From assembly GCF_003589595.1 (NCBI RefSeq), contig NW_020653713.1, positions 4,433,444-4,497,443 on the forward strand: a stretch of DNA of 64,000 bases. Reading direction: 5' to 3'. Both the position numbers and the translations under genes were made by a program. Source of the stretch: Hyposmocoma kahamanoa. Taxonomy: Eukaryota > Arthropoda > Insecta > Lepidoptera > Cosmopterigidae. Positions 1-64,000 of the stretch are shown piece after piece (the first letter of the stretch is position 1; every line of letters starts with the position of its first letter). The notes below the pieces were generated by a model. The model saw only the letters and a program-made list of their open reading frames with translations, did no database searches and was not told the DNA's origin.

Positions 1-117
1 AACAATAACACAACGACGCGATTTGTCGTACATTATTTATGTAATATAAATCAGAGGGCTTGCTGGAAGTTGTTTCATAATTATTTTTATATAGGTAACC
101 ATAAATTTATAACTACT

Positions 118-305
118 AGTTCTTTAATTTTTTTATTGAATTGATATTCAATTATTTTTTGTGAAGTTACTCCACTAGTTTGTTATAATCATTAGTACAA
201 AAATCGAACACTCGGAAAAAAATCCTTCGATCCGGCCAGATGCGAACCAACGTCTCCTAGCAAACCGTGTCAGACGCTAACGAACCAGATTTACTGATTC
301 TTTAT
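118..305 (-). mobile_element. tRNA-like SINE, family S1
   Basis: The minus strand contains GGTTCGCATCTGGCCGGATC (box-B-like) and the shared tail with TTGAATATCAATTCAATAAA. Same body as copies at 10945, 12340 and 23478. Confidence 0.75.
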
Positions 306-310
306 TGTAA

Positions 311-865
311 AATATAGAAAATCTGTTTTTCAACCGGTAATATAAAGAAATATGCGCAAAAAGATGCCTATAATAAAGGTACACTTTTACTTAGTTTAGG
401 CATCGCAATTACATATTAAGTTCTAATATTATAGTGTACTTTACTATGAAGATTGTATAATTAAGGGTCCTTTTTTATTGTTTATTTTATCATAGCTTTG
501 TTTATATATATTTTCCTTGTATTATATTAGATTAAGTTATATTAAAACAAATTTATCTTATACAGTGCTGTAATATATTCCTGACACGCGGCGCGTGCAC
601 ACGCATATAAGTCGCGCTGCGACGTTTGTATGAAGTTACTATACTTGTTTTTATTCTACTATACTATTACTGTATACTTTCTGTCAAATTGTGTTAATGT
701 TTTTCATTCAAATGACAAAAACAATCACTCATTCTTTCACTCGTTCATTTGTTCAAACTGTATAGAAGACGCACAGAACCGCCTCTAGAGACAAATGTCC
801 GATTTACGGGATTATTATAAAGTTGTATCAGTGAATGAAGAAATCATAAAAAAAACTAGAATGAT
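311..865. other. No gene recognised
   Basis: AT-rich sequence in what should be PEX1's last intron. A short GC-rich patch near 585-625 was read in all frames without finding a PEX1 C-terminus. Confidence 0.5.
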
Positions 866-871
866 ACTTAC

Positions 872-3297
872 ATCATATCGTAGAATAGTTTCTGTTCTTT
901 GGAAAGGGACGGTTTGGTTTCGTCTAAGGCACTATCTATGTCTTCCGGGTACACTACTACTGACTGCAACTCTTTATCTTCGCTTTGCCCCTGAGAACAA
1001 AAAAATAATAATGTGTAAGATTAGGGAAATCTCTGTACTGTATTATACCAGAATAGCAAAAGTAACTTCGAGGGCACCACCCAGACTATCTATAGCAGAA
1101 CATATTTAGAAAGAGCTTGTTTCCTATATAGTTGTTTCACTTCAAATCGACCAGTTAACTTGTGCTTTGGTATAATGGAAGAAAATTGTAAAATTACATA
1201 TTTAATATTTAATTACCGATGAAATTTGATTGATGTAATTAGATGTTTTGCTGTTACAGATATTATCTTTATTACAATAAATACAGAATATTTTTGGAAT
1301 ATAAGGAGACGTACACACAGGTCAGTTGTTGGCGCTGTACTATTTCAGCTGTCTAATTTGTAATTTCAATGCAAACGAGAGTTGATATTTATAAGTGATG
1401 TATCACTGATGAGTTGAGACCAGGAATCTATGGCCCTTATTTCGCCACTATTTCTGGTTATATACTCAATGGCGCTTAGTGAATCAGACAACTTACCAGC
1501 TGTAATTCCAATCGTGCTAACTGCGCCGTGACCAATAAAGCTTTTAAGTCAGCCGGTGAGTAGCCGTCAGTACGCGCCGCGAGATCTTGTAAGTCGATGG
1601 CAGAGTCCAATGCCACGCTCTTGCTTAGCGTCTTGAGGACTTCATGACGACCCCGCTTTAAAATAATAATAATAATTATGTGCCCGAGAAACAATATTGT
1701 TGGATAATTTATAGTGGAATTTTTTCCAGAAAAAATCCCCGATAATTGGGAAAATTTGAAAAATATCATTTGGAAGGCTTATATCATGTTCTACGTGTAG
1801 TAAAATCTTTTGAAGTTTTATTTAGCGTGAATTATAAAATAAATTTGTATAGTTAAAAGCCACGTATAGAAAAACGTGATCTAAAATTAGTTAGTCCTGT
1901 GATGATAGTTGCTAGCTTATGTATGTAAAATAAATAAATTTCACAACAGCGAAAAAATCCTCCAAAAACCACAACACCACCACATGTTGTTGGCTCCATC
2001 GCTTTCGTTCAGTAACTTGAACTTTTGATAGATGTCAACGTCAAATGTGGAAAATTAAAGAAAAAATATATGGATTTTCTTTTTACTTTTCTGAAAAATA
2101 CGAATTTTTCAAAATGGAAAAATTTTCCGTGGCCCAACACTACACACCAATTACCTGACCTAAAATAGACACTACCGGGAACACCCAGACCGGAACTAAT
2201 TTAGAAAAGTATGAATTCGTAAAGTAAATTTTGTTGTCGTTAATAGAATTTTTAAATTAAAGACCCTTGAGTAATGATAAGTATTTATTTATATCTAAAA
2301 AAACAATATAACCTGTAACAAAAACTACGTGGGATCGCAGTGTTTTTGTATGTTTAAGACTGTAAATTATTAACTATAAGTCGTAACCTTGACATAATAA
2401 AGCTATGTGATCATACATCTAGTTACAAAGTCATAAAAATAGTACGGACATGAAACAAATTACGTATATGTGAACTTTTAGTAACTCTTATTAAAAGCCG
2501 ATACTAGCTCAGCTCAAATTAAATTTTTTTCCCGCACTAATACGGTTCATTTTGCTTAGATCGAGCGGCAGAAACACTGGCTCTATTTCAGAAATTACAT
2601 TTTTGCTAACGAAATTAGAACCATTTAAAAAATGTATATCGTATAGTATAAATACATACGTGTTGTATTTAGTTCAGTGGATATTTTAAAAAAATCATTG
2701 GCATATGTAAAGTACCTAATGAATTTTCGAGGCAAATTTCGTGTTTTTGTTTTTTTTAGAAAATTTTTAGAAATCGTGTTTTCACACGGTATAGTAATCA
2801 GTATATCCTCAATTTTACTATATATTTCTCCAAAGTGATTGCTTTAACACATTCACTGTTATGAGTAATGCGGAATCAACCAAAGCCAGTTGAGGTAGTA
2901 AAGACACTTATGTATAAAAATGTTATCGACTTATTTCGTTCGTAGAACCTTTATAAACCTCTCACTCATTGCACAAAGGTTGCGAAGTTATTATCATAGG
3001 TTTAAAGATTTATTTCTCACTAAGAATTTTCATTCACTTAACATGAGAAAAACTAAATATAGTACAGTTGAAATATTGAACGACAAAGATTGGGTATAAA
3101 AATTATTCTACATTAAGTGGGTAGTTGCTTATTTAAACGTGAGTTAGTTGGTTGAATCGCTAACGTGAATATTGCTATACACAATTTACAAAGATATATG
3201 GAACGGCTAAAACTAGAAGCGACATGCAAGTAGTTTAATAAGGACGAAATATTTGGTAATTTGTATTATTATTGTATTTTATTTATTATTTATAATG

Positions 3298-3352
<55 letters not shown>

Positions 3353-3362
3353 NNNNNNNNNN

Positions 3363-3415
<53 letters not shown>

Positions 3416-6400
3416 TTCATATTCATATACAATAAATAAATACATATACATACATACTCCCATATATATATATATTCTTTTTGTTTTGTTCGTTGTATTA
3501 ATTTTATTTTATGTTATTCAAGTAGTATTAAATTTTTATTATTATTCATATTATTTTATTTAACAAGTTTTTAATAAGTGTGCTTTATTTAAGCAATCGC
3601 TTGAACGTCGTTATTGTTTTTGATTCTCTTATGTCTTTTGGTAATTTGTTATAAATAGTGACACCTTCATTTAACAAACATTTTTTTCCGTAATTTGTAC
3701 GTGCAGGGCGTATTTTAAGTTCTTTGTGGAGTCTTGGTCTCAACTTTGATATTTGCTTAGTTTTGCTAATAGTAATTTCAGTATGTATAGTTTTATTTAA
3801 TATTTTACGAACTAATATGCAAGTTTAATATTTGTATGTTTGCCTAATATTCAATAACTTGGTATCTGTGTATATTTTATTTGTTGATGTTAAATAATTA
3901 TAATTAAAAAGTACTTTAATCAGTTTGTTTTGTGCAGTCTGAATAATCTTTAGTTTGACTATAGAGTGACCATTTCAGCTAGCTTTCACTTTAGACGGAT
4001 AAGCATCTGTCATCGAATGTACCTCGTCAGGCAGAGCGCAGTAAATATGCCTCTGCAGTCTTCCAGGTCTCAACAAAGCCGGATCGACAAGATCAGGTCT
4101 CGACGTCGCCGCGATCACGGGCCCTCGGGCTCCGCCCTCAGCGCCGTCCATTCTCGCAAGCAGCTGGTTTACAACGCGATCAGTTACGCCTGTTGAATCG
4201 TGACCACGTCTGGAAAAGTTGAACTCTTTAGATATAAAACATATACAATTACAATTATTAAAGCGACATCTCTACTTAGCTTCTGGTAGCTGTAAAGGTA
4301 CCTGGCTGAGTGAAATGCTTTGATAGATTTTTCACAGATGGCGCTACTCCAAAAAAGTCGTTAAAACACAAACAGAAAGATTATTTTAATTCAATATAGA
4401 TAACCAAATCTTCCTGTTCTAATTAAAATGTATTATGAATAAAAAATATTTAAATACCACCAGGCCAATAGTCAAAATAGGAATATAGAGCAATAACGTA
4501 ATTAGTATCATTAGAACCTTGTAACATTCAGAATTCAGACATTTTTGGCAAAATTATACCATCTTTCATAATCCATCGATAAAATTGTCGACAACAACTA
4601 CACGACTTTTTAAAATTTTATGAAACTGGCAACCCTACAAATGTCATGTTACTTCGTCTTCAAAAAAGACAGACTAAAGATCGATACCTCCGACGTAAGT
4701 TGTTGTAAGTCAAAATATATCCTTTTTTGTATATATTATAGTTTCCAATAATACTAAGAAATTTCTTTACTTTTACATATGGAACCTATAATATTTTTAA
4801 AAAAACGATATTTAAGTTAAAAAGCAAAAAATGTTAGTTTCACTTACAACAGCTTACGTGGGAATGTCTCGATACCACATTTCTAAGACAGCGTCTTCCA
4901 AACTTTTAAAGCTACTGACCATTCGAAATTCAAGCACATTGAGGTCCGCTTAATAAAAAGCAGTAGTAAAATTAATAAAAGCGTGATTGAATTTGTTTAT
5001 TTTATTATTTTAACAGCATTGAGGTGATCCCCGGACCGGATTTGAACACTTTTTTACACTTCGCGTATTACAACATTTCGCTACATTCTCGTGGTGTTTT
5101 TTGCTTTGTTATACTTTTCAAATCGCCACTGTCAGGTACCTTATATTGCATTTTAAACTGTTTACCTTTCATCGTCAGATATTGTAAAAACTCAGAACAA
5201 ATGAAGCTATCACCAGTACTTACAACGGTAACTTACTTGGGCGCCAAGCTGTCGAACTCATCGAAGAAAAGTATGCACGGCCGCTTCATGTCTGCCCTGC
5301 ACAACAAACACAATATCAACCCATTATTCAACCGATTTGAAAAAAAGGAGGAGGTTCTTAATTTGACTGTAGTTTTTTTCTTTTTTATTTGTGTGTTACG
5401 CGGTTAATTATTTTTGCTTTATATTTGTACTGTATCGAATACGCAATGCTATTGGCCTGCATTTTGTCTTTGACAGTATGTATAGTATTGGTGAATTACG
5501 TGTGAGTGTGTTGGGAGTGTGTGTGTGAGAGGAGTGTTTACTAAACATACTATCTACTACTTAATATTAAGTACTTAACAGCAATTTTTTTCATAATATT
5601 TTTTTATTTGAGTTTTAGTTCGGGACTTAATTTTATTCTTAATTATATTAACTGCCTCCGTGGCCGAACGGTTACCATGCCGGACTGCCATGCAGAGGTC
5701 CCAGGTTCGATTCCCGGGTCGGGAGAAATATTTGTATGGCCTACATTTATTTCTCTCGTAAGTTTGGGTGTAATTTGTAGTTGTCTACGTGTGTGTCCAT
5801 GCCACTCGCGACACAGGGTATCCCTAGTGCGGGGCTATGTTGAGTGTGTGCGTTATTATTATTATTATTATATTATAATTATGTATAAAACATAGTTTAA
5901 TTACCTGGACGTTTTGGACCTGGGTGTTAGCAACCTATACGGGTTTTTTTGTGAAGCAATCACAAATTACAAAAAGTTTCGATGATTCGTTTCTTTATGA
6001 AGAAAATAGTCCACCTCTAAGGGTGGAAAATTAGTGGATGAATCCGTTTGTTGAATTTCACTCACTTACCGTTAATCGATTTCAATAAAACTTGGCAAAT
6101 TGATGTAATTCTAAAACCTTTTGCGATCGATTTTTTTTATAAAAAAAGTTATATGAGATTTTGCAAGTAGACATAGAAATGAGACTCTAGTGACTGTTAT
6201 AAATTATACTATAAGATCTTTCATTATAAATCCAAACAAGACAAAAACACGCCTGTAATGGCGGCCGCCAGTCAGCGTTCCGTTGATATCGATAATGATG
6301 ATATAGATTTATTTCTTATTTCGATGAAACCAATTCTTAATGAGGCAAAGCAAGTTTTCTAACAAAATAAATTAATGTCACGATACACTAACATAAATAT

Positions 6401-9400
6401 TATTTACTATAGCCGTGGTAGCCGTGGTAGCGTGGTAGCGTGGTAGCGTGGTAGCGTGGCTTCACCTACCACCTCTCAAGCGGGTCGTGGGTTCGAATCC
6501 GGGCTAGCACCTCTGAATTTATCAGAATTCATATGCGCAATTTAATTTGAAATTTACCATGACTTTTTCGATGAAGGAAGACATCACGAGGAAACTTACA
6601 CACAATTTTTTTTAATAATAACGCACACACGCAACATAGTCTGTGGTAGTGGAACTACATATCGATTTGTATTTATTAATTTGCATTTTATTTCCATTCA
6701 TGCATTTTTACTGGACACAGACTGAAGATTTAAGCCATAGTCAGCCACGCAGGCCGAATGCTAGTACTTCACACGTTTTCCAAGAGCTGTGAACCTTCTT
6801 CGACATGCTGGTTTTATCACGATACTTCTCTTCACCGAGGAACTTAGGAATTAAAATCGCAAACACATGCCGCCACAGGTTTCGAACCGTTGACCTCTCA
6901 ATTGAGAAGCAACCGTTCCCCACTGTACAATAATCGTAAGTATAATATTAACAGTTTTAGAAGCTATTTAAAACATTTATATAGTTTTAGAGTTTGGTAT
7001 ATGTATTTGCGTGTGATGCACTTTGGTGGCATGGGCTGCGATCGCTCAGCATTATAGTACTGGCAGAAAACCAGCACTGTTTGACTTCTCTCGGTCTGAG
7101 TCAGGGCCATTTCAGCATAAACTGTAGTCATAGATAGGTACATCAAATTTTCTTAGTTCTCATAGTATTTGTCTGTTTGTTTCTCTGACCGTATTTGTTT
7201 TTATCACAGTATGTGTTTTATATCAATGTGTATTAAATTAATAATGTATGTTCTATGTGCTTTTATGTTATACTTTGTGAAGTGGTTATAAATGTTTTGT
7301 TTCTTTTGTATTTGTGCCGAATAGAAGTGTTATCTATCTAAATTAAAAATTAACATAAAAATGTAAAATTGCTGCCCGAAAAATGCACTTACTTGTCAAA
7401 AACATCCCTAACCGCCTTCTCGCTCTGTCCGATATACTTGGACAACAACTCTGGTCCTTTAACAGCAATGAGGCTCATGTTATGAAGCCGCGCGAGGCAA
7501 GACCCAATGTGAGATTTACCCGTGCCCGGAGGACCATATAAGAGAATACCGCAAGATTGAGACGGGAAGAGTGCTGGATACTGAAATCCAAAGTTTATGA
7601 TGATTACTGTTACGTTTTCATACCACTCATTAATTATTTCGTTCGTTCGTTCATTCATCCATTCAAGTTTTATTAACCGACTTAAAAAAGGAGGAGGTTC
7701 TCAGTTCCGTATTGTTACATAAGACTATTTTTTTCGCAATTACTGAACATTTGGCATTTGTGAACCAATTTTGATAATTTTGTTTTACGGTAACCGATTT
7801 CAATAAAACTTGTAATTCCACGAACTTTTGAGGTCAGTTTTTTTTTTATAAAAAAGTTATTCCGGCTTGCTATGCATAGTTGATAGGCAAACCATTTTTC
7901 TTACCATGATGGGCCAAAAAATACACTCAGTGAGTTCCTGCTTCACTTCTTCAAGGCCACCAACGGGGCCCCAGATGTCGAACGTGTTCGCTTTCTCCTC
8001 GTCCTTAGTTATATCTTCCACTAGCCGTGGCTTTGGTTCATTTGGGTGAGATTCTGCAAAAGAAATACACAATGGGATCATGTTGTGCCAAGTGTATTAT
8101 GAAGTTGTGTTCTAATGTAATAATAATAATATGTCAGACAAAGGAATACCGATTACCGATACCTGACTTCAAACTATAATACGCTGTACTATGAATACCA
8201 GAGCAACGCAATATATTGTGGAGCACTAAAGTGAAAGTCAAATTATCTTCATTTCATAGATAAGCAAATTACACTTGAAATTGTCATACTGATTAAACTC
8301 TGCTGCTCATTCGCAAGGCAGATTACCCTGAGAAGAACGAGCAAGAAACTCTAGGGGTTGCTCTTTGCAAATATACATTTATCATTACAATCATTGACTT
8401 ACAATTATATGGACGTCGGGTCCGCGCTAAAAAGTGTCCGAACTTATAGGGCGTTAAAATCGTATACAAAGCGTCATTCACGCTTTAGTCTTCGTTTGTT
8501 CGACTGACAGCGAAGCAAGCAAAATTAGACAGTACTGCGATGACATTACAATTTAAATTCAACGTTTTAGCTTTTTCCTATTCCTTTACATGTCACTACG
8601 TTTAAATAGGTTGACTTGGGACATTTTTTTTGTGGTTTTTGTATTAGACCCGTCGTCCATTTATTTGTAAGTCAATGATTACAATATTTAATTTAAATAT
8701 CTTCACTACCACGGATTTTTGTCATCCAAGTACGCAAAAGTTGCATAATAACCTTTAGTATAAAGTTTTTGTTTCACTATAGTTTTAAGCCTCGTAAATA
8801 GCAAAGTTTGAATATTAATCCAGATCTTATTATGGAAGCGTATACATTGCTTCTTAAATGAATTAAAGACTTAGTGAAATGATTTTCAAGAACAAGTAGT
8901 TTATTTTTATTCCTCATACTAATATTATGTATGTTTTTAATTTTCATAAAATAATTAATATTTTTCTTAACATAAACAACATTTTCATAAATGTGCTGTG
9001 ACATTAGTGTAAGAATGTTAATCTCTTTATACATATCTCTCAAAGACGCTCTGCGGCCCAGATTCTTTGCTCTACCAGAGCATCCAAGTCAGCAACAATT
9101 TAGAATTCCTAATTGAAATGTCATTTTACAGCCCGTCATGTAACAAATTAAACTTTTTATTCGGCTACAAGCAACGTAATCTGATTCGCAGATAAGCTGT
9201 AGAGCAATTATATGCCATTTGTCTTATATGGCGAAGATATTTGCGCCATGTTTGCTTGGTTTTAGGATTAAAATAATATGCAAATTTACTCACTCTTTTT
9301 TTTAATTGCTTTAAATATCTTTCTGTTCAAGTAATCCGTGATGTCACGAACGGTGTACCCGGCGGTGTCCATCGCGAGTCTGATGACGTCATCGTCCAGG

Positions 9401-12400
9401 ATTTCGAACTCCGCTCGGATTCTCTCGTTTAGAAGATGCTTAAAGAGCTCTGAACGCTCTTCCTATATGACATTTGAAATGAGTTAAAAATGGCCTCATC
9501 TTTGTTTTAATTAGAGAAATTACGATGTAGTGTAATATAGAATAGAATGGAAAGTTCTTTATTGTTAATTATTAATACAAAGATCGAACACTAAGAAAAA
9601 ATTCCTTCGATCCGGCTGGATTCGAACCAACGTCATCCAGCAAACCGTCGCTATGCCAACCAAGTAACGGACCTTACAATTTTTATGTGCCTCTTGCAGG
9701 TTTTTATTTTTGGTTTTTAACGACTTTTTGCAGTAGCGCCATCTGTGAGAATCTATGAAAGCTTTTCTTCGCTTCAGGCAGGTAACGTTACAGCTACCAG
9801 TACCTGACTAGAGATGTTGCTTTAATAATTGTATGCTTTAATAACTGTAATTCAAATAATTTAATTGAATACCATGGTGATCAAACATCGTGACATTCAA
9901 TAAATTTCATAATTTATTTATAGTTTTTAAACGACTTCAAAAAAAAGGAGGAGGTTATATGTTCGGCTGCATGTATGTTTTCCGATTTCTCCGTCAATTG
10001 TGGACCGATTTTGAAAATTCTTTTTTTGTTTAAAAGGGTGCACTCCCATAGTCACTATATCTTAAAGATCTATACAATTATTTTATGTCATGTAGCTAAT
10101 TTACAGCTCACAGAAAAGTGCAATACTTATATTTACATAAAAAATATTTTTATTACATAACATGTTCCCTTGGGTGTACCACATCGTTTACTAACACGTT
10201 TTTCTTTTATGATGATAAAATCTACTTCACCAATTCTATTACTGTAAACCATTGGATTATATCGGCCATACTTAGTATTGTAGACCAGGAGTGTCCAGTC
10301 CCGGTATGTACATGTCCTTTACTTTATCTAGCATGTCTCGGTGCAGTTTGTGTACCCTAAGATGCCACGGATCTAGCATGTCCCACACTATTTCTGTGGG
10401 GATTGAACGAGGAAAGCTTCCAGCAGACTAAAGAGCCATACAATATTGTCTTTCAAGTGTTAAGGGGTTTGTCCTGCTTACTCTAGGGAGTCTCGTCTAC
10501 TGGGTCAAATGGAATCTTCGTCGTTCACTTGCCTGGTCTGGCTCAGGAATGTCAAAGTGCGCAGTGAATAGTGGTTTCCCACTGAATTGCCGCAAAATAG
10601 GGTGTAATTCCTTAATGCTGAGTGACGTCATGACTACACAAACTCCAGAACACGTTTGTAACAAGTGTTTAATTACAACCGCTAACCTGAAATGGAACAG
10701 GGATGAATTGGAGTAGCTGTACAATGTAAATATAATAATAACATTTAGCCTATAATATAGAGTTCCACTGTTAGGCACAGGCGTCTTCTCAGAATGAGAC
10801 GGTTTGTTTGGACTACAGGTTCCTTATTTTTCTTTCTTTTCCTTATTATTCGATGTATTCCTCCACTGAAAAACCCTTGGTAAATTTCAAATAAAAATTC
10901 GCACATAGATTCTGAAAAACTCAAGAGTTATAGTTACGCTATACCAAAAGTAGCTTAGTTCGTATGGCATCTGGCACAGTAAGTTAGAAGACGTCGGTTC
11001 GAATCTGGCCCGATCGAAGGAATGTTTTCTGAGTGTTCGATCTTTTTATTAATACTTATAACAAACTAGTGGAGTAATTTCACAAAAAATAATTGAATAT
11101 CAATTCAATAAAAATTTAAAACTCAAGAGTTGCAAACCCGGATTCGAATCCACGACTCTCTGCTTGACAGGAGTAGGTAAAACCGTTAAGTTACCACGGC
11201 TATATATGTATAATGTAAGGCTATAATCGTCAAAATTTTGTAGAAAAGGTGTAAGCGCCACTTCTTCAATTATAAAATTAAATTTTTGTTTTAATTAAGT
11301 CTAAGTTTTAAAATTGAATTTAAAACAGGATGTAAATATTTTAAGACATTCGCCAAAACTTAAATTTTTCAAAACGGCGCTTACGCCTTTTCTACAAAAC
11401 ACTTTTGCTGCATTGCCATGGAAAATTAACTTGCATCGGCTACGTCACCGATTCGTCGATACATATATTTGGTAACTAAAGCACAAATTTAAATTTAGTG
11501 ATAAATTATTTCAATGACGAATTTGTCGTGTTAGGCGGTTTAAGTAACTTAGGAATAATTCATGTAAAATCTTATATAGTTCGTAGTAAAACATGTTAAC
11601 TAACAGGTCAAAGTTGAGTAGGATGTTTGCATTTTGTTACTGGTTAATTAATTATTAATTGTTTATTTAATAATAATGAAATGTAAATAAAAATTACCCT
11701 ATTACCCTAGTTATTTTGCAATTTTAAGCAATGAAATATGTATACATATTTAATATTAAATTAATTATATCGAAAAGGTGCGTGGTTCGTGTGATAATGT
11801 TCTGCTAAGTTCCAGCCACGTGTATTTTTTGTTACCGGATCACAGTAAACCAGTGTCGCACTTTCAGTGACACGACAATAATCTGAGTGGATGACGGATT
11901 CCGTAACTGCACAGTACACTCACTCTATTAGGCTTGTTACTATTTATTCGTTAAATAATTTTAGTTATTCGCAATATTTATTAGCGTGCACTATAATGAA
12001 GCATGTTGTACTTTCCATTTATTTTAAGTCTTGTGTTGCAGTTGCCAAGCATTGTAGTTACTTAGCGTGTGTGTACTGTGCGCATTTTTTTTACGAAATA
12101 AATGTTTTTCTGACGACTTCCGTGGTCGAATGGCTTGCACACTGGTTTTAAGGGTGTCGTCATCTCTGAAGTCCCGGATTCGATCCCGGGCCGGGTCAAT
12201 TTAAGTCAAGAAACTTTTTATATTGTATCGGGTCTGGGTGTTTGTGATACCATCGTTGTTTCGATTCGATTTCCATGAACCAAAAGCTTTATTATAATTA
12301 TTAATGCAAAAATCGAACTCTTAGAAAAATATCCATCGATTTTCATAGATTTGTCATAGATCGTTTGTCAAAAAGTCGTTGAAAACCAAATACAAAGATC

Positions 12401-15400
12401 CGACAACAAGCACATTCGTGAGGTCCGCTGGTTCGTTCCGTGGCTTAGTTGGCATATCGTCTGTCACGGTTTGGTTTGCTAGAAGACGTCGTCGGCTCGA
12501 ATCCGGCCAGATCGAAGGAATTTTTTTCTAAGTGTTCGATCTTTGTATTAATAATTATAACAAACTAGTGGAGTCATTTCACAAAAAATAATTGAACATC
12601 AATTCAATACAAATTTAATTACAAGTGCTTTAGTTACTTTAGGATCGGAGCAACATATGTAGTGTTGTCTTGTTGTGATTATGATTCTATTTCTAAAATA
12701 GTATTTAAGTACTAAGGTTATACGAGCTGAATTTCGACTGCAAAATAATAGCATTTAGAATTTAGATCTGTCGCAACTGATAGTACAACTCGCTGTTATG
12801 CTGGCTAGACGCCAGACGTACTGCCAAGTAGGCAGGTGTGATGAAATCGAATCGATGATTCGTCTAAACCATGTACTCTATTTTTTGCAGTTCCCTGATG
12901 CAATCAAAATCAAGCTCGTGTAACAGCGCCTTGAATCAGGATTTTAGTGGCCGTTAAATCATGAACTATGCTATAAAACACAATCCCAATTGTACAATAG
13001 TTTTAATGAATTGTATTACCTCTGATAATAAGCAATATCCTGTGGCGAAGCGCCTTCCATATTTGGAGGGACTAACGAATCCAAATCATCACAAATCAGC
13101 ACAGCCGGGCTATGTTCTTGGCACATCAATATGGCCTTGCCCAATACCTCGGGAATATCTTTTCGGCCCTTTAATGATCGACAGTGGAGGATGTGGGACC
13201 AGACTATCAGTTCTTTTTGAACTATATGACAGAATGCCGATTTTCCCGTTCCACTGAGACCTAAAACAGGTTAGACAAGGTTGACTTTAAAACATTTAGG
13301 CGTACTAGACCTCAGATCGGTACCATTGTTTTGCATCAACATTTTAAGCGAAACTTGTGTTACTAACATGTTTGAAATCAGCAAAACGAGATCTACAAAC
13401 CCCTATAAGCGGTTTTCTTATATTTTATTTAGTTCCAGTTTTATTGAAAGCAAAATCAGCGACATGTTTCAAAGAAAAAAGCTTTACCAATACCTCAAAA
13501 GTTAAAAAAATGCAAACGCATTGTAAATGATAAGGAGGGCAGTATAGCGAGTTTGAACAAGAGATTAATTCCTGACCAAATGAATAAGATGTACATCGCA
13601 TCCAAAGCGTCGCCTCGGTGAAAGGCTACTGAATTAAGTAGGTATGAAATTAAGACTCTTTTCCTTTCCAAAATATGACCGTGCTTCGTTTTTTCAATCT
13701 ATAATTTATTACAAATTCCTTTACCAACATCTATTCCTTTGTTATTATCGCATAATAATTATTCCGTTCATAGGGAAAAATTATATTAAAGTTTAGATTA
13801 TTATGATATTATCATTCTTTTCAGCTATTACTATCTCATTTCAATTTCCTTTCATGATTTCCATCCTTCTTTGTTTAAATTTACCTATAGATACTACCTA
13901 CCCTATCCTGTTAATCGCCTTTCCAAAATTCCGTTTGCTTTTATTTTTATTCAGCGATTTCCTTTCCCCGTTTTTAATTTCATATTAATATCTAAAACCC
14001 ACGACAAAGTTCTACAACAACAACTACAACGACAATGATATTCTGAAGTCTCAAGAAGGAAGAAAATTTTATGCTTGGAAGAATTTTAAAAAATTGGCAA
14101 CACAATGGAAATTTCATATGGCCAAAGGCTGGACGCCATAGTGCCAAGAAATAAGAAAAAAAAGACTACCATTACGTAAGAATTAACAATATTATACTGG
14201 CGTTTACAAAAAAATTTACTATGGTTAATTATGTACATACACTACAAGTAGAACTTTGTAACTTTGTAAATTAAAACAGGTAAAACTACACTTTATTATT
14301 AAAAAAAAACTGCCTCAGTGGCCGAACGGTTACCATACCGGACTGCCACGCAGAGGTCTCGGGTTCGGTTCCCGGGCCGGTAGAAATAGTTGTATGGCCT
14401 ATATTTATTTCTCTCGTGAGTTTAGGTGTAATTTGTGGTTGTCTATGTGTGTCTATGGCACCCGTGATACAGGGTTTCCTAGTGTGGGGCTATGTTGAGT
14501 GTGTGCGTTGTTATGTACACTTACCAGTAACCAACACATTGCTCTTTATTTCAGAAGCACCCTTGAAATTAGCTTCTCTATGAATTTCAAAATATACATG
14601 CAACAAAACATTTTCAACTAACGACTCCATAGATTTCATTGTTCTACAATAATTTTTGTAATCATACTCCAAATTGGACATTGTAGGTTTAGGCAGTTCT
14701 AAATCTGCATCTGTTAGGCATTTCGCTGATATTGTACAATGTCTAAAAGATTCTGAATTGAGCATTGTATATTTTAACTTTTCCGGTTTCAATTTAAATT
14801 GCAAAAACCCTTGACTTATGTGTGCATTCTGTTTAATCATGGCGTCGTTTATTAGGAACTTTTTACCAGAATGTGTGCTATCTATCACACAGTTTTTAAA
14901 CTTGTCTATCACATCAATCTCAGTTTGTGTTTGCTCAGAATATGTGATTATATCTATATGGTCTGGTTGCTCAATTTTGTCTCCAATAATTGTCAGTATA
15001 ACTCTTGAACCGTTTTCAATATTAATAATAGCATTTAGTGATTTCGGTATAAGAATGGTTGGTATGTTTTTATTATAAACCTCTCTGCACAGACTTCTAA
15101 ATACCACACAATTCACAGGAACTATTTCAACACATAAATCATTAATTTGACTATTATTATTCTCACAATCATCGTCTTTTTCATTAATTATAGATGGAAT
15201 GGTCTTCATAGTACCCAGAATGACAGTGAAATCTTTATATTTTTCTAACAAATCTTCATGTAAAAATACTATGTATGGATGTATCAAGTTTCTTTTACCA
15301 TCACTATCAATAGGTAGAACTCGCAAAACTTTTCTTTCAGGTATATGCAGATAGGGACGTAGCAAACCGTCAATTATTATGCCGATATTTTTAAATTCAA

Positions 15401-18400
15401 TATTTTTTTGTTCAGGTATTATTGATGATTTACGATTAGAGCCATGTATGCTATTAAAAGCGTCTACTTTAACAACAATACGGCTTTGATTGACTAATAA
15501 ACCAGTCTGTTTTGGAGTAAATATGATTGGCATCGAAGAAGATATCCATACGACTGCCTTCTGATTGGCTGCTACAAGACGTAATTGATCTAATACACGG
15601 AGCTGGAGAACTTCGGCATTGTGTTCCTGTAAATTCATAATAAACATTTGACTTTACTTTTGTCATTACAGTGACTTTGCTCGGGACATCACGGGTCGTA
15701 CCACGCCAGTGCGTCTGGAAAAGAGTACATGTATGGACTGTAACTCTCGGTAGCTTCAAAGGGCAGAACTCGAGACATCGGACTCCGCGCCACCATTGTC
15801 TGTACTGCGAGTATGCCCAAACGGGCGCGGTGCAGGGCGACCCGTGACATTACAGGCCGTAGGAAACCACTTGAGAGAACAAGGAACCAACAATTCTCGG
15901 CGAGTATGATCACTGATGGTCAGAGATCTAAATGGGCATAAAATGTTATGAACCTAAACTTTAATGAAGTACTTAATATACAATACAATAAATAATGGTC
16001 GACTTAAAGCTTATAGAAATAATGTAATGCTTAAACTAACTGAACTTCCGTACGTTAACGATCCCAATAAATTGTATAATTCAGTTTTCAACATAGTCAA
16101 AAGTGAACGTGATAACGTTTTTAGGTCCAAAATCATAACTATTAATAATTCATTGAAATTTAGTGATTGGGCGACTGTAGGAATTCACAAAAGTAGACAA
16201 AGACTATATGATCTTTACGATGAAAGGACTTATAACACTAGTAACAGTTTTAATGATTTTGTTAGGAAATATTCGAAAATGTTTAAACGTGTTTGTGTTG
16301 CAGCCAAAGCAATGTTTATAAATAATAAAATAAAAAGAAGCGCGAATGTAGTAAAAGCGACTTGGAATATTATAAACAGCGAAACTGGAAAGGTCAAACC
16401 TCGTAACTTAGATTTTCAACTAAGATTTAATGACAAAATTGTAAACACAGACGCAGAAGTTGCTAAAATATTTGAAAATTTTTTTACTGACATTCCAATT
16501 TTGACTACTAAGTCGTTAAATTCATCTCCCACCGCCGCTGAATCCTTACTAAAAGAAAATAATGCAGTTAGTATCACTAATTTAAGGTTCCGTCATGTAT
16601 TTCCAAACGATATTGTTAAAGCCTTTAAGTCTATAAACATAAAAAATACTGCTGATCTTGATGGTCTTTCAGTCAGAGTAATTAGTTCTATAGTTGATTG
16701 TATTGCGCCTTATTTAGCCTGTGTCTTTAATAAATGTGTTGATGATGGTGTCTTTCCTGACCTCATGAAGCAAAGTAAAGTTATTCCACTTTTTAAATCT
16801 GGTAGTATTTCTGACCCCACCAATTTCAGACCTATATCAATACTACCAACTCTCAGTAAAATATTTGAAAAAATTATTCTAAATCAGATGTGTGCACATT
16901 TTTATAGTAATAACTTAATGTCTCATAAACAATTTGGTTTCACTCGGGGTCGCTCTACAACCGACGCTGGTGTCGAGTTGATTAATCATATATTTGATGC
17001 ATGGGAAGTCTCACATGATGCTATTGGTGTATTCTGTGACCTTTCCAAAGCTTTTGATTGTGTGCACCATGACACACTGGTCAGGAAACTTCGCCATTAT
17101 GGTGTGGCGGGACGTGATCTCGACCTTCTTAAATCGTATTTGCGTGGTAGAGTACAGAGGGTCGATGTTAACGGTACGAGATCGTCAGGATCTGCAATTA
17201 GCATGGGTGTCCCTCAAGGTTCAATTCTAGGCCCATTTTTGTTTTTAGTTTATATTAATGGCTTACCTAGCCTTATGGAGGGTGTAAAACATGAGATAGT
17301 ATTGTTTGCTGATGATACTTCCTTATTATTTAAAGTTAAAAGGCACCAATGTTCCTACGACGATGTGAACAATGCTATATCTAAAGTTGATTGGTTTGCT
17401 GTTAATAACCTACTTCTTAATGAGAAAAAAACAAATTGTGTGAAATTTACATTACCCAATGTTAGAGAGACGGTTACAAACATTGTAGTTAGAAACGAAA
17501 AATTGAATCTTATGGATACAGTTGTATTTCTAGGTATAACGTTAGATGCTAAATTGCAATGGGATCCCCATATAAGTAAGTTATCAAAACGGCTCGGCTC
17601 TGCAGTGTACGCGATTAAAAAAATAAGGAAACTTTCAGACGTCGAAACCGCTAGATTGGTTTACTTCAGCTACTTTCACAGTCTAATGACATACGGCATT
17701 TTGCTTTGGGGTAATGCCGCCGATATCAACAGAATCTTTGTCCTGCAGAAACGTGCAGTTAGGGCAATTTACAATCTGGGCCCCAGAGTATCTTTGAGAT
17801 AAGTTTAAGGAAATTAACATTCTTACACTAGCCTCACAGTACATTTATGAGAATGTAATTTATGTTAAAAGGAATAGTAATTTATTTATGAAAAATAGTG
17901 ACAGACATAACATTAATACGAGGAATAGAAATAAACTAGCTTTTCTTGATAGTCGTCTTCACAAAGTCAAAAAATCATTTAAGGGGCAATGTATACGCTT
18001 CTATAACAAGATTCCGGTTGATATACAAAATTTGCCTTACACGAGGTTTAAAACTATAGTGAAACAAAAACTTTATACTAAAGGTTATTATACAACTTCT
18101 GCGTACTTGGATGACAAAAATCCGTGGTAGTAACCCGTTTAGCTCATGGAGGTAGTCTCGATCTCTGATGTTTCAATTAATAAAGAAATATTGTAAATGT
18201 TATTTACAAAGAGCAACCCCTAGAGTTTCTTGCTCGTTCTTCTCAGGGGAATCTGCCTTACGAATGAGCGGTAGAGTTTAATATTGTGACGATTTCAAGT
18301 GTAATAATGCTTACCTATGAAATAAAGATTATTTTGAATTTGAATTTGAATACATGGAACAGTATAAATGGCGGAATTATTGTATTGAATTTTGTTCCAC

Positions 18401-20640
18401 ATTTCTATTATGTGTATAGGCAGTTAGTTTCTGTTGCAGCGTATTTATGTAGAAGAAAAGTTTTGTAATTTTAAGTAAAAATAAACTATTTTTACTTAAA
18501 ATTACCAAAAAAGACCAGTACATAGTTCTTTTTTCAAATAATGCAAGAAAATACTAAAGATATTTAGGTCTTTTATAAAATAAAGTGCTGCCACATATTT
18601 TAAAAAAATATTTCTTTTGTGTTTTTTTTTCATATTTAACACACTAAAGACTCGATCCCTTTTCCATTTATTTCTTGTCTACATACAAACTTAAAGTGTT
18701 CATGAATTTAGTAAGTAAAGCTATTTATAACAACCCAACCTTTTATTTTTTGGTGCTTGCTTTATAGTATAACAATACCTAATTTAGTTGAACCACGCTT
18801 ATGACGCATCATTCAGCCCGGGAGACCACATCCGCACTCACTTATTAGTTTATTTGCTGATTATGTATTCTAAGCATTAACATTTTTGATTATTTTACCT
18901 ATAAGAAATGCATACCAATATCTCCTGATCATCCGGACTGTCCGTATCCACAAACAGTTCATCAATGACTTTAATATCTCCATATGGAGAGACAAATACG
19001 TCACTGCCTTCATCGAAGCCGACTAGTTGGTTCAACAATGGATTACAGGCTATCTGGCCTTCTTGGACATTACTACTGAAAACCACCCAGAGGAGTATCT
19101 GTTTGTTTTTATTGAGTACTTGGACACATTGATTCTGAAATAAATATGTGAAATATATAATATTAACATTATAATAATAACACTATGTAACAAATTTTCT
19201 AAAAGGTTCTGTTTTTTGTATAACAGTATTGGTTTGATATCTATATTAGTTCAGAAATATGTAGATTAGTGAAAGGCCAGTATGTGTATATGGCCAGTAT
19301 GTGTATATAGAGATATGGATATAAATTTGTATATAGATGTGCTAAGCTAAATGATGACTTGATCGAAAAAGGCACATTCATATTTATTTATTTATTTATT
19401 TATTCTTCATTTAATTTACAACTTAAGTAACATGTAGTTAAGACACTAAAACCCTTGAGGGGTTTAAAATGTGTCACGTCTGACAACAAAACATTCAATT
19501 GAAAATTAAACTTATTAATATTAATCATACTTAGTATATCCTCCAACAACCGTCAAGGCTTTAACCAACAAACTTGACAGTCTTCAGTAGTTTTAAAGTC
19601 AACCATCAAATCCTACACATTTTAAAATTGAGTACAATAGTTCATAATTTGAAGAGCATTCAAGAGCACGGCTTTATCACAATATTTTGGATATTTCTAA
19701 AATAAACTGTGACTCTTCTATCACCATCATTGCTTGTAAGACAATTATATACATGCTTTTAGTAAAATGACTAAAAGTACTATAAGGAAATTTATTGAAA
19801 AAGGATATGGAAAATCGACCCATGCTGTTGTACCCATTTATAAACTATGTAGTATACAGTGTGTCACATTTTCACACTGCTCTCACCAATAAACATATAT
19901 GCACTGGCATCATCATATATTTTAAATAAGGATATGAAAAATAGAGCCATTAGAGCAATTTGTTTATTGGGCCTCAAAATTTACAAACTGGGCCTTTAAT
20001 GTGTCTATGACAAACGAAACATCACACCACATGAAAAAATAAAGTATGTTAAGAAGAAAAACATTTTGCAAGAAAAATATAATTCGATTTTCAAAATTTA
20101 TTACGGAATTATTGTGAAACAAATAAATACAATTTTAGGTCCAGAAACAAGTTTCATTTTCAATGTGCAGCAATCAAAAAAATTTTTAAAGAAATTTTAT
20201 ACAGTGTCTGTGTTTGCATGACAAAATGCGCCAAGTTAACTCTTTCAGATGTTTCCATTTTTTTTATATATTGTATGATAATGTGTCTAAATATCTCATT
20301 GTTCTCAGGGAAATCTGCCATACAAAAGAGTAAACACTATATGTTTAATCAATTTCATAATGTGATTTTTTTTAATTTAAATTTTATATTTAGTTTTTAA
20401 ACATTGTTCAACTTTGAATCTCACTGGACAAAGAGTTTGAACAAATTACATTCATATGCATAACTGAAAATTTACTTACGCTCTTCTTTTGTGGATTACA
20501 ATAAAGATATGATATAATGATAGTTATATCAAGGCAACAGGGCTTACCTGATCATTGTTTGTACTGTATTTAGGGCTGATATATGCAAAACATGTTTTTT
20601 CATGAGTAATGCTCACTTTTAGTCTTACACCGCCCAACAT
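872..20640 (-). CDS. Pex1: PEX1, peroxisomal AAA+ ATPase (12 exons, C-terminal end outside window)
   Basis: PEX1 pairs with PEX6 in the hexameric AAA+ motor that pulls ubiquitinated PEX5 receptor out of the peroxisomal membrane. Exons on the minus strand, in coding order: 20548-20640 (start [12 protein letters not shown]), 18916-19134, 14525-15626, 13020-13260, 10533-10686, 9294-9462, 7905-8053, 7393-7580, 5237-5296, 4023-4209, 1497-1655, 872-990. All phases join without a frameshift, giving about 946 residues. Visible motifs: D1 Walker A GLSGTGKS (about residue 472) with a Walker-B-like VLICDD; D2 Walker A GPPGTGKS (725-732), Walker B ILFFDE (780-785) and the SRH segment [17 protein letters not shown]. 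The D2 stretch [11 protein letters not shown] and the closing SPADLKALL match PEX1 rather than PEX6, NSF or p97. The last visible exon ends at a strong GTAAGT donor, so at least one more exon lies beyond position 1. Intron 5 has a GC donor. Introns are loaded with SINEs, LINE pieces and MITEs. Confidence 0.95.
1656..3297. other. PEX1 intron 10, 3' part
   Basis: AT-rich, nothing recognised other than the (TA)n tract and LINE fragment that follow it. Confidence 0.5.
3298..3408. repeat. (TA)n microsatellite with a 10-N assembly gap
   Basis: Pure TA dinucleotides either side of N at 3351-3360. True length is unknown. Confidence 0.97.
3566..3960 (-). mobile_element. LINE ORF2 C-terminal fragment in PEX1 intron 10
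   Basis: Reading the minus strand gives [18 protein letters not shown], then [19 protein letters not shown] and FKRLLK before a stop, the usual C-terminal end of Jockey/CR1-type LINE proteins. The earlier part reads [17 protein letters not shown]. One in-frame stop is visible. The (TA)n tract at 3298-3408 lies just downstream and may have grown from its 3' tail. Its upstream edge is about 60 bp from the PEX1 exon 10 donor. Confidence 0.75.
4270..4390 (+). mobile_element. SINE family S1, 5' part only
   Basis: CTGGTAGCTGTAAAGGTACC and CACAGATGGCGCTACT match the upstream module of the 23478-23815 copy; the tRNA-like part is absent. Confidence 0.65.
5651..5875 (+). mobile_element. tRNA-derived SINE, family S2
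   Basis: GTGGCCGAACGGTTA resembles tRNA box A and GGTTCGATTCCCGG box B, 45 bases apart, followed by a shared body ending GTTGAGTGTGTGCGTTATTA. No intact tRNA fold was traced. It lies in PEX1 intron 8. Confidence 0.82.
6405..6600 (+). mobile_element. tRNA-like SINE, family S3, with octamer expansion
   Basis: GTGGTAGCGTGGTAGC repeats about five times ahead of a box B, GTGGGTTCGAATCCGGGC. The body ends near GAAGACATCACGAGGAAAC. Confidence 0.72.
6735..6935 (-). mobile_element. tRNA-like repeat
   Basis: The minus strand carries GTGGGGAACGGTTGCTTC (box A type) and AACGGTTCGAAACCTGTGG (box B type). No second copy was identified, so this is tentative. Confidence 0.5.
7675..7865 (+). repeat. Interspersed repeat beginning CGACTTAAAAAAGGAGGAGG
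   Basis: Also found at 9925-10030 (CGACTTCAAAAAAAAGGAGG) and, as the later part (CGATTTCAATAAAACTTG), at 6075-6165. Likely a LINE or SINE tail; class not determined. In PEX1 intron 7. Confidence 0.6.
8238..9110 (-). mobile_element. 3' fragment of the same LINE family, interrupted by a MITE
   Basis: The minus-strand peptide [20 protein letters not shown] (about 9043 downward) matches the C-terminal ORF2 piece at 17800-18130, and the 3' UTR with the CTAGGGGTTGCTCTTTG and TCTGCCTT-type segments matches 18190-18270. A 286-bp MITE (8392-8677) sits inside it with an 8-bp target duplication. It lies in PEX1 intron 6. Ends are approximate. Confidence 0.85.
8392..8677. mobile_element. MITE family M1, copy 1 (286 bp, 8-bp TSD)
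   Basis: Begins CATTGACTTACAATTATATG and ends in its imperfect reverse complement. ATTACAAT flanks both sides. It contains about 58 bp more than copies 2 and 3. Inserted in the LINE fragment at 8238-9110. It has no coding capacity. Confidence 0.9.
9555..9905 (-). mobile_element. SINE family S1, long copy
   Basis: Carries both the tRNA-like module (GGTTCGAATCCAGCCGGATC on the minus strand) and the module with AGATGGCGCTACTGC and GTAGCTGTAACG. It lies in PEX1 intron 5. Confidence 0.75.
9925..10030 (+). repeat. Copy of the GGAGGAGG interspersed repeat
   Basis: Contains GATTTCTCCGTCAATTGTGG followed by ACCGATTTTGAAAATTC, resembling the repeat at 7675. In PEX1 intron 5. Confidence 0.6.
10945..11115 (+). 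mobile_element. SINE family S1
   Basis: Box-A-like AGCTTAGTTCGTATGGC and box-B-like GGTTCGAATCTGGCC, then AGTGTTCGATC and the AATTGAATATCAATTCAATA tail. Confidence 0.75.
11125..11212 (-). mobile_element. tRNA-like SINE, family S3 fragment
   Basis: The minus strand reads TATAGCCGTGGTAACTTAAC and GTGGATTCGAATCCGGGTTT, matching the 6405-6600 copy. Confidence 0.7.
11236..11399. mobile_element. MITE with TTTTGTAGAAAAGG ends (164 bp)
   Basis: Left TTTTGTAGAAAAGGTGTAAG and right (reverse complement) TTTTGTAGAAAAGGCGTAAG are near-identical inverted repeats around an AT-rich core. It lies in PEX1 intron 4. No clear target duplication. Confidence 0.75.
12110..12265 (+). mobile_element. tRNA-like SINE, family S5
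   Basis: CCGTGGTCGAATGGCTTGCA (box A type) and CGGATTCGATCCCGGGCCGG (box B type), then TCGGGTCTGGGTGTTTGTGA. A second copy is at 27968. Confidence 0.75.
12340..12620 (+). mobile_element. SINE family S1, best-preserved tRNA-like head
   Basis: TTCCGTGGCTTAGTTGGCAT is a clear box A and GGCTCGAATCCGGCC a clear box B; the tail TTGTATTAATAATTATAACA is shared by the family. It lies in PEX1 intron 4. Confidence 0.8.
14308..14515 (+). mobile_element. tRNA-derived SINE, family S2, abutting PEX1 exon 3
   Basis: Same head (GTGGCCGAACGGTTACCAT) and tail (GTTGAGTGTGTGCGTTG) as 5651-5875. Its end is only a few bases from the PEX1 exon 3 donor (GTAAGT at 14524-14519 on the minus strand). Confidence 0.85.
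15670..15915. other. GC-richer block beside the LINE in PEX1 intron 2
   Basis: Both minus frames stay open for about 75-95 codons (for example [18 protein letters not shown]), unlike flanking sequence. It does not fit the PEX1 N-terminus, which is elsewhere. Possibly a repeat of unknown type. Confidence 0.4.
15940..18350 (+). mobile_element. 5'-truncated non-LTR retrotransposon (Jockey/CR1-like LINE) in PEX1 intron 2
   Basis: This copy lies between PEX1 exons 2 and 3 and runs opposite to the gene. It starts inside the linker before the reverse transcriptase, so ORF1 and the endonuclease are missing. It ends with an AATAAA-like signal followed by a TTTGAA repeat (about 18334-18350) instead of a plain poly-A tail. 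The 5' edge is approximate. A related copy lies at 8238-9110 on the other strand and a 3' end at 63631-63751. Confidence 0.85.
15964..18130 (+). pseudogene. LINE ORF2 (reverse transcriptase), frameshifted near its C-terminus
   Basis: An open frame of 612 codons (15964-17802) contains the RT order [64 protein letters not shown] and the catalytic [10 protein letters not shown]. The C-terminal domain continues in another frame (17888-18130, ending AYLDDKNPW). The sister copy at 8238-9110 reads [12 protein letters not shown] across the break, where this copy seems to have lost two bases (GA) near 17798. No endonuclease is present. The polypeptide is broken, so this copy cannot jump by itself. Clade (Jockey/CR1 group) is from motif style only. 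Confidence 0.88.
19382..19406. repeat. (TTTA)n microsatellite
   Basis: Six tandem TTTA units, in PEX1 intron 1. Confidence 0.85.
19780..20400 (+). mobile_element. Possible old LINE 3' remnant in PEX1 intron 1
   Basis: A short segment reads [13 protein letters not shown], like the QKRAVRAI motif late in LINE ORF2, and TTCTCAGGGAAATCTGCC near 20307 recalls the 3' UTR of the LINE at 15940-18350. Many stops and small indels. The call is tentative. Confidence 0.4.
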
Positions 20641-21542
20641 TGTAATTAAACACTGATGATAATTAAAAAAGTCTAAATATTGGAGCACTATCACAAGAAA
20701 TTTAATGCAAATTAAACAATAATTTCATTATTTTTTCCATTGTTATCTGTTTATCACGATTTACGTCATAAATTCGCTAAGTTGAGAATACGACAGCAGT
20801 TTTGATTTATAAAGTACGTGAGCGAGATACTGCTATAAATAAAAATAAGAGAAAGAACATCTCTATTTCGCTCAGCGTTAAAGCTTTAAAATAAATGTAG
20901 GGTAATAAACGTCTAGCATCAGTACGTTTCAATTTACGTACATACATTCAACACATCATCAAAAATTATATGCGAACTGGATTTTACTTCCTTGGTGATT
21001 GTATTTTCAGGTAAGTCCAAAATAAAATTCGTGCATCTCTTTTGTGGTTTACAAATTTTACATTAATATTTTCGGGAAGTCTATAAAGTTCAAACAACGT
21101 AGAAAGAAATGTAACAACGCCGTAATGCTATTGGCCGTTTCAGGAGCCAATAGAAATTTAGTGCAACGGTTTTTGAAGACAGTTCATCATTCCGGTGTTG
21201 AGTTGAATTTCGTTAATTTTTGTGCAATTTTACAACAGAAAATAACTATCGGGACGTGCAACTAGCAAATTAATTACAAAATCAATCAAAACGGCCGCTG
21301 CCGTCTAGAAAATGTGAGTATTCACTGATCTTTGAAAAGCGTTTGACGCTGTCTGACTAGTTCCGATGTTCGCTTGTTTTGCCTCCATTTTTGGTCGTTA
21401 GACGGGACGATTTTGAAACGCTTGTTTACATTAATTTCGTTATTTCGTGTTGATAAATAATATAAACCGTGCGAGTTGGTGTAATAAATTCCACGTTAGT
21501 CGCAGTGCACGTGATATCTGGTATTGATTTCAGTGATTGATA
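20641..21542. promoter_or_regulatory. Divergent intergenic region between PEX1 and cyclin B3
   Basis: 902 bp separate the two start codons, which point away from each other. Both 5' UTRs and probably both promoters must lie here. No TATA box is convincing. TTTTGAAA near 21411, close to the cyclin start, resembles the CHR element of mitotic genes, but a six-base match is weak evidence. Confidence 0.55.
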
Positions 21543-24500
21543 ATGGCGCCAACACGGTTTGCGTCTAAGCCGATTGGCGTTAATGAGAACCTGAATGGTA
21601 TTTTGAGTCATGGGATTACGACGAGGAGTAAGCAACTAGCTTCTCTGAAAACACACAAGGACGGCCTAAAGGTGCCGCACAAGAGGAAAGCCGATAGTCC
21701 GTTGAAGGATGTCACAGCGAAGCGGGCGGCGTTTGGGGACATCACAAATGCCTTCAACAAGACCACCGCCGTCCCCGACAACGACAAGGCCATGGCAGTC
21801 AAGAAGGTCACAGTGGAAACCAAAATGCTCCCAACAGTAAAGGTTAAAACCTAATTTTTTGTCATAATAAATTTGGAGGGTACACCTCCATTGTTTTTCC
21901 TTGACTCTTGTCGCTATTGATATAATTTTCTTTAACAATATCCTATTTCAATTCCAAATGCTTAAACATTCAGCACAAAAAAATATATAGTTTTCTAAGG
22001 TTAATGAACTTCCAATTTTGTTGACCTAACATTATATTAAAATTACGTCTAATGTTCCCAAGGGATTTAACTTTGGGATAAAATACCATTTTAGAGTTAA
22101 ATGTTCCTTGATATCTGGTCAGGGCAATTTTATTTTAATGACCATCATCAATGGGTAGGTTAATTTAATTTTGACCTCAGTGGCCTAATGTTTTGAAGTG
22201 CTGGGATGAGGATGTCCCTGGTTTGATTCCCTTAGGACAAATTTGGGAAAATAAACTTATAATTTATTTCTCATCTGGGTGTTCTGAGCTTTTTTTTAAT
22301 GATACAAGTGACGGGACGAACAAGTCGCGCCCCTGCTGGTAAGCGACAAGCCTGTCCATAACAATTGCAGTACCACCTAGAACTTTTAATCTCAAAGATC
22401 TGAGGAATGCCACTGCACCCGACACCCTGAGACATAAGTTGATAAGTCCCGTGCATGCTATTTCACCAGCACCTTACCCTTTAAAACTGGAATCCAGTAA
22501 TGCTCAACATTACTACTTGGCAGCAGAAATAGGTAAGGTGGCAGTACTTTCCTGGACAAACTCTTTCACAAGGAGCTTTACAGTTATTGATTTTTCCCAT
22601 CGCCTCTAGGGGTCGCACGACAGGGCGCGACTTGAGCGAGAGCGACATAAAGCGCGACATCCTTGCATACAGATCGCGCGCTGTTTGTCGCCCTCGCGCA
22701 AGTCGCGTCCCGTCGTGTCAGCCCTACAGGGCGCAACTTGCGCGAGAGCGACATAATGGATTGGCGTAAAGTGCAATTTACTGCTATTGTGGCATAGAGG
22801 TCTCGCACTTTATGTACATGCTAGACCACCATTTTTTGTATAGGCTTTAAAAAGTAGGTGCTGCACTGCTAGGCACGGACCTCCCACCCCTCTGTTCTGT
22901 GCCACGGTGGTCCAGTCTTTTAAGTGAACACTAGCTTGCCTCTCCAATGATGCTCTGGTCTGCCGCATTGTCGTTTTCTGTCTTTGGGGATCCATTGGGG
23001 ATAGAGCTACTGGTATTCATAATATAAAGAATTCTTTAGTTCGCAACCAGGCAATTGATGTGGTACATATATTATTAACTTATCAATTGTAACTATTACA
23101 AAAATTTCTGAATATGTCTGTTTTCTAAATCATTCACCAACACTAATAATAAACACACAAGATAACATTTTTTTTTCACCTCAATGTTTGTGCTAGCTAG
23201 CTACCTGATAGTTCTACCTGGAAGGGTCTTTGAAGCTTTAAATAACAATAGTAACCTTTATTTGTTTTTCAATCTAGCTTACATTGTTGACTGTGAACCA
23301 TGATTGTATTTTCTAAGTTATCTGTGTTTATATTAATCAAGTATGATGTGCTAATATTATATATATTTTCTATTTGTTTTAAGAAATAAACAAGTCAAGG
23401 AGGATACAAACTTGGCACTTGATTAATTGATTAAAAAAACTATTCATTTAATTTAGAGAAAATAAAACCTAATACATTAATCTGGTAGCTGTAAAGGTAG
23501 CTGGCTGACTGAAGAAAAGCTTTCATAAATTTCTCCCAGATGGCGCTACGGCAAATAATTCGAAAACCAAAAACAAAGATCTGCAACAAGCATATAGAAA
23601 CATTCATGTTCCGTTAGTTTGTTCCGTGGGTTAGTTAGCATGGCGTTTGACACAGTTTGCTAGAAGACATTGGATTGTATCCAGCCAGATCAAAGGAATT
23701 TTTTCTTAATGTTCGATCTTTGTATTAATAATTATAACAAACTTGTGGAGTAATTTCACAAAAATGATTGAATATCATGGTGGTCAAACAATGTGACATT
23801 CAAAAAACTTAAAAATTAAATACACGCTTTGCAGAAGTATCAACTTTAAATTTAACAAATTAAATTATGAACCTATTTGTACAGATTGCTTTAGTTTCGT
23901 ATTCGTTTTTGTATTCGTTTTTTATAAATATTGGTAGGGAAAAAGTAAAACTTGAGGGTTGATCATGAATAGAAATTATTGCTTTCAAAATATTAGACAT
24001 ATGTATACTAAATAGGGTAATTTCTTAAATACTAACAAATTCGCAGAACAGTATTGCTAACATGATAAACAACAATTTTAATTCCATGACTTTTAATAAT
24101 TAATCACATTGTACTTTCATACAAAAATAAAAACATTTAAATAGATTGATTTTAATTTGGTGTAATGTAATTCGGGATTGTTGTCGGGGCGAACTCTTGT
24201 ACTTTTGAACTTACCACCTAATACAGTACTGAGAAGTGTTAGATAGTACAATCTAAACTAAAAAAAAATATTTTTGGTAAATTTATTTTACGTTCTATAA
24301 AAGTGATGGACAAAAATTTATGATTTTAGTAATGTAATCCTGCGAGGTTAGTGTTTTACAAATAACCCTGTGTTAATAAACCATTTTTTGTTGTTTTAAT
24401 CTAGACTGGGGCAGCTGTTCTGCAGTTCTAGTGATTTATATTGGAAGTTGAAGTGATTGTTAGCTATACATATATAATTGTTTGCATTGTAGACTAAAAT

Positions 24501-27500
24501 GAGCCTCTGAAGACCTTAAAGTAGATTTCAATGTGTCTAATGTTGAGGAAGTTCAATAGACTATACCAGTACAATCATTTCAATTTCCAAACTTTGTTGT
24601 TCTCTCTACACATTAAATTTTTCAGAGCATCAAACCACAGACCACAACTCTAAATGGCAAAACATCAAGAACAAAGACATTGCACCGGGTGGCCACCAAT
24701 GCCATAGAAACTGTCCAAAAGCACTTTGCAAAGGATCCACCCAAACCAATATCAACTAGAGCTCAAAATGGCATACTCAAGAATATTGAACGAAAGTCTT
24801 TTGCTAAAGAAAATCAAAATCAAAGCCAGACATCTGCTAATTCTTCAAAATCTGGAAGAAGTGATGTTTCTGGAGAACCTTCACTGTATATGACTGCTTT
24901 GGAGAACATGTTAGTATTTTCTCGACTTTTTTTCTTATTTCATTTGTAGATGCTTTGGCTGCTCATTTTTGGAGAAAAATAATGTATGATGCTTAGAATA
25001 ATAACGCATAGAAACCTAGTCCGCACACGCTAAGTGAGACAAATAGAAGCGCGCCAAAAGGGCCTACACGAGCGGGCGGGCCTTCAGTGGTCAAGGTCAA
25101 CGTCAACTTGCACCGCGAACAGATCAAGAATTTTAGCTAAAAATGACGAAATGTGCGGTAAATGAGTGTAAAAATACGTCAGACAAACATAAAATAGATA
25201 CTAACTTCATATTCCACAAGGAAGTAACGCGTTTCAACTTGTATTTTTATTTTATATAAATGTTCACTAAAACCGAAAATTAACCTACTACTAAGACTAG
25301 CCTACATGAATTTGATTTTTGCCTCACTTGTGACAGTTCGTTTGATATGAAACTATCATTCTATGCGTTATTATTCTAAGGTACGATGGAATATGTGGAA
25401 CACAAATTCTTTTTGTGTCAAGTTAATAACGCGTCGTGACTTTCCGCATACATGAAACCGCTCAACGCGCCTTGAAAAGCGTAGAATGTAACTGAAAACG
25501 ATTAGTGCCATTTCCCACTAAGCGCTGACAGCACGCGACTCTGTTTTACTTCATAGTCGCGTCCGCGTCAATTGGTATGGTATAATGACTTGTTTGAATA
25601 AATATTAGTCTCGCGCTTTGAACGTGTTTTAAACTATAGGTGTAATGATGCTGGTTTGATTCCCTTAGGACAAATTTGGGAAAATAAACTTATAGTTTAT
25701 TTCTCATGTGGGTTTTCCAATCTTTTTTTTGTAATGATACAAGTGACGGGACGAACAAGTCGCGCACCTGCTGGTAAGCGACAAGCTTGTGCATAACAAT
25801 TGCAGTACCACCCATAACTGTTAATCACAAAGATCTGAGGAATGCCACTGCGCCCGACACCCTGAGACATAAGTTGACAAAGTCCCATGTGCCTGCTATT
25901 TCACCAGCACCCTTTACCCTTTAAAACCGGAACGCAGTAATGCCCAACATTACTGCTTGGCGGCAGAAATAGGTGGCAGTACTTCCTTGGACGAAACTCG
26001 TTCAGAAGGAGCTCTACTGCTACTATTCCGTTTTGCGGCGATGTAAAGTGAGCCTACGGGATCACGATCACTATTAAGTTCTAGCCAATAAAGAGGGTCT
26101 TACGTCCACTTGCACTAAACTTAAATATATCTTAAACCAATGCTTGCAATGCAAAAGACACTCTTAATACATTGTGTTAGAGTACCTTATGAATTGTTCA
26201 GTGCAAGTGGACATTAGTCCAGTTGAATAACATCTGATTTGAACCTTACATTCCAGTAGCCCAAATGACGCGACAAAAGAAGATTACAAGAAAATAAGTG
26301 AGAAGTTGGACAAAGTGAACCTTGATGACTCTGCAAACAGATCCCTTGACAAAGAAACTGAGGTGCCACACCAGTGCCCTGCGGGAGTCGTCGACTTTGA
26401 CAAGGAACACTGGACAGATCCACTTCAAGTTTCCAATTATGCTATGGACATTTTCAACTATTTAAAGGGTAGAGAAGTAAGTACACCAAAAATAAAAAAG
26501 GATCTACCACCAAGGGCCACTAGGACAGACTGACTACTACTAAAGATAAATTTGTCTTCTCAATGGTATTCTTCATTGCTGTGAAGGTTGTGACCCTGAA
26601 AGGTTTTCGAGACTTTATGGACTATTTCTTTCCTTCTAGTTCTGTTTTCGGCTTCTCTTAGAGCAGTTGCTATTAAGTGGCCAGTGAGGGCTCACTTGGT
26701 CACTCCATCGGCTAGATGATCGATCGCGGAATTTTCTTTTTTCCATCTTACTCTCCACAACCAGTTTATCAAGCGATGGATTACCATCTTAAGGATTCTT
26801 TGCGTGCAAGAAACGGCGATCAATACCTCTACCACTTTGCTTGTTTTTTTTTTTCAAGCTATGGCGTGTACCTAAGAGCTTGTTCATATTTTTATTATAA
26901 ACAAGGGTTTTAACCAAAATACGGTCAACAAACAAGGATTAGCTAACAATATCAGCTAGTAAACTGTTTCGGTGAAAAGGCTTCAACATTGCTTATTATA
27001 GTGTATGATTTCCGTGTTCCAAACAGCGGATCAAATCATCTTTTTATAAGTGACGCGAGCGATAAATCCATAGGATGCGTCGCGCCATCGCCCGCAAGAC
27101 ACGCGTTACACAATTGACGTACATTATGCTATGATTACAAAATTCTTTACAATTCCGTTCCGCGGTAATGTAAATCGAGCCTAATTGATATTGAAAATAT
27201 AATTGACATTTATTACTGAGTATTATATGAATGACTTTCAAGTGGTATTTACGGTGGTAATGGTGGATATCGTATCATTGTACTTTATTTATAGTCTCCA
27301 TTATAGGTTCTCTTTTTCCTTCATTAATAAATATTTTGTATTGAAAACATTGATCTGAAAAGTCCACATCCACAATCATCATTTCGACACAGCAATCAAC
27401 ACTAGGCAAACTCGAATTTGTCAGTTTGCGTATTTAATGCCAAATTATTCAGCTAATTAAATTCAATATGTTACAATTGCGAAAACCTAAGAACTTGATA

Positions 27501-30500
27501 TCATTAACAAATGTTTGAAAATCACAAAAAGTTACCGCAACTTTTATTGCAATTATTAAGTTAGCGCAGCGTTGTTGCTGATCAAAATTAACTCATGAAT
27601 CTTTAAAGTTTAATTACTTTGGTAGTTGATATATTTAATTTTTATATTGTAGCGACTATTCGCGATTGACGACTATCTCCAACGTATGAATAATATCACA
27701 TCTTGGATGAGAGCACTTCTAGTAGACTGGATGGTGGAGGTCCAGGAGAGTTTTGAACTGAATCATGAAACCCTCTACCTAGCTGTGAAGTTAGTGGATC
27801 TGTTCCTGACAAGGTCATCAAAGACACAACCTGAGGATCAGTATTTGACGAAAGAGGAATTGCAGCTGCTTGGAGCTTCGGCGCTTTTTATTTCTGCTAA
27901 GTTTGACGTAAGTTATATCTATACCGTTTACGATGATATATATGCAATGCAGACAGATTTGACAACCTCCGTTGTCATGGTGTCGCTGAGGTCCCTGCCA
28001 TTTAGAAAACTTCTATATTGTCTCGGGTCTGGGTGTATAACCGTGGTTGTTTCCTATTTCCACAACACAAGTACTTTAGTTATTTATTTGGGTTCAGAGC
28101 GACTTATGTGATATTGTCTAATATTTATTAGTTATTTATTCTGAACAAGTCAATGATGGCGCGTCCAAGTGTTTTGTATTATATAAATAATGTACTCAAA
28201 GCTGGCGTTAGTACAATAACAGCGCTCGCTAGTATGATCTCTCAATTTGTCATATGATAAAAAAAAAATCTGATTGCAATATAGACAAAATCATTAACCG
28301 TGAATAACGTCAAATTGATTTGAATTGATAAACGCCTGTTTTTTATTTATTTAGTTTAGACATACAATATAATAAAACACTATTTCACTTCTCATGCCTT
28401 TAAAGTTCGTATTTATGCACATACATATTTATGGGTGTAGGCTGCATAAAATAGGATATTATGCTCTAGTGCATAAAATAAAAAAAGCCATCACATTAAA
28501 TAGGTCTAATTGTTGTAATTTTACATTCAATTTTAATTAAATAATCGTTTATTTGTAATATTGCTGTTTAATTTCCTTGCAATCGAAGTGAAAAGCAGAG
28601 TGTATAACTCGTTCATAAAACCCATTTTACCCTCGGCTTAAGTATCCAATCTCGCTCCAATGCGGCTCGGGTAAAGAGCCGCGTTTATGCACTTGTTGTA
28701 CAATCTACTATTTGTAATTAATCTACACGAATTGCAATTATCAGCGACGTGTGGCGCAATCTGGTGTCAGGTAACAGGTGTAAGCCGCGGAATCGCTAAT
28801 ATATGGACACCCTTCAGCCAAAATTCTTCCTTCATGAAGGTCGACGATGGTCGATCGGCACCCTCACCACAAACAAATTGAAATTCACAATGTGGCAGGC
28901 TCCAGCCGCTCGACACCCAGGGTGTATTTGGCTTTATGTCTGATGAACTTAAAATTATGTTGGTTGAAACAGCCACTACTGATGTGTACATCTTGTAACA
29001 TCATGACCCTTAGCTGTATTATTATTTTCTTCAGGAGCGGATTCCTCCACTGGCCGACGACTTTCTGTACATCTGCGACGGCGCGTACTCGCTCAGCCAA
29101 CTGCTCAAGATGGAGATAACCATCTTACGTGTCATTGACTTCGATCTCGGTATTCCACTATCCTACCGCTTTCTAAGGCGGTATGCCAGAGTGAGTCTGT
29201 AGTTTTCTTTCCTCTATTTTTGTAAAAGTGGCTTGATACATTGTAAAGCATTTCAACGGGTTTATTACATTTTTATAAATCATAATCCTAAATCGTCAGA
29301 CAGTCAGGGGATTGGGTGTAAATATTGTAATTTCGAGTTCAACGGTATATTTTTAGTAGCAGTAGAACTTCTTGTGAAAGAGTTCGTCGAGGGAAGCACG
29401 GCCACCTTACCTATTTCTGCCGCCAAGCAGTAATGTGAGTATTACTGCGTTCCGGTTTAGAAGGGTAAGGGTGCTGGTGAAATTATAAGCACATGGGATT
29501 TGTCACATTATCTCTCAGGGTATAGGTGGCGGAATAGCTGCAGTACTGCCACTTCACCTATTTCTGCCGCAAAGCAGTAATGTGAGCATTACTGCGTTCC
29601 GGTTTTGGAGGCTAAGGGTGTTACAGGCACGTGGGGTTTGTCAACTTATGTAGGGTGACGGGCGCTGTGGCAGTGCCCATAAGATCTTTTCGATTTAAAG
29701 CTCTGAATGGCACTACAACTGTTATGAATAGGCATGCCGCTTACCACCAGGCGCACGACTTGTTCGTTCCGTCACGTGGTATTATATATTTAAATAAATA
29801 ATGGTAATAAAACATGATAAAAACGTATGATTTTTTTTGACAGTGCGCACGAGTCTCCATGCCAACATTAACTCTAGCACGGTTCGTGCTAGAACAAGGT
29901 CTCCTAGAATATGGTCTCCTAGGCTATTCTGACAGCAAGATGGCCGCCGCCGCTCTATACCTCGCGCTTAGAATGAAGTCACTTGGAGGATGGACTTCAA
30001 CACTGCAGTATTACACAGGTACTTGCCCTAGATACTACAAAAGTTGTTTCTAAATTAATGTCACCTGGTATTTGTCACCGATAAAATCAGGACCAGTGCC
30101 GTCGTATCACGTATTTTTCTATCGTTAAGTACAAAATATTATTTCCTTAAACCGGGGTTCGAAATGAAAGATATATATTTTTCTTGATAATTATACATGC
30201 TAATTCATAGTTTTTTTTTTTTTACTGAAAATGACAGTAAATAAACACGAAGAAAAATCTGTGGGAATATGATTTGGATTTCTTTTTTTTTTTTTTTGAG
30301 ATTGACATTTGACTCGTTTGGACACTTGAACAACAAGGATAAGGTATATTTATCAAGATAAATATCACTTCGAACCCTGATTTAATGTCTTCGGGATTTC
30401 TTTATGCCAATATCTCATTCTTTATGCCAATAATAATCTTTCACGTTCATTTAATAATCCAAGATAATACTTAAAAAAAAGAATTGTCAACTTGTAATTT

Positions 30501-32252
30501 TCAACTAATCTTTTTTTGTTCAATGCCTAATCCTGCTAAATTGGTTTATGAACTTAACCATTCATTCCCAAGTTTTCTTTTCTGTTATGCATATTTTAAA
30601 AACACGTCTGCCCTTGAAAATTACAATAATCGGAAACAGTCAGCTAAGATGCTATTGTCCTTTACTGTCGCAAAAGGCGTGATACTAAGTATAATAAGCA
30701 TTACAAAAATATTTGTATGAAGTAATTGTGGACATAAACATTTACTACAGAAAGGTAAAACAACTGGCAATTGTGTGGACACAACAATTTCTGGTTCCAG
30801 ATTAGGTATTTTCACACAACACCCAATGAAGTTTGAATGGGCGTTTATAAAATTAAGAAAACGAAGTATGCATTCTTACTTGCTTTAATTGCACTTAGTT
30901 ACTTACTCTTGCACTTCAGTAGCAGTAGAGCTCCATGTGAAAGAGTTCGTCCAGGGAAGTACTGCCACTATGCCTATTTCTGCCTCTAGGCAGTAATGTC
31001 AGTTTTACTGTTTTCCGGTTTTGAAGGGTAAGGGTGCTGGTGAAATTACAGGCACATGGGACTTGTCAACTTATGTCTCAGCGTGACGGGCGCAGTGACA
31101 TTGCTCGACAGATATTTGCGATATAAAGCTCTGAGTGGCACTGCAACTGTTATGGACAGGCGTGTACCTTACTATCAGGCGCACGACTGGTTCGTCCCGT
31201 CACTTGATGTTATTAAAAAAACTATTATGTATGTAAAAACTTTATTGAATTACAAAATAATTTAGGACAGTTAGCAATGAAATAACTTTTAAGTGTACAA
31301 AGGCGATCTTATCCCATAAATGGATTTCTTCTCTCGTAACCCTTGAACAACTGAGAGGATAGTTGACGCCTGGGTTGGCAATGTTGCATAAAAATAACAG
31401 TTGTATGTTAAATACTCAACAATCGTACAGATAAATTATTTATCATTTCGGATGTTGTGTTTATATTATATCGCACCTTTAGAATGAAAGTAACCTAATT
31501 TAAAAAAATAAGAAAATGAGTTTATACCGCAAAACGACTACTTACCCGTAAATCTCTAGTCTAAGTTTCCTTTATTAAAACGTTCCGATATTAATAAAAT
31601 AATTATTATTCGGCATGGGCTAATTCACTAAATTTGTAACACGATATTCTACAATAAGTAATAATATGCCCGAGAACCACATAAACTGGCCTCAAACTAG
31701 AGAATGCCCAGCACTATGAGTACTTCGGCATGAAATACACATTTGGGCACTACCCACAACCTGTTTAAAATTGATCTTACAGGGTATCAAACCCGAGACC
31801 TCCTCATCCAGCGCTCGCAGTGGGCCATCGAGACTTTCGTTATGTTTTTCATTCTTTTGAATTTTTTTAATATACGACAGTTAGAGATTGTTTTATGTTC
31901 TCTACATTGATCTATCATATTAGTAAATTTGTAAAATAAAATTATCCCAATAGGTGCTTTCATATAACCTGCTGTTAAAATAATTTGGTATTTTATAGAC
32001 GAATATTAGACCCTTGTAATCCCAGTTCATAAAAAACAAACATCAATTTTATTTAAGTAATAATAACATATCACGTTTTAATTTTTAGGTTACGCGCTGA
32101 AGGATTTCCTACCTATCGCTCTAGCGCAAAACGCAGCGTTGCACAAGAAGCCAAAATCAGCTATCAGCACTGTGAGGAACAAATATTCGCATACGATATT
32201 CTTCGAAGTGGCCAAAGTACCTCTGATTGAGGACTCGGCTCTCTCCAGCTGA
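21543..32252 (+). CDS. CycB3: Cyclin B3 (G2/mitotic-specific cyclin, 7 exons, complete)
   Basis: Activating subunit of the mitotic CDK. Exons: 21543-21842, 24626-24909, 26257-26476, 27653-27907, 29035-29190, 29844-30018, 32089-32252. All joins are in phase, giving 517 residues. Exon 1 could instead end at 21836, because ACA|GTAAAG and AAG|GTTAAA are both phase 0. The start ATG is preceded by ATA and followed by G; no earlier in-frame ATG was chosen. Degradation signals: D-box-like RAAFGDITN (residues 61-69) and a KEN box in FAKENQ (161-163). The cyclin box begins near residue 252 and carries MRALLVDWMVEVQE; DDFLYICDGAY, RFLRRYAR and LGGWTSTLQYY follow in the usual order. Phe in place of Leu in the D-box, and the YMTALEN and TLTLARF segments, point to B3 rather than A or B1. 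Introns hold SINE-like repeats and a THAP-bearing mini-transposon. An AATAAA lies about 300 bp past the stop. Confidence 0.95.
22180..22285 (+). mobile_element. tRNA-like SINE fragment
   Basis: CAGTGGCCTAATGTTTTGAA and CTGGTTTGATTCCCTTAGG are box A and B types; the second half, GGGAAAATAAACTTATA, recurs at 25650-25710. Confidence 0.6.
22285..22600 (-). repeat. 300-bp A-tailed repeat R300, copy 1
   Basis: Minus orientation. Starts AGCTCCTTGTGAAAGAGTTT and ends GGGACGAACAAGTC reversed near a T-run. The A-rich 3' end in all copies suggests a SINE-like retroposon, but no tRNA boxes are seen. Confidence 0.75.
22609..22724. mobile_element. GC-rich fold-back MITE (116 bp, TA target)
   Basis: About 50-bp arms, GGGGTCGCACGACAGGGCGC against GGGCTGACACGACGGGACGC, flanked by TA. 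A further partial arm (GGGCGCAACTTGCGCGAGAG) follows at 22728-22757. It is strikingly GC-rich against its AT-rich surroundings. It lies in cyclin B3 intron 1. Confidence 0.78.
23478..23815 (+). mobile_element. SINE family S1, composite long copy
   Basis: The 5' module (GGTAGCTGTAAAGGTAGC, AGATGGCGCTACGGC) is followed by the tRNA-like module with TTCCGTGGGTTAGTTAGCAT and the usual tail. It lies in cyclin B3 intron 1. Confidence 0.78.
24992..25380 (+). mobile_element. P-like mini-transposon with a THAP-finger exon (389 bp)
   Basis: Inverted ends CTTAGAATAATAACGCATAG, flanked by GTATGATG and GTACGATG (8-bp duplication, one difference). Inside, 25143-25220 reads MTKCAVNECKNTSDKHK, then FIFHK, the opening of a THAP zinc finger (C-x4-C). 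P-element transposases start with such a finger and make 8-bp duplications, so this is probably an internally deleted P-superfamily copy. It lies in cyclin B3 intron 2. Confidence 0.75.
25720..26025 (-). repeat. R300, copy 2
   Basis: Shares CCTGCTGGTAAGCGACAAGC, TGAGGAATGCCACTGC and CCCTGAGACATAAGTTGAC with copy 1. In cyclin B3 intron 2. Confidence 0.75.
26096..26220. mobile_element. MITE next to cyclin B3 exon 3 acceptor (125 bp)
   Basis: Ends GGTCTTACGTCCACTTGCAC and, inverted, GGACTAATGTCCACTTGCAC. Its right edge is 36 bp from the exon 3 acceptor, so the branch point may lie at or inside its border. A related left arm occurs at 40755-40780. Confidence 0.75.
27968..28110 (+). mobile_element. 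SINE family S5, second copy
   Basis: TCGGGTCTGGGTGTATAACC matches the tail of 12110-12265; the head CTCCGTTGTCATGGTGTCGC is diverged. It lies in cyclin B3 intron 4. Confidence 0.6.
29352..29800 (+). repeat. R300, composite of two overlapping copies
   Basis: Two partial units in a row; CTATTTCTGCCGCCAAGCAG and GTTCCGGTTTAGAAGGGTAA recur about 165 bp later. In cyclin B3 intron 5. Confidence 0.75.
30915..31225 (+). repeat. R300, copy 4
   Basis: TAGAGCTCCATGTGAAAGAG to GTCCCGTCACTTGATGTTAT followed by A-runs. In cyclin B3 intron 6. Confidence 0.75.
31672..31835 (-). mobile_element. tRNA-like SINE, family S4
   Basis: CCCGAGAACCACATAAACTG and CAAACCCGAGACCTCC match the 46595 copy on the same strand. 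Box B is degraded. It lies in cyclin B3 intron 6. Confidence 0.65.
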
Positions 32253-32554
32253 GGTTCGTCTACGTTTGGAAGCGTTGCATCATCACGTCTTCACTAAATG
32301 GCATATAATGTAAGAAATACAAATTGTCATTCCATATATTATAATGTCATTTACTAGGGCACTATGCTATGTAGCTTAATTCTGTGTTTCTGATATGTGC
32401 ACCGATTTTTTTGGCCGGTCACTGTTAAAAAAGACTCGCAGCAATGGAAATTGTTTGATAAACTTTTGTGGTCATTGCATAAGGTGTCACAAAAATCACG
32501 GCTTTGTAAATTTTGCAAAATCATCAACCTTTCTTTTGATTCGTAGCCCGTATT

Positions 32555-32560
32555 AATAAA
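32555..32560 (+). terminator. Candidate poly(A) signal of cyclin B3
   Basis: AATAAA 303 bp after the TGA; the first canonical signal seen downstream. Confidence 0.5.
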
Positions 32561-35113
32561 CAGCTTAGAAGTTTATTAACTTTATAGTAAATTTAATTAT
32601 CTTGATTTAATCAGAACAAAATATCTTGGATAATATCATCGCAAGTAGCTAAGACTGCTCTTGTTTTGAGTTGTGAGTAATGTTCACTTATGCTCGTAAG
32701 CCGTAATTTTGTAATGATGCGTAATCAAATCACCTGTTAATTAAAATGTTTGATGAATTTATTAATATGGGTCGCAGTCAGTTTTTCGTAAATGTAGCAT
32801 TTTACGAATGTTAATAGATCTAGCTGACAGACCAAAATTTTAAGTTGGAAATTTTGGTCTGGCTTAATTCAGGTTAAACGATTGTATCGCATCAAGATCG
32901 AGATGCATAAAACATTAGTTAAGAAATAAATACCGTAGTATATGAATATGGTAATACAAATTCGACATTAATGATAGTGTAAAGAATAAATTAAGATTAC
33001 GTTTTTTACGAAAGAAACGTAAATCTTGAGTGCAAGGAGCCACAGTTGGCTTGCGCTAAGTACGATAGACTGGTGTCGAAAGTCGTGGAATTCGATTGTA
33101 AGTATAGATAAATACTTGGACAAACTTAGTTGGTGCTTTTGATTTAAATTGTCTTATAGATTCAGGCGTTACTTCGCTGAAAACCGTGTTAAATAAATTG
33201 GAAGTAAATTAATTTGCTACTCCACTTACCCAGTCACGGTTAAGTCGTGCAAAATAACTGCGCCCGTGTTGAATATTTTTTCATGCAATTGCTTTCGCTA
33301 TGCTTCAATACAGCGCCTGTATAGAAAGCAGGAAGTACTTCAATATCTGAGGTGTACCAAATCTGTTCGTTGATATTTTTGTGTACCGGGATTGGTATAT
33401 CATTCATTCTTCGATATCTTAATGTGCTATGATCACGAATATGTTTCGTGGATATTTTTGTATACCGAGATGGGTATATAATTTCTTCTATATCTTGTAT
33501 TTATGAGGTTAGCAAAATTCGAATACCAGAGTTGTCTACAAACGTGACCTAACCCTGCTTCATTAAAGTAAGTGTATAAAGTGGATAATTAATTTTAAAG
33601 TATTTAGTTGACCTTACGTTTGTATTATTAATTCCAAGGCTTTCGACCTTTGATTATAAGTTCGTCATAGTGTAATACTAGTACACCTAACAAAACTACA
33701 CTGCCAAATTAGAGCTTAGGTAGTGAAATTAGACGAATTAGTATTGTTAACACCATACCTTTGAATGCGGCATTATTGCAAAGGCAGTTTATTGCAAACT
33801 TTATTTAGAACTTTATGAAGGAAAGACTGAAACTTTCTTTATTTTTTAAAATCTTGTTATGTGCCACGGAAATTTATGGCATTTGAATTGTACCACCGAT
33901 TTTCGACGAAGATAATAACGCCTCTGATGTTGTAGGAGATAAACGTAGACCTAGTGAAACTATAAGTTTCCTAAGTAACAGTTTGAATAATGAAACCAAA
34001 ATTGTACCGCCGCATTTAACTTTCAATAGTAACAAACCAAATATTTATACCGAAACTTACATTCCAATATTGTTTTCCCTGCTCACCGCCTTTTTTTTTT
34101 GTATAATATACTGTCTTCCTCTAGAAAACTTTAAATATAAATCGGCTATTGTAAACTTGTAAGAATTTGCTGTCAAGACGCCTAAATACTTAGTTTTGAT
34201 AGTAAATTATTACATTAAAATTATAAGTGATTTTGCTGTTGTTAAAAACGCTTTCGGCGTATTTGAGGCAATTATACGCAAGAATTGACTAATAAATCCT
34301 TAGGATTTAAACAATAAGTAATCTTGGACTCAAAACGATTGTGAATCAACTCGCGCCGGATATGAACAGTTTTTATACATAGTATGTATTGTTAGCATAT
34401 ACTTGGCAAGCTTTGCTAATACTCTTTTAATTATAATTATTAATGGATTTTGTAGCATTTTAATAATTAATTTACATAGTAATTATTGTGAGATTATTCG
34501 CATCATTGTCTTATGTTTTGTAATTTATCACATTTTAAAGAGTACAAAATATTGGAATGTTATAATAATGTTGTTCGCTAATGGTAAGTTTTAGATTAAT
34601 TTCACTTTTAAATGATTTTTTTTGCTTGGATATCATTTGTCGTAATATTATACAAGGTTTCATGTAAAACTCTGACGTGTAAATAAAAGTGATTTTGGTT
34701 TGGTACAACCTGATGTTTCAATTTTCTGTGGCAAGGTGCTGCTATAAGACCTGTTCGGCGCATCAATGTACACTCGCGTTGTACTTGCACACATTTGCAT
34801 AATCTTTCGGTGCACTGACGTTGCATAGTGCGAGTCGGGTTTTTCCTGTCCTCCGATTGGTAGAAGCGAGAATATTTTTCCCATGCCTCCGATTGAACAT
34901 CATATAATCGTTGTACAGTCTAGTGGAAAATAAAACTATATTTTGTTCAATATTATATTAAATTCTTTTAGTATAAAATAAACTTCAATTACTATACTAA
35001 CTGAAGTACAATAAGACGAAAAAAAAACATTGATAGTACTAATCAAACTGCGAAGGACTACAGTTAAAAGATAGATTTATAAATGTTATGCTAGTAAATA
35101 CCATTACTATATT
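32561..35113. other. Downstream flank of cyclin B3, no gene
   Basis: AT-rich, no reading frame of note. Around 34735-34900 a segment (CACACATTTGCATAATCTTT, GCGAGTCGG) resembles 56480-56545, so it is probably an old repeat. Confidence 0.5.
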
Positions 35114-35400
35114 AGTAAAAGTAGAGCTCCTTGTGAAAAAATTCGCCCACGGAAGCACTGCTTCCAAGCAGTAACGTGAGCATTACTGCGTTCCGGTTTG
35201 GAAGGGTAAGGGTGCTGGTGAAATTACATGCACATGGATGGGACTTATCAGCTTATGTCTCAGGGTGACGGGCCCAATGGCGGTGTCGTTAAGATCTTTG
35301 CGATTTAAGACTCGAGTGGCACTGTTATGGATAAGCGTGTCCCTTACAATCAGGCGCACGACTTGTTCGTCCCGATTCATGGTATTCTATAAACAACTTA
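35114..35400 (+). repeat. R300, copy 5
   Basis: TAGAGCTCCTTGTGAAAAAA to ACTTGTTCGTCCCGATTCAT, with a small internal deletion. Confidence 0.75.
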
Positions 35401-35460
35401 AAAAATATAAATCATATTCCCGCTCCTACTAATCAGAGGACAATGTACTATTTTATTATA

Positions 35461-36545
35461 CGAGGGTCACACTGAAAGTTCTTAGAATGACAAAAACAAA
35501 GCAAACCAGCTAGTTAATATTTTTATTATTTTTCTTCAAAATAGTGTCCATTGACATCAACACTTCGCTGCATTCGATGGACCCACAGGGAAGCATTTTG
35601 CCTACTCTTCCTTTCTCTTCTATGGCCTCTTCAAATGCAGCCACTGCTTCCTCCGTGAATCGCTTTCCCCGGAGATTTTCCTTTATTTTCGGAGGTCCGG
35701 ACTGTATGGCGGATGACGTAGTATTTCTACACCTGACGTCGCCAAATAATCAGTTGTTCGTTGGGCGGTGTGTGCGGAAGCGTTGTCATGATGAAGCAGG
35801 ATCCTACTGCGAGGTCGTTTCTCCCGAACTTTTTCCAACACTAGTCGCAAGCAATTGTTGGCAACCATTTCCGTCCGAAAAATGAGGCTACCATCTTCTT
35901 TCCCACGCTTCGACCTCGCTTTACTTTTATAGACAATTCTTCTAAAGGAAACACTCACTGAGCAGACTGTCGTTTAGTTTCTGGATCGTAACAGTAATTC
36001 CAGCTTTCGTCACCCGTGACTATATCGAATACAGCATTTCAGTGGCCTACGTCTAATTATTGTAACATATCACGACGGAATTTTTATACTTCGGTCAAAT
36101 AAAAATCTAGCCGCTAAATGTTCATGAAGGATTTTGTGCACTTAACTCATACCAATGCCCAAACTACAGAATTCAGCCACCGCAGTTGAAGGCAGTCTCT
36201 CACGCAGGGCATCAGAAACAGTAGTGCGACCACGTTTAAACTCATTGAACCAGTTATAAACAGTGGCACGGGATGGAGCATCATCATGAAAGGCCAACCG
36301 AAGTCTGTCATAACTTTCTTGTTGACTTAAATCACAACAAAAGTCGTAGAAAATCATTGCACTAAAATTTTCTCGAGTTAAATTCATCTTGACGTGAAAC
36401 AAACAATTTTCAACTTGTTCGCCAATTTGTAAGAATAAATGAAATATACTCGATAAGGATATCGAAGAATACTATTTTTAAAATTCAAATAATTTATTTT
36501 ACTGTTTCTAAGTAGCCAGTTCTAAAAAACTCAGTGTCGCCCTCG
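35461..36545 (-). mobile_element. Mariner-family transposon (1085 bp) with TIRs and TA target
   Basis: The left end CGAGGGTCACACTGAAAG and the right end, reverse complemented, CGAGGGCGACACTGAGTT are imperfect inverted repeats, each flanked by TA (35459-35460 and 36546-36547). The length is near that of a full mariner. The broken transposase is on the minus strand. Confidence 0.88.
35510..36387 (-). pseudogene. Mariner transposase, inactivated
   Basis: The N-terminal helix-turn-helix part MNLTRENFSAMIFYDF and SRATVYNWFNEFKRGRTTVSD is readable at 36387-36142. The middle is frameshifted. ILLHHDNASAHTA holds the second catalytic Asp and PPYSPDL follows, but the frame then goes directly to RK and a stop followed by KENLRGKRF-like sequence. 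The nine or so residues that carry the third Asp of the DD34D triad in mariners are missing. The last codons end at a TAG at 35512-35510. Confidence 0.85.
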
Positions 36546-36699
36546 TACATTATTTTTATTGGCTGTACTTTTGGCGAAATATCTAAGAAATTTAAAAAAC
36601 ATTCAATCGGAGGCATGGGAAAAATGTGCCCGCTCCTCCTACCGATCGGGGGACGGAAAACCCACGCAGGTCTATGCGTCATTCTTTGTAGATTTTTTT

Positions 36700-36838
36700 A
36701 TAACGCACACACTCAACATAACCCACACTAGGGAAACCCTGTGTCGCAGGTGCCATGGACACATCATGTCTCCCCGCCCGGAATCAAAACTGGGACCTCT
36801 GCGTGGCAGTCTGATAACCGTTCAGCCACCGAGGCAGA
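36700..36838 (-). mobile_element. tRNA-derived SINE, family S2 (partial)
   Basis: Reverse-strand copy: the head CTGCCTCGGTGGCTGAACGG lies at its right and the ACGCACACACTCAACATA tail at its left. Confidence 0.75.
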
Positions 36839-36889
36839 AGCGTTAGCTCAAGATTTGCTCAGTATTTAAAAAATAGCATCAAATAAACG

Positions 36890-37150
36890 TGTTTATTGTT
36901 GTCTCTATGGTTATTTGCACAAGAGTACCTCAACAATAGAATTGTTCAGCATTTCATAATCATACTGCCATAATCGAGATGCCTCTCAAATATTATTAAT
37001 ATGATTAATACGTAAATACTGCATTTAACAAAGGTTATTTCAATATTAAAGGAAGCACCTTTAAAAATTATATATACAACCTACACGTTGTAAGCATAAT
37101 TAAAAAAAAATTTCAACTAAAATAATGTGACAACCATACGCTCCGAGGCG
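36890..37150 (+). repeat. Repeat carrying an empty Transib-type site
   Basis: TAAATACTGCATTTAACAAA, TTATTTCAATATTAAAG and ATAATGTGACAACCATACGC match 56622-56831. Here CGCTC occurs once, followed directly by CGAGGCGTG. Confidence 0.7.
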
Positions 37151-37316
37151 TGCCGAACAGGCGGGAGTTGGTCTACTTGTTATACTCGTACAATAATAAT
37201 TATTATTGTTGTACATACGTACATCCGGTGTGTGCTAAATGGCATTATAACGAAATACATAGGTGTAAACACAACTATGATGCGGTGTTACTAACACCGT
37301 GGACCAATAATTCAAG

Positions 37317-37768
37317 GGATGTACTACGTGAATACCAATGCCGATTACGCGAATGACGATAGTGCGAAGACGGTTGCACGAAAGCTTAAATGCGCGATAG
37401 TTCATTTGCGCGAATGGCCAGTTGCGCGATAGTTCATTTGCGCGAAAGTTTGAATGCGTGATAGTTCATTTGCGCGAAAGTTTGAATGCGTGATAGTTTA
37501 TTTGCGCGAATGACTATAGCACAAAGAGACATTCGACTCCCGTGGCTGCAGGTTGTTGCAATTCTTTGCAATGCAAAGCTTTCATAATAAACTATACGTT
37601 TATTTTTGTAAAAGTTTATTAGGGTATTCTTGCAACAATTAATTTAACTTCCAGCTTTCGCAAATCTCTCTTCGTGCTATCATCATTCGCGCAAATGAAC
37701 TATCGTGCTTTTAAGCTTTCGCGCAACCGTCTTCGCACTATCGGCATTCGCACTCACGTAGTACACCC
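37317..37768. mobile_element. Long-TIR nonautonomous transposon, MULE- or Merlin-like (452 bp, 9-bp TSD)
   Basis: The two ends are about 100-bp inverted repeats starting GGATGTACTACGTGA and GGGTGTACTACGTGA. TAATTCAAG flanks both sides exactly (37308-37316, 37769-37777). Between them, near 37400-37510, a unit of about 33 bp with GATAGTTCATTTGCGCGAA repeats three to four times. There is no coding sequence. Long TIRs with a 9-bp duplication suggest Mutator; Merlin is an alternative. Confidence 0.8.
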
Positions 37769-38490
37769 TAATTCAAGACGACTGATAAGGGCGCATTTAT
37801 TTGACACGAATTTTATCGCGCTCACGAAGTCGCAGAGCGGAGTCCGTGTTTCCGACGCGCAGCGACCGCGTGCGTCTAACTGTCATGGTAAAATACGCTC
37901 TAATTATTTAGCTTTTACGTTTTAACTTAAATGAGCATCCCGGACACGCGGACGAGACTGGCTTGAATTTGGGCTACACAACGACCGCGCGGTTGTATGA
38001 TTCAGAGGAATTAAATGTCGTTGCCTAGTAAATAGAATTCAGTTTCGCCATTAATGCACATGAAGGCGTGGTAACTGGGCGGGTAGTCAGGTATATAGTA
38101 CCTATTTGTACACCATATGTCGCGACGAGTACCAAGCTAGTTTTGTAACTATTTGTTTTACATTGATGCAATTTATCAAAGCTATTGTAATTTCTAGTGA
38201 TAACAAACAAATCAACTAGATGACGCTTATAGCAATTTTTATGGATAGGTACTGCCGGCTATTCCTGCTTAGGATAAGCGCCATCTACCCATATTAGTAA
38301 GCGTTAAGTTATAAATTAGTTTGTAACACACAATGCCATATTACATATAAGCATATTTAACAAAGTTCAGACAACAATTAGGTCACGCATGATGAATATA
38401 TTCTTCTGAATATTTGAATAAGATTACAAAGAAAAAACTGACTACTTGTATTTCATATTAAAGAGGAAGTAATTAATTTTCCGTTTATAT

Positions 38491-38718
38491 CATTGACTTA
38501 CAATTATATGGACGTCGGGTCCGCGCTAAAAAGTGTCCGCACTTGTAAGGCGCTAAAATCGTATAAAGAGCGCGACACTCCGCTTTAGTCTTCATTTGTT
38601 CTACGGACAGCGCGATACTGCGATGACATAATAATTTAAATTTCGAATAGGTTGACTTGGGACATTTTTTTCGTGGTTTTTGTATTAGACCCGTCGTCCA
38701 TTTATTTTTAAGTCAATG
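38491..38718. mobile_element. MITE family M1, copy 2 (228 bp, 8-bp TSD)
   Basis: Same ends as copy 1; flanked by GTTTATAT on both sides. Differs from copy 3 at only about three positions. Confidence 0.92.
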
Positions 38719-39823
38719 GTTTATATAATATAAACTACGTCCAGGCTATTGATTAGCGCCATCTAGATGTGAGATGGGATTTTGACCTTTTTCAGAATTA
38801 CGATGTGGTATGGAGATTAGCAATCTTGAGTGATTGGTAACACCCACCAAAACGCTTTTCTCGAAATAAAATTCAATATGTATTCATGTTGTGATTTAAT
38901 CACACATTGAAAAACAAAATGGTATTGAAGCCGCACGGCTTTCTGACTAATCATCATACATAGAAAAACTTACAAAACATACCTAAATACAATTTGAAAG
39001 GTACACAGTACATAAGAGGGGATAAGACAGAAGTGGGCATGAATTGATTACCTTTTACAACTTATTAACTTATATTAAATAAAAATGCATTCAAATAACT
39101 GTTCGTACACAAGGCACTCACACACTTGTGGTGACGATGCTGTTGCATAACCCAGACAGCACCCCAAGTGCGTAATGACCAAAAATGTTGTCATTATACG
39201 CGAAGATGGGCACTACAATTTTAATTTTAGCGTTCATACAAAAATAACATTTCACAAACATCGAAACTTACTATCACAATATATATTTGCCTTCTTGCGA
39301 ATGCAAATGCACCAATCGCAAACATTTTATATTAACAAGTCATTGTATTACAAATATAATTTTGCAGTTCTGAAACAATAAATACAATTTTAACTTGGCG
39401 AGATTGAAAAAGGATAAGGAAAATATGCATATTTTTTTAATCGAGATATTTTCTTGCAAATTTTGTTCCTGGACTGCATGTGGAAATTTGCAATCACAAA
39501 CTTTAAAATCAAACACTTATAATGACGTTCAGTATTTACCTTATTTGGTAACCAGCCATTTATTTCTGAAACCGTCATATAATTTTTGAAAACCAAAAAT
39601 TGGTACAACAAAGATAATCGTTTAGAATTCAATTCAATGAAATGTGCAGTTTTTATACTGCAAATCTTGTATTACTGATTACAATGTCGAAATAATTGCA
39701 AATATCCCATTTTCTAATATAACGTTAAAGCATACTATACAATGTCGATCGAATTCACGGGTTCAACATACAATAAAGAAAATAAATCAATGTGACTTGA
39801 TGGGAGTTGGCAACTTAGCAGTG

Positions 39824-39853
39824 ACAATCGTCAACAGCGCTGTTGACGATTGT
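39824..39853. repeat. Perfect 30-bp palindrome
   Basis: ACAATCGTCAACAGC is followed at once by its exact reverse complement. Confidence 0.95.
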
Positions 39854-40406
39854 TGACAATATTTATTTGGAAATATTGTAAAAATCAAACACGATTCTAA
39901 GATGAACTCAATGTTCGCGCTGGTTAAAACAACAAAACTAAACATTGAAAAAAAAAACATGGATTTATTATAGTAGAATTCACCAAGTCTACGATATCCT
40001 ACTTTATGGGCATAACTGCTAACTTGCTAACAACACACGTGAAAGAAAGGATATTTTAATCGGAAACATAATCTGTATCCAAGTTGCGACCAAAGCGGAA
40101 CTCAGACGTGTTTATACAACCAAAGATTACGTTATTTCCAATAAACAGAAAGGATATGGCTGTTTACATTTTTATTCTTCAATCAGTGGAAAATAGACTT
40201 TACAGATCTACAAAATGTGTTAGCATGCTTCAATACCGCACCCATAATAAACCAAGGCGAGGCTGCTGGCTAATCAGACCCATCCGGTTGCAGTCTTTAA
40301 AAAGATCAAAGGCGCGTGTTAATAAGCCTAAGTCCGGTATTAAATGCGATCTGTTGAGATGCCACTTCTAGAAGCATCTCAAGCTGCCGCCATATTGGAT
40401 AATACC

Positions 40407-40612
40407 GGTCATTCTCGGACTAATATTCACTACCTAATTTCCGTGGTTATTTATATTATTTAAATATTAGAGTATATTATCGTGTAATTACTAAATAATA
40501 TTTCACTATAATACTCGAATTTTAAATAATATTGTACGATAAAAAAATCAAATACTTAAATAATAAATTTTGACACGGAAATTAGGTAGTGAATTCTAAT
40601 CCGAGAATGACC
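40407..40612. mobile_element. MITE with 39-bp TIRs (206 bp)
   Basis: The left arm starts GGTCATTCTCGGACTAATAT and the right arm is its near-perfect inverse over 39 bp, including CACTACCTAATTTCCGTG. The core is AT-rich. No sure target duplication; no other copy seen here. Confidence 0.8.
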
Positions 40613-40754
40613 GATACCATTTCAAGGTACCATACCCTGTAATTAGAAGTCAAAAACGACCTTGAACCGTAACGTAAATGCTGAGAGATCTTTATTAAAA
40701 AGCGGAAACATTGACAAATTCCAAATGATCCGTAATCAATGAGCATTCGTATAA

Positions 40755-40925
40755 AGACTTATGTCCACTTGCACTAAACTTAAGTACGTCATAAAGCAAT
40801 GCAAAAGATAGTCTTCATACATTGCGTTTAGTGTCTTATTAATTTAAGCGTTGGTTTCTAACTTAAGTTGCCACTTATTAAAGCGTTAAGATCTATCCTG
40901 CACTTGAGATAAGACTTATTAATAC
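40755..40925. mobile_element. Diverged relative of the 26096 MITE
   Basis: GACTTATGTCCACTTGCACT and the following AAACTTAAGTA match the left arm of the 26096 element; the right arm is eroded (GCACTTGAGATAAGACTTA). Borders approximate. Confidence 0.5.
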
Positions 40926-42343
40926 GGGCCTGAGAATGACGCTACATGCAAACGAGGTTTATTCAACTCAATACGTCATCAGTATGAGTGCGTTGCTGAA
41001 ACAAGATGATCAAGGTAGCACAACATTAAGGCCATGTATAAACTTGTGTATTGTTTTTGTATCAGATGAGTGACACCCTGTCACAGATCCATGCGAAAAT
41101 TACAACAAGTATGTACCCAGCATTAGGTGGATTTTTCATTACCCTGCAGATTTTTATTGTTACATTACGAACTAAAGGTTTATTATAAGCGAATGAATCA
41201 ATTTGGTAGCGGTGGGGTGTCGGTATCATATAATTATGATTTGGATTGAAAAACATTGGTTTTCGAGTCATTATACCATAAAAGATAAAATAATTTCAGA
41301 GGCATCGGCACAACATATGTGGCCATTTTACCTATACAGAACAAAAATTGCGTGAATGGCATAATATGCACAGCCAGATATTATTAGACTACAAAGTTGT
41401 AATTTTTCAACAAATCTATTCTAGTCCATATTTTAAAATTCGTGGTTATACATTAAACAATTATCAATTACAGGTTTGTTATGTTTAATTCTTCGTCTGA
41501 TATTTTAGCGACGACTTCACGTTCCAGTGTCGCGGTATGCTAACGAAAAAAGTAGACAAACCTATCGGACTCAATAATAAAGTGACCAAATTCCGAAATG
41601 TTACATTTTTGAGAAACTAACAAAATAAATTTAAAAATAATAATGCAAGAAATTAAGCTAATATATTGTGTGCTTAAAAATAAAACCACATAAGAGGCAT
41701 TTCTTACAAAGAGCCTCTAATTTTTTATTTTATTTTAATAGCTCTGCTGGTAAGTCTTCTTCTTGTTAGCGTGTCGATACTGACGTTTATATTTATGAGG
41801 ACCAGTACTCCGTAAAAGGTAAAACTCTAATTCTATAGCTTTTTTATTCTTGAGTTTTACCTCCAGAAAAATCCTGATTTTCTTACCATAACTATAAAAT
41901 GTTGTAGCTTTTGTGGAAAATGTCACGTATGTGGTTTTATCTTTAAGCAGACGATATCGATTTTCACATCAAATAGAGCATAGTCATGTTTGACATCAGT
42001 CGCGCACGTAGGTTTTTTAACCTATTTTGTCAATTTTTCAAAAACTACTTTTCGAGGTTCGTCATTTTATTATTTGGGGTCCGATATAAACAGTCAACTG
42101 CCACTCGCCTGAAGATTTAAAAACACATTTTTTAATCTTCATAGGCTCGGCTACAGTGGCGGCAAACCTGTAACTATAAAGTGATAATCGTTACTGGTTT
42201 AACCACAACGTTAAAAAAAAAATTTCGATTATCAACGTTCCATTTTAACAGGTTGCTATAAATTATCTTGTTAAACATGAAGGAACGTAACTTATAATTT
42301 TGACGGAAAACCGTTTATTTACATAGTTCATATTTTATGTCAA

Positions 42344-42572
42344 CGTACCCTTCATGGAAGATTGGCTTAAGTGGAGTTACGCCAAACATGTTTATTGCTC
42401 CATTAGGTACAGAAAAATATAACCCACAACCGCTCCAATTCTTGTAACTCTATCGACTAATATTGTAGCTACAGTTACAAGAATCGGAAAGGATTATACT
42501 TTTCTGCATCTCTTGGAACAATAAGCATGATTGGCGTAACTCCATTTATGCCATTCTTCCATGAGAGGTGCG
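42344..42572. mobile_element. Large palindromic fold-back element (229 bp)
   Basis: The two halves are inverted copies of about 100 bp, both containing TGGAGTTACGCCAA. The single strand would fold into a long hairpin. Classed as a MITE; target duplication not identified. Confidence 0.75.
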
Positions 42573-43731
42573 TATGATGTAAATAATTAGTTTTTTACAC
42601 TGATACAAAGATCGATAAAAAATATAAACAAAAAACCTGCTGGATTAGGACCAGCTACTTTTTCGCCAAACTGGGTCTATGGCTTCCCCTCCCTAAGGCC
42701 GCTAATTCGGAACGGTCATACGTTCAGCGGGTGGTACAATGTTTGCGTGGCTTGTGTTCGATACATCCAAAACAAGACACAATCTACGCGCAAACCTGAA
42801 CGCACCACCGTTACGAATTTGTGGCCTTATTCTTAATAAATAATCTTCCTATTGATTTTGGTCGAAATTATAAATTACATTCATTATTGTTGTACTGTTG
42901 AATGGTTGTCACCATATTTACTAACGCAAAATCGTGTCCATGCAACATTTCGCACCCTGGTGTATAAGGCCACATCAACATAGTTACAATTTTTCAGAAA
43001 GGTTTTAAGATTCTATGAAAGAAAGGTATGTTCCAAATATCTCCACTAAAAAAATCTCACTAGTGGGGTTCCTAAAGTTTGTTCCACAAATCTCCACTAG
43101 CGTAGTACTTGCTACGTAGACACTGACAAAATATCGACGCTTTTACATTTTTTAAAAGAAAACGCGCGCTGGATCGATGACAGTAAAAATCAAGCTAAAA
43201 TGGTGGGGCAGTGGGGACTTTTTTGGTGATTTGTGTTACATACCGAAAGAAATTCGTCTATAACTTTTTATAAAATTTCACATTTTGTTTCATGTAGCTT
43301 GTATCACATGTGGCTTTATTATACTAATGGTGCGAATTGCTTCCTTTCGGATCGCTAATACGAAACGCGCATTTTAGCTCTTAAAACATGGACATTAAAG
43401 CTTTTTCTAAACGGCTTAATGTGATTCCGCGTCGCTAAGAGTGGCGATTACCTGAGCGCGTAACGGGTAATTGGATAACACGGGATAATTACAATAATCA
43501 AAGTAACGAAATCGCGCGTACTATAATTATTAATACGCTTATTTGTTATCTTATTAACTAAAATATGTACAGGCCGGTACATGGCGAGACTAACATTTAT
43601 ATTTACAATAAGTTTGGTGGCTTTGGCTAACGACAGGGCATTCGTTCGCGTTCATTCCTACACTAAATGCATGGATAGGCGTGAATAGTAGTAGTGAATA
43701 TTAAAAAATCAATATCAAATCTCTTACACCG

Positions 43732-43818
43732 TTTATTCCCAGTAGTTCCATGTACTTAGTTCCAGGTGGAACTACTGCAGCCCAGAAGTTCCACGTATAT
43801 GGAACTTGTGGGAATAAA
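43732..43818. mobile_element. Small fold-back repeat (87 bp)
   Basis: TTTATTCCCAGTAGTTCCAT pairs with the inverse of the right end, TTTATTCCCACAAGTTCCAT. No coding content. Confidence 0.6.
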
Positions 43819-44125
43819 TTTTATATTTTTCTCTTAATCTTAGCTTTATAATAAGACCACATCACACGCAATGATATTCTACCGTATAATATCATTTAAA
43901 ATGCCGAATAAAATATAGAAATGACAGAGTGAAGGGCGGGTAAGTATGATAGTTAATCGATAGATAAATCTGTTTTCGACAATCAAATACCGCGAAATTC
44001 AGCCCATCCATGCATATCTACAGATTGTAATTTATAATTCCTCAAGTTCTGAACTTCGCGATTTATTATTACTGTGACAGTAATACTGTTACAAAAGAAA
44101 GAGAAGCAAGCTAAGCAAAATCAGC

Positions 44126-44222
44126 ACTGCTAGCACGACAGTGCGCGAAATACGCGAGAGCGACATAGATCTCACGGTTTATGTCGCTCTCGTGCAAATC
44201 GCGTCCTGTCATGTAAGTCCTA
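44126..44222. mobile_element. Second copy of the GC-rich fold-back MITE
   Basis: Shares CGCGAGAGCGACATA arms with the 22609 element: left TACGCGAGAGCGACATA, right TATGTCGCTCTCGTGCAAAT. The outer ends are diverged and the borders approximate. Confidence 0.7.
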
Positions 44223-44429
44223 CTGATATACGAATCCATGTATTTTCTCCTACGTTTTTGTTGAAAAGGCTCAATTTACATTGGGGCAGAACGAAATGAA
44301 AGCGAATTTTCGTAACGAAATTGTACATAGCATAACGAACTTTATATATCCATCATATAACGTACAAATTAGATACGATTCTCTGGATGACACGCGACCA
44401 GGGTCCCAAGTCTGCTAAATTAAAATCAT

Positions 44430-44655
44430 CTCAGTTCTGTGTCGATAGTGTTCGTGGCAGGATTTTGTACGTTGAAAGTAGTGGCTTGTCTACTATTCAA
44501 CTGCTGTGCTGCATTCGATGGCACGTCAATGACGTAGTCTACTAATATTATATGTACGTGTTTAAATGGAAGACTAAATTGTTGATTAAACGAGATAAAA
44601 ATGAAGTTACGCATAAGTTTCATGGTAGTTTTAGTAAGACAACGTCCATGCTGCT
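44430..44655 (+). repeat. Diverged repeat pair, unit 1
   Basis: Shares GTGGCAGGATTTT, CATAAGTTTCATGGTAGTTTT and TTTAGTAAGACAAC-like segments with 45040-45240. Possibly an old duplicated element; class unknown. Confidence 0.45.
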
Positions 44656-45039
44656 TTTTGCTTTGCATGCTTTTTGTCCACATCACTCAATGGTTTTTTT
44701 TTCTATTCGTTTTTTAAGTATTGTGTTTCTTATGTTTTGTGGAGAAATAAATACCTTTTTATTTTATTTTATTTTAAAAATGACTGTCGTAACCATTGAA
44801 ATAACAAAGTAAGAAAGTTAAATCTCTCTCCTGTAAAATTTGGTTTTACCAATGTTTTAAACGAGCATTTGCACTGTCCCCGACGAATTGAATGAATGAA
44901 TACCATCACTGCCATTCCACTGACACTCTATTGAGGGTTCAACTGACATTGCAACTAGATTTTATCAGAATAAGAAATATTATCTTTTTCAATTGCAACT
45001 TAATCGCAATGGAGTACACTACAAGTACAATAGAGGACA

Positions 45040-45240
45040 TCAGTTATGCGTCGATAGAGTCAGTGGCAGGATTTTCTAAAAAAAAGGTTATAATATTTAA
45101 GTTAAAAAACAAAAATGGTATTTTGACTTACAACAAGTTACGTGTGAGGTATCGACACATTTAATTTGAACAGTAAATTGAGGTTTAAACGCGATATGCA
45201 TAGTAATTTCTATGGTAGTTTTAGTAAGGCAGCATCGACC
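45040..45240 (+). repeat. Diverged repeat pair, unit 2
   Basis: AGTGGCAGGATTTTCTAAA and ATGGTAGTTTTAGTAAGGCA match unit 1 at 44430-44655 in order. Confidence 0.45.
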
Positions 45241-47290
45241 GTTAGGAACTGTATGTATGAATTTACCATCACTGTCATTCCATTTATACTCAACTGCCAT
45301 TGCAACTGGATTTTAACAGATTAGCAAATATTATCATAATGGCAATGTAATCTGAGTAGAGTCTCAGCGGAATTATAATGATCAGTGATTTCAAAAAAAA
45401 TTAGAATTGGGGCCCTAGTTATTCATAGACCTGCCCCCTAACTGTCTAATTTGAAAGTCAGTGTGAAGTCAGATAAATGATCAAATCTTATATATTTCTG
45501 AAACCCATCCTTGAATTAAGAAATCGACTTATCCATTGAACAAAGATCTATGTGTAAAACTGTTTGTTCTCAGGACATATTACATTTCGTTCGTTCTTCT
45601 TCGCTGTGGATGTCAGACCGACCGTTGTTCGATTTTATATTTCAGAAACGAAATAAGATATGTAAATTCTCAAAACACCTTTACATAGGCCTTAGTTTGA
45701 ATAACGAAATTGTTTCGTAACTTACTTATTCTCTTTTCGTTATATAATCACATCCGACTTTGTTCTTCGGATGAATCGAAATTTAAACATAGATAAATTC
45801 ATTTTGGAAATAAGAAAAAAGAGAACTTCAGAATTATAAATCACAATAATACCTATATTTCGACTTTGATAAATAGGAACAATATCGCCATATGAAAGGT
45901 TATATAGCATTGGAATAAACGTTATACCCTATAATGAATAACATATTTATGTCTAACTACCAGAGTTAAGAATAAAGTAACTTGAGACTTTTGTTTATCA
46001 ACATAAGATGCAATTTGCTTGGAAGTCATTGTAATAATTCAACATACCAAAAATATTAAATTCAGATCAAACAATTTGATTTTTTTTATATTTAATTAAA
46101 TTGTTTATTATCTCTACTATGTCGACTGAAACACTTTGAATCCAATGTCATGGGATAATTAAAAAAAATTGGGTGTACGTAACGACATACGTTATTAATT
46201 TCTAATAGTAAAATTATACTTTATACATATAATAATATTTAAGTACAGTACCCGTGTACTTATCTTTTGGGAACCTTGAGGTAAATTTAGAATTTCATCT
46301 TAATTTTCATTGAAGACTACAATCTGAAGATGGTTCACAAATACTTTTTCCGATGTCGCTGCTTAAAAATAGCGGACCCAAATCAAAATACCTATTTTAT
46401 TTATTTTCTAGGTGTTTATGAAATTAGACACCACACCGTATTTTGCAAATTTCCAACGAACCAAACATTGGCGACAAGAATGGGATCACCGAAAATAGGC
46501 GGAACACATTTACCTAAACTTCAAGGAAGTATAGAGTGGATAATATCTAACTCTGGAATACCGGAATTATTCTATAATAATAATGTAACATGTGCCCGAG
46601 AACCACTCCAATTGCCTGGTCTCAAACTAGGGAATTCCCTGTACTATAAGTACCAGAGCAACGAACAGAACCAATTTAGAAAAGTTCATTTCCTAAATTG
46701 TTCCTACCGAGAATCGAACTCGGGACCTCAGCATCCAGCGTTCACAATGTAAACCGTTAGGCCACATTGCATTTTGTACTACATTATAATGTGTAACCAG
46801 CAATTTACTTTGGTAGTGTAGTAGAAGAAAAGATAGATTTTGTAGCCTTTTAATTTTAAACATTCCGGGATTTCACAGGTTCGCATTATTCACTCTATGT
46901 GTTTTACTTGAAGTTTAGGCAACTATACTCTACTCATTCCTGTCTTTGGTTGCCCATCCGTATTCAGAAAGCGTTGTTTTTTTTTTTTAATAAGGCACTG
47001 AGCTTTTTTAAAATAATCACGTGATAACATTGAGCCGGGATTCAACCATTTTACGCGCCAAATACGCTTCCTTTTTATTAAATCATACCCTAGTTTATTA
47101 GGTATTCTGAAGATAGGCCGCTATTCTGGAAAGCCGTCGATATCTCAACTAACTATAGGAATACTAACAGTTGTAGGCGGCAGTGAGGGAGAGTTTCCGT
47201 CCTTTTTTGGCAATGGATCACTAGTGTACAGTAGTGATGCAACGGAAGTGTCATAACGGAAACAGATGTCAAAAGTAAGTGTTAGCGGAA
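45241..47290. other. No gene recognised
   Basis: AT-rich; a 140-codon frame at 46330-46752 runs partly through the S4 SINE and shows no known domain. Confidence 0.5.
46595..46770 (-). mobile_element. tRNA-like SINE, family S4
   Basis: The minus strand starts GTGGCCTAACGGTTTACAT (box A) and has CCGAGTTCGATTCTCGGTAG (box B). It continues to CCCGAGAACCACTCC. Confidence 0.78.
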
Positions 47291-47690
47291 NNNNNNNNNN
47301 NNNNNNNNNNNNNNNNNNNNNNNNNNNNNNNNNNNNNNNNNNNNNNNNNNNNNNNNNNNNNNNNNNNNNNNNNNNNNNNNNNNNNNNNNNNNNNNNNNNN
47401 NNNNNNNNNNNNNNNNNNNNNNNNNNNNNNNNNNNNNNNNNNNNNNNNNNNNNNNNNNNNNNNNNNNNNNNNNNNNNNNNNNNNNNNNNNNNNNNNNNNN
47501 NNNNNNNNNNNNNNNNNNNNNNNNNNNNNNNNNNNNNNNNNNNNNNNNNNNNNNNNNNNNNNNNNNNNNNNNNNNNNNNNNNNNNNNNNNNNNNNNNNNN
47601 NNNNNNNNNNNNNNNNNNNNNNNNNNNNNNNNNNNNNNNNNNNNNNNNNNNNNNNNNNNNNNNNNNNNNNNNNNNNNNNNNNNNNNNNNN
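47291..47690. other. Assembly gap (400 N)
   Basis: An unbroken run of N, 80 bp past the stop codon of the PABIR gene; that gene's 3' UTR probably runs into it. Confidence 0.99.
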
Positions 47691-47770
47691 AATTCAGTCC
47701 ATATACATTTGTATGTTTGACACAACCTCAAGCAAATTCCATCCAAATTGACGTCACCTCCGTGTTACTA

Positions 47771-50505
47771 TTAGCTAGGACTCGTGGATTTGTGATTTTC
47801 CTGTACATCTGGGGAGTCATGTGGTGATTCGTTCATCGGTTGAGCTCGTGGCGACACAGGCCTAAATGTACAATCTAAGGAATCTGAATCTGGTGTGCCT
47901 GGCGTGGAAGGCGTTAACCTATCTGATGTGCACATACGTTTGGATAAAGGCGAGTCCATGTCTTCGCATCTTCGTTTGCCGGAGAGGTGGTTCGGTCGAC
48001 TGACTGGACTGAAACTGGATGCACGTATTATGATTGTGGGTGACACGCTGCGTCGCGTTGTATACGTGGATTTTCTTGTAGGTGACGGTGACACTTGGGA
48101 GGGGGAGATCCTGGAATACAGTTTTATAATGTCGTCAACTAATAGAAAAATATATAAAGTGATAATTATTTATTTTCAGACAACATAGTTCATATAAGTT
48201 AGTAACATAACACAAGTTATATGTTAGTATTAGGATTAGTACAGTGCGTCTACTTTCTCAATGTCCCCCGACAATCATCGGATTTCCGAATGCACACGAA
48301 TATCAATTTTCATGCCCATTATTATTAGATTTAAAATCAATAATAATTTGAATTTTGAACAACGTACTTTGTAATGTAATGTAACAGTAGAGCTCCTTGT
48401 GAAAGAGTTCGTCCAGGGTAGTACTGCCACGTTACCTATTTCTGCCGCCGAGCAGTAATGTCAGCATTACTGTGTTCCGGTTTTGAAAGCTCAAGGGTGC
48501 TGGTGAAATTACAAGCACATGGGACTTGTCAACTTATGTCTCAGGGTGACGGTCGCAGTGGTAGTGCCCCTCAGATCTTTGTGATTTAAAGCTTGTGTGG
48601 CACTGCAACTGTTGTGGACAGGCGCGTAGCTCACCATCAGGCGCACGAATCGCCTAACTTGATATCATAAAAAAAACTTTATTGTTGTTTGTTTTGATTT
48701 CCGTGTGAACTATATAGAGCTGTCAATCTACTCCCCTATCACGTTTTTGAACTTTTGAAAATAACCATCGTTGTCTTTCTTGAACGTATCGAATTCTTGT
48801 AAAAAATACAAGTACACGTTGTAAATTATCTGCCGTGCCTGTAACATTGGCGGCTTTCCTCCCATTGGATATTACATAAAAATGTAAAAAGTAAAAAAAA
48901 ATGTAAAGTATATAACTCTATATACTTCCAAGTCGACTGAAAGCTTCCGGTCTGTACCAAAGGCAAAGGGCAACCCGACGACCGCCGATACGCGAAGTTT
49001 GCCGAGAGACATTGCGAAAATAGAAGCACTGTACAGTACAATCAATCTTCTTCTGACGAATTACATATACATTATAAAATTAATTGCTTATATAGCAAAC
49101 AGGATGGAACCGCGATGGCGGCGCACTGACTCACACGTAAAACATGCAACTCAGTGAACCTCCGAAACACTGCTGCATCCATCCAGTACGCTATCATCTT
49201 CAGGATCTAGTTGCTGCTACCCCTCACTCTTCGTACTATTGATGAGAAGATTTTACGCATGATGGCATAGAAATCGTCCACAGCAGCATCTGCGATCAAG
49301 CCAGATGCACTGCAGAAACGGGGGAGCCTCAACAAGGACCTGAAGGTTTTGTTATATTGGACTCGCAAGGCATACGATCCCAGTAAAAAGTTAGCCCATA
49401 GAGCACACGTGTAGAAGCTCTGGCAGTAAGCTCTGAAGAGTGTAAGCTTCACTCCGATCCACAGCAAAAAAATTCAACATCATCGACTCATATACGGCTC
49501 ACTACTGAGGTTAGGTTTAAACCATAGATAAAAAGGTAAGAAATTCCACAGTAGACTGGAGTTAAACAATATGGCACAAAATTATGGTAATCTCTGTGTA
49601 CATCAACCTACACAGAGTTGTTTGTAACGTATTAACAACCTCACAGGACTATATTACTTAAATCATAAACAACAACTTTTGTTTCATGACTTTTTTACAG
49701 AACAACAAACTTACAAAAAAAAAACTTTTAAGTTTTTTCATCACACTTGTTCTATATTGTTTCCATTAGATATATACAAGGAAGTGTGAGGTGTGAGTAT
49801 ATTTTCCTTTATAAAAATTGGTTTGCAGCTATTTCTAGGTCGGGTCTTACAGATTATAGGAATACACTGTTTTTGTATAATGAAAAGGTCTTCTTTTTTG
49901 TGTTCAGTGAGCATTCTTCAGTTTTTTATTCTTTAATCCGAAAAAGACAAACACTATCCTTCGGGGAGACCCATGCCTAGCTGTGGTACGCATGATGATG
50001 ACTAATGACGATGATGAAACAAAAGGCAAACTGTCATGCCATAAAACCAAACAATCTAGTAGCTAGTTGGTTGGTTATAGTTGCTAGTGGATGATTAATT
50101 TCTTGGCATATTTTTTGGCTTTAATTATTTATTTATTTATGTATAAAGCATTGACTTCAGAGCCATCAGCTTAATGGTAACAAATAATCAAGAAACGCAC
50201 AATGTAACATACATAAACTAAAAATCAATTCGTGTAAAAAATGTAACTATTAAAACCCGCCATATTTTTTTTGTTCAAGAGCTTTAATGTTTTTGACTGT
50301 TTGTATAAGACGCTTAGTGTTACCTGGGTATCCTAGTGGGTGAATTGGGCAGCCCGGCGAGCGTGAGGTCTTCGCAGGACTGGCCCATTTGCATGGCACT
50401 CGTTATTTCCCTTTCGTGGGCCAATTCTCGCGTGTTGCTGACGTCAGCGCACTCCTCTGCCCGCAGTTGATTCACGCGCGGCGTTAGTGGGGGGCCCCAG
50501 TTGTT
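47771..50505 (-). CDS. PABIR/FAM122-type PP2A regulator, last two exons (5' part not found)
   Basis: Human PABIR1/FAM122A binds and inhibits the PP2A-B55 holoenzyme in cell-cycle control. Two minus-strand exons: 50324-50505 and 48110 down to 47771, where TAA is 47773-47771. They join in phase and give 173 residues. The first carries TPRVNQLRAEECADV, then ELAHEREITSAMQMGQSCEDLTL, the conserved HEREVQTAMQ-type helix. The second has PSPTRKSTYTTRRSVSP and GKRRCEDMDSPLSKRM, matching the FAM122 pattern of a TTRRSQSP motif followed by KRKCE. The C-terminus is Ser/Pro rich and probably disordered. Acceptors (TTGTAG, TTCCAG) and the donor GTAACA are present. The N-terminal exon with the expected RRSNSAP-like motif was not seen up to 64000; a large LINE occupies the upstream DNA, so that exon may be short, beyond the window or missed. 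Family call is from remembered similarity, not a search. Confidence 0.82.
48392..48685 (+). repeat. R300, copy 6
   Basis: TAGAGCTCCTTGTGAAAGAG to TAACTTGATATCATAAAAAA. It lies in the intron between the two PABIR exons. Confidence 0.75.
49110..49480 (-). mobile_element. LINE reverse transcriptase C-terminal remnant
   Basis: The minus-strand peptide LFRAYCQSFYTCALWANF, then YNKTFRSLLRLPRFCSASG and FDAL-like DDFYAIMRK, is the pattern of the region after the RT domain in several insect LINEs. It sits in the intron between the two PABIR exons. No other part of the element is recognised. Confidence 0.65.
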
Positions 50506-50983
50506 CTACAAGTAAACATGTAAAAGTGTATTTATATTAATAAAGAATAAAATCAAAAATTTAAACAGCTTTACTTTACTTGAACAGTTAAACACCTTTT
50601 TAGTCGAGCTCAATAATAATTAATCTGTTTAATTTAGTGTGCACTATCAATTTTGTGGAATTAGTTAGTTTAATATATAACTCAGTATACAATAGTTTTA
50701 AACATACAAATAATTCTTAATAGTGTTAAGTGCGGCGTATAATATCAATAACAACCTACAAGTTAATTTTTTTCAAGTTTGTGCGGTTAAGTATTCACGA
50801 ATACGCAAAAATCGCGGTTGCGCAGTGTACGGAGCCATCATATTGCCGTGAGTATCCGCTTTGTGACGTGAACAACTGCTGAGCCATACTGCGCAGACGA
50901 GTCATTAGTGCAGCGAGTACTGGAGTTGCATCTGAGAGGATCGCGAATAACAACAAAATATTAATTGATTTACTTATGCGAAA

Positions 50984-52051
50984 ATGTCTTCTACTAAGGG
51001 ATTGGAATGTAGTGGTTGCCTAAATATAATTTCGGGAGAATATTTAACTTGTAAAAATTGTCACCAATTGTACGACCTGTTATGTGCCAATATAAATCGG
51101 CCAGAATATAGGCAGATGAAAACGGATCCTAAGCGCTCATGGGTGTGTGATGGCTGTCGTAACAAAATGCCTAAATCTAATAAAAATGATACCCCTACCG
51201 AAAAAAACCGTTTTCAACGTCCAGAAACTGACGATGCGCATTTGAATGTAACGCTTAGAAACAAGTCTAATCCTCGGAAGACTGATATTGGTCCCGCTAA
51301 CATAACAAGTGGCGAAGTGCGCTCGGCATTACGGGAGGAACTGAAGCTTATTTTGCCAACACATCTGTCTACCGAATTGGCTCCTGTCAGGCAACAACTT
51401 CAGGATCTTCAGGAGTCAGTACAGTTCGTGAGCAATCAATATGAAGATCTAAGCAAATCTTAGGAGACACTCATAATTGAACATAAGGCTATTAAGGAGG
51501 AATGTATGAGTTTACGCATCAATACAGCTAGTCTGACTGAAAGGATAAATACAATGGAGCAGTATTCACGCGGCTCCAATTTAGAAATACAAGGTGTACC
51601 TGAAAGCAAATAGGAAAAGGTTGTTGATCTGATTAAAAAAATTGCTGAAGAGGTCTCATACACCATCCCCGATTCTGGTATTTTGAACTGTACGAGAGTA
51701 GCTAGCATTAACAAAGATGTTAAGCGTCCTCGAGCAATTATTGCCAAAATGTATAGAACACGCTATCGTGATGAATTTCTATCCGCTGTCGCTCGGTACA
51801 ACAAGTCTCATATTAACAAGAAACTATGCTCATCTCTACTTGGAATATCTGGCGAGAATAGACCGATATTTTTGTCCGAGCATCTCTCTCCTGTCAACAA
51901 GGCTCTTCATGCTGCAACAAGGAAAAAAGCAAAAGAACACGATTGCAAGTATGTTTGGGTGCGTAATGGCCGCTCCTTTATGCGTAAGGACGAAAATTCG
52001 CGTTTTATTCACGTTAAAAATGAAGACGCTTTGGACTCTTTTAGATGGTAA
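50984..52051 (+). pseudogene. LINE ORF1: PHD-like zinc finger, coiled coil and FP-like C-terminal domain
   Basis: One frame of 355 codons from MSSTKGLECSG to a TAA at 52049, broken by only two TAG codons (51461 and 51611) and no frameshift. Residues 9-56 have paired cysteines (CSGC, CKNC, CDGC) in a PHD-like layout. Residues about 110-180 are heptad-rich (REELKLILPTHL, PVRQQLQDLQESV). The C-terminal part KYVWVRNGRSFMRKDEN resembles the domain that LINE ORF1 proteins share with the baculovirus FP protein family. ORF1 proteins bind the element's RNA. The two nonsense codons make it a pseudogene, unless the element copied itself from an intact source. Confidence 0.8.
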
Positions 52052-52117
52052 TACTTTCAATTATTGTAAGTCCCGATTGTCATCAGATATATGTTTTTTG
52101 TATACTTATATTTTTAT

Positions 52118-54932
52118 GGATAGAGTACACTTGTCATTGTTTTATCAGAATATAAGAGATGTAAAATCTAAAGTAATGGACATATATAATAGTATTCTTT
52201 GTAATAATTACGTTGTGATTTGTCTGTGTGAGACCTCTAACGAAGACATATGGGTGTATGGGTATGGGTATATATTTAAAACATAGTTATATCAATATCT
52301 GTGTGGTGTATCTTCCGTCGTATATAACTAAAATAGAATTTAGTCTTTTTTTTTTAAATTAGTCATAACAATATTACAAATGCTGGAAATAACCATACTT
52401 TAATTTGCCAGAAATGATTGGAACAGTAAAGGTTTTATTTCGACAAATAATCAAAAAGTTGCTGCTTTGCACGATTTCGCTTCAGGGGCAAATATTTTAC
52501 TTTTTTTTTTGTTAAAAAATTATAACGACAAAATTTTGGATGTCGTATTGAGTACTTTAAGATTGTCTTGTAGTGTTACAGAAGCTCAACTTTAAGCCGT
52601 CTTGATAAACATCGTCCTCCACTCGATATTAACATTGCACTGAATAGTGAAGCCATACTCAAGTAAAGAGCAGTATAGAGATTGAATTATCGCAAAACTA
52701 ATTTTGTAGTTTGCATTTCTGAACTGAATGAAATAAACTGGAACCAATACTGTGATTACGCCTGTAACGAATTTGTCGAAACTGTCTACAACTATCTCAT
52801 TACAATAATAGAAAGAAACACTCCGAAATCTAAAGTTAATAAGTCCAACCGTCCTGGTTTACAAATGACTTGATTGGTATTCTCAAGGAAAAGGATAAAT
52901 ATCATCGAAAATTTTACAAATTTGGTATACCAAGAGACGAAGATACGTTCTCACTTTTGAGAAGGAGAGCAAAAGCAACTTTAGAAAATGTTTTTACTCT
53001 AGAAAAAATCTTAAAACAGGTATAAAAGCATTTTGGAGATACACTATATCTAAAGGAACTACAAATGACATCCCAAAGGTTATGTGTCTCGAGAATGAGT
53101 TCGCTAATTATGGAGTAGATATTGCAAATTTGTTCACGAAATACTTTTCTTCCGTATATAGTATGCCTGGATCTTCCAGAGTAAATGCCAGATTTCTTGG
53201 AATCAAGTCTAAGGGTTATATTCCAGGACTCTACTCAATGCTCAAGTCAGGATTTGAGCAGACTTGAGTATGATTTCAAGCACTGGAAATACGACCCTAA
53301 TGGCAAGGACTTGAGTATGATTTTCAGTGCTCACTGCAATAGTCCAGTCCTGACTTGAGTATTGAGTTGAGTTCTGGAATACGACCCATAGTCTGTCTAA
53401 AGTAGTCATCTTAGAAAAAGAGGTAGAATCGCATTGAAGACACTAAAAGTAAATAAACTTTCAGGCCTTGACAGCATACCGCCGTCATTTGTTCGTACTT
53501 GTGCTCAAGCTTTAATAATTCCCCTTACAATTATTTTTAATAGGAGTCTTTCTCAGGGATGTTTCCGGATCGTTGGAAGGTCGCTAAAGTTACTACTTTG
53601 TAATGGGTACTCCATTTGTAAGTCCGGCAATAAAATTGATGTCTAGAATTACAGGGGAGTTTGCATCCTTAATTACTTTAGCAAAGTCTTTGTAGGCTTA
53701 CTGTATTCATTATTTACTATCATATGAAACACTTGATTAGTCCTAAACAACATGGCTTCGTCGAAAATCGTTCAACATAAGTCTAACCTGTTCACGAACC
53801 TCTAACTTGCTCACGTACGTTCATTATGTGGGAATAGCGCTGAACAAGGGTCAACATGTGGATGCACTATACAAAGATATGAAAGATTTGCGAAAGCATT
53901 TGACAGGGTAGATCACAAAATAATCTGTCACAAGATGAATCGCCTTGGAATACACGGTAATCTGTTGCGTTGGCTAGAATCTTACTTAATGAACAGAACT
54001 CAGCTGGTGACTGTATACGGATATGATTCGATTCCTTTTCAGCCGCTGTCTGGTGTTCCACAGGGTTCTAATCTGGGCCCATTGCTATTCATACTGTTCA
54101 TTAATGATCTATTGGGATTGATCAGCAGTGAGTGTCTAGCATATGCCGATGATATAAGATTTTTAATAAAATCGTAGGGGCTACAGATTGTTTAGCGCTG
54201 CAAGGGGATATTAACGTGCTCTCAAATTGGTGTCGAAATAATAATATGTCCCTTAATGTTAACAAATGTCATCTATTAACATTTACACGTAAAAAAATCC
54301 TTTTATGTAAATTGTATGTAAATGTAGTTATGAAAGATCTGGGAGTGTGGATTTATTCCAGTCTCTCTTTTAGACAGCATTATGACTATTAGTGTCAAAG
54401 TGCAATAAAATTATGGGTTTTCTAATAAAGTCTGTGCGGCCATTCAGAGATCCATGCACCATTGTTATTTTATATAATGCATTGATTCGAAGTGTATTGG
54501 AGTATTGTTCAGTGATTTGGTCTCCGTATGATCGACATAAAAGTAGAATCGAATCTACACAGAAGCGTTTCTTGAGACATTTAGCCACTAAAATGGGTTT
54601 AAGACGTAGGCTCACATCATACGAAGATAGGTTAAGGTATTTTAAAATTTATACCTTAGAGAGTAGACGCTCTTCGCGCAGATTTGCCGTGTTATACAAA
54701 TTGGTCAACACTGTGTGGGATGCTAGTGAATTGTTAGATCGGGTTGGGATTATTGATTGGAAGATACCGCACGCAAAAAAAAGTTTTTTATGTGCCACTT
54801 ACAACATACAAGGTGTCGTACAATGATCCGTTGTTTTGTATGTGCAGGAATTATAAGAGGGTTAACACGGAGGTAGATATACTCCACCAATCTTTAAAAT
54901 CATTTCTAGCGTCTAGGAGGTCCCAAAACTAG
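52118..54932 (+). pseudogene. LINE ORF2 remnants (endonuclease and reverse transcriptase)
   Basis: Pieces in several frames: LSLFYQNIRDVKSKV (start of the APE-type endonuclease), LKVNKLSGLDSIPPSFV, LGIHGNLLRWLESYLMNRTQ, SGVPQGSNLGPLLFILFIND and the catalytic AYADDIRFL (near 54140), then YNALIRSVLEYCSVIWSPY and the C-terminal LVNTVWDASELL. Many frameshifts and stops separate them. A MITE interrupts the region at 53213-53387. Clearly dead. Confidence 0.8.
53213..53387. mobile_element. MITE inserted in LINE ORF2 remnant (175 bp)
   Basis: About 40-bp inverted ends: left includes TATTCCAGGACTCTACTCAA, right (reverse complement) TATTCCAGAACTCAACTCAA. The LINE coding pieces resume on each side. The flank TAA|GGG against CCC|ATA gives no exact duplication. 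Confidence 0.75.
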
Positions 54933-55696
54933 GTGCGTTCATTTTACTTATTTTTTTGTAGATTTTTAATTTATGACTTGCTCAAACTTTTTTCATTTTA
55001 TAAACGTACATTTTCATTTTTATAGAATATTTAACTAAATCTGTTTCATTTAAATGTTGTGCACAATTGTCATCTGTTCCAAGCTAAAAAGTGTTGTAGT
55101 ATTAAATTACTATTAAGTATTGTACATGACAACTGTTATTGTGTCTAAATAAATAAATAAAAATAAAGAAATACTTCCCAGGCAAAAAAAAAATAGCAGT
55201 AAGCCCCGGTAACAGCTTTTCGGTTATATGTCAATGTTCTTACGTATAATTACTTTAACACATAGAATTAAAAAAAAAATAACTCCGAAAGTTATTGAAC
55301 ATTGTCTTATTTGTTGTGCGCAACACAACGCGGCTGTAACCATATTCCCTTATTTCATCCATTTCAAAACTTCTTCCCGCCAAGTTGTACCACACGCATT
55401 ATTTGTAGGAAACAAGATGTATTAGAATTTTAGTTGCAGATGGTTGTAACATTATAATGTATACATAATGAAAACGACACGTTTATAGAATAATAACGGC
55501 AATTAAAACATGTTCAGTAGTAGTATATATATAATAACATAAGTGAAATATTAAATAATAAAACAGAGGCATTATTACGTCGTTTTAAAGTATGAAATTG
55601 CGTTCTAAATACTGGCCACATTGAAATGATATAAATAGTCTTTAGTGTAAGATTCAGATTAAAAACTTTTTTCAAAAAAGTCGTATTCTTCGTATT

Positions 55697-55924
55697 CATT
55701 GACTTACAATTATATGGACGTCGGGTCCGCGCTAAAAAGTGTCCGCACTTGTAAGGCGCTAAAATCGTATACAGAGCGCGACACTCCGCTTTAGTCTTCA
55801 TTTGTTCTACGGACAGCGCGATACTGCGATGACATAACAATTTAAATTTCGAATAGGTTGACTTGGGACATTTTTTTCGTGGTTTTTGTATTAGACCCGT
55901 CGTCCATTTATTTGTAAGTCAATG
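55697..55924. mobile_element. MITE family M1, copy 3 (228 bp, 8-bp TSD)
   Basis: Same ends as copies 1 and 2; flanked by TTCGTATT on both sides. Near identity with copy 2 implies recent movement. The 8-bp duplication and the CA start fit the hAT or P superfamily; the parent is unknown. Confidence 0.92.
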
Positions 55925-56204
55925 TTCGTATTGGTTATTTTTTAATTGAATAAAAAAATCAAACTTGAAGGATACGTATAGTGTCGCACCTATCTATTTT
56001 TATTATTGGCTATTAGCGGTTAGCCTTTCAGCCACTGACAATGTTTTTGTTTTTAAAACGAGGACGTATTTATGTATGTATCTTTAAGTTAGTCATGAAT
56101 GACATTAATGCATATCGAAAGCACTGTACATTTTTGGTTTATCCGATACTGCAGTGGAAATTTTTACTAGAGTCATGGACGATCCCAGCTTAATAACGAC
56201 AAAT

Positions 56205-56320
56205 AACAAGGTGAGTAATGACGAGTTGCAAGCTATTGTTAAAGTCGATCCATCGCAAACTACGGAGGAATTAGCGACATTGTTTGATGTAACTACACCC
56301 ACAATATTTCCGCCGTAACT
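56205..56320 (+). pseudogene. Old mariner transposase N-terminal fragment
   Basis: Plus-strand peptide NDELQAIVKVDPSQTTEELATLFDV is the helix-turn-helix seen near the start of mariner transposases. It ends at a stop after TPTIFPP. No ends or catalytic part are recognised around it. Confidence 0.6.
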
Positions 56321-56621
56321 TCCTTGAAATCTCTTACAACGATGACAGCTGATCGCTATTGTGAAAAAATGGCGACGACCATGGCTAAACCATAGTATAA
56401 TGAGACGAGTCACGAGACAAGCATTGTAACTCCATACAAACGTAGCAGCGCGGCTTGTATACGTGCACGCCCCGCACCGTGTACGGACGCACACATTCGT
56501 ATAATCTTGAAGTGAACTCGAATTGCAAAGCGCGAGTCGCCTTCATCATTCATTAAAAATTGAAGTATTCGCTCGCTGATAAAATTATTTTTCTGTGTCA
56601 CATTTACATTTTTTTTAATAA

Positions 56622-56831
56622 TAAACGCATTCCATTTCTATGTCATCATCATACTTCCATAATTGAGACACCAATACGCGATCCTGGTATAAAAATATCA
56701 ATATGTAAGTACTGCATTTAACAAAGCTTATTTCAATATAGCACGAGACTACTGTGAATGTAAATACATTTATTTATTTAGTTTTCAAATTACATGTACA
56801 ACTGAAATAATAATGTGACAACCCTACGCTC
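56622..56831 (+). repeat. Copy of the 36890 repeat, interrupted by Transib
   Basis: TAAGTACTGCATTTAACAAA and AATAATGTGACAACCCTACG are shared with 36890-37150. The repeat appears to continue after the transposon at 59737. Confidence 0.7.
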
Positions 56832-59736
56832 CACTGTGATTCCCCCATAGGCCATAAATCAAAAAAAATCATTGGCTTATCCCGGTTAGATCAACTCACT
56901 AAGTTAGTAACTAGTTAACAAGCTTCCAAAAACTATAAATATCAATGTAATTAGGTCACGTTATCATTCACTTTTGTGCATCGGAAGTGAGCGCATCGCG
57001 AGACTAATTATCACCACGTGTGAGTCATCGAAACTTAATCACTTTGTTTTTGAGTGTCACTATTCCAAATCAAGTGTTTACGTGTTGTGAAAGCATGGAG
57101 ATCCAAGAGCATGGTATGTACTTTTATTATCAATTTTTTTAATTTTTTTTATGCATATTTTTTTTTATATAATTTTTTTATTGAAGGCAGTTTTTTGGTG
57201 AAAATTTTTGGCATAACTTAATTTCCTTTAGACCTACAACTTTTGGCTGCGCTGAGCTGCACCTGAGGTATATGGTTTTTGAATAAGGAGTATGTCCTTA
57301 TTAAGAGCTATAAGTTTCATTTGCATCTTGCTGCCTCTTCTTGGCTTAAAGGGGTGTCAAAGTATGCATGTCCATAGTATTGAATTTTTAATTTTTTTTT
57401 AAGTTCAGCTTTCATATTGTTTTAGGTACATTTTTCAAATGTTCTGTATCGAGGATGACAATTTTTGATATTTGGCACTCTAAAGTGGGTAATCCAAATG
57501 AAAAAATGCAACACGTCCTGAGCACTTTGACCGAAACATCATCCCTTTCTGACGACATCGAAAATATTGATTTAGAGACTTTAAGCCTTAAAATTAAGAA
57601 TATTTGTAAACGAATTTCCCACTACTGGGCAAAGTCGAATCGTACTAGATCTAAATTCTTACAAAAATATTCAGATTGGCTGCATGTCGTTGAAAATATT
57701 GATGTACAGCGAACTGAGTTACGTGTATCTCAGAGCTTTGACGAAGTTAAACCATCAACTTCTTCATCGCATGGCCGTCCGAGAATTAACTTTGACGACA
57801 CCAGTAAACGTACAAAAAGGAGAAGCTTGGCTAGTTTGTCTAACCAAGACCCTTCTCTTGTACAGTCATTGCTCAATGCGTCCGATAGCTTGTCTTGTCC
57901 TGAAATCGATTCTAGCGAAGTTTTATCGCTCATTGTTGAAGCTCAGTTAACTCGACATCAATATATATTAGTAAAGAAATTTATAGACAATAAGTTTTCA
58001 AAAACCATTTTCCCATCTTACCAAAGTGTCGTGGAATCTAAAAAACACTGTTATCCTTCAGATATTACTGTTACAGAATCATCCGCCGAAGTCGAACTTC
58101 AAAGTTTATTAGATCATACTGCCAATCGGATTCTCAAGTCTCAAAAAGATGTTTTGGATAGTGTACCTAATGAGTCTCTAGATAAGATATCTTTGATAGG
58201 GAAATGGGGTTTCGATGGCAGTACAGGGCATTCAGAATATAAACAGTGTTTTTCTGACTCCACTCTTGAAGACAGTAGCCTGTTTCTTACTTCGTATGTG
58301 CCACTTCAGCTTGTTTTGACAACAGATAACAAAGAAAATTCAGTAGTTTTGTGGAAAAATCCTCGTCCTTCATCAACTCGATACTGTCGTCCTATACGCC
58401 TCCGATATTTGAAGGAATCGACTGCAGTGTCAGTTGAGGAAGAAGCTCATTTTAAAGATAAAATAAGGAACTTGCAGCCTACTGTTTTCAAGGAAGAAGA
58501 TCGCGAATATCGCATTACTCATTGTTTGCAACTTACTATGGTAGATGGTAAAGTGTGTAATGCACTTAGTGGTGTTTCTTCATCAAAATGTTTTATTTGT
58601 AACGCCTTGCCCAGTGAAATGAACAAAATTGACGAATGTTTAAATAAGGAAGTCGATGAGAGTAAATATGAATTTGGTTTATCACCTCTTCACGCGTTAA
58701 TACGTTTTTTTGAATATTTTGTTCATGTCGCGTACAAGTTAGATGTTAGGAAATGGCAAGCTAGGTCCGCTAATGACAAAATGCTTGTTGCTGCAAAAAA
58801 ATCATATGTTCAGACTCAATTTAGAGAAAGATTAGGGCTTATAGTGGATAAGCCTAAAAGTGGCGGAAGCGGAACATCAAACGATGGTAATACAGCCAGG
58901 CGGTTTTTCTCGAATTCAGAAATTTCCGCTGAAATTACTGGGATCAAGAAGGATCTCCTAGATCGTTGCTGGATCATCCTTCAATGTTTAAATTCGGGAT
59001 ATAATATTAATAAGACGAACTTCGAAGAGTTCGCTTTAGAGACGGCTCGGCAGTTAGTTGCCGAGTATCCGTGGTATAACATGCCTGCTTCCGTTCACAA
59101 AGTTCTAATTCATGGTGCTAATGTTATAGATTACGGTTTGTTGTCAATCGGAGAGTTGTCTGAAGAAGCAGCTGAAGCGACTAACAAATACATCAAGTCT
59201 TTTAGAAAAAATCATACGCGTAAAATGAGTCGCATTGTGACCAACACAGATTTAGTAAATAGGCTGCTTCTTCATTCAGATCCCTTCATAACAGGTCTAC
59301 GAAAGTTACCTGTTAAAAAAAAAGGTGTACTGTCAAAAGCTGTATTAGACTTGTTATGTATTTAAAGTTAATATTGTTGAGATTTAATGTATTTTGGTAT
59401 AATTTGGGTTTTGTTTGTATTTTGTAAAATGAACTTTTTTATGTATTTTTATTGTTTTAATTTATTCATTTGTGGTTATTGTTAATACAAATAATCATTA
59501 TTTACACAGTTTTACCATTAAAAGTCGCAGTATAAAATGTTTTAGATACATCGTCTAAAAACAAAATTACTGCGAGACATTTTTACACCTAAATATTGTC
59601 AAATATTTTTTAAAATGTATAATTTTATTAATTTACGTTTACCTAATCATATTTTAACGTATTAAAATAAAAAAAAAATAATAATTTCGGAGTTACGTAT
59701 TTATGACCGCCTTAGTATGGAGCGTGAATCACCGTG
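56832..59736 (+). mobile_element. Intact Transib DNA transposon (RAG1-related), complete with TIRs and TSD
   Basis: A 2905-bp element. The left end reads CACTGTGATTC and the right end, reverse complemented, CACGGTGATTC; ten of eleven terminal bases agree, after which similarity is gapped. CGCTC occurs directly on both sides (56827-56831 and 59737-59741), the 5-bp GC-rich duplication typical of Transib. Inside is a single transposase gene (57095-59365). The CACWGTG-type first seven bases are the family hallmark and match the RSS heptamer used in V(D)J recombination. No stop or frameshift was found in the coding region, so this copy may be young and possibly still mobile. No RAG2-like gene is present in the element. 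Confidence 0.95.
57095..59365 (+). CDS. Transib transposase (RAG1 core-like DDE recombinase), two exons
   Basis: Cuts and joins the transposon ends. Most of it is one open frame; counting from the internal Met at 57455 (636 residues): first catalytic Asp in KWGFDGSTGH (D254), second in LTMVDGKVCN (D364), Glu in EEAAEATNKYIKSFR (E574). These align with RAG1 D600, D708 and E962. The zinc site C379-F-I-C382 plus H548-x4-H553 keeps the CxxC and HxxxxH spacing of RAG1. A likely first exon, 57095-57113 (MEIQEH plus one base), ends at GTATGT and joins in phase to 57426 after TTTTAG, giving a 652-residue protein with TFFKCSVSR ahead of the internal Met. That exon is inference from splice signals; the large frame is direct. 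No RING or RAG1 N-terminal domain is visible. An AATAAA occurs near 59664. Confidence 0.93.
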
Positions 59737-59741
59737 CGCTC

Positions 59742-61863
59742 CTACGAGGAACGTGTAAGGGCGCGTTCCCATTATGTCGTAACGTTTTATTTATCGTTGG
59801 ACGACTGGAACTTCTAGCCCTGTTCCCATATCTCGACTGTCTGTCGAGACTGTGTCATGCCTTTTTTTATCGTTTCTTTATTTTTTATTTATTTTTAATA
59901 ATTGACTGACGTTTTATGTATCGTCTGACGATAGTAATTCTAGCTCTTTCCATTGTCTTGGCAGTTTGTCGTCGTAACGTTAATAAAGTCGCGAACAACA
60001 GTTAATCGTACTATATAATATATAATATATATATATAATTGTACTATATGTGAACAACTTTATTTAAATATAATTTAATTTTTTACATAGTACGACTATA
60101 CTCCGTCCTTTTTTTTATTTGACTTTTGATATTTGCATGCCTCCGAAGTTCCGAAGTTCAGAAGTCAATAATTACTGTCATACAGATATAAAACATACAG
60201 ACTAAAAATGCAATACTTCTTGAATTCTTTTATTTTTTAATTTTAGTGAAGCGACGTACTCTTTAGGTCCGATATTTATCGAGCCAACAAATAGTGTATC
60301 GAAGATTATTCAAGTTGATAAATTTTGGTACCGTCAAATTTGACACTGTACTTTGGACCGTTCTTATCGTAAGCGGCATAGAGTTGGATTTAAGCTTAGA
60401 CTATAGAAACTAAAGGACATGTTATGTTGACATATATAAATCAGATATTATATGTATATGATGCATTTCGACATTGAAAACATAAACATGTTATTGTCTT
60501 TGTTTAACTCTTGCGTGCCGTCTTAAGCCAAAAGAGATAGCATTACATTGGTCTGTGTCAAATACGGCAATCGAAAAAACGTAACGTCATCTTAAATGCC
60601 AACCGTGTCCATTTCGCAGTACATGAGGTACATGATACGGTTGTCAAAGGGAAATCAAATGTCAAAACAAATGTTTTTCCAAGTTCAATAAAACGAATTA
60701 TTCGCATGTATTGTAATAAAATGGACAAAAATATTGACAGTGAGAACAATTAAGTATTAATAAAAATTCGTCGCTGCAGCATTACGGGCTGTGGCATTTG
60801 AAAAAGCGAAGATCGACCGAATGTAACATTGTACAGGCACGTGTCATTTTTCTGTCTATAAATCACACAGAAGCCCAAATATTTCATGTAATTAGACATA
60901 TTTAAGTAGTTTATTCATAAATCTTGCCAAATTTTGCTTTGGTATCTTCAGATTGCCTGTTTGTTTGTATATTTTGATGATTGTTGTTAACATTATTTTG
61001 ACATAGCGTTGTTCTTGGAAGCGTACATATTATCGATATTCTGTTATTAAAATAATTCACTACGAGGTTTTTATTAATAATAATAAGATAATAAATAACG
61101 CACACACTCAACATAGCCCCGCCCTAGAGAAACCATGTGTCGCGGGTGCCATGGATTATAATGAAATGAAATAACTTATAAACAATTATAATAAATTTTT
61201 CTTGTTTATTATAATGAATCGTCGGATTCTTCTCCATATGAACGGGAATCATTGCTTGAATCCTAACATTAATTATTAATTCTTGAGTATCTATTCACAC
61301 TATTCTAAGGCAAAGGAAAAAATAAGTTTCCTGCAATAAAGCATAATAATGGTTTTTTGATTGATAGTGCTATCAAAAGGGTGCAAATTATTTTGATTGA
61401 GTAAATGTTATTTTCTAAAACTTTATTTTTGTTGGAATTAAAATATAGAATGGTAATTTCATACTTTAATTACTTTCTATGTTTATAACGTGGGAAAACT
61501 GTGAATCGCTAACCAGAAAAACCCAAGAAGAAAAAAAAATATTTCGACAAGTACTTGGATCCAAGGTCATGAAATAAACATAATACAAAAAACTCATAAT
61601 ATTGCACCTCTTTACACTTGACATTTATTTGCATTTTGAAATAATTAGTTATTTTCAAAATGGCCAACGTAAAGATACGATTTCCCGCGAAAAAATGTCA
61701 GGCAATTAAAATATTGAAAAAAACAATTAATATCTAAGTTCTGACAGTGTGGCCAATTTACTACTAGAACTTGCAGCGTTTAAATTATGAACAAGTTTGT
61801 AAGATCAATAATTACCCGCCCTTAGAATTTGAAATATAATTTTTAAAAAAGCATGTTATACCC
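59742..61863. other. No gene recognised
   Basis: AT-rich with a short TA tract near 60018-60040 and an S2 SINE tail at 61095. No coding signal. Confidence 0.5.
61095..61155 (-). mobile_element. SINE family S2, tail fragment
   Basis: AACGCACACACTCAACATAG and TCGCGGGTGCCATGGA match the 3' half of S2 copies in reverse. Confidence 0.7.
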
Positions 61864-61908
61864 TTAGAATAATAACGCATAGAAACCTAGTCCGTACACG
61901 CTAAGGGT

Positions 61909-63288
61909 CGTTTTCAGATAAACTCCAAAAATGTGTCCCTTTCAATAACTTTTATCTTATTACATAAATGCTAAGCATTATTTCTTTAATATGATTGCAT
62001 GCTTACTTAGTCTGTGTTACACATAAAAAGACTACTTTACTACGTCACATTAATAAATAAAAATTAACAAAGTTGGCAATTTCTCATTCATGGGAGCCGG
62101 TTCCACTTCGCCCTAATTTTAAGAAAAGAAGAAAAAATTAAGCACTCGAAGAAATCGCAATATTTCCCGTCGAGGATAAACTCTAATAACTTACACGTTG
62201 AATACATACCGTAACTTTCCAATTTATATAAACAAATAATACAAAATGTGTTTCAATTTTTCTTATCATTAGTGTCAATTCAACTAAAAGCCACCTAATA
62301 ACAAAAGTTCATACCGCATCACCCTTCGCACACGTGAATTAGGGGCTCCGTTCGGATTGAAGTGTACACAGTGAAGTAACCTGTGCATCTCCGTTTTAGC
62401 AAAAAATCGACTTAAATACCAACTTCAGCGCTAGTGACTAAATCGTTCTCATTCGTGTAAAGCAATCTATCTAAATAAGTATTAAGTAATAGTTTTATAA
62501 ACTTTATTGTACATCAATTCACAATGGGAACGTTAAAATCTATGCACTTTCATAACGGTCCAGCATATTTTACACACTTGACAATTAAAAATGTATCCAA
62601 ATATCATTATTGCTCGTCATTCGTCGCTCTCATTCTTGTCTGCTTTTAAGTCAAATAGTTACTTTAAGCCAAACATTTACTTGAAATATAACAATTAGAT
62701 GGTGATAGTGGTGGTGTTTAGGGTTGTGACGATGACGATGATGGTGATGATGATGACGATGATGATGACGATGATTGTGATGATGATGTGAATGGTAATG
62801 ATGCTGATAATAAGGGAGATCATGATGATGACGTTGATGGTGGTGATGAGGATATATTGATGTACAAGAAAGTTTATATGACATTAACAAAATACTTTTT
62901 TAGATTTATTTATTAATTACATATAGATAGATAGATGGTCTTACACGGATGAGAAGGATTTTGATACAAGAAGTTATATTAAAATATTTGTTACATGTTA
63001 AATGTTTTTTTGAGAACGATAAAATGTGTGTTGTAATAATGATTTCTCATTACTATGCCGTCTTTCTCATTCATGTTTATGAGAAAATCATTCGTGTTAC
63101 TGCAATCTCATTCGTGTGACCTAAAATATCGTTTTTTGTTGTATTTAACTTAAATATTTCTGTGATTTTATAATTATTGACATTGCTTGAACTTATTTGT
63201 ACGTTTAAGACCTTAAAACCAAAAGAAAAAAGGGTTTTATAAAAATCACTCAAAAAGTGCCATAGAAATTCTTAAGTGAAATTTACCC
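61909..63288. mobile_element. Insertion splitting the P-like copy
   Basis: The insert is bounded by CTAAG on both sides, a possible target duplication. It begins GGGTCGTTTTCAG and ends GAAATTTACCCC; the ends are only weakly inverted. It holds a GAT-rich microsatellite (62700-62850) and no recognisable gene. The element class is unknown. Confidence 0.5.
62700..62850. repeat. Imperfect (GAT)n microsatellite
   Basis: About 150 bp of GAT, GAC and GGT triplets; the reverse strand reads as a histidine-rich frame that is not a gene. Confidence 0.9.
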
Positions 63289-63630
63289 CTAAGTGAGGCA
63301 AATTGTAGCGATCCCAATGGACCTACACGACCGGGCGAGCCGTCAACGCTCAAGCTCAAGCATTTTAGCTAATAATGACAATAAATGAGTGTAAAAATAC
63401 ATCAGACAAACATAAAATAGATACTAACGTCACATTCCACAAGGAAGTAACGCGTTTCAACTTGTATTTTTATATAAATATTCACTAAAACCGAAAATTA
63501 ATTTCGTTGCAACAATACACGAAAATATTGCAAAGTAACAGATTTCTTTCTCCCCATTTTGCTATTCTGTTTCAAAATAATTATGTTACGTAATTTTTTG
63601 AGAATAAGCAATATCGCGATGGTTGCAGAA

Positions 63631-63751
63631 TTTCTTGCTTCATACTTCTCGGGGGAATCTGCCTTACGAATGAGCGATAGAGTTTAACGAATGTGACGAT
63701 TTCAAGTGTAATAATGCTTACCTATGAAATAAAGATTATTTTGATTTTGAT
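63631..63751 (+). mobile_element. LINE 3'-end fragment (same family as 15940-18350)
   Basis: TCTGCCTTACGAATGAGCG, the segment TTCAAGTGTAATAATGC and the AATAAAGATTATTTTGAT tail match the end of the 15940-18350 copy almost base for base. Only the last 120 bp are present. Confidence 0.85.
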
Positions 63752-63754
63752 TCC

Positions 63755-63898
63755 GGGTATCGTTTACGTGGTATTTGGGGGTGCTCATTACGAATATAGC
63801 ACTTATTTCTGAAACCAAGATGGCGGACACGATTTTTCAAAAAAAATGCAATATGGGTATCGTTTTCGAGGTATTTGGGGGTGCTCATTACGAATACT
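63755..63898. repeat. Tandem repeat, period about 98 bp
   Basis: GGTATTTGGGGGTGCTCATT with flanking GGGTATCGTTT occurs at 63755 and again at 63853, with AAGATGGCGGACACGA between. Confidence 0.8.
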
Positions 63899-64000
63899 CT
63901 ATACTATACTATAATTTTTGAAAAGTCGTGTCCACCATCCTGTATACAGATATAAATGCCATTTCCATAAGGATTACCAAAAATAAATTTTTGAAAATTC

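Follow-up and report, generated by a model that had tools for sequence, protein, structure and literature searches.

The Transib element and its surroundings

The window, i.e., the whole stretch of 64,000 nucleotides analyzed here, is located on contig C510 (positions 4433444-4497443) of a 728-Mb assembly. Direct reading of the window revealed a Transib element of 2,905 bp at 56832..59736. On the plus strand it is flanked by exact copies of a target-site duplication (TSD), CGCTC, at 56827..56831 on the left and 59737..59741 on the right. The left terminal inverted repeat (TIR), CACTGTGATTC, occupies 56832..56842 on the plus strand and starts with the heptamer CACTGTG, and the right one, CACGGTGATTC when read on the minus strand, occupies 59726..59736 and starts with CACGGTG. 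The two agree in 10 of 11 bases, and the window copy displays the CAC-starting, heptamer-like TIRs of a Transib. When the whole window was scanned for CACNGTGATTC with zero mismatches, only the two element ends were found. An earlier note on this DNA had described matched CACNGTG ends and an exact CGCTC duplication on each side, and both are present to the base.

The element was inserted where an older dispersed repeat (56628..56831, plus strand) ends, and uninserted relatives of this target are present at 36960-37144 and elsewhere in the assembly. This repeat (56628-56831, 36960-37144) ends with ...ACAACC(C/A)TACGCTCC, and the matches to its other copies reach, and in some cases slightly pass, the insertion point in the window. 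The right flank is not significantly similar to the paralogous empty site at 37137 when taken alone (1,286 of 5,000 shuffles were as good), whereas together with the repeat it is, scoring 96 where none of 500 shuffles exceeded 34.

Further features of the window comprise a reverse transcriptase ORF of 612 amino acids at 15964-17802 on the plus strand (Pfam RVT_1, E=3.6e-31) and, adjoining it on the opposite strand at 14511-15647, an ORF whose match to PEX-1N falls just short of the cut-off (25 vs. 27 bits). At 50969-54826 (plus strand) an ORF that weakly matches a PHD finger is followed by frames which by eye resemble a broken reverse transcriptase; this region looks like pieces of a second non-LTR-type element. 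Broken mariner-type transposase-like frames were seen by eye at 35510-36471 (minus strand), and a further repeat lies at 38485-38712 and 55514-55918 (minus strand), two places that share one translated stretch, and also at 8389-8563. Exons of the window could also be joined into a cyclin-B3. Among the 120 matches listed, the top named ones are from moths and butterflies and are 79-81% identical, all named ones above 60% are from this group, and the best named one outside of it is from a termite (38%), which shows the host to be lepidopteran.

The transposase gene

The uninterrupted transposase claimed previously is encoded by an ORF of 636 amino acids at 57455-59365, in which D254 (58214..58216), D364 (58544..58546) and E574 (59174..59176, all plus strand) stand in the sequence contexts described for them. 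In the alignment these residues pair with positions 109, 208, and 419 (counted by hand) of chain 6pqn_A, which after a constant offset of 17 are D126, D225, and E436 of HzTransib, the catalytic residues published for this enzyme (PMC6941560). The C2H2 zinc site in RAG1 spacing is likewise in place. Its cysteines C379 and C382 (58589..58600, plus strand) are invariant in an alignment of 100 sequences and its histidines H548 and H553 (59096..59113, plus strand) are each at least 90% conserved in it, and the DDE triad and the split zinc site follow each other in the order of RAG1. A protein search ranked HzTransib first among the solved relatives, followed by amphioxus RAG1L and RAG1. This demonstrates homology to a known Transib transposase, and the placement within Transib/RAG1, for which such a search had been proposed as a check, was not refuted. 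The enzyme that assembles the antibody genes is believed to descend from the Transib family. In viral_contigs and genome_contigs no Transib relatives were confirmed.

The coding sequence probably starts upstream of 57455, at 57095, with an intron at 57114-57425. The proposed exon 1 (57095..57113, plus strand) begins at the first ATG past an initiator-like motif, and its in-frame join to exon 2 (57426..59365, plus strand), which contains the bulk of the transposase with the 636-residue ORF and the stop codon, yields a protein of 652 amino acids. The putative intron of 312 bases (57114..57425, plus strand) is of the GT-AG type, and both dinucleotides are kept in all 40 copies compared; the frame of 652 amino acids is kept in 46 of 58. 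Further upstream, a TATA-like box TATAAAT (56934..56940, plus strand) and, 30 bases from it, an initiator-like TCATTC (56964..56969, plus strand) are motif matches that may function as a promoter. Here, the N-termini of 60 relatives were inspected, and P0007, P0026, and P0029 carry upstream residues similar to the spliced sequence of the window (C-x-F-x-R, compared to C-x-V-x-R). A search of the protein database with an 80-residue query did not find the spliced protein with exon 1; three proteins at E<=0.01, each covering 80% of the query, were obtained without exon 1. An own TATA/initiator promoter, splicing and expression of the gene are thus to be read as predictions from the sequence.

No RAG2-like gene was observed, since the element contains no second ATG-started ORF of at least 150 amino acids. 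The other stop-to-stop frames of at least 70 amino acids lying fully inside the element measure 121 and 70 amino acids and are located within the transposase gene. The RAG2-like gene beside the RAG1-like gene, by which RAGL transposons of the ProtoRAG kind are recognized, was therefore not found, and the element is not one of them.

A nonamer-binding-like motif and the state of the window copy

Residues 107-125 of the ORF (57773..57829, plus strand) form a motif, GRPR...RTKRRSL, resembling the nonamer-binding domain. In a profile search it aligns without gaps to GRPRQHLLSLTRRAQKHRL of RAG1, with a weak score of 2.7 bits. An equivalent nonamer-binding domain with a conserved GRP has been described for Transibs (PMC9435367). 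Within this motif the codon 57824-57826 carries a change from arginine to serine which is private to the window copy, affecting residue 124 of the 636-residue ORF or residue 140 of the 652-residue protein. Among 99 relatives this position is occupied by K (53), R (44) or I (2), and in the 46 intact copies of the genome, among which the window copy is counted, it is R in 45 and S in the window copy alone. R140 aligns opposite R410 of human RAG1, as counted by hand onto the motif and checked against R394, R396, S401, T403, R404, and L411 (PMC6754361). For the human variant R410Q an activity of 0.0 ± 0.0 is listed (PMC6754361), and both R410Q and R410W were found in patients (PMC8821501). By analogy, the enzyme encoded by the window copy itself may be weakened by R140S.

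In comparison to 39 other copies, the changes private to the window copy are located at 57133, where one T is missing, and at 57662, 57826, 58286, 59407, and 59662. The missing T belongs to a T-run of the intron and is present in all 39 others, and three of the changes alter the protein (E86Q, R140S, and V294L in the numbering of the 652-residue protein). At 59662 the window copy has a T in place of the A of the other copies, so that 59661-59666, which would read AATAAA in the siblings, reads ATTAAA; the poly(A) signal of the window copy may thus be weakened. The single amino acid difference from the related protein P0001 was also considered as a sign of decay of the window copy, which is ruled out since the siblings share it. 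The description of the element as apparently intact is correct for the frame and the ends, but the enzyme of this copy carries R140S at a site where 97 of 99 relatives have K or R. Based on its good ends and open frame, the window copy could probably still be moved by the enzyme of its siblings.

Copy number, integrity and age of the family

Searching the whole assembly with at most two mismatches located the 22-base left end at 133 and the right end at 136 places, counts which include small contigs and possibly second haplotypes; reversed controls of both ends gave 0 places. Roughly 130 near-identical copies are therefore present in the genome. Pairing of the ends took in 97 of the 133 left and 100 of the 136 right places and resulted in 89 pairs. 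Most of these paired copies are full length (77 pairs are spaced by 2,890-2,920 bp), and no swarm of short derivatives was seen among the 89 pairs, the shortest of which spans 1,191 bp.

The 40 best-scoring of 176 candidates, to which the window copy belongs, were studied in detail. All of them are 99-100% identical, 39 span positions 1-2905, and 39 contain both 11-base ends, the right one being absent from L034. Because these had been selected for similarity, twenty further copies were taken from the first listed perfect left ends outside the best 40; they stand for that part of the remainder rather than for the copies as a whole. Eighteen of these align across both ends at full length. Of the other two, L041 (G000:C8:2414440-2418040) keeps a left end with the first 293 bp only, which is identical to the majority, and L047 runs off the start of its contig; both were left out, giving a set of 58 copies. 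The frame of 652 amino acids is intact in 39 of the best 40 compared to 7 of the 18 sampled outside of them. Many of the failures are small length changes, and some may be one-base errors of the assembly rather than real. When the genome was searched with the protein, 63 of 69 scored places were free of stops, and 18 of these were tied at one high score.

On average, the best 40 copies differ from the majority by 4.25 positions (0.146%) and from each other by 0.28%, no two being identical, and 139 of their 152 variable columns are private to single copies. The 18 further full-length copies carry 0-6 substitutions (mean 4.33), which brings the divergence of all 58 from the majority to 0.147%. 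L005 among the best 40 and one of the 18 show no substitution at all, whereas the largest number, 10 in L034, is partly an artefact of a replaced right end forced into the alignment. Within the coding sequence of the best 40, 25 changes are synonymous and 69 are not; a synonymous share of 26.6% lies near the 21.5% expected for uniform mutation, as for changes gathered after insertion. A butterfly mutation rate is 2.9e-9 per site and generation, with which 0.147% would convert to about half a million generations, an age that is indicative only. An equal divergence of all copies without polymorphism, which would have spoken against a young element, was not seen in this genome search, and the designation as young is supported by near-identical copies with mostly private differences.

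Target sites and insertion polymorphism

Exact 5-bp duplications flank 37 of the best 40 and 54 of the 58 full-length copies, the exceptions being L006, L034, L040, and L058; in L006 the duplication CACGC is accompanied by one extra base at the junction. Of the 54 duplications, 51 start with C, 45 end with G and 42 do both, in flanks of 36% G+C, which is the GC-biased 5-bp duplication of a Transib with targets of the type C(R)N(Y)G. Since both ends recur in 39 and the exact duplications in 37 of the best 40 copies, with words that are mostly different, the element and its ends are not due to chance. A location of all copies in a single segmental duplication was also considered and is contradicted by the differing TSDs. 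Across all sequence-level features tested here, the element is a Transib.

Within the sequence compared, paralogous empty sites spanning the junction were identified for 4 of the 40 copies. The clearest ones belong to L037, 97% identical to window positions 8389-8563, and L008 (83%), followed by L004 and L029 (68-69%). Within the window, 8389-8563, 38489-38612, and 55693-55848 are all matches to the empty site of the L037 insertion.

To look for insertion polymorphism, the joined flanks of five insertions were searched against the same assembly. For the insertion on contig C103 an uninterrupted site is present on C1699, identical by 100% over query bases 12-800. In 301 bases of C1699 the junction is exact, with one CAGTG compared to two at the filled site, and a single mismatch occurs. 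For C16, the window site (C510), C2450, and C560 the search of this assembly yielded no near-identical empty counterpart; for C2450 one relative of 84% identity spans the junction. Thus, one of five insertions tested is both filled and empty in one assembly, and a sign of the polymorphism for which the earlier note suggested to look is seen at C103 and not at the other four, the window copy included. The simplest reading is that C103 and C1699 are two alleles. Since both are small contigs (16.8 and 28.2 kb), a recent segmental duplication preceding the insertion would also be possible.

Spacing behind the two ends

Past the 11 bases which they have in common, the two ends carry CCAT, AGGC, and CATAAAT in different spacing, CATAAAT beginning at base 22 of the left and base 32 of the right end. 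This likeness is at most suggestive, since among 5,000 shuffles 384 equalled it, as did 379 among 4,913 pairs from the window and, with a stricter scoring chosen afterwards, 445 among 20,000 pairs from within the element. For most Transib families symmetric TIRs are stated (PMC8289069), some Transib TIRs are described as asymmetric and 12/23-like (PMC8355894), and both kinds are given for Transib Subgroup II (PMC9435367). Asymmetric Transib ends are hence already in print, and unequal ends of this element, even if real, would not be new in kind.

It is conceivable, but rather doubtful, that the family represents a living Transib which has retained both halves of RAG-type recognition, a nonamer-binding-like domain and unequal ends, with CATAAAT following the heptamer after 14 bases at one end and 24 at the other, and of which the window copy is a natural loss-of-binding variant due to R140S. 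The offset of CATAAAT, approximately one helical turn, would then resemble that of the 12/23 rule, and a transposon with ongoing mobility would be at hand for testing whether unlike ends are required.

Interpretation and proposed mechanism

Taken as a whole, the data are very probably best explained by a young Transib family with the anatomy described above, for which a mechanism, promoter and splicing are proposed in the following. Enzymes of the HzTransib/RAG type employ DDE catalysis to nick at CAC, form a hairpin on the flank, excise and insert with a 5-bp stagger. By analogy to HzTransib and RAG, a dimer of the transposase would bind both ends, nick at CAC and form hairpins on the flanking DNA, by which the element would be cut out. 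Its 3' ends would then be joined to a new target at points separated by 5 bp, and copy number might rise via repair or the timing of replication. The gene would be transcribed from a TATA/initiator promoter of its own and the transcript spliced, and the window copy might be mobilized by the enzyme of its siblings, its own being possibly weakened by R140S.

There is good evidence for a recent amplification of this family, and present-day activity would be a further step. A burst that was recent but is over, with every copy by now fixed or silenced and the one in the window a dead passenger, is possible although not the likelier course. It would fit the lack of an identical pair among the best 40, which points to some time since insertion, the broken frames in 11 of 18 copies outside of them and the single empty counterpart in five tests. 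However, that counterpart, at C1699, also argues in the opposite direction, as do the lack of stops in 63 of the 69 scored places, of which 18 share one high score, and the two copies without any substitution from the majority. The family is therefore best described as young and probably mobile, and "young and may be mobile", as suggested earlier, applies to the family with its near-identical copies and one empty counterpart, while the window copy with R140S is not pristine.

It is highly improbable that the gene in the window has been domesticated for a use of the host. Its open frame and conserved catalytic site would suit such a role, but the TIRs and TSD are intact, about 130 copies exist, the changes among them follow a neutral pattern and the window copy departs from a conserved site. 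Membership in another DDE superfamily (P element, hAT), with a likeness to RAG1 in fold only, can be dismissed with the same firmness as it is contradicted by the alignment to the HzTransib chain 6pqn_A and by structural alignment.

Comparison with known systems

The closest well-known system is Hztransib from Helicoverpa zea, whose transposase is 42% identical over the core and whose catalytic residues pair one to one with those of the window transposase. Its TSD is GCTCG (PMC1852546), compared to CGCTC here, both of 5 bp and GC-rich. Hztransib is 3,518 bp long, its deduced protein has 489 amino acids and its TIRs are long (PMC1852546), unlike the window element with 2,905 bp, a proposed protein of 652 amino acids and a clear TIR of 11 bp. 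Furthermore, the first residue of the solved HzTransib chain corresponds to about residue 144-148 in the ORF of the window, and the chain thus lacks the nonamer-binding-like stretch. In a tree of 43 rows HzTransib is placed far from the window protein, on a long branch whose position is unsure. The active precedent named in the earlier note is not close to the window element, the identity being only 42%.

Of Transibs, the sources consulted name Hztransib as active in vitro and Transib1 as active in nature. For the latter an invasion of D. melanogaster in 2013-2016 was estimated, with copies flanked by a 5-bp TSD (PMC12974806). Transib1 resembles the present family in its recent activity and TSD in another host, a likeness based on its published description.

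P0001, found in Logan contigs, is a transposase 99% identical to the one encoded at 57455-59365. It has one extra residue and I146, both absent from the best 40 copies, and is probably derived from another species or lineage. The two may go back to one very recent source or be connected by horizontal transfer.

With RAG1 and the RAG1L of ProtoRAG the window transposase shares the predicted fold, the DDE residues and the zinc site at 12-19% identity in structural alignments. A CAC heptamer and a 5-bp TSD, as in the window element, are described for RAG and ProtoRAG. In contrast, elements of the ProtoRAG kind possess a RAG2-like gene, which the window element lacks.

A recently active Transib is thus already in print with Transib1, and the family described here is a further Transib, distant from Hztransib. 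It adds a lepidopteran Transib of which many intact copies are nearly identical and one insertion occurs filled as well as empty. Since its transposase possesses an N-terminal nonamer-binding-like region, which is missing from the solved HzTransib chain, it is a candidate for asking how such a domain functioned prior to the domestication of RAG, and possibly also how unequal ends did.
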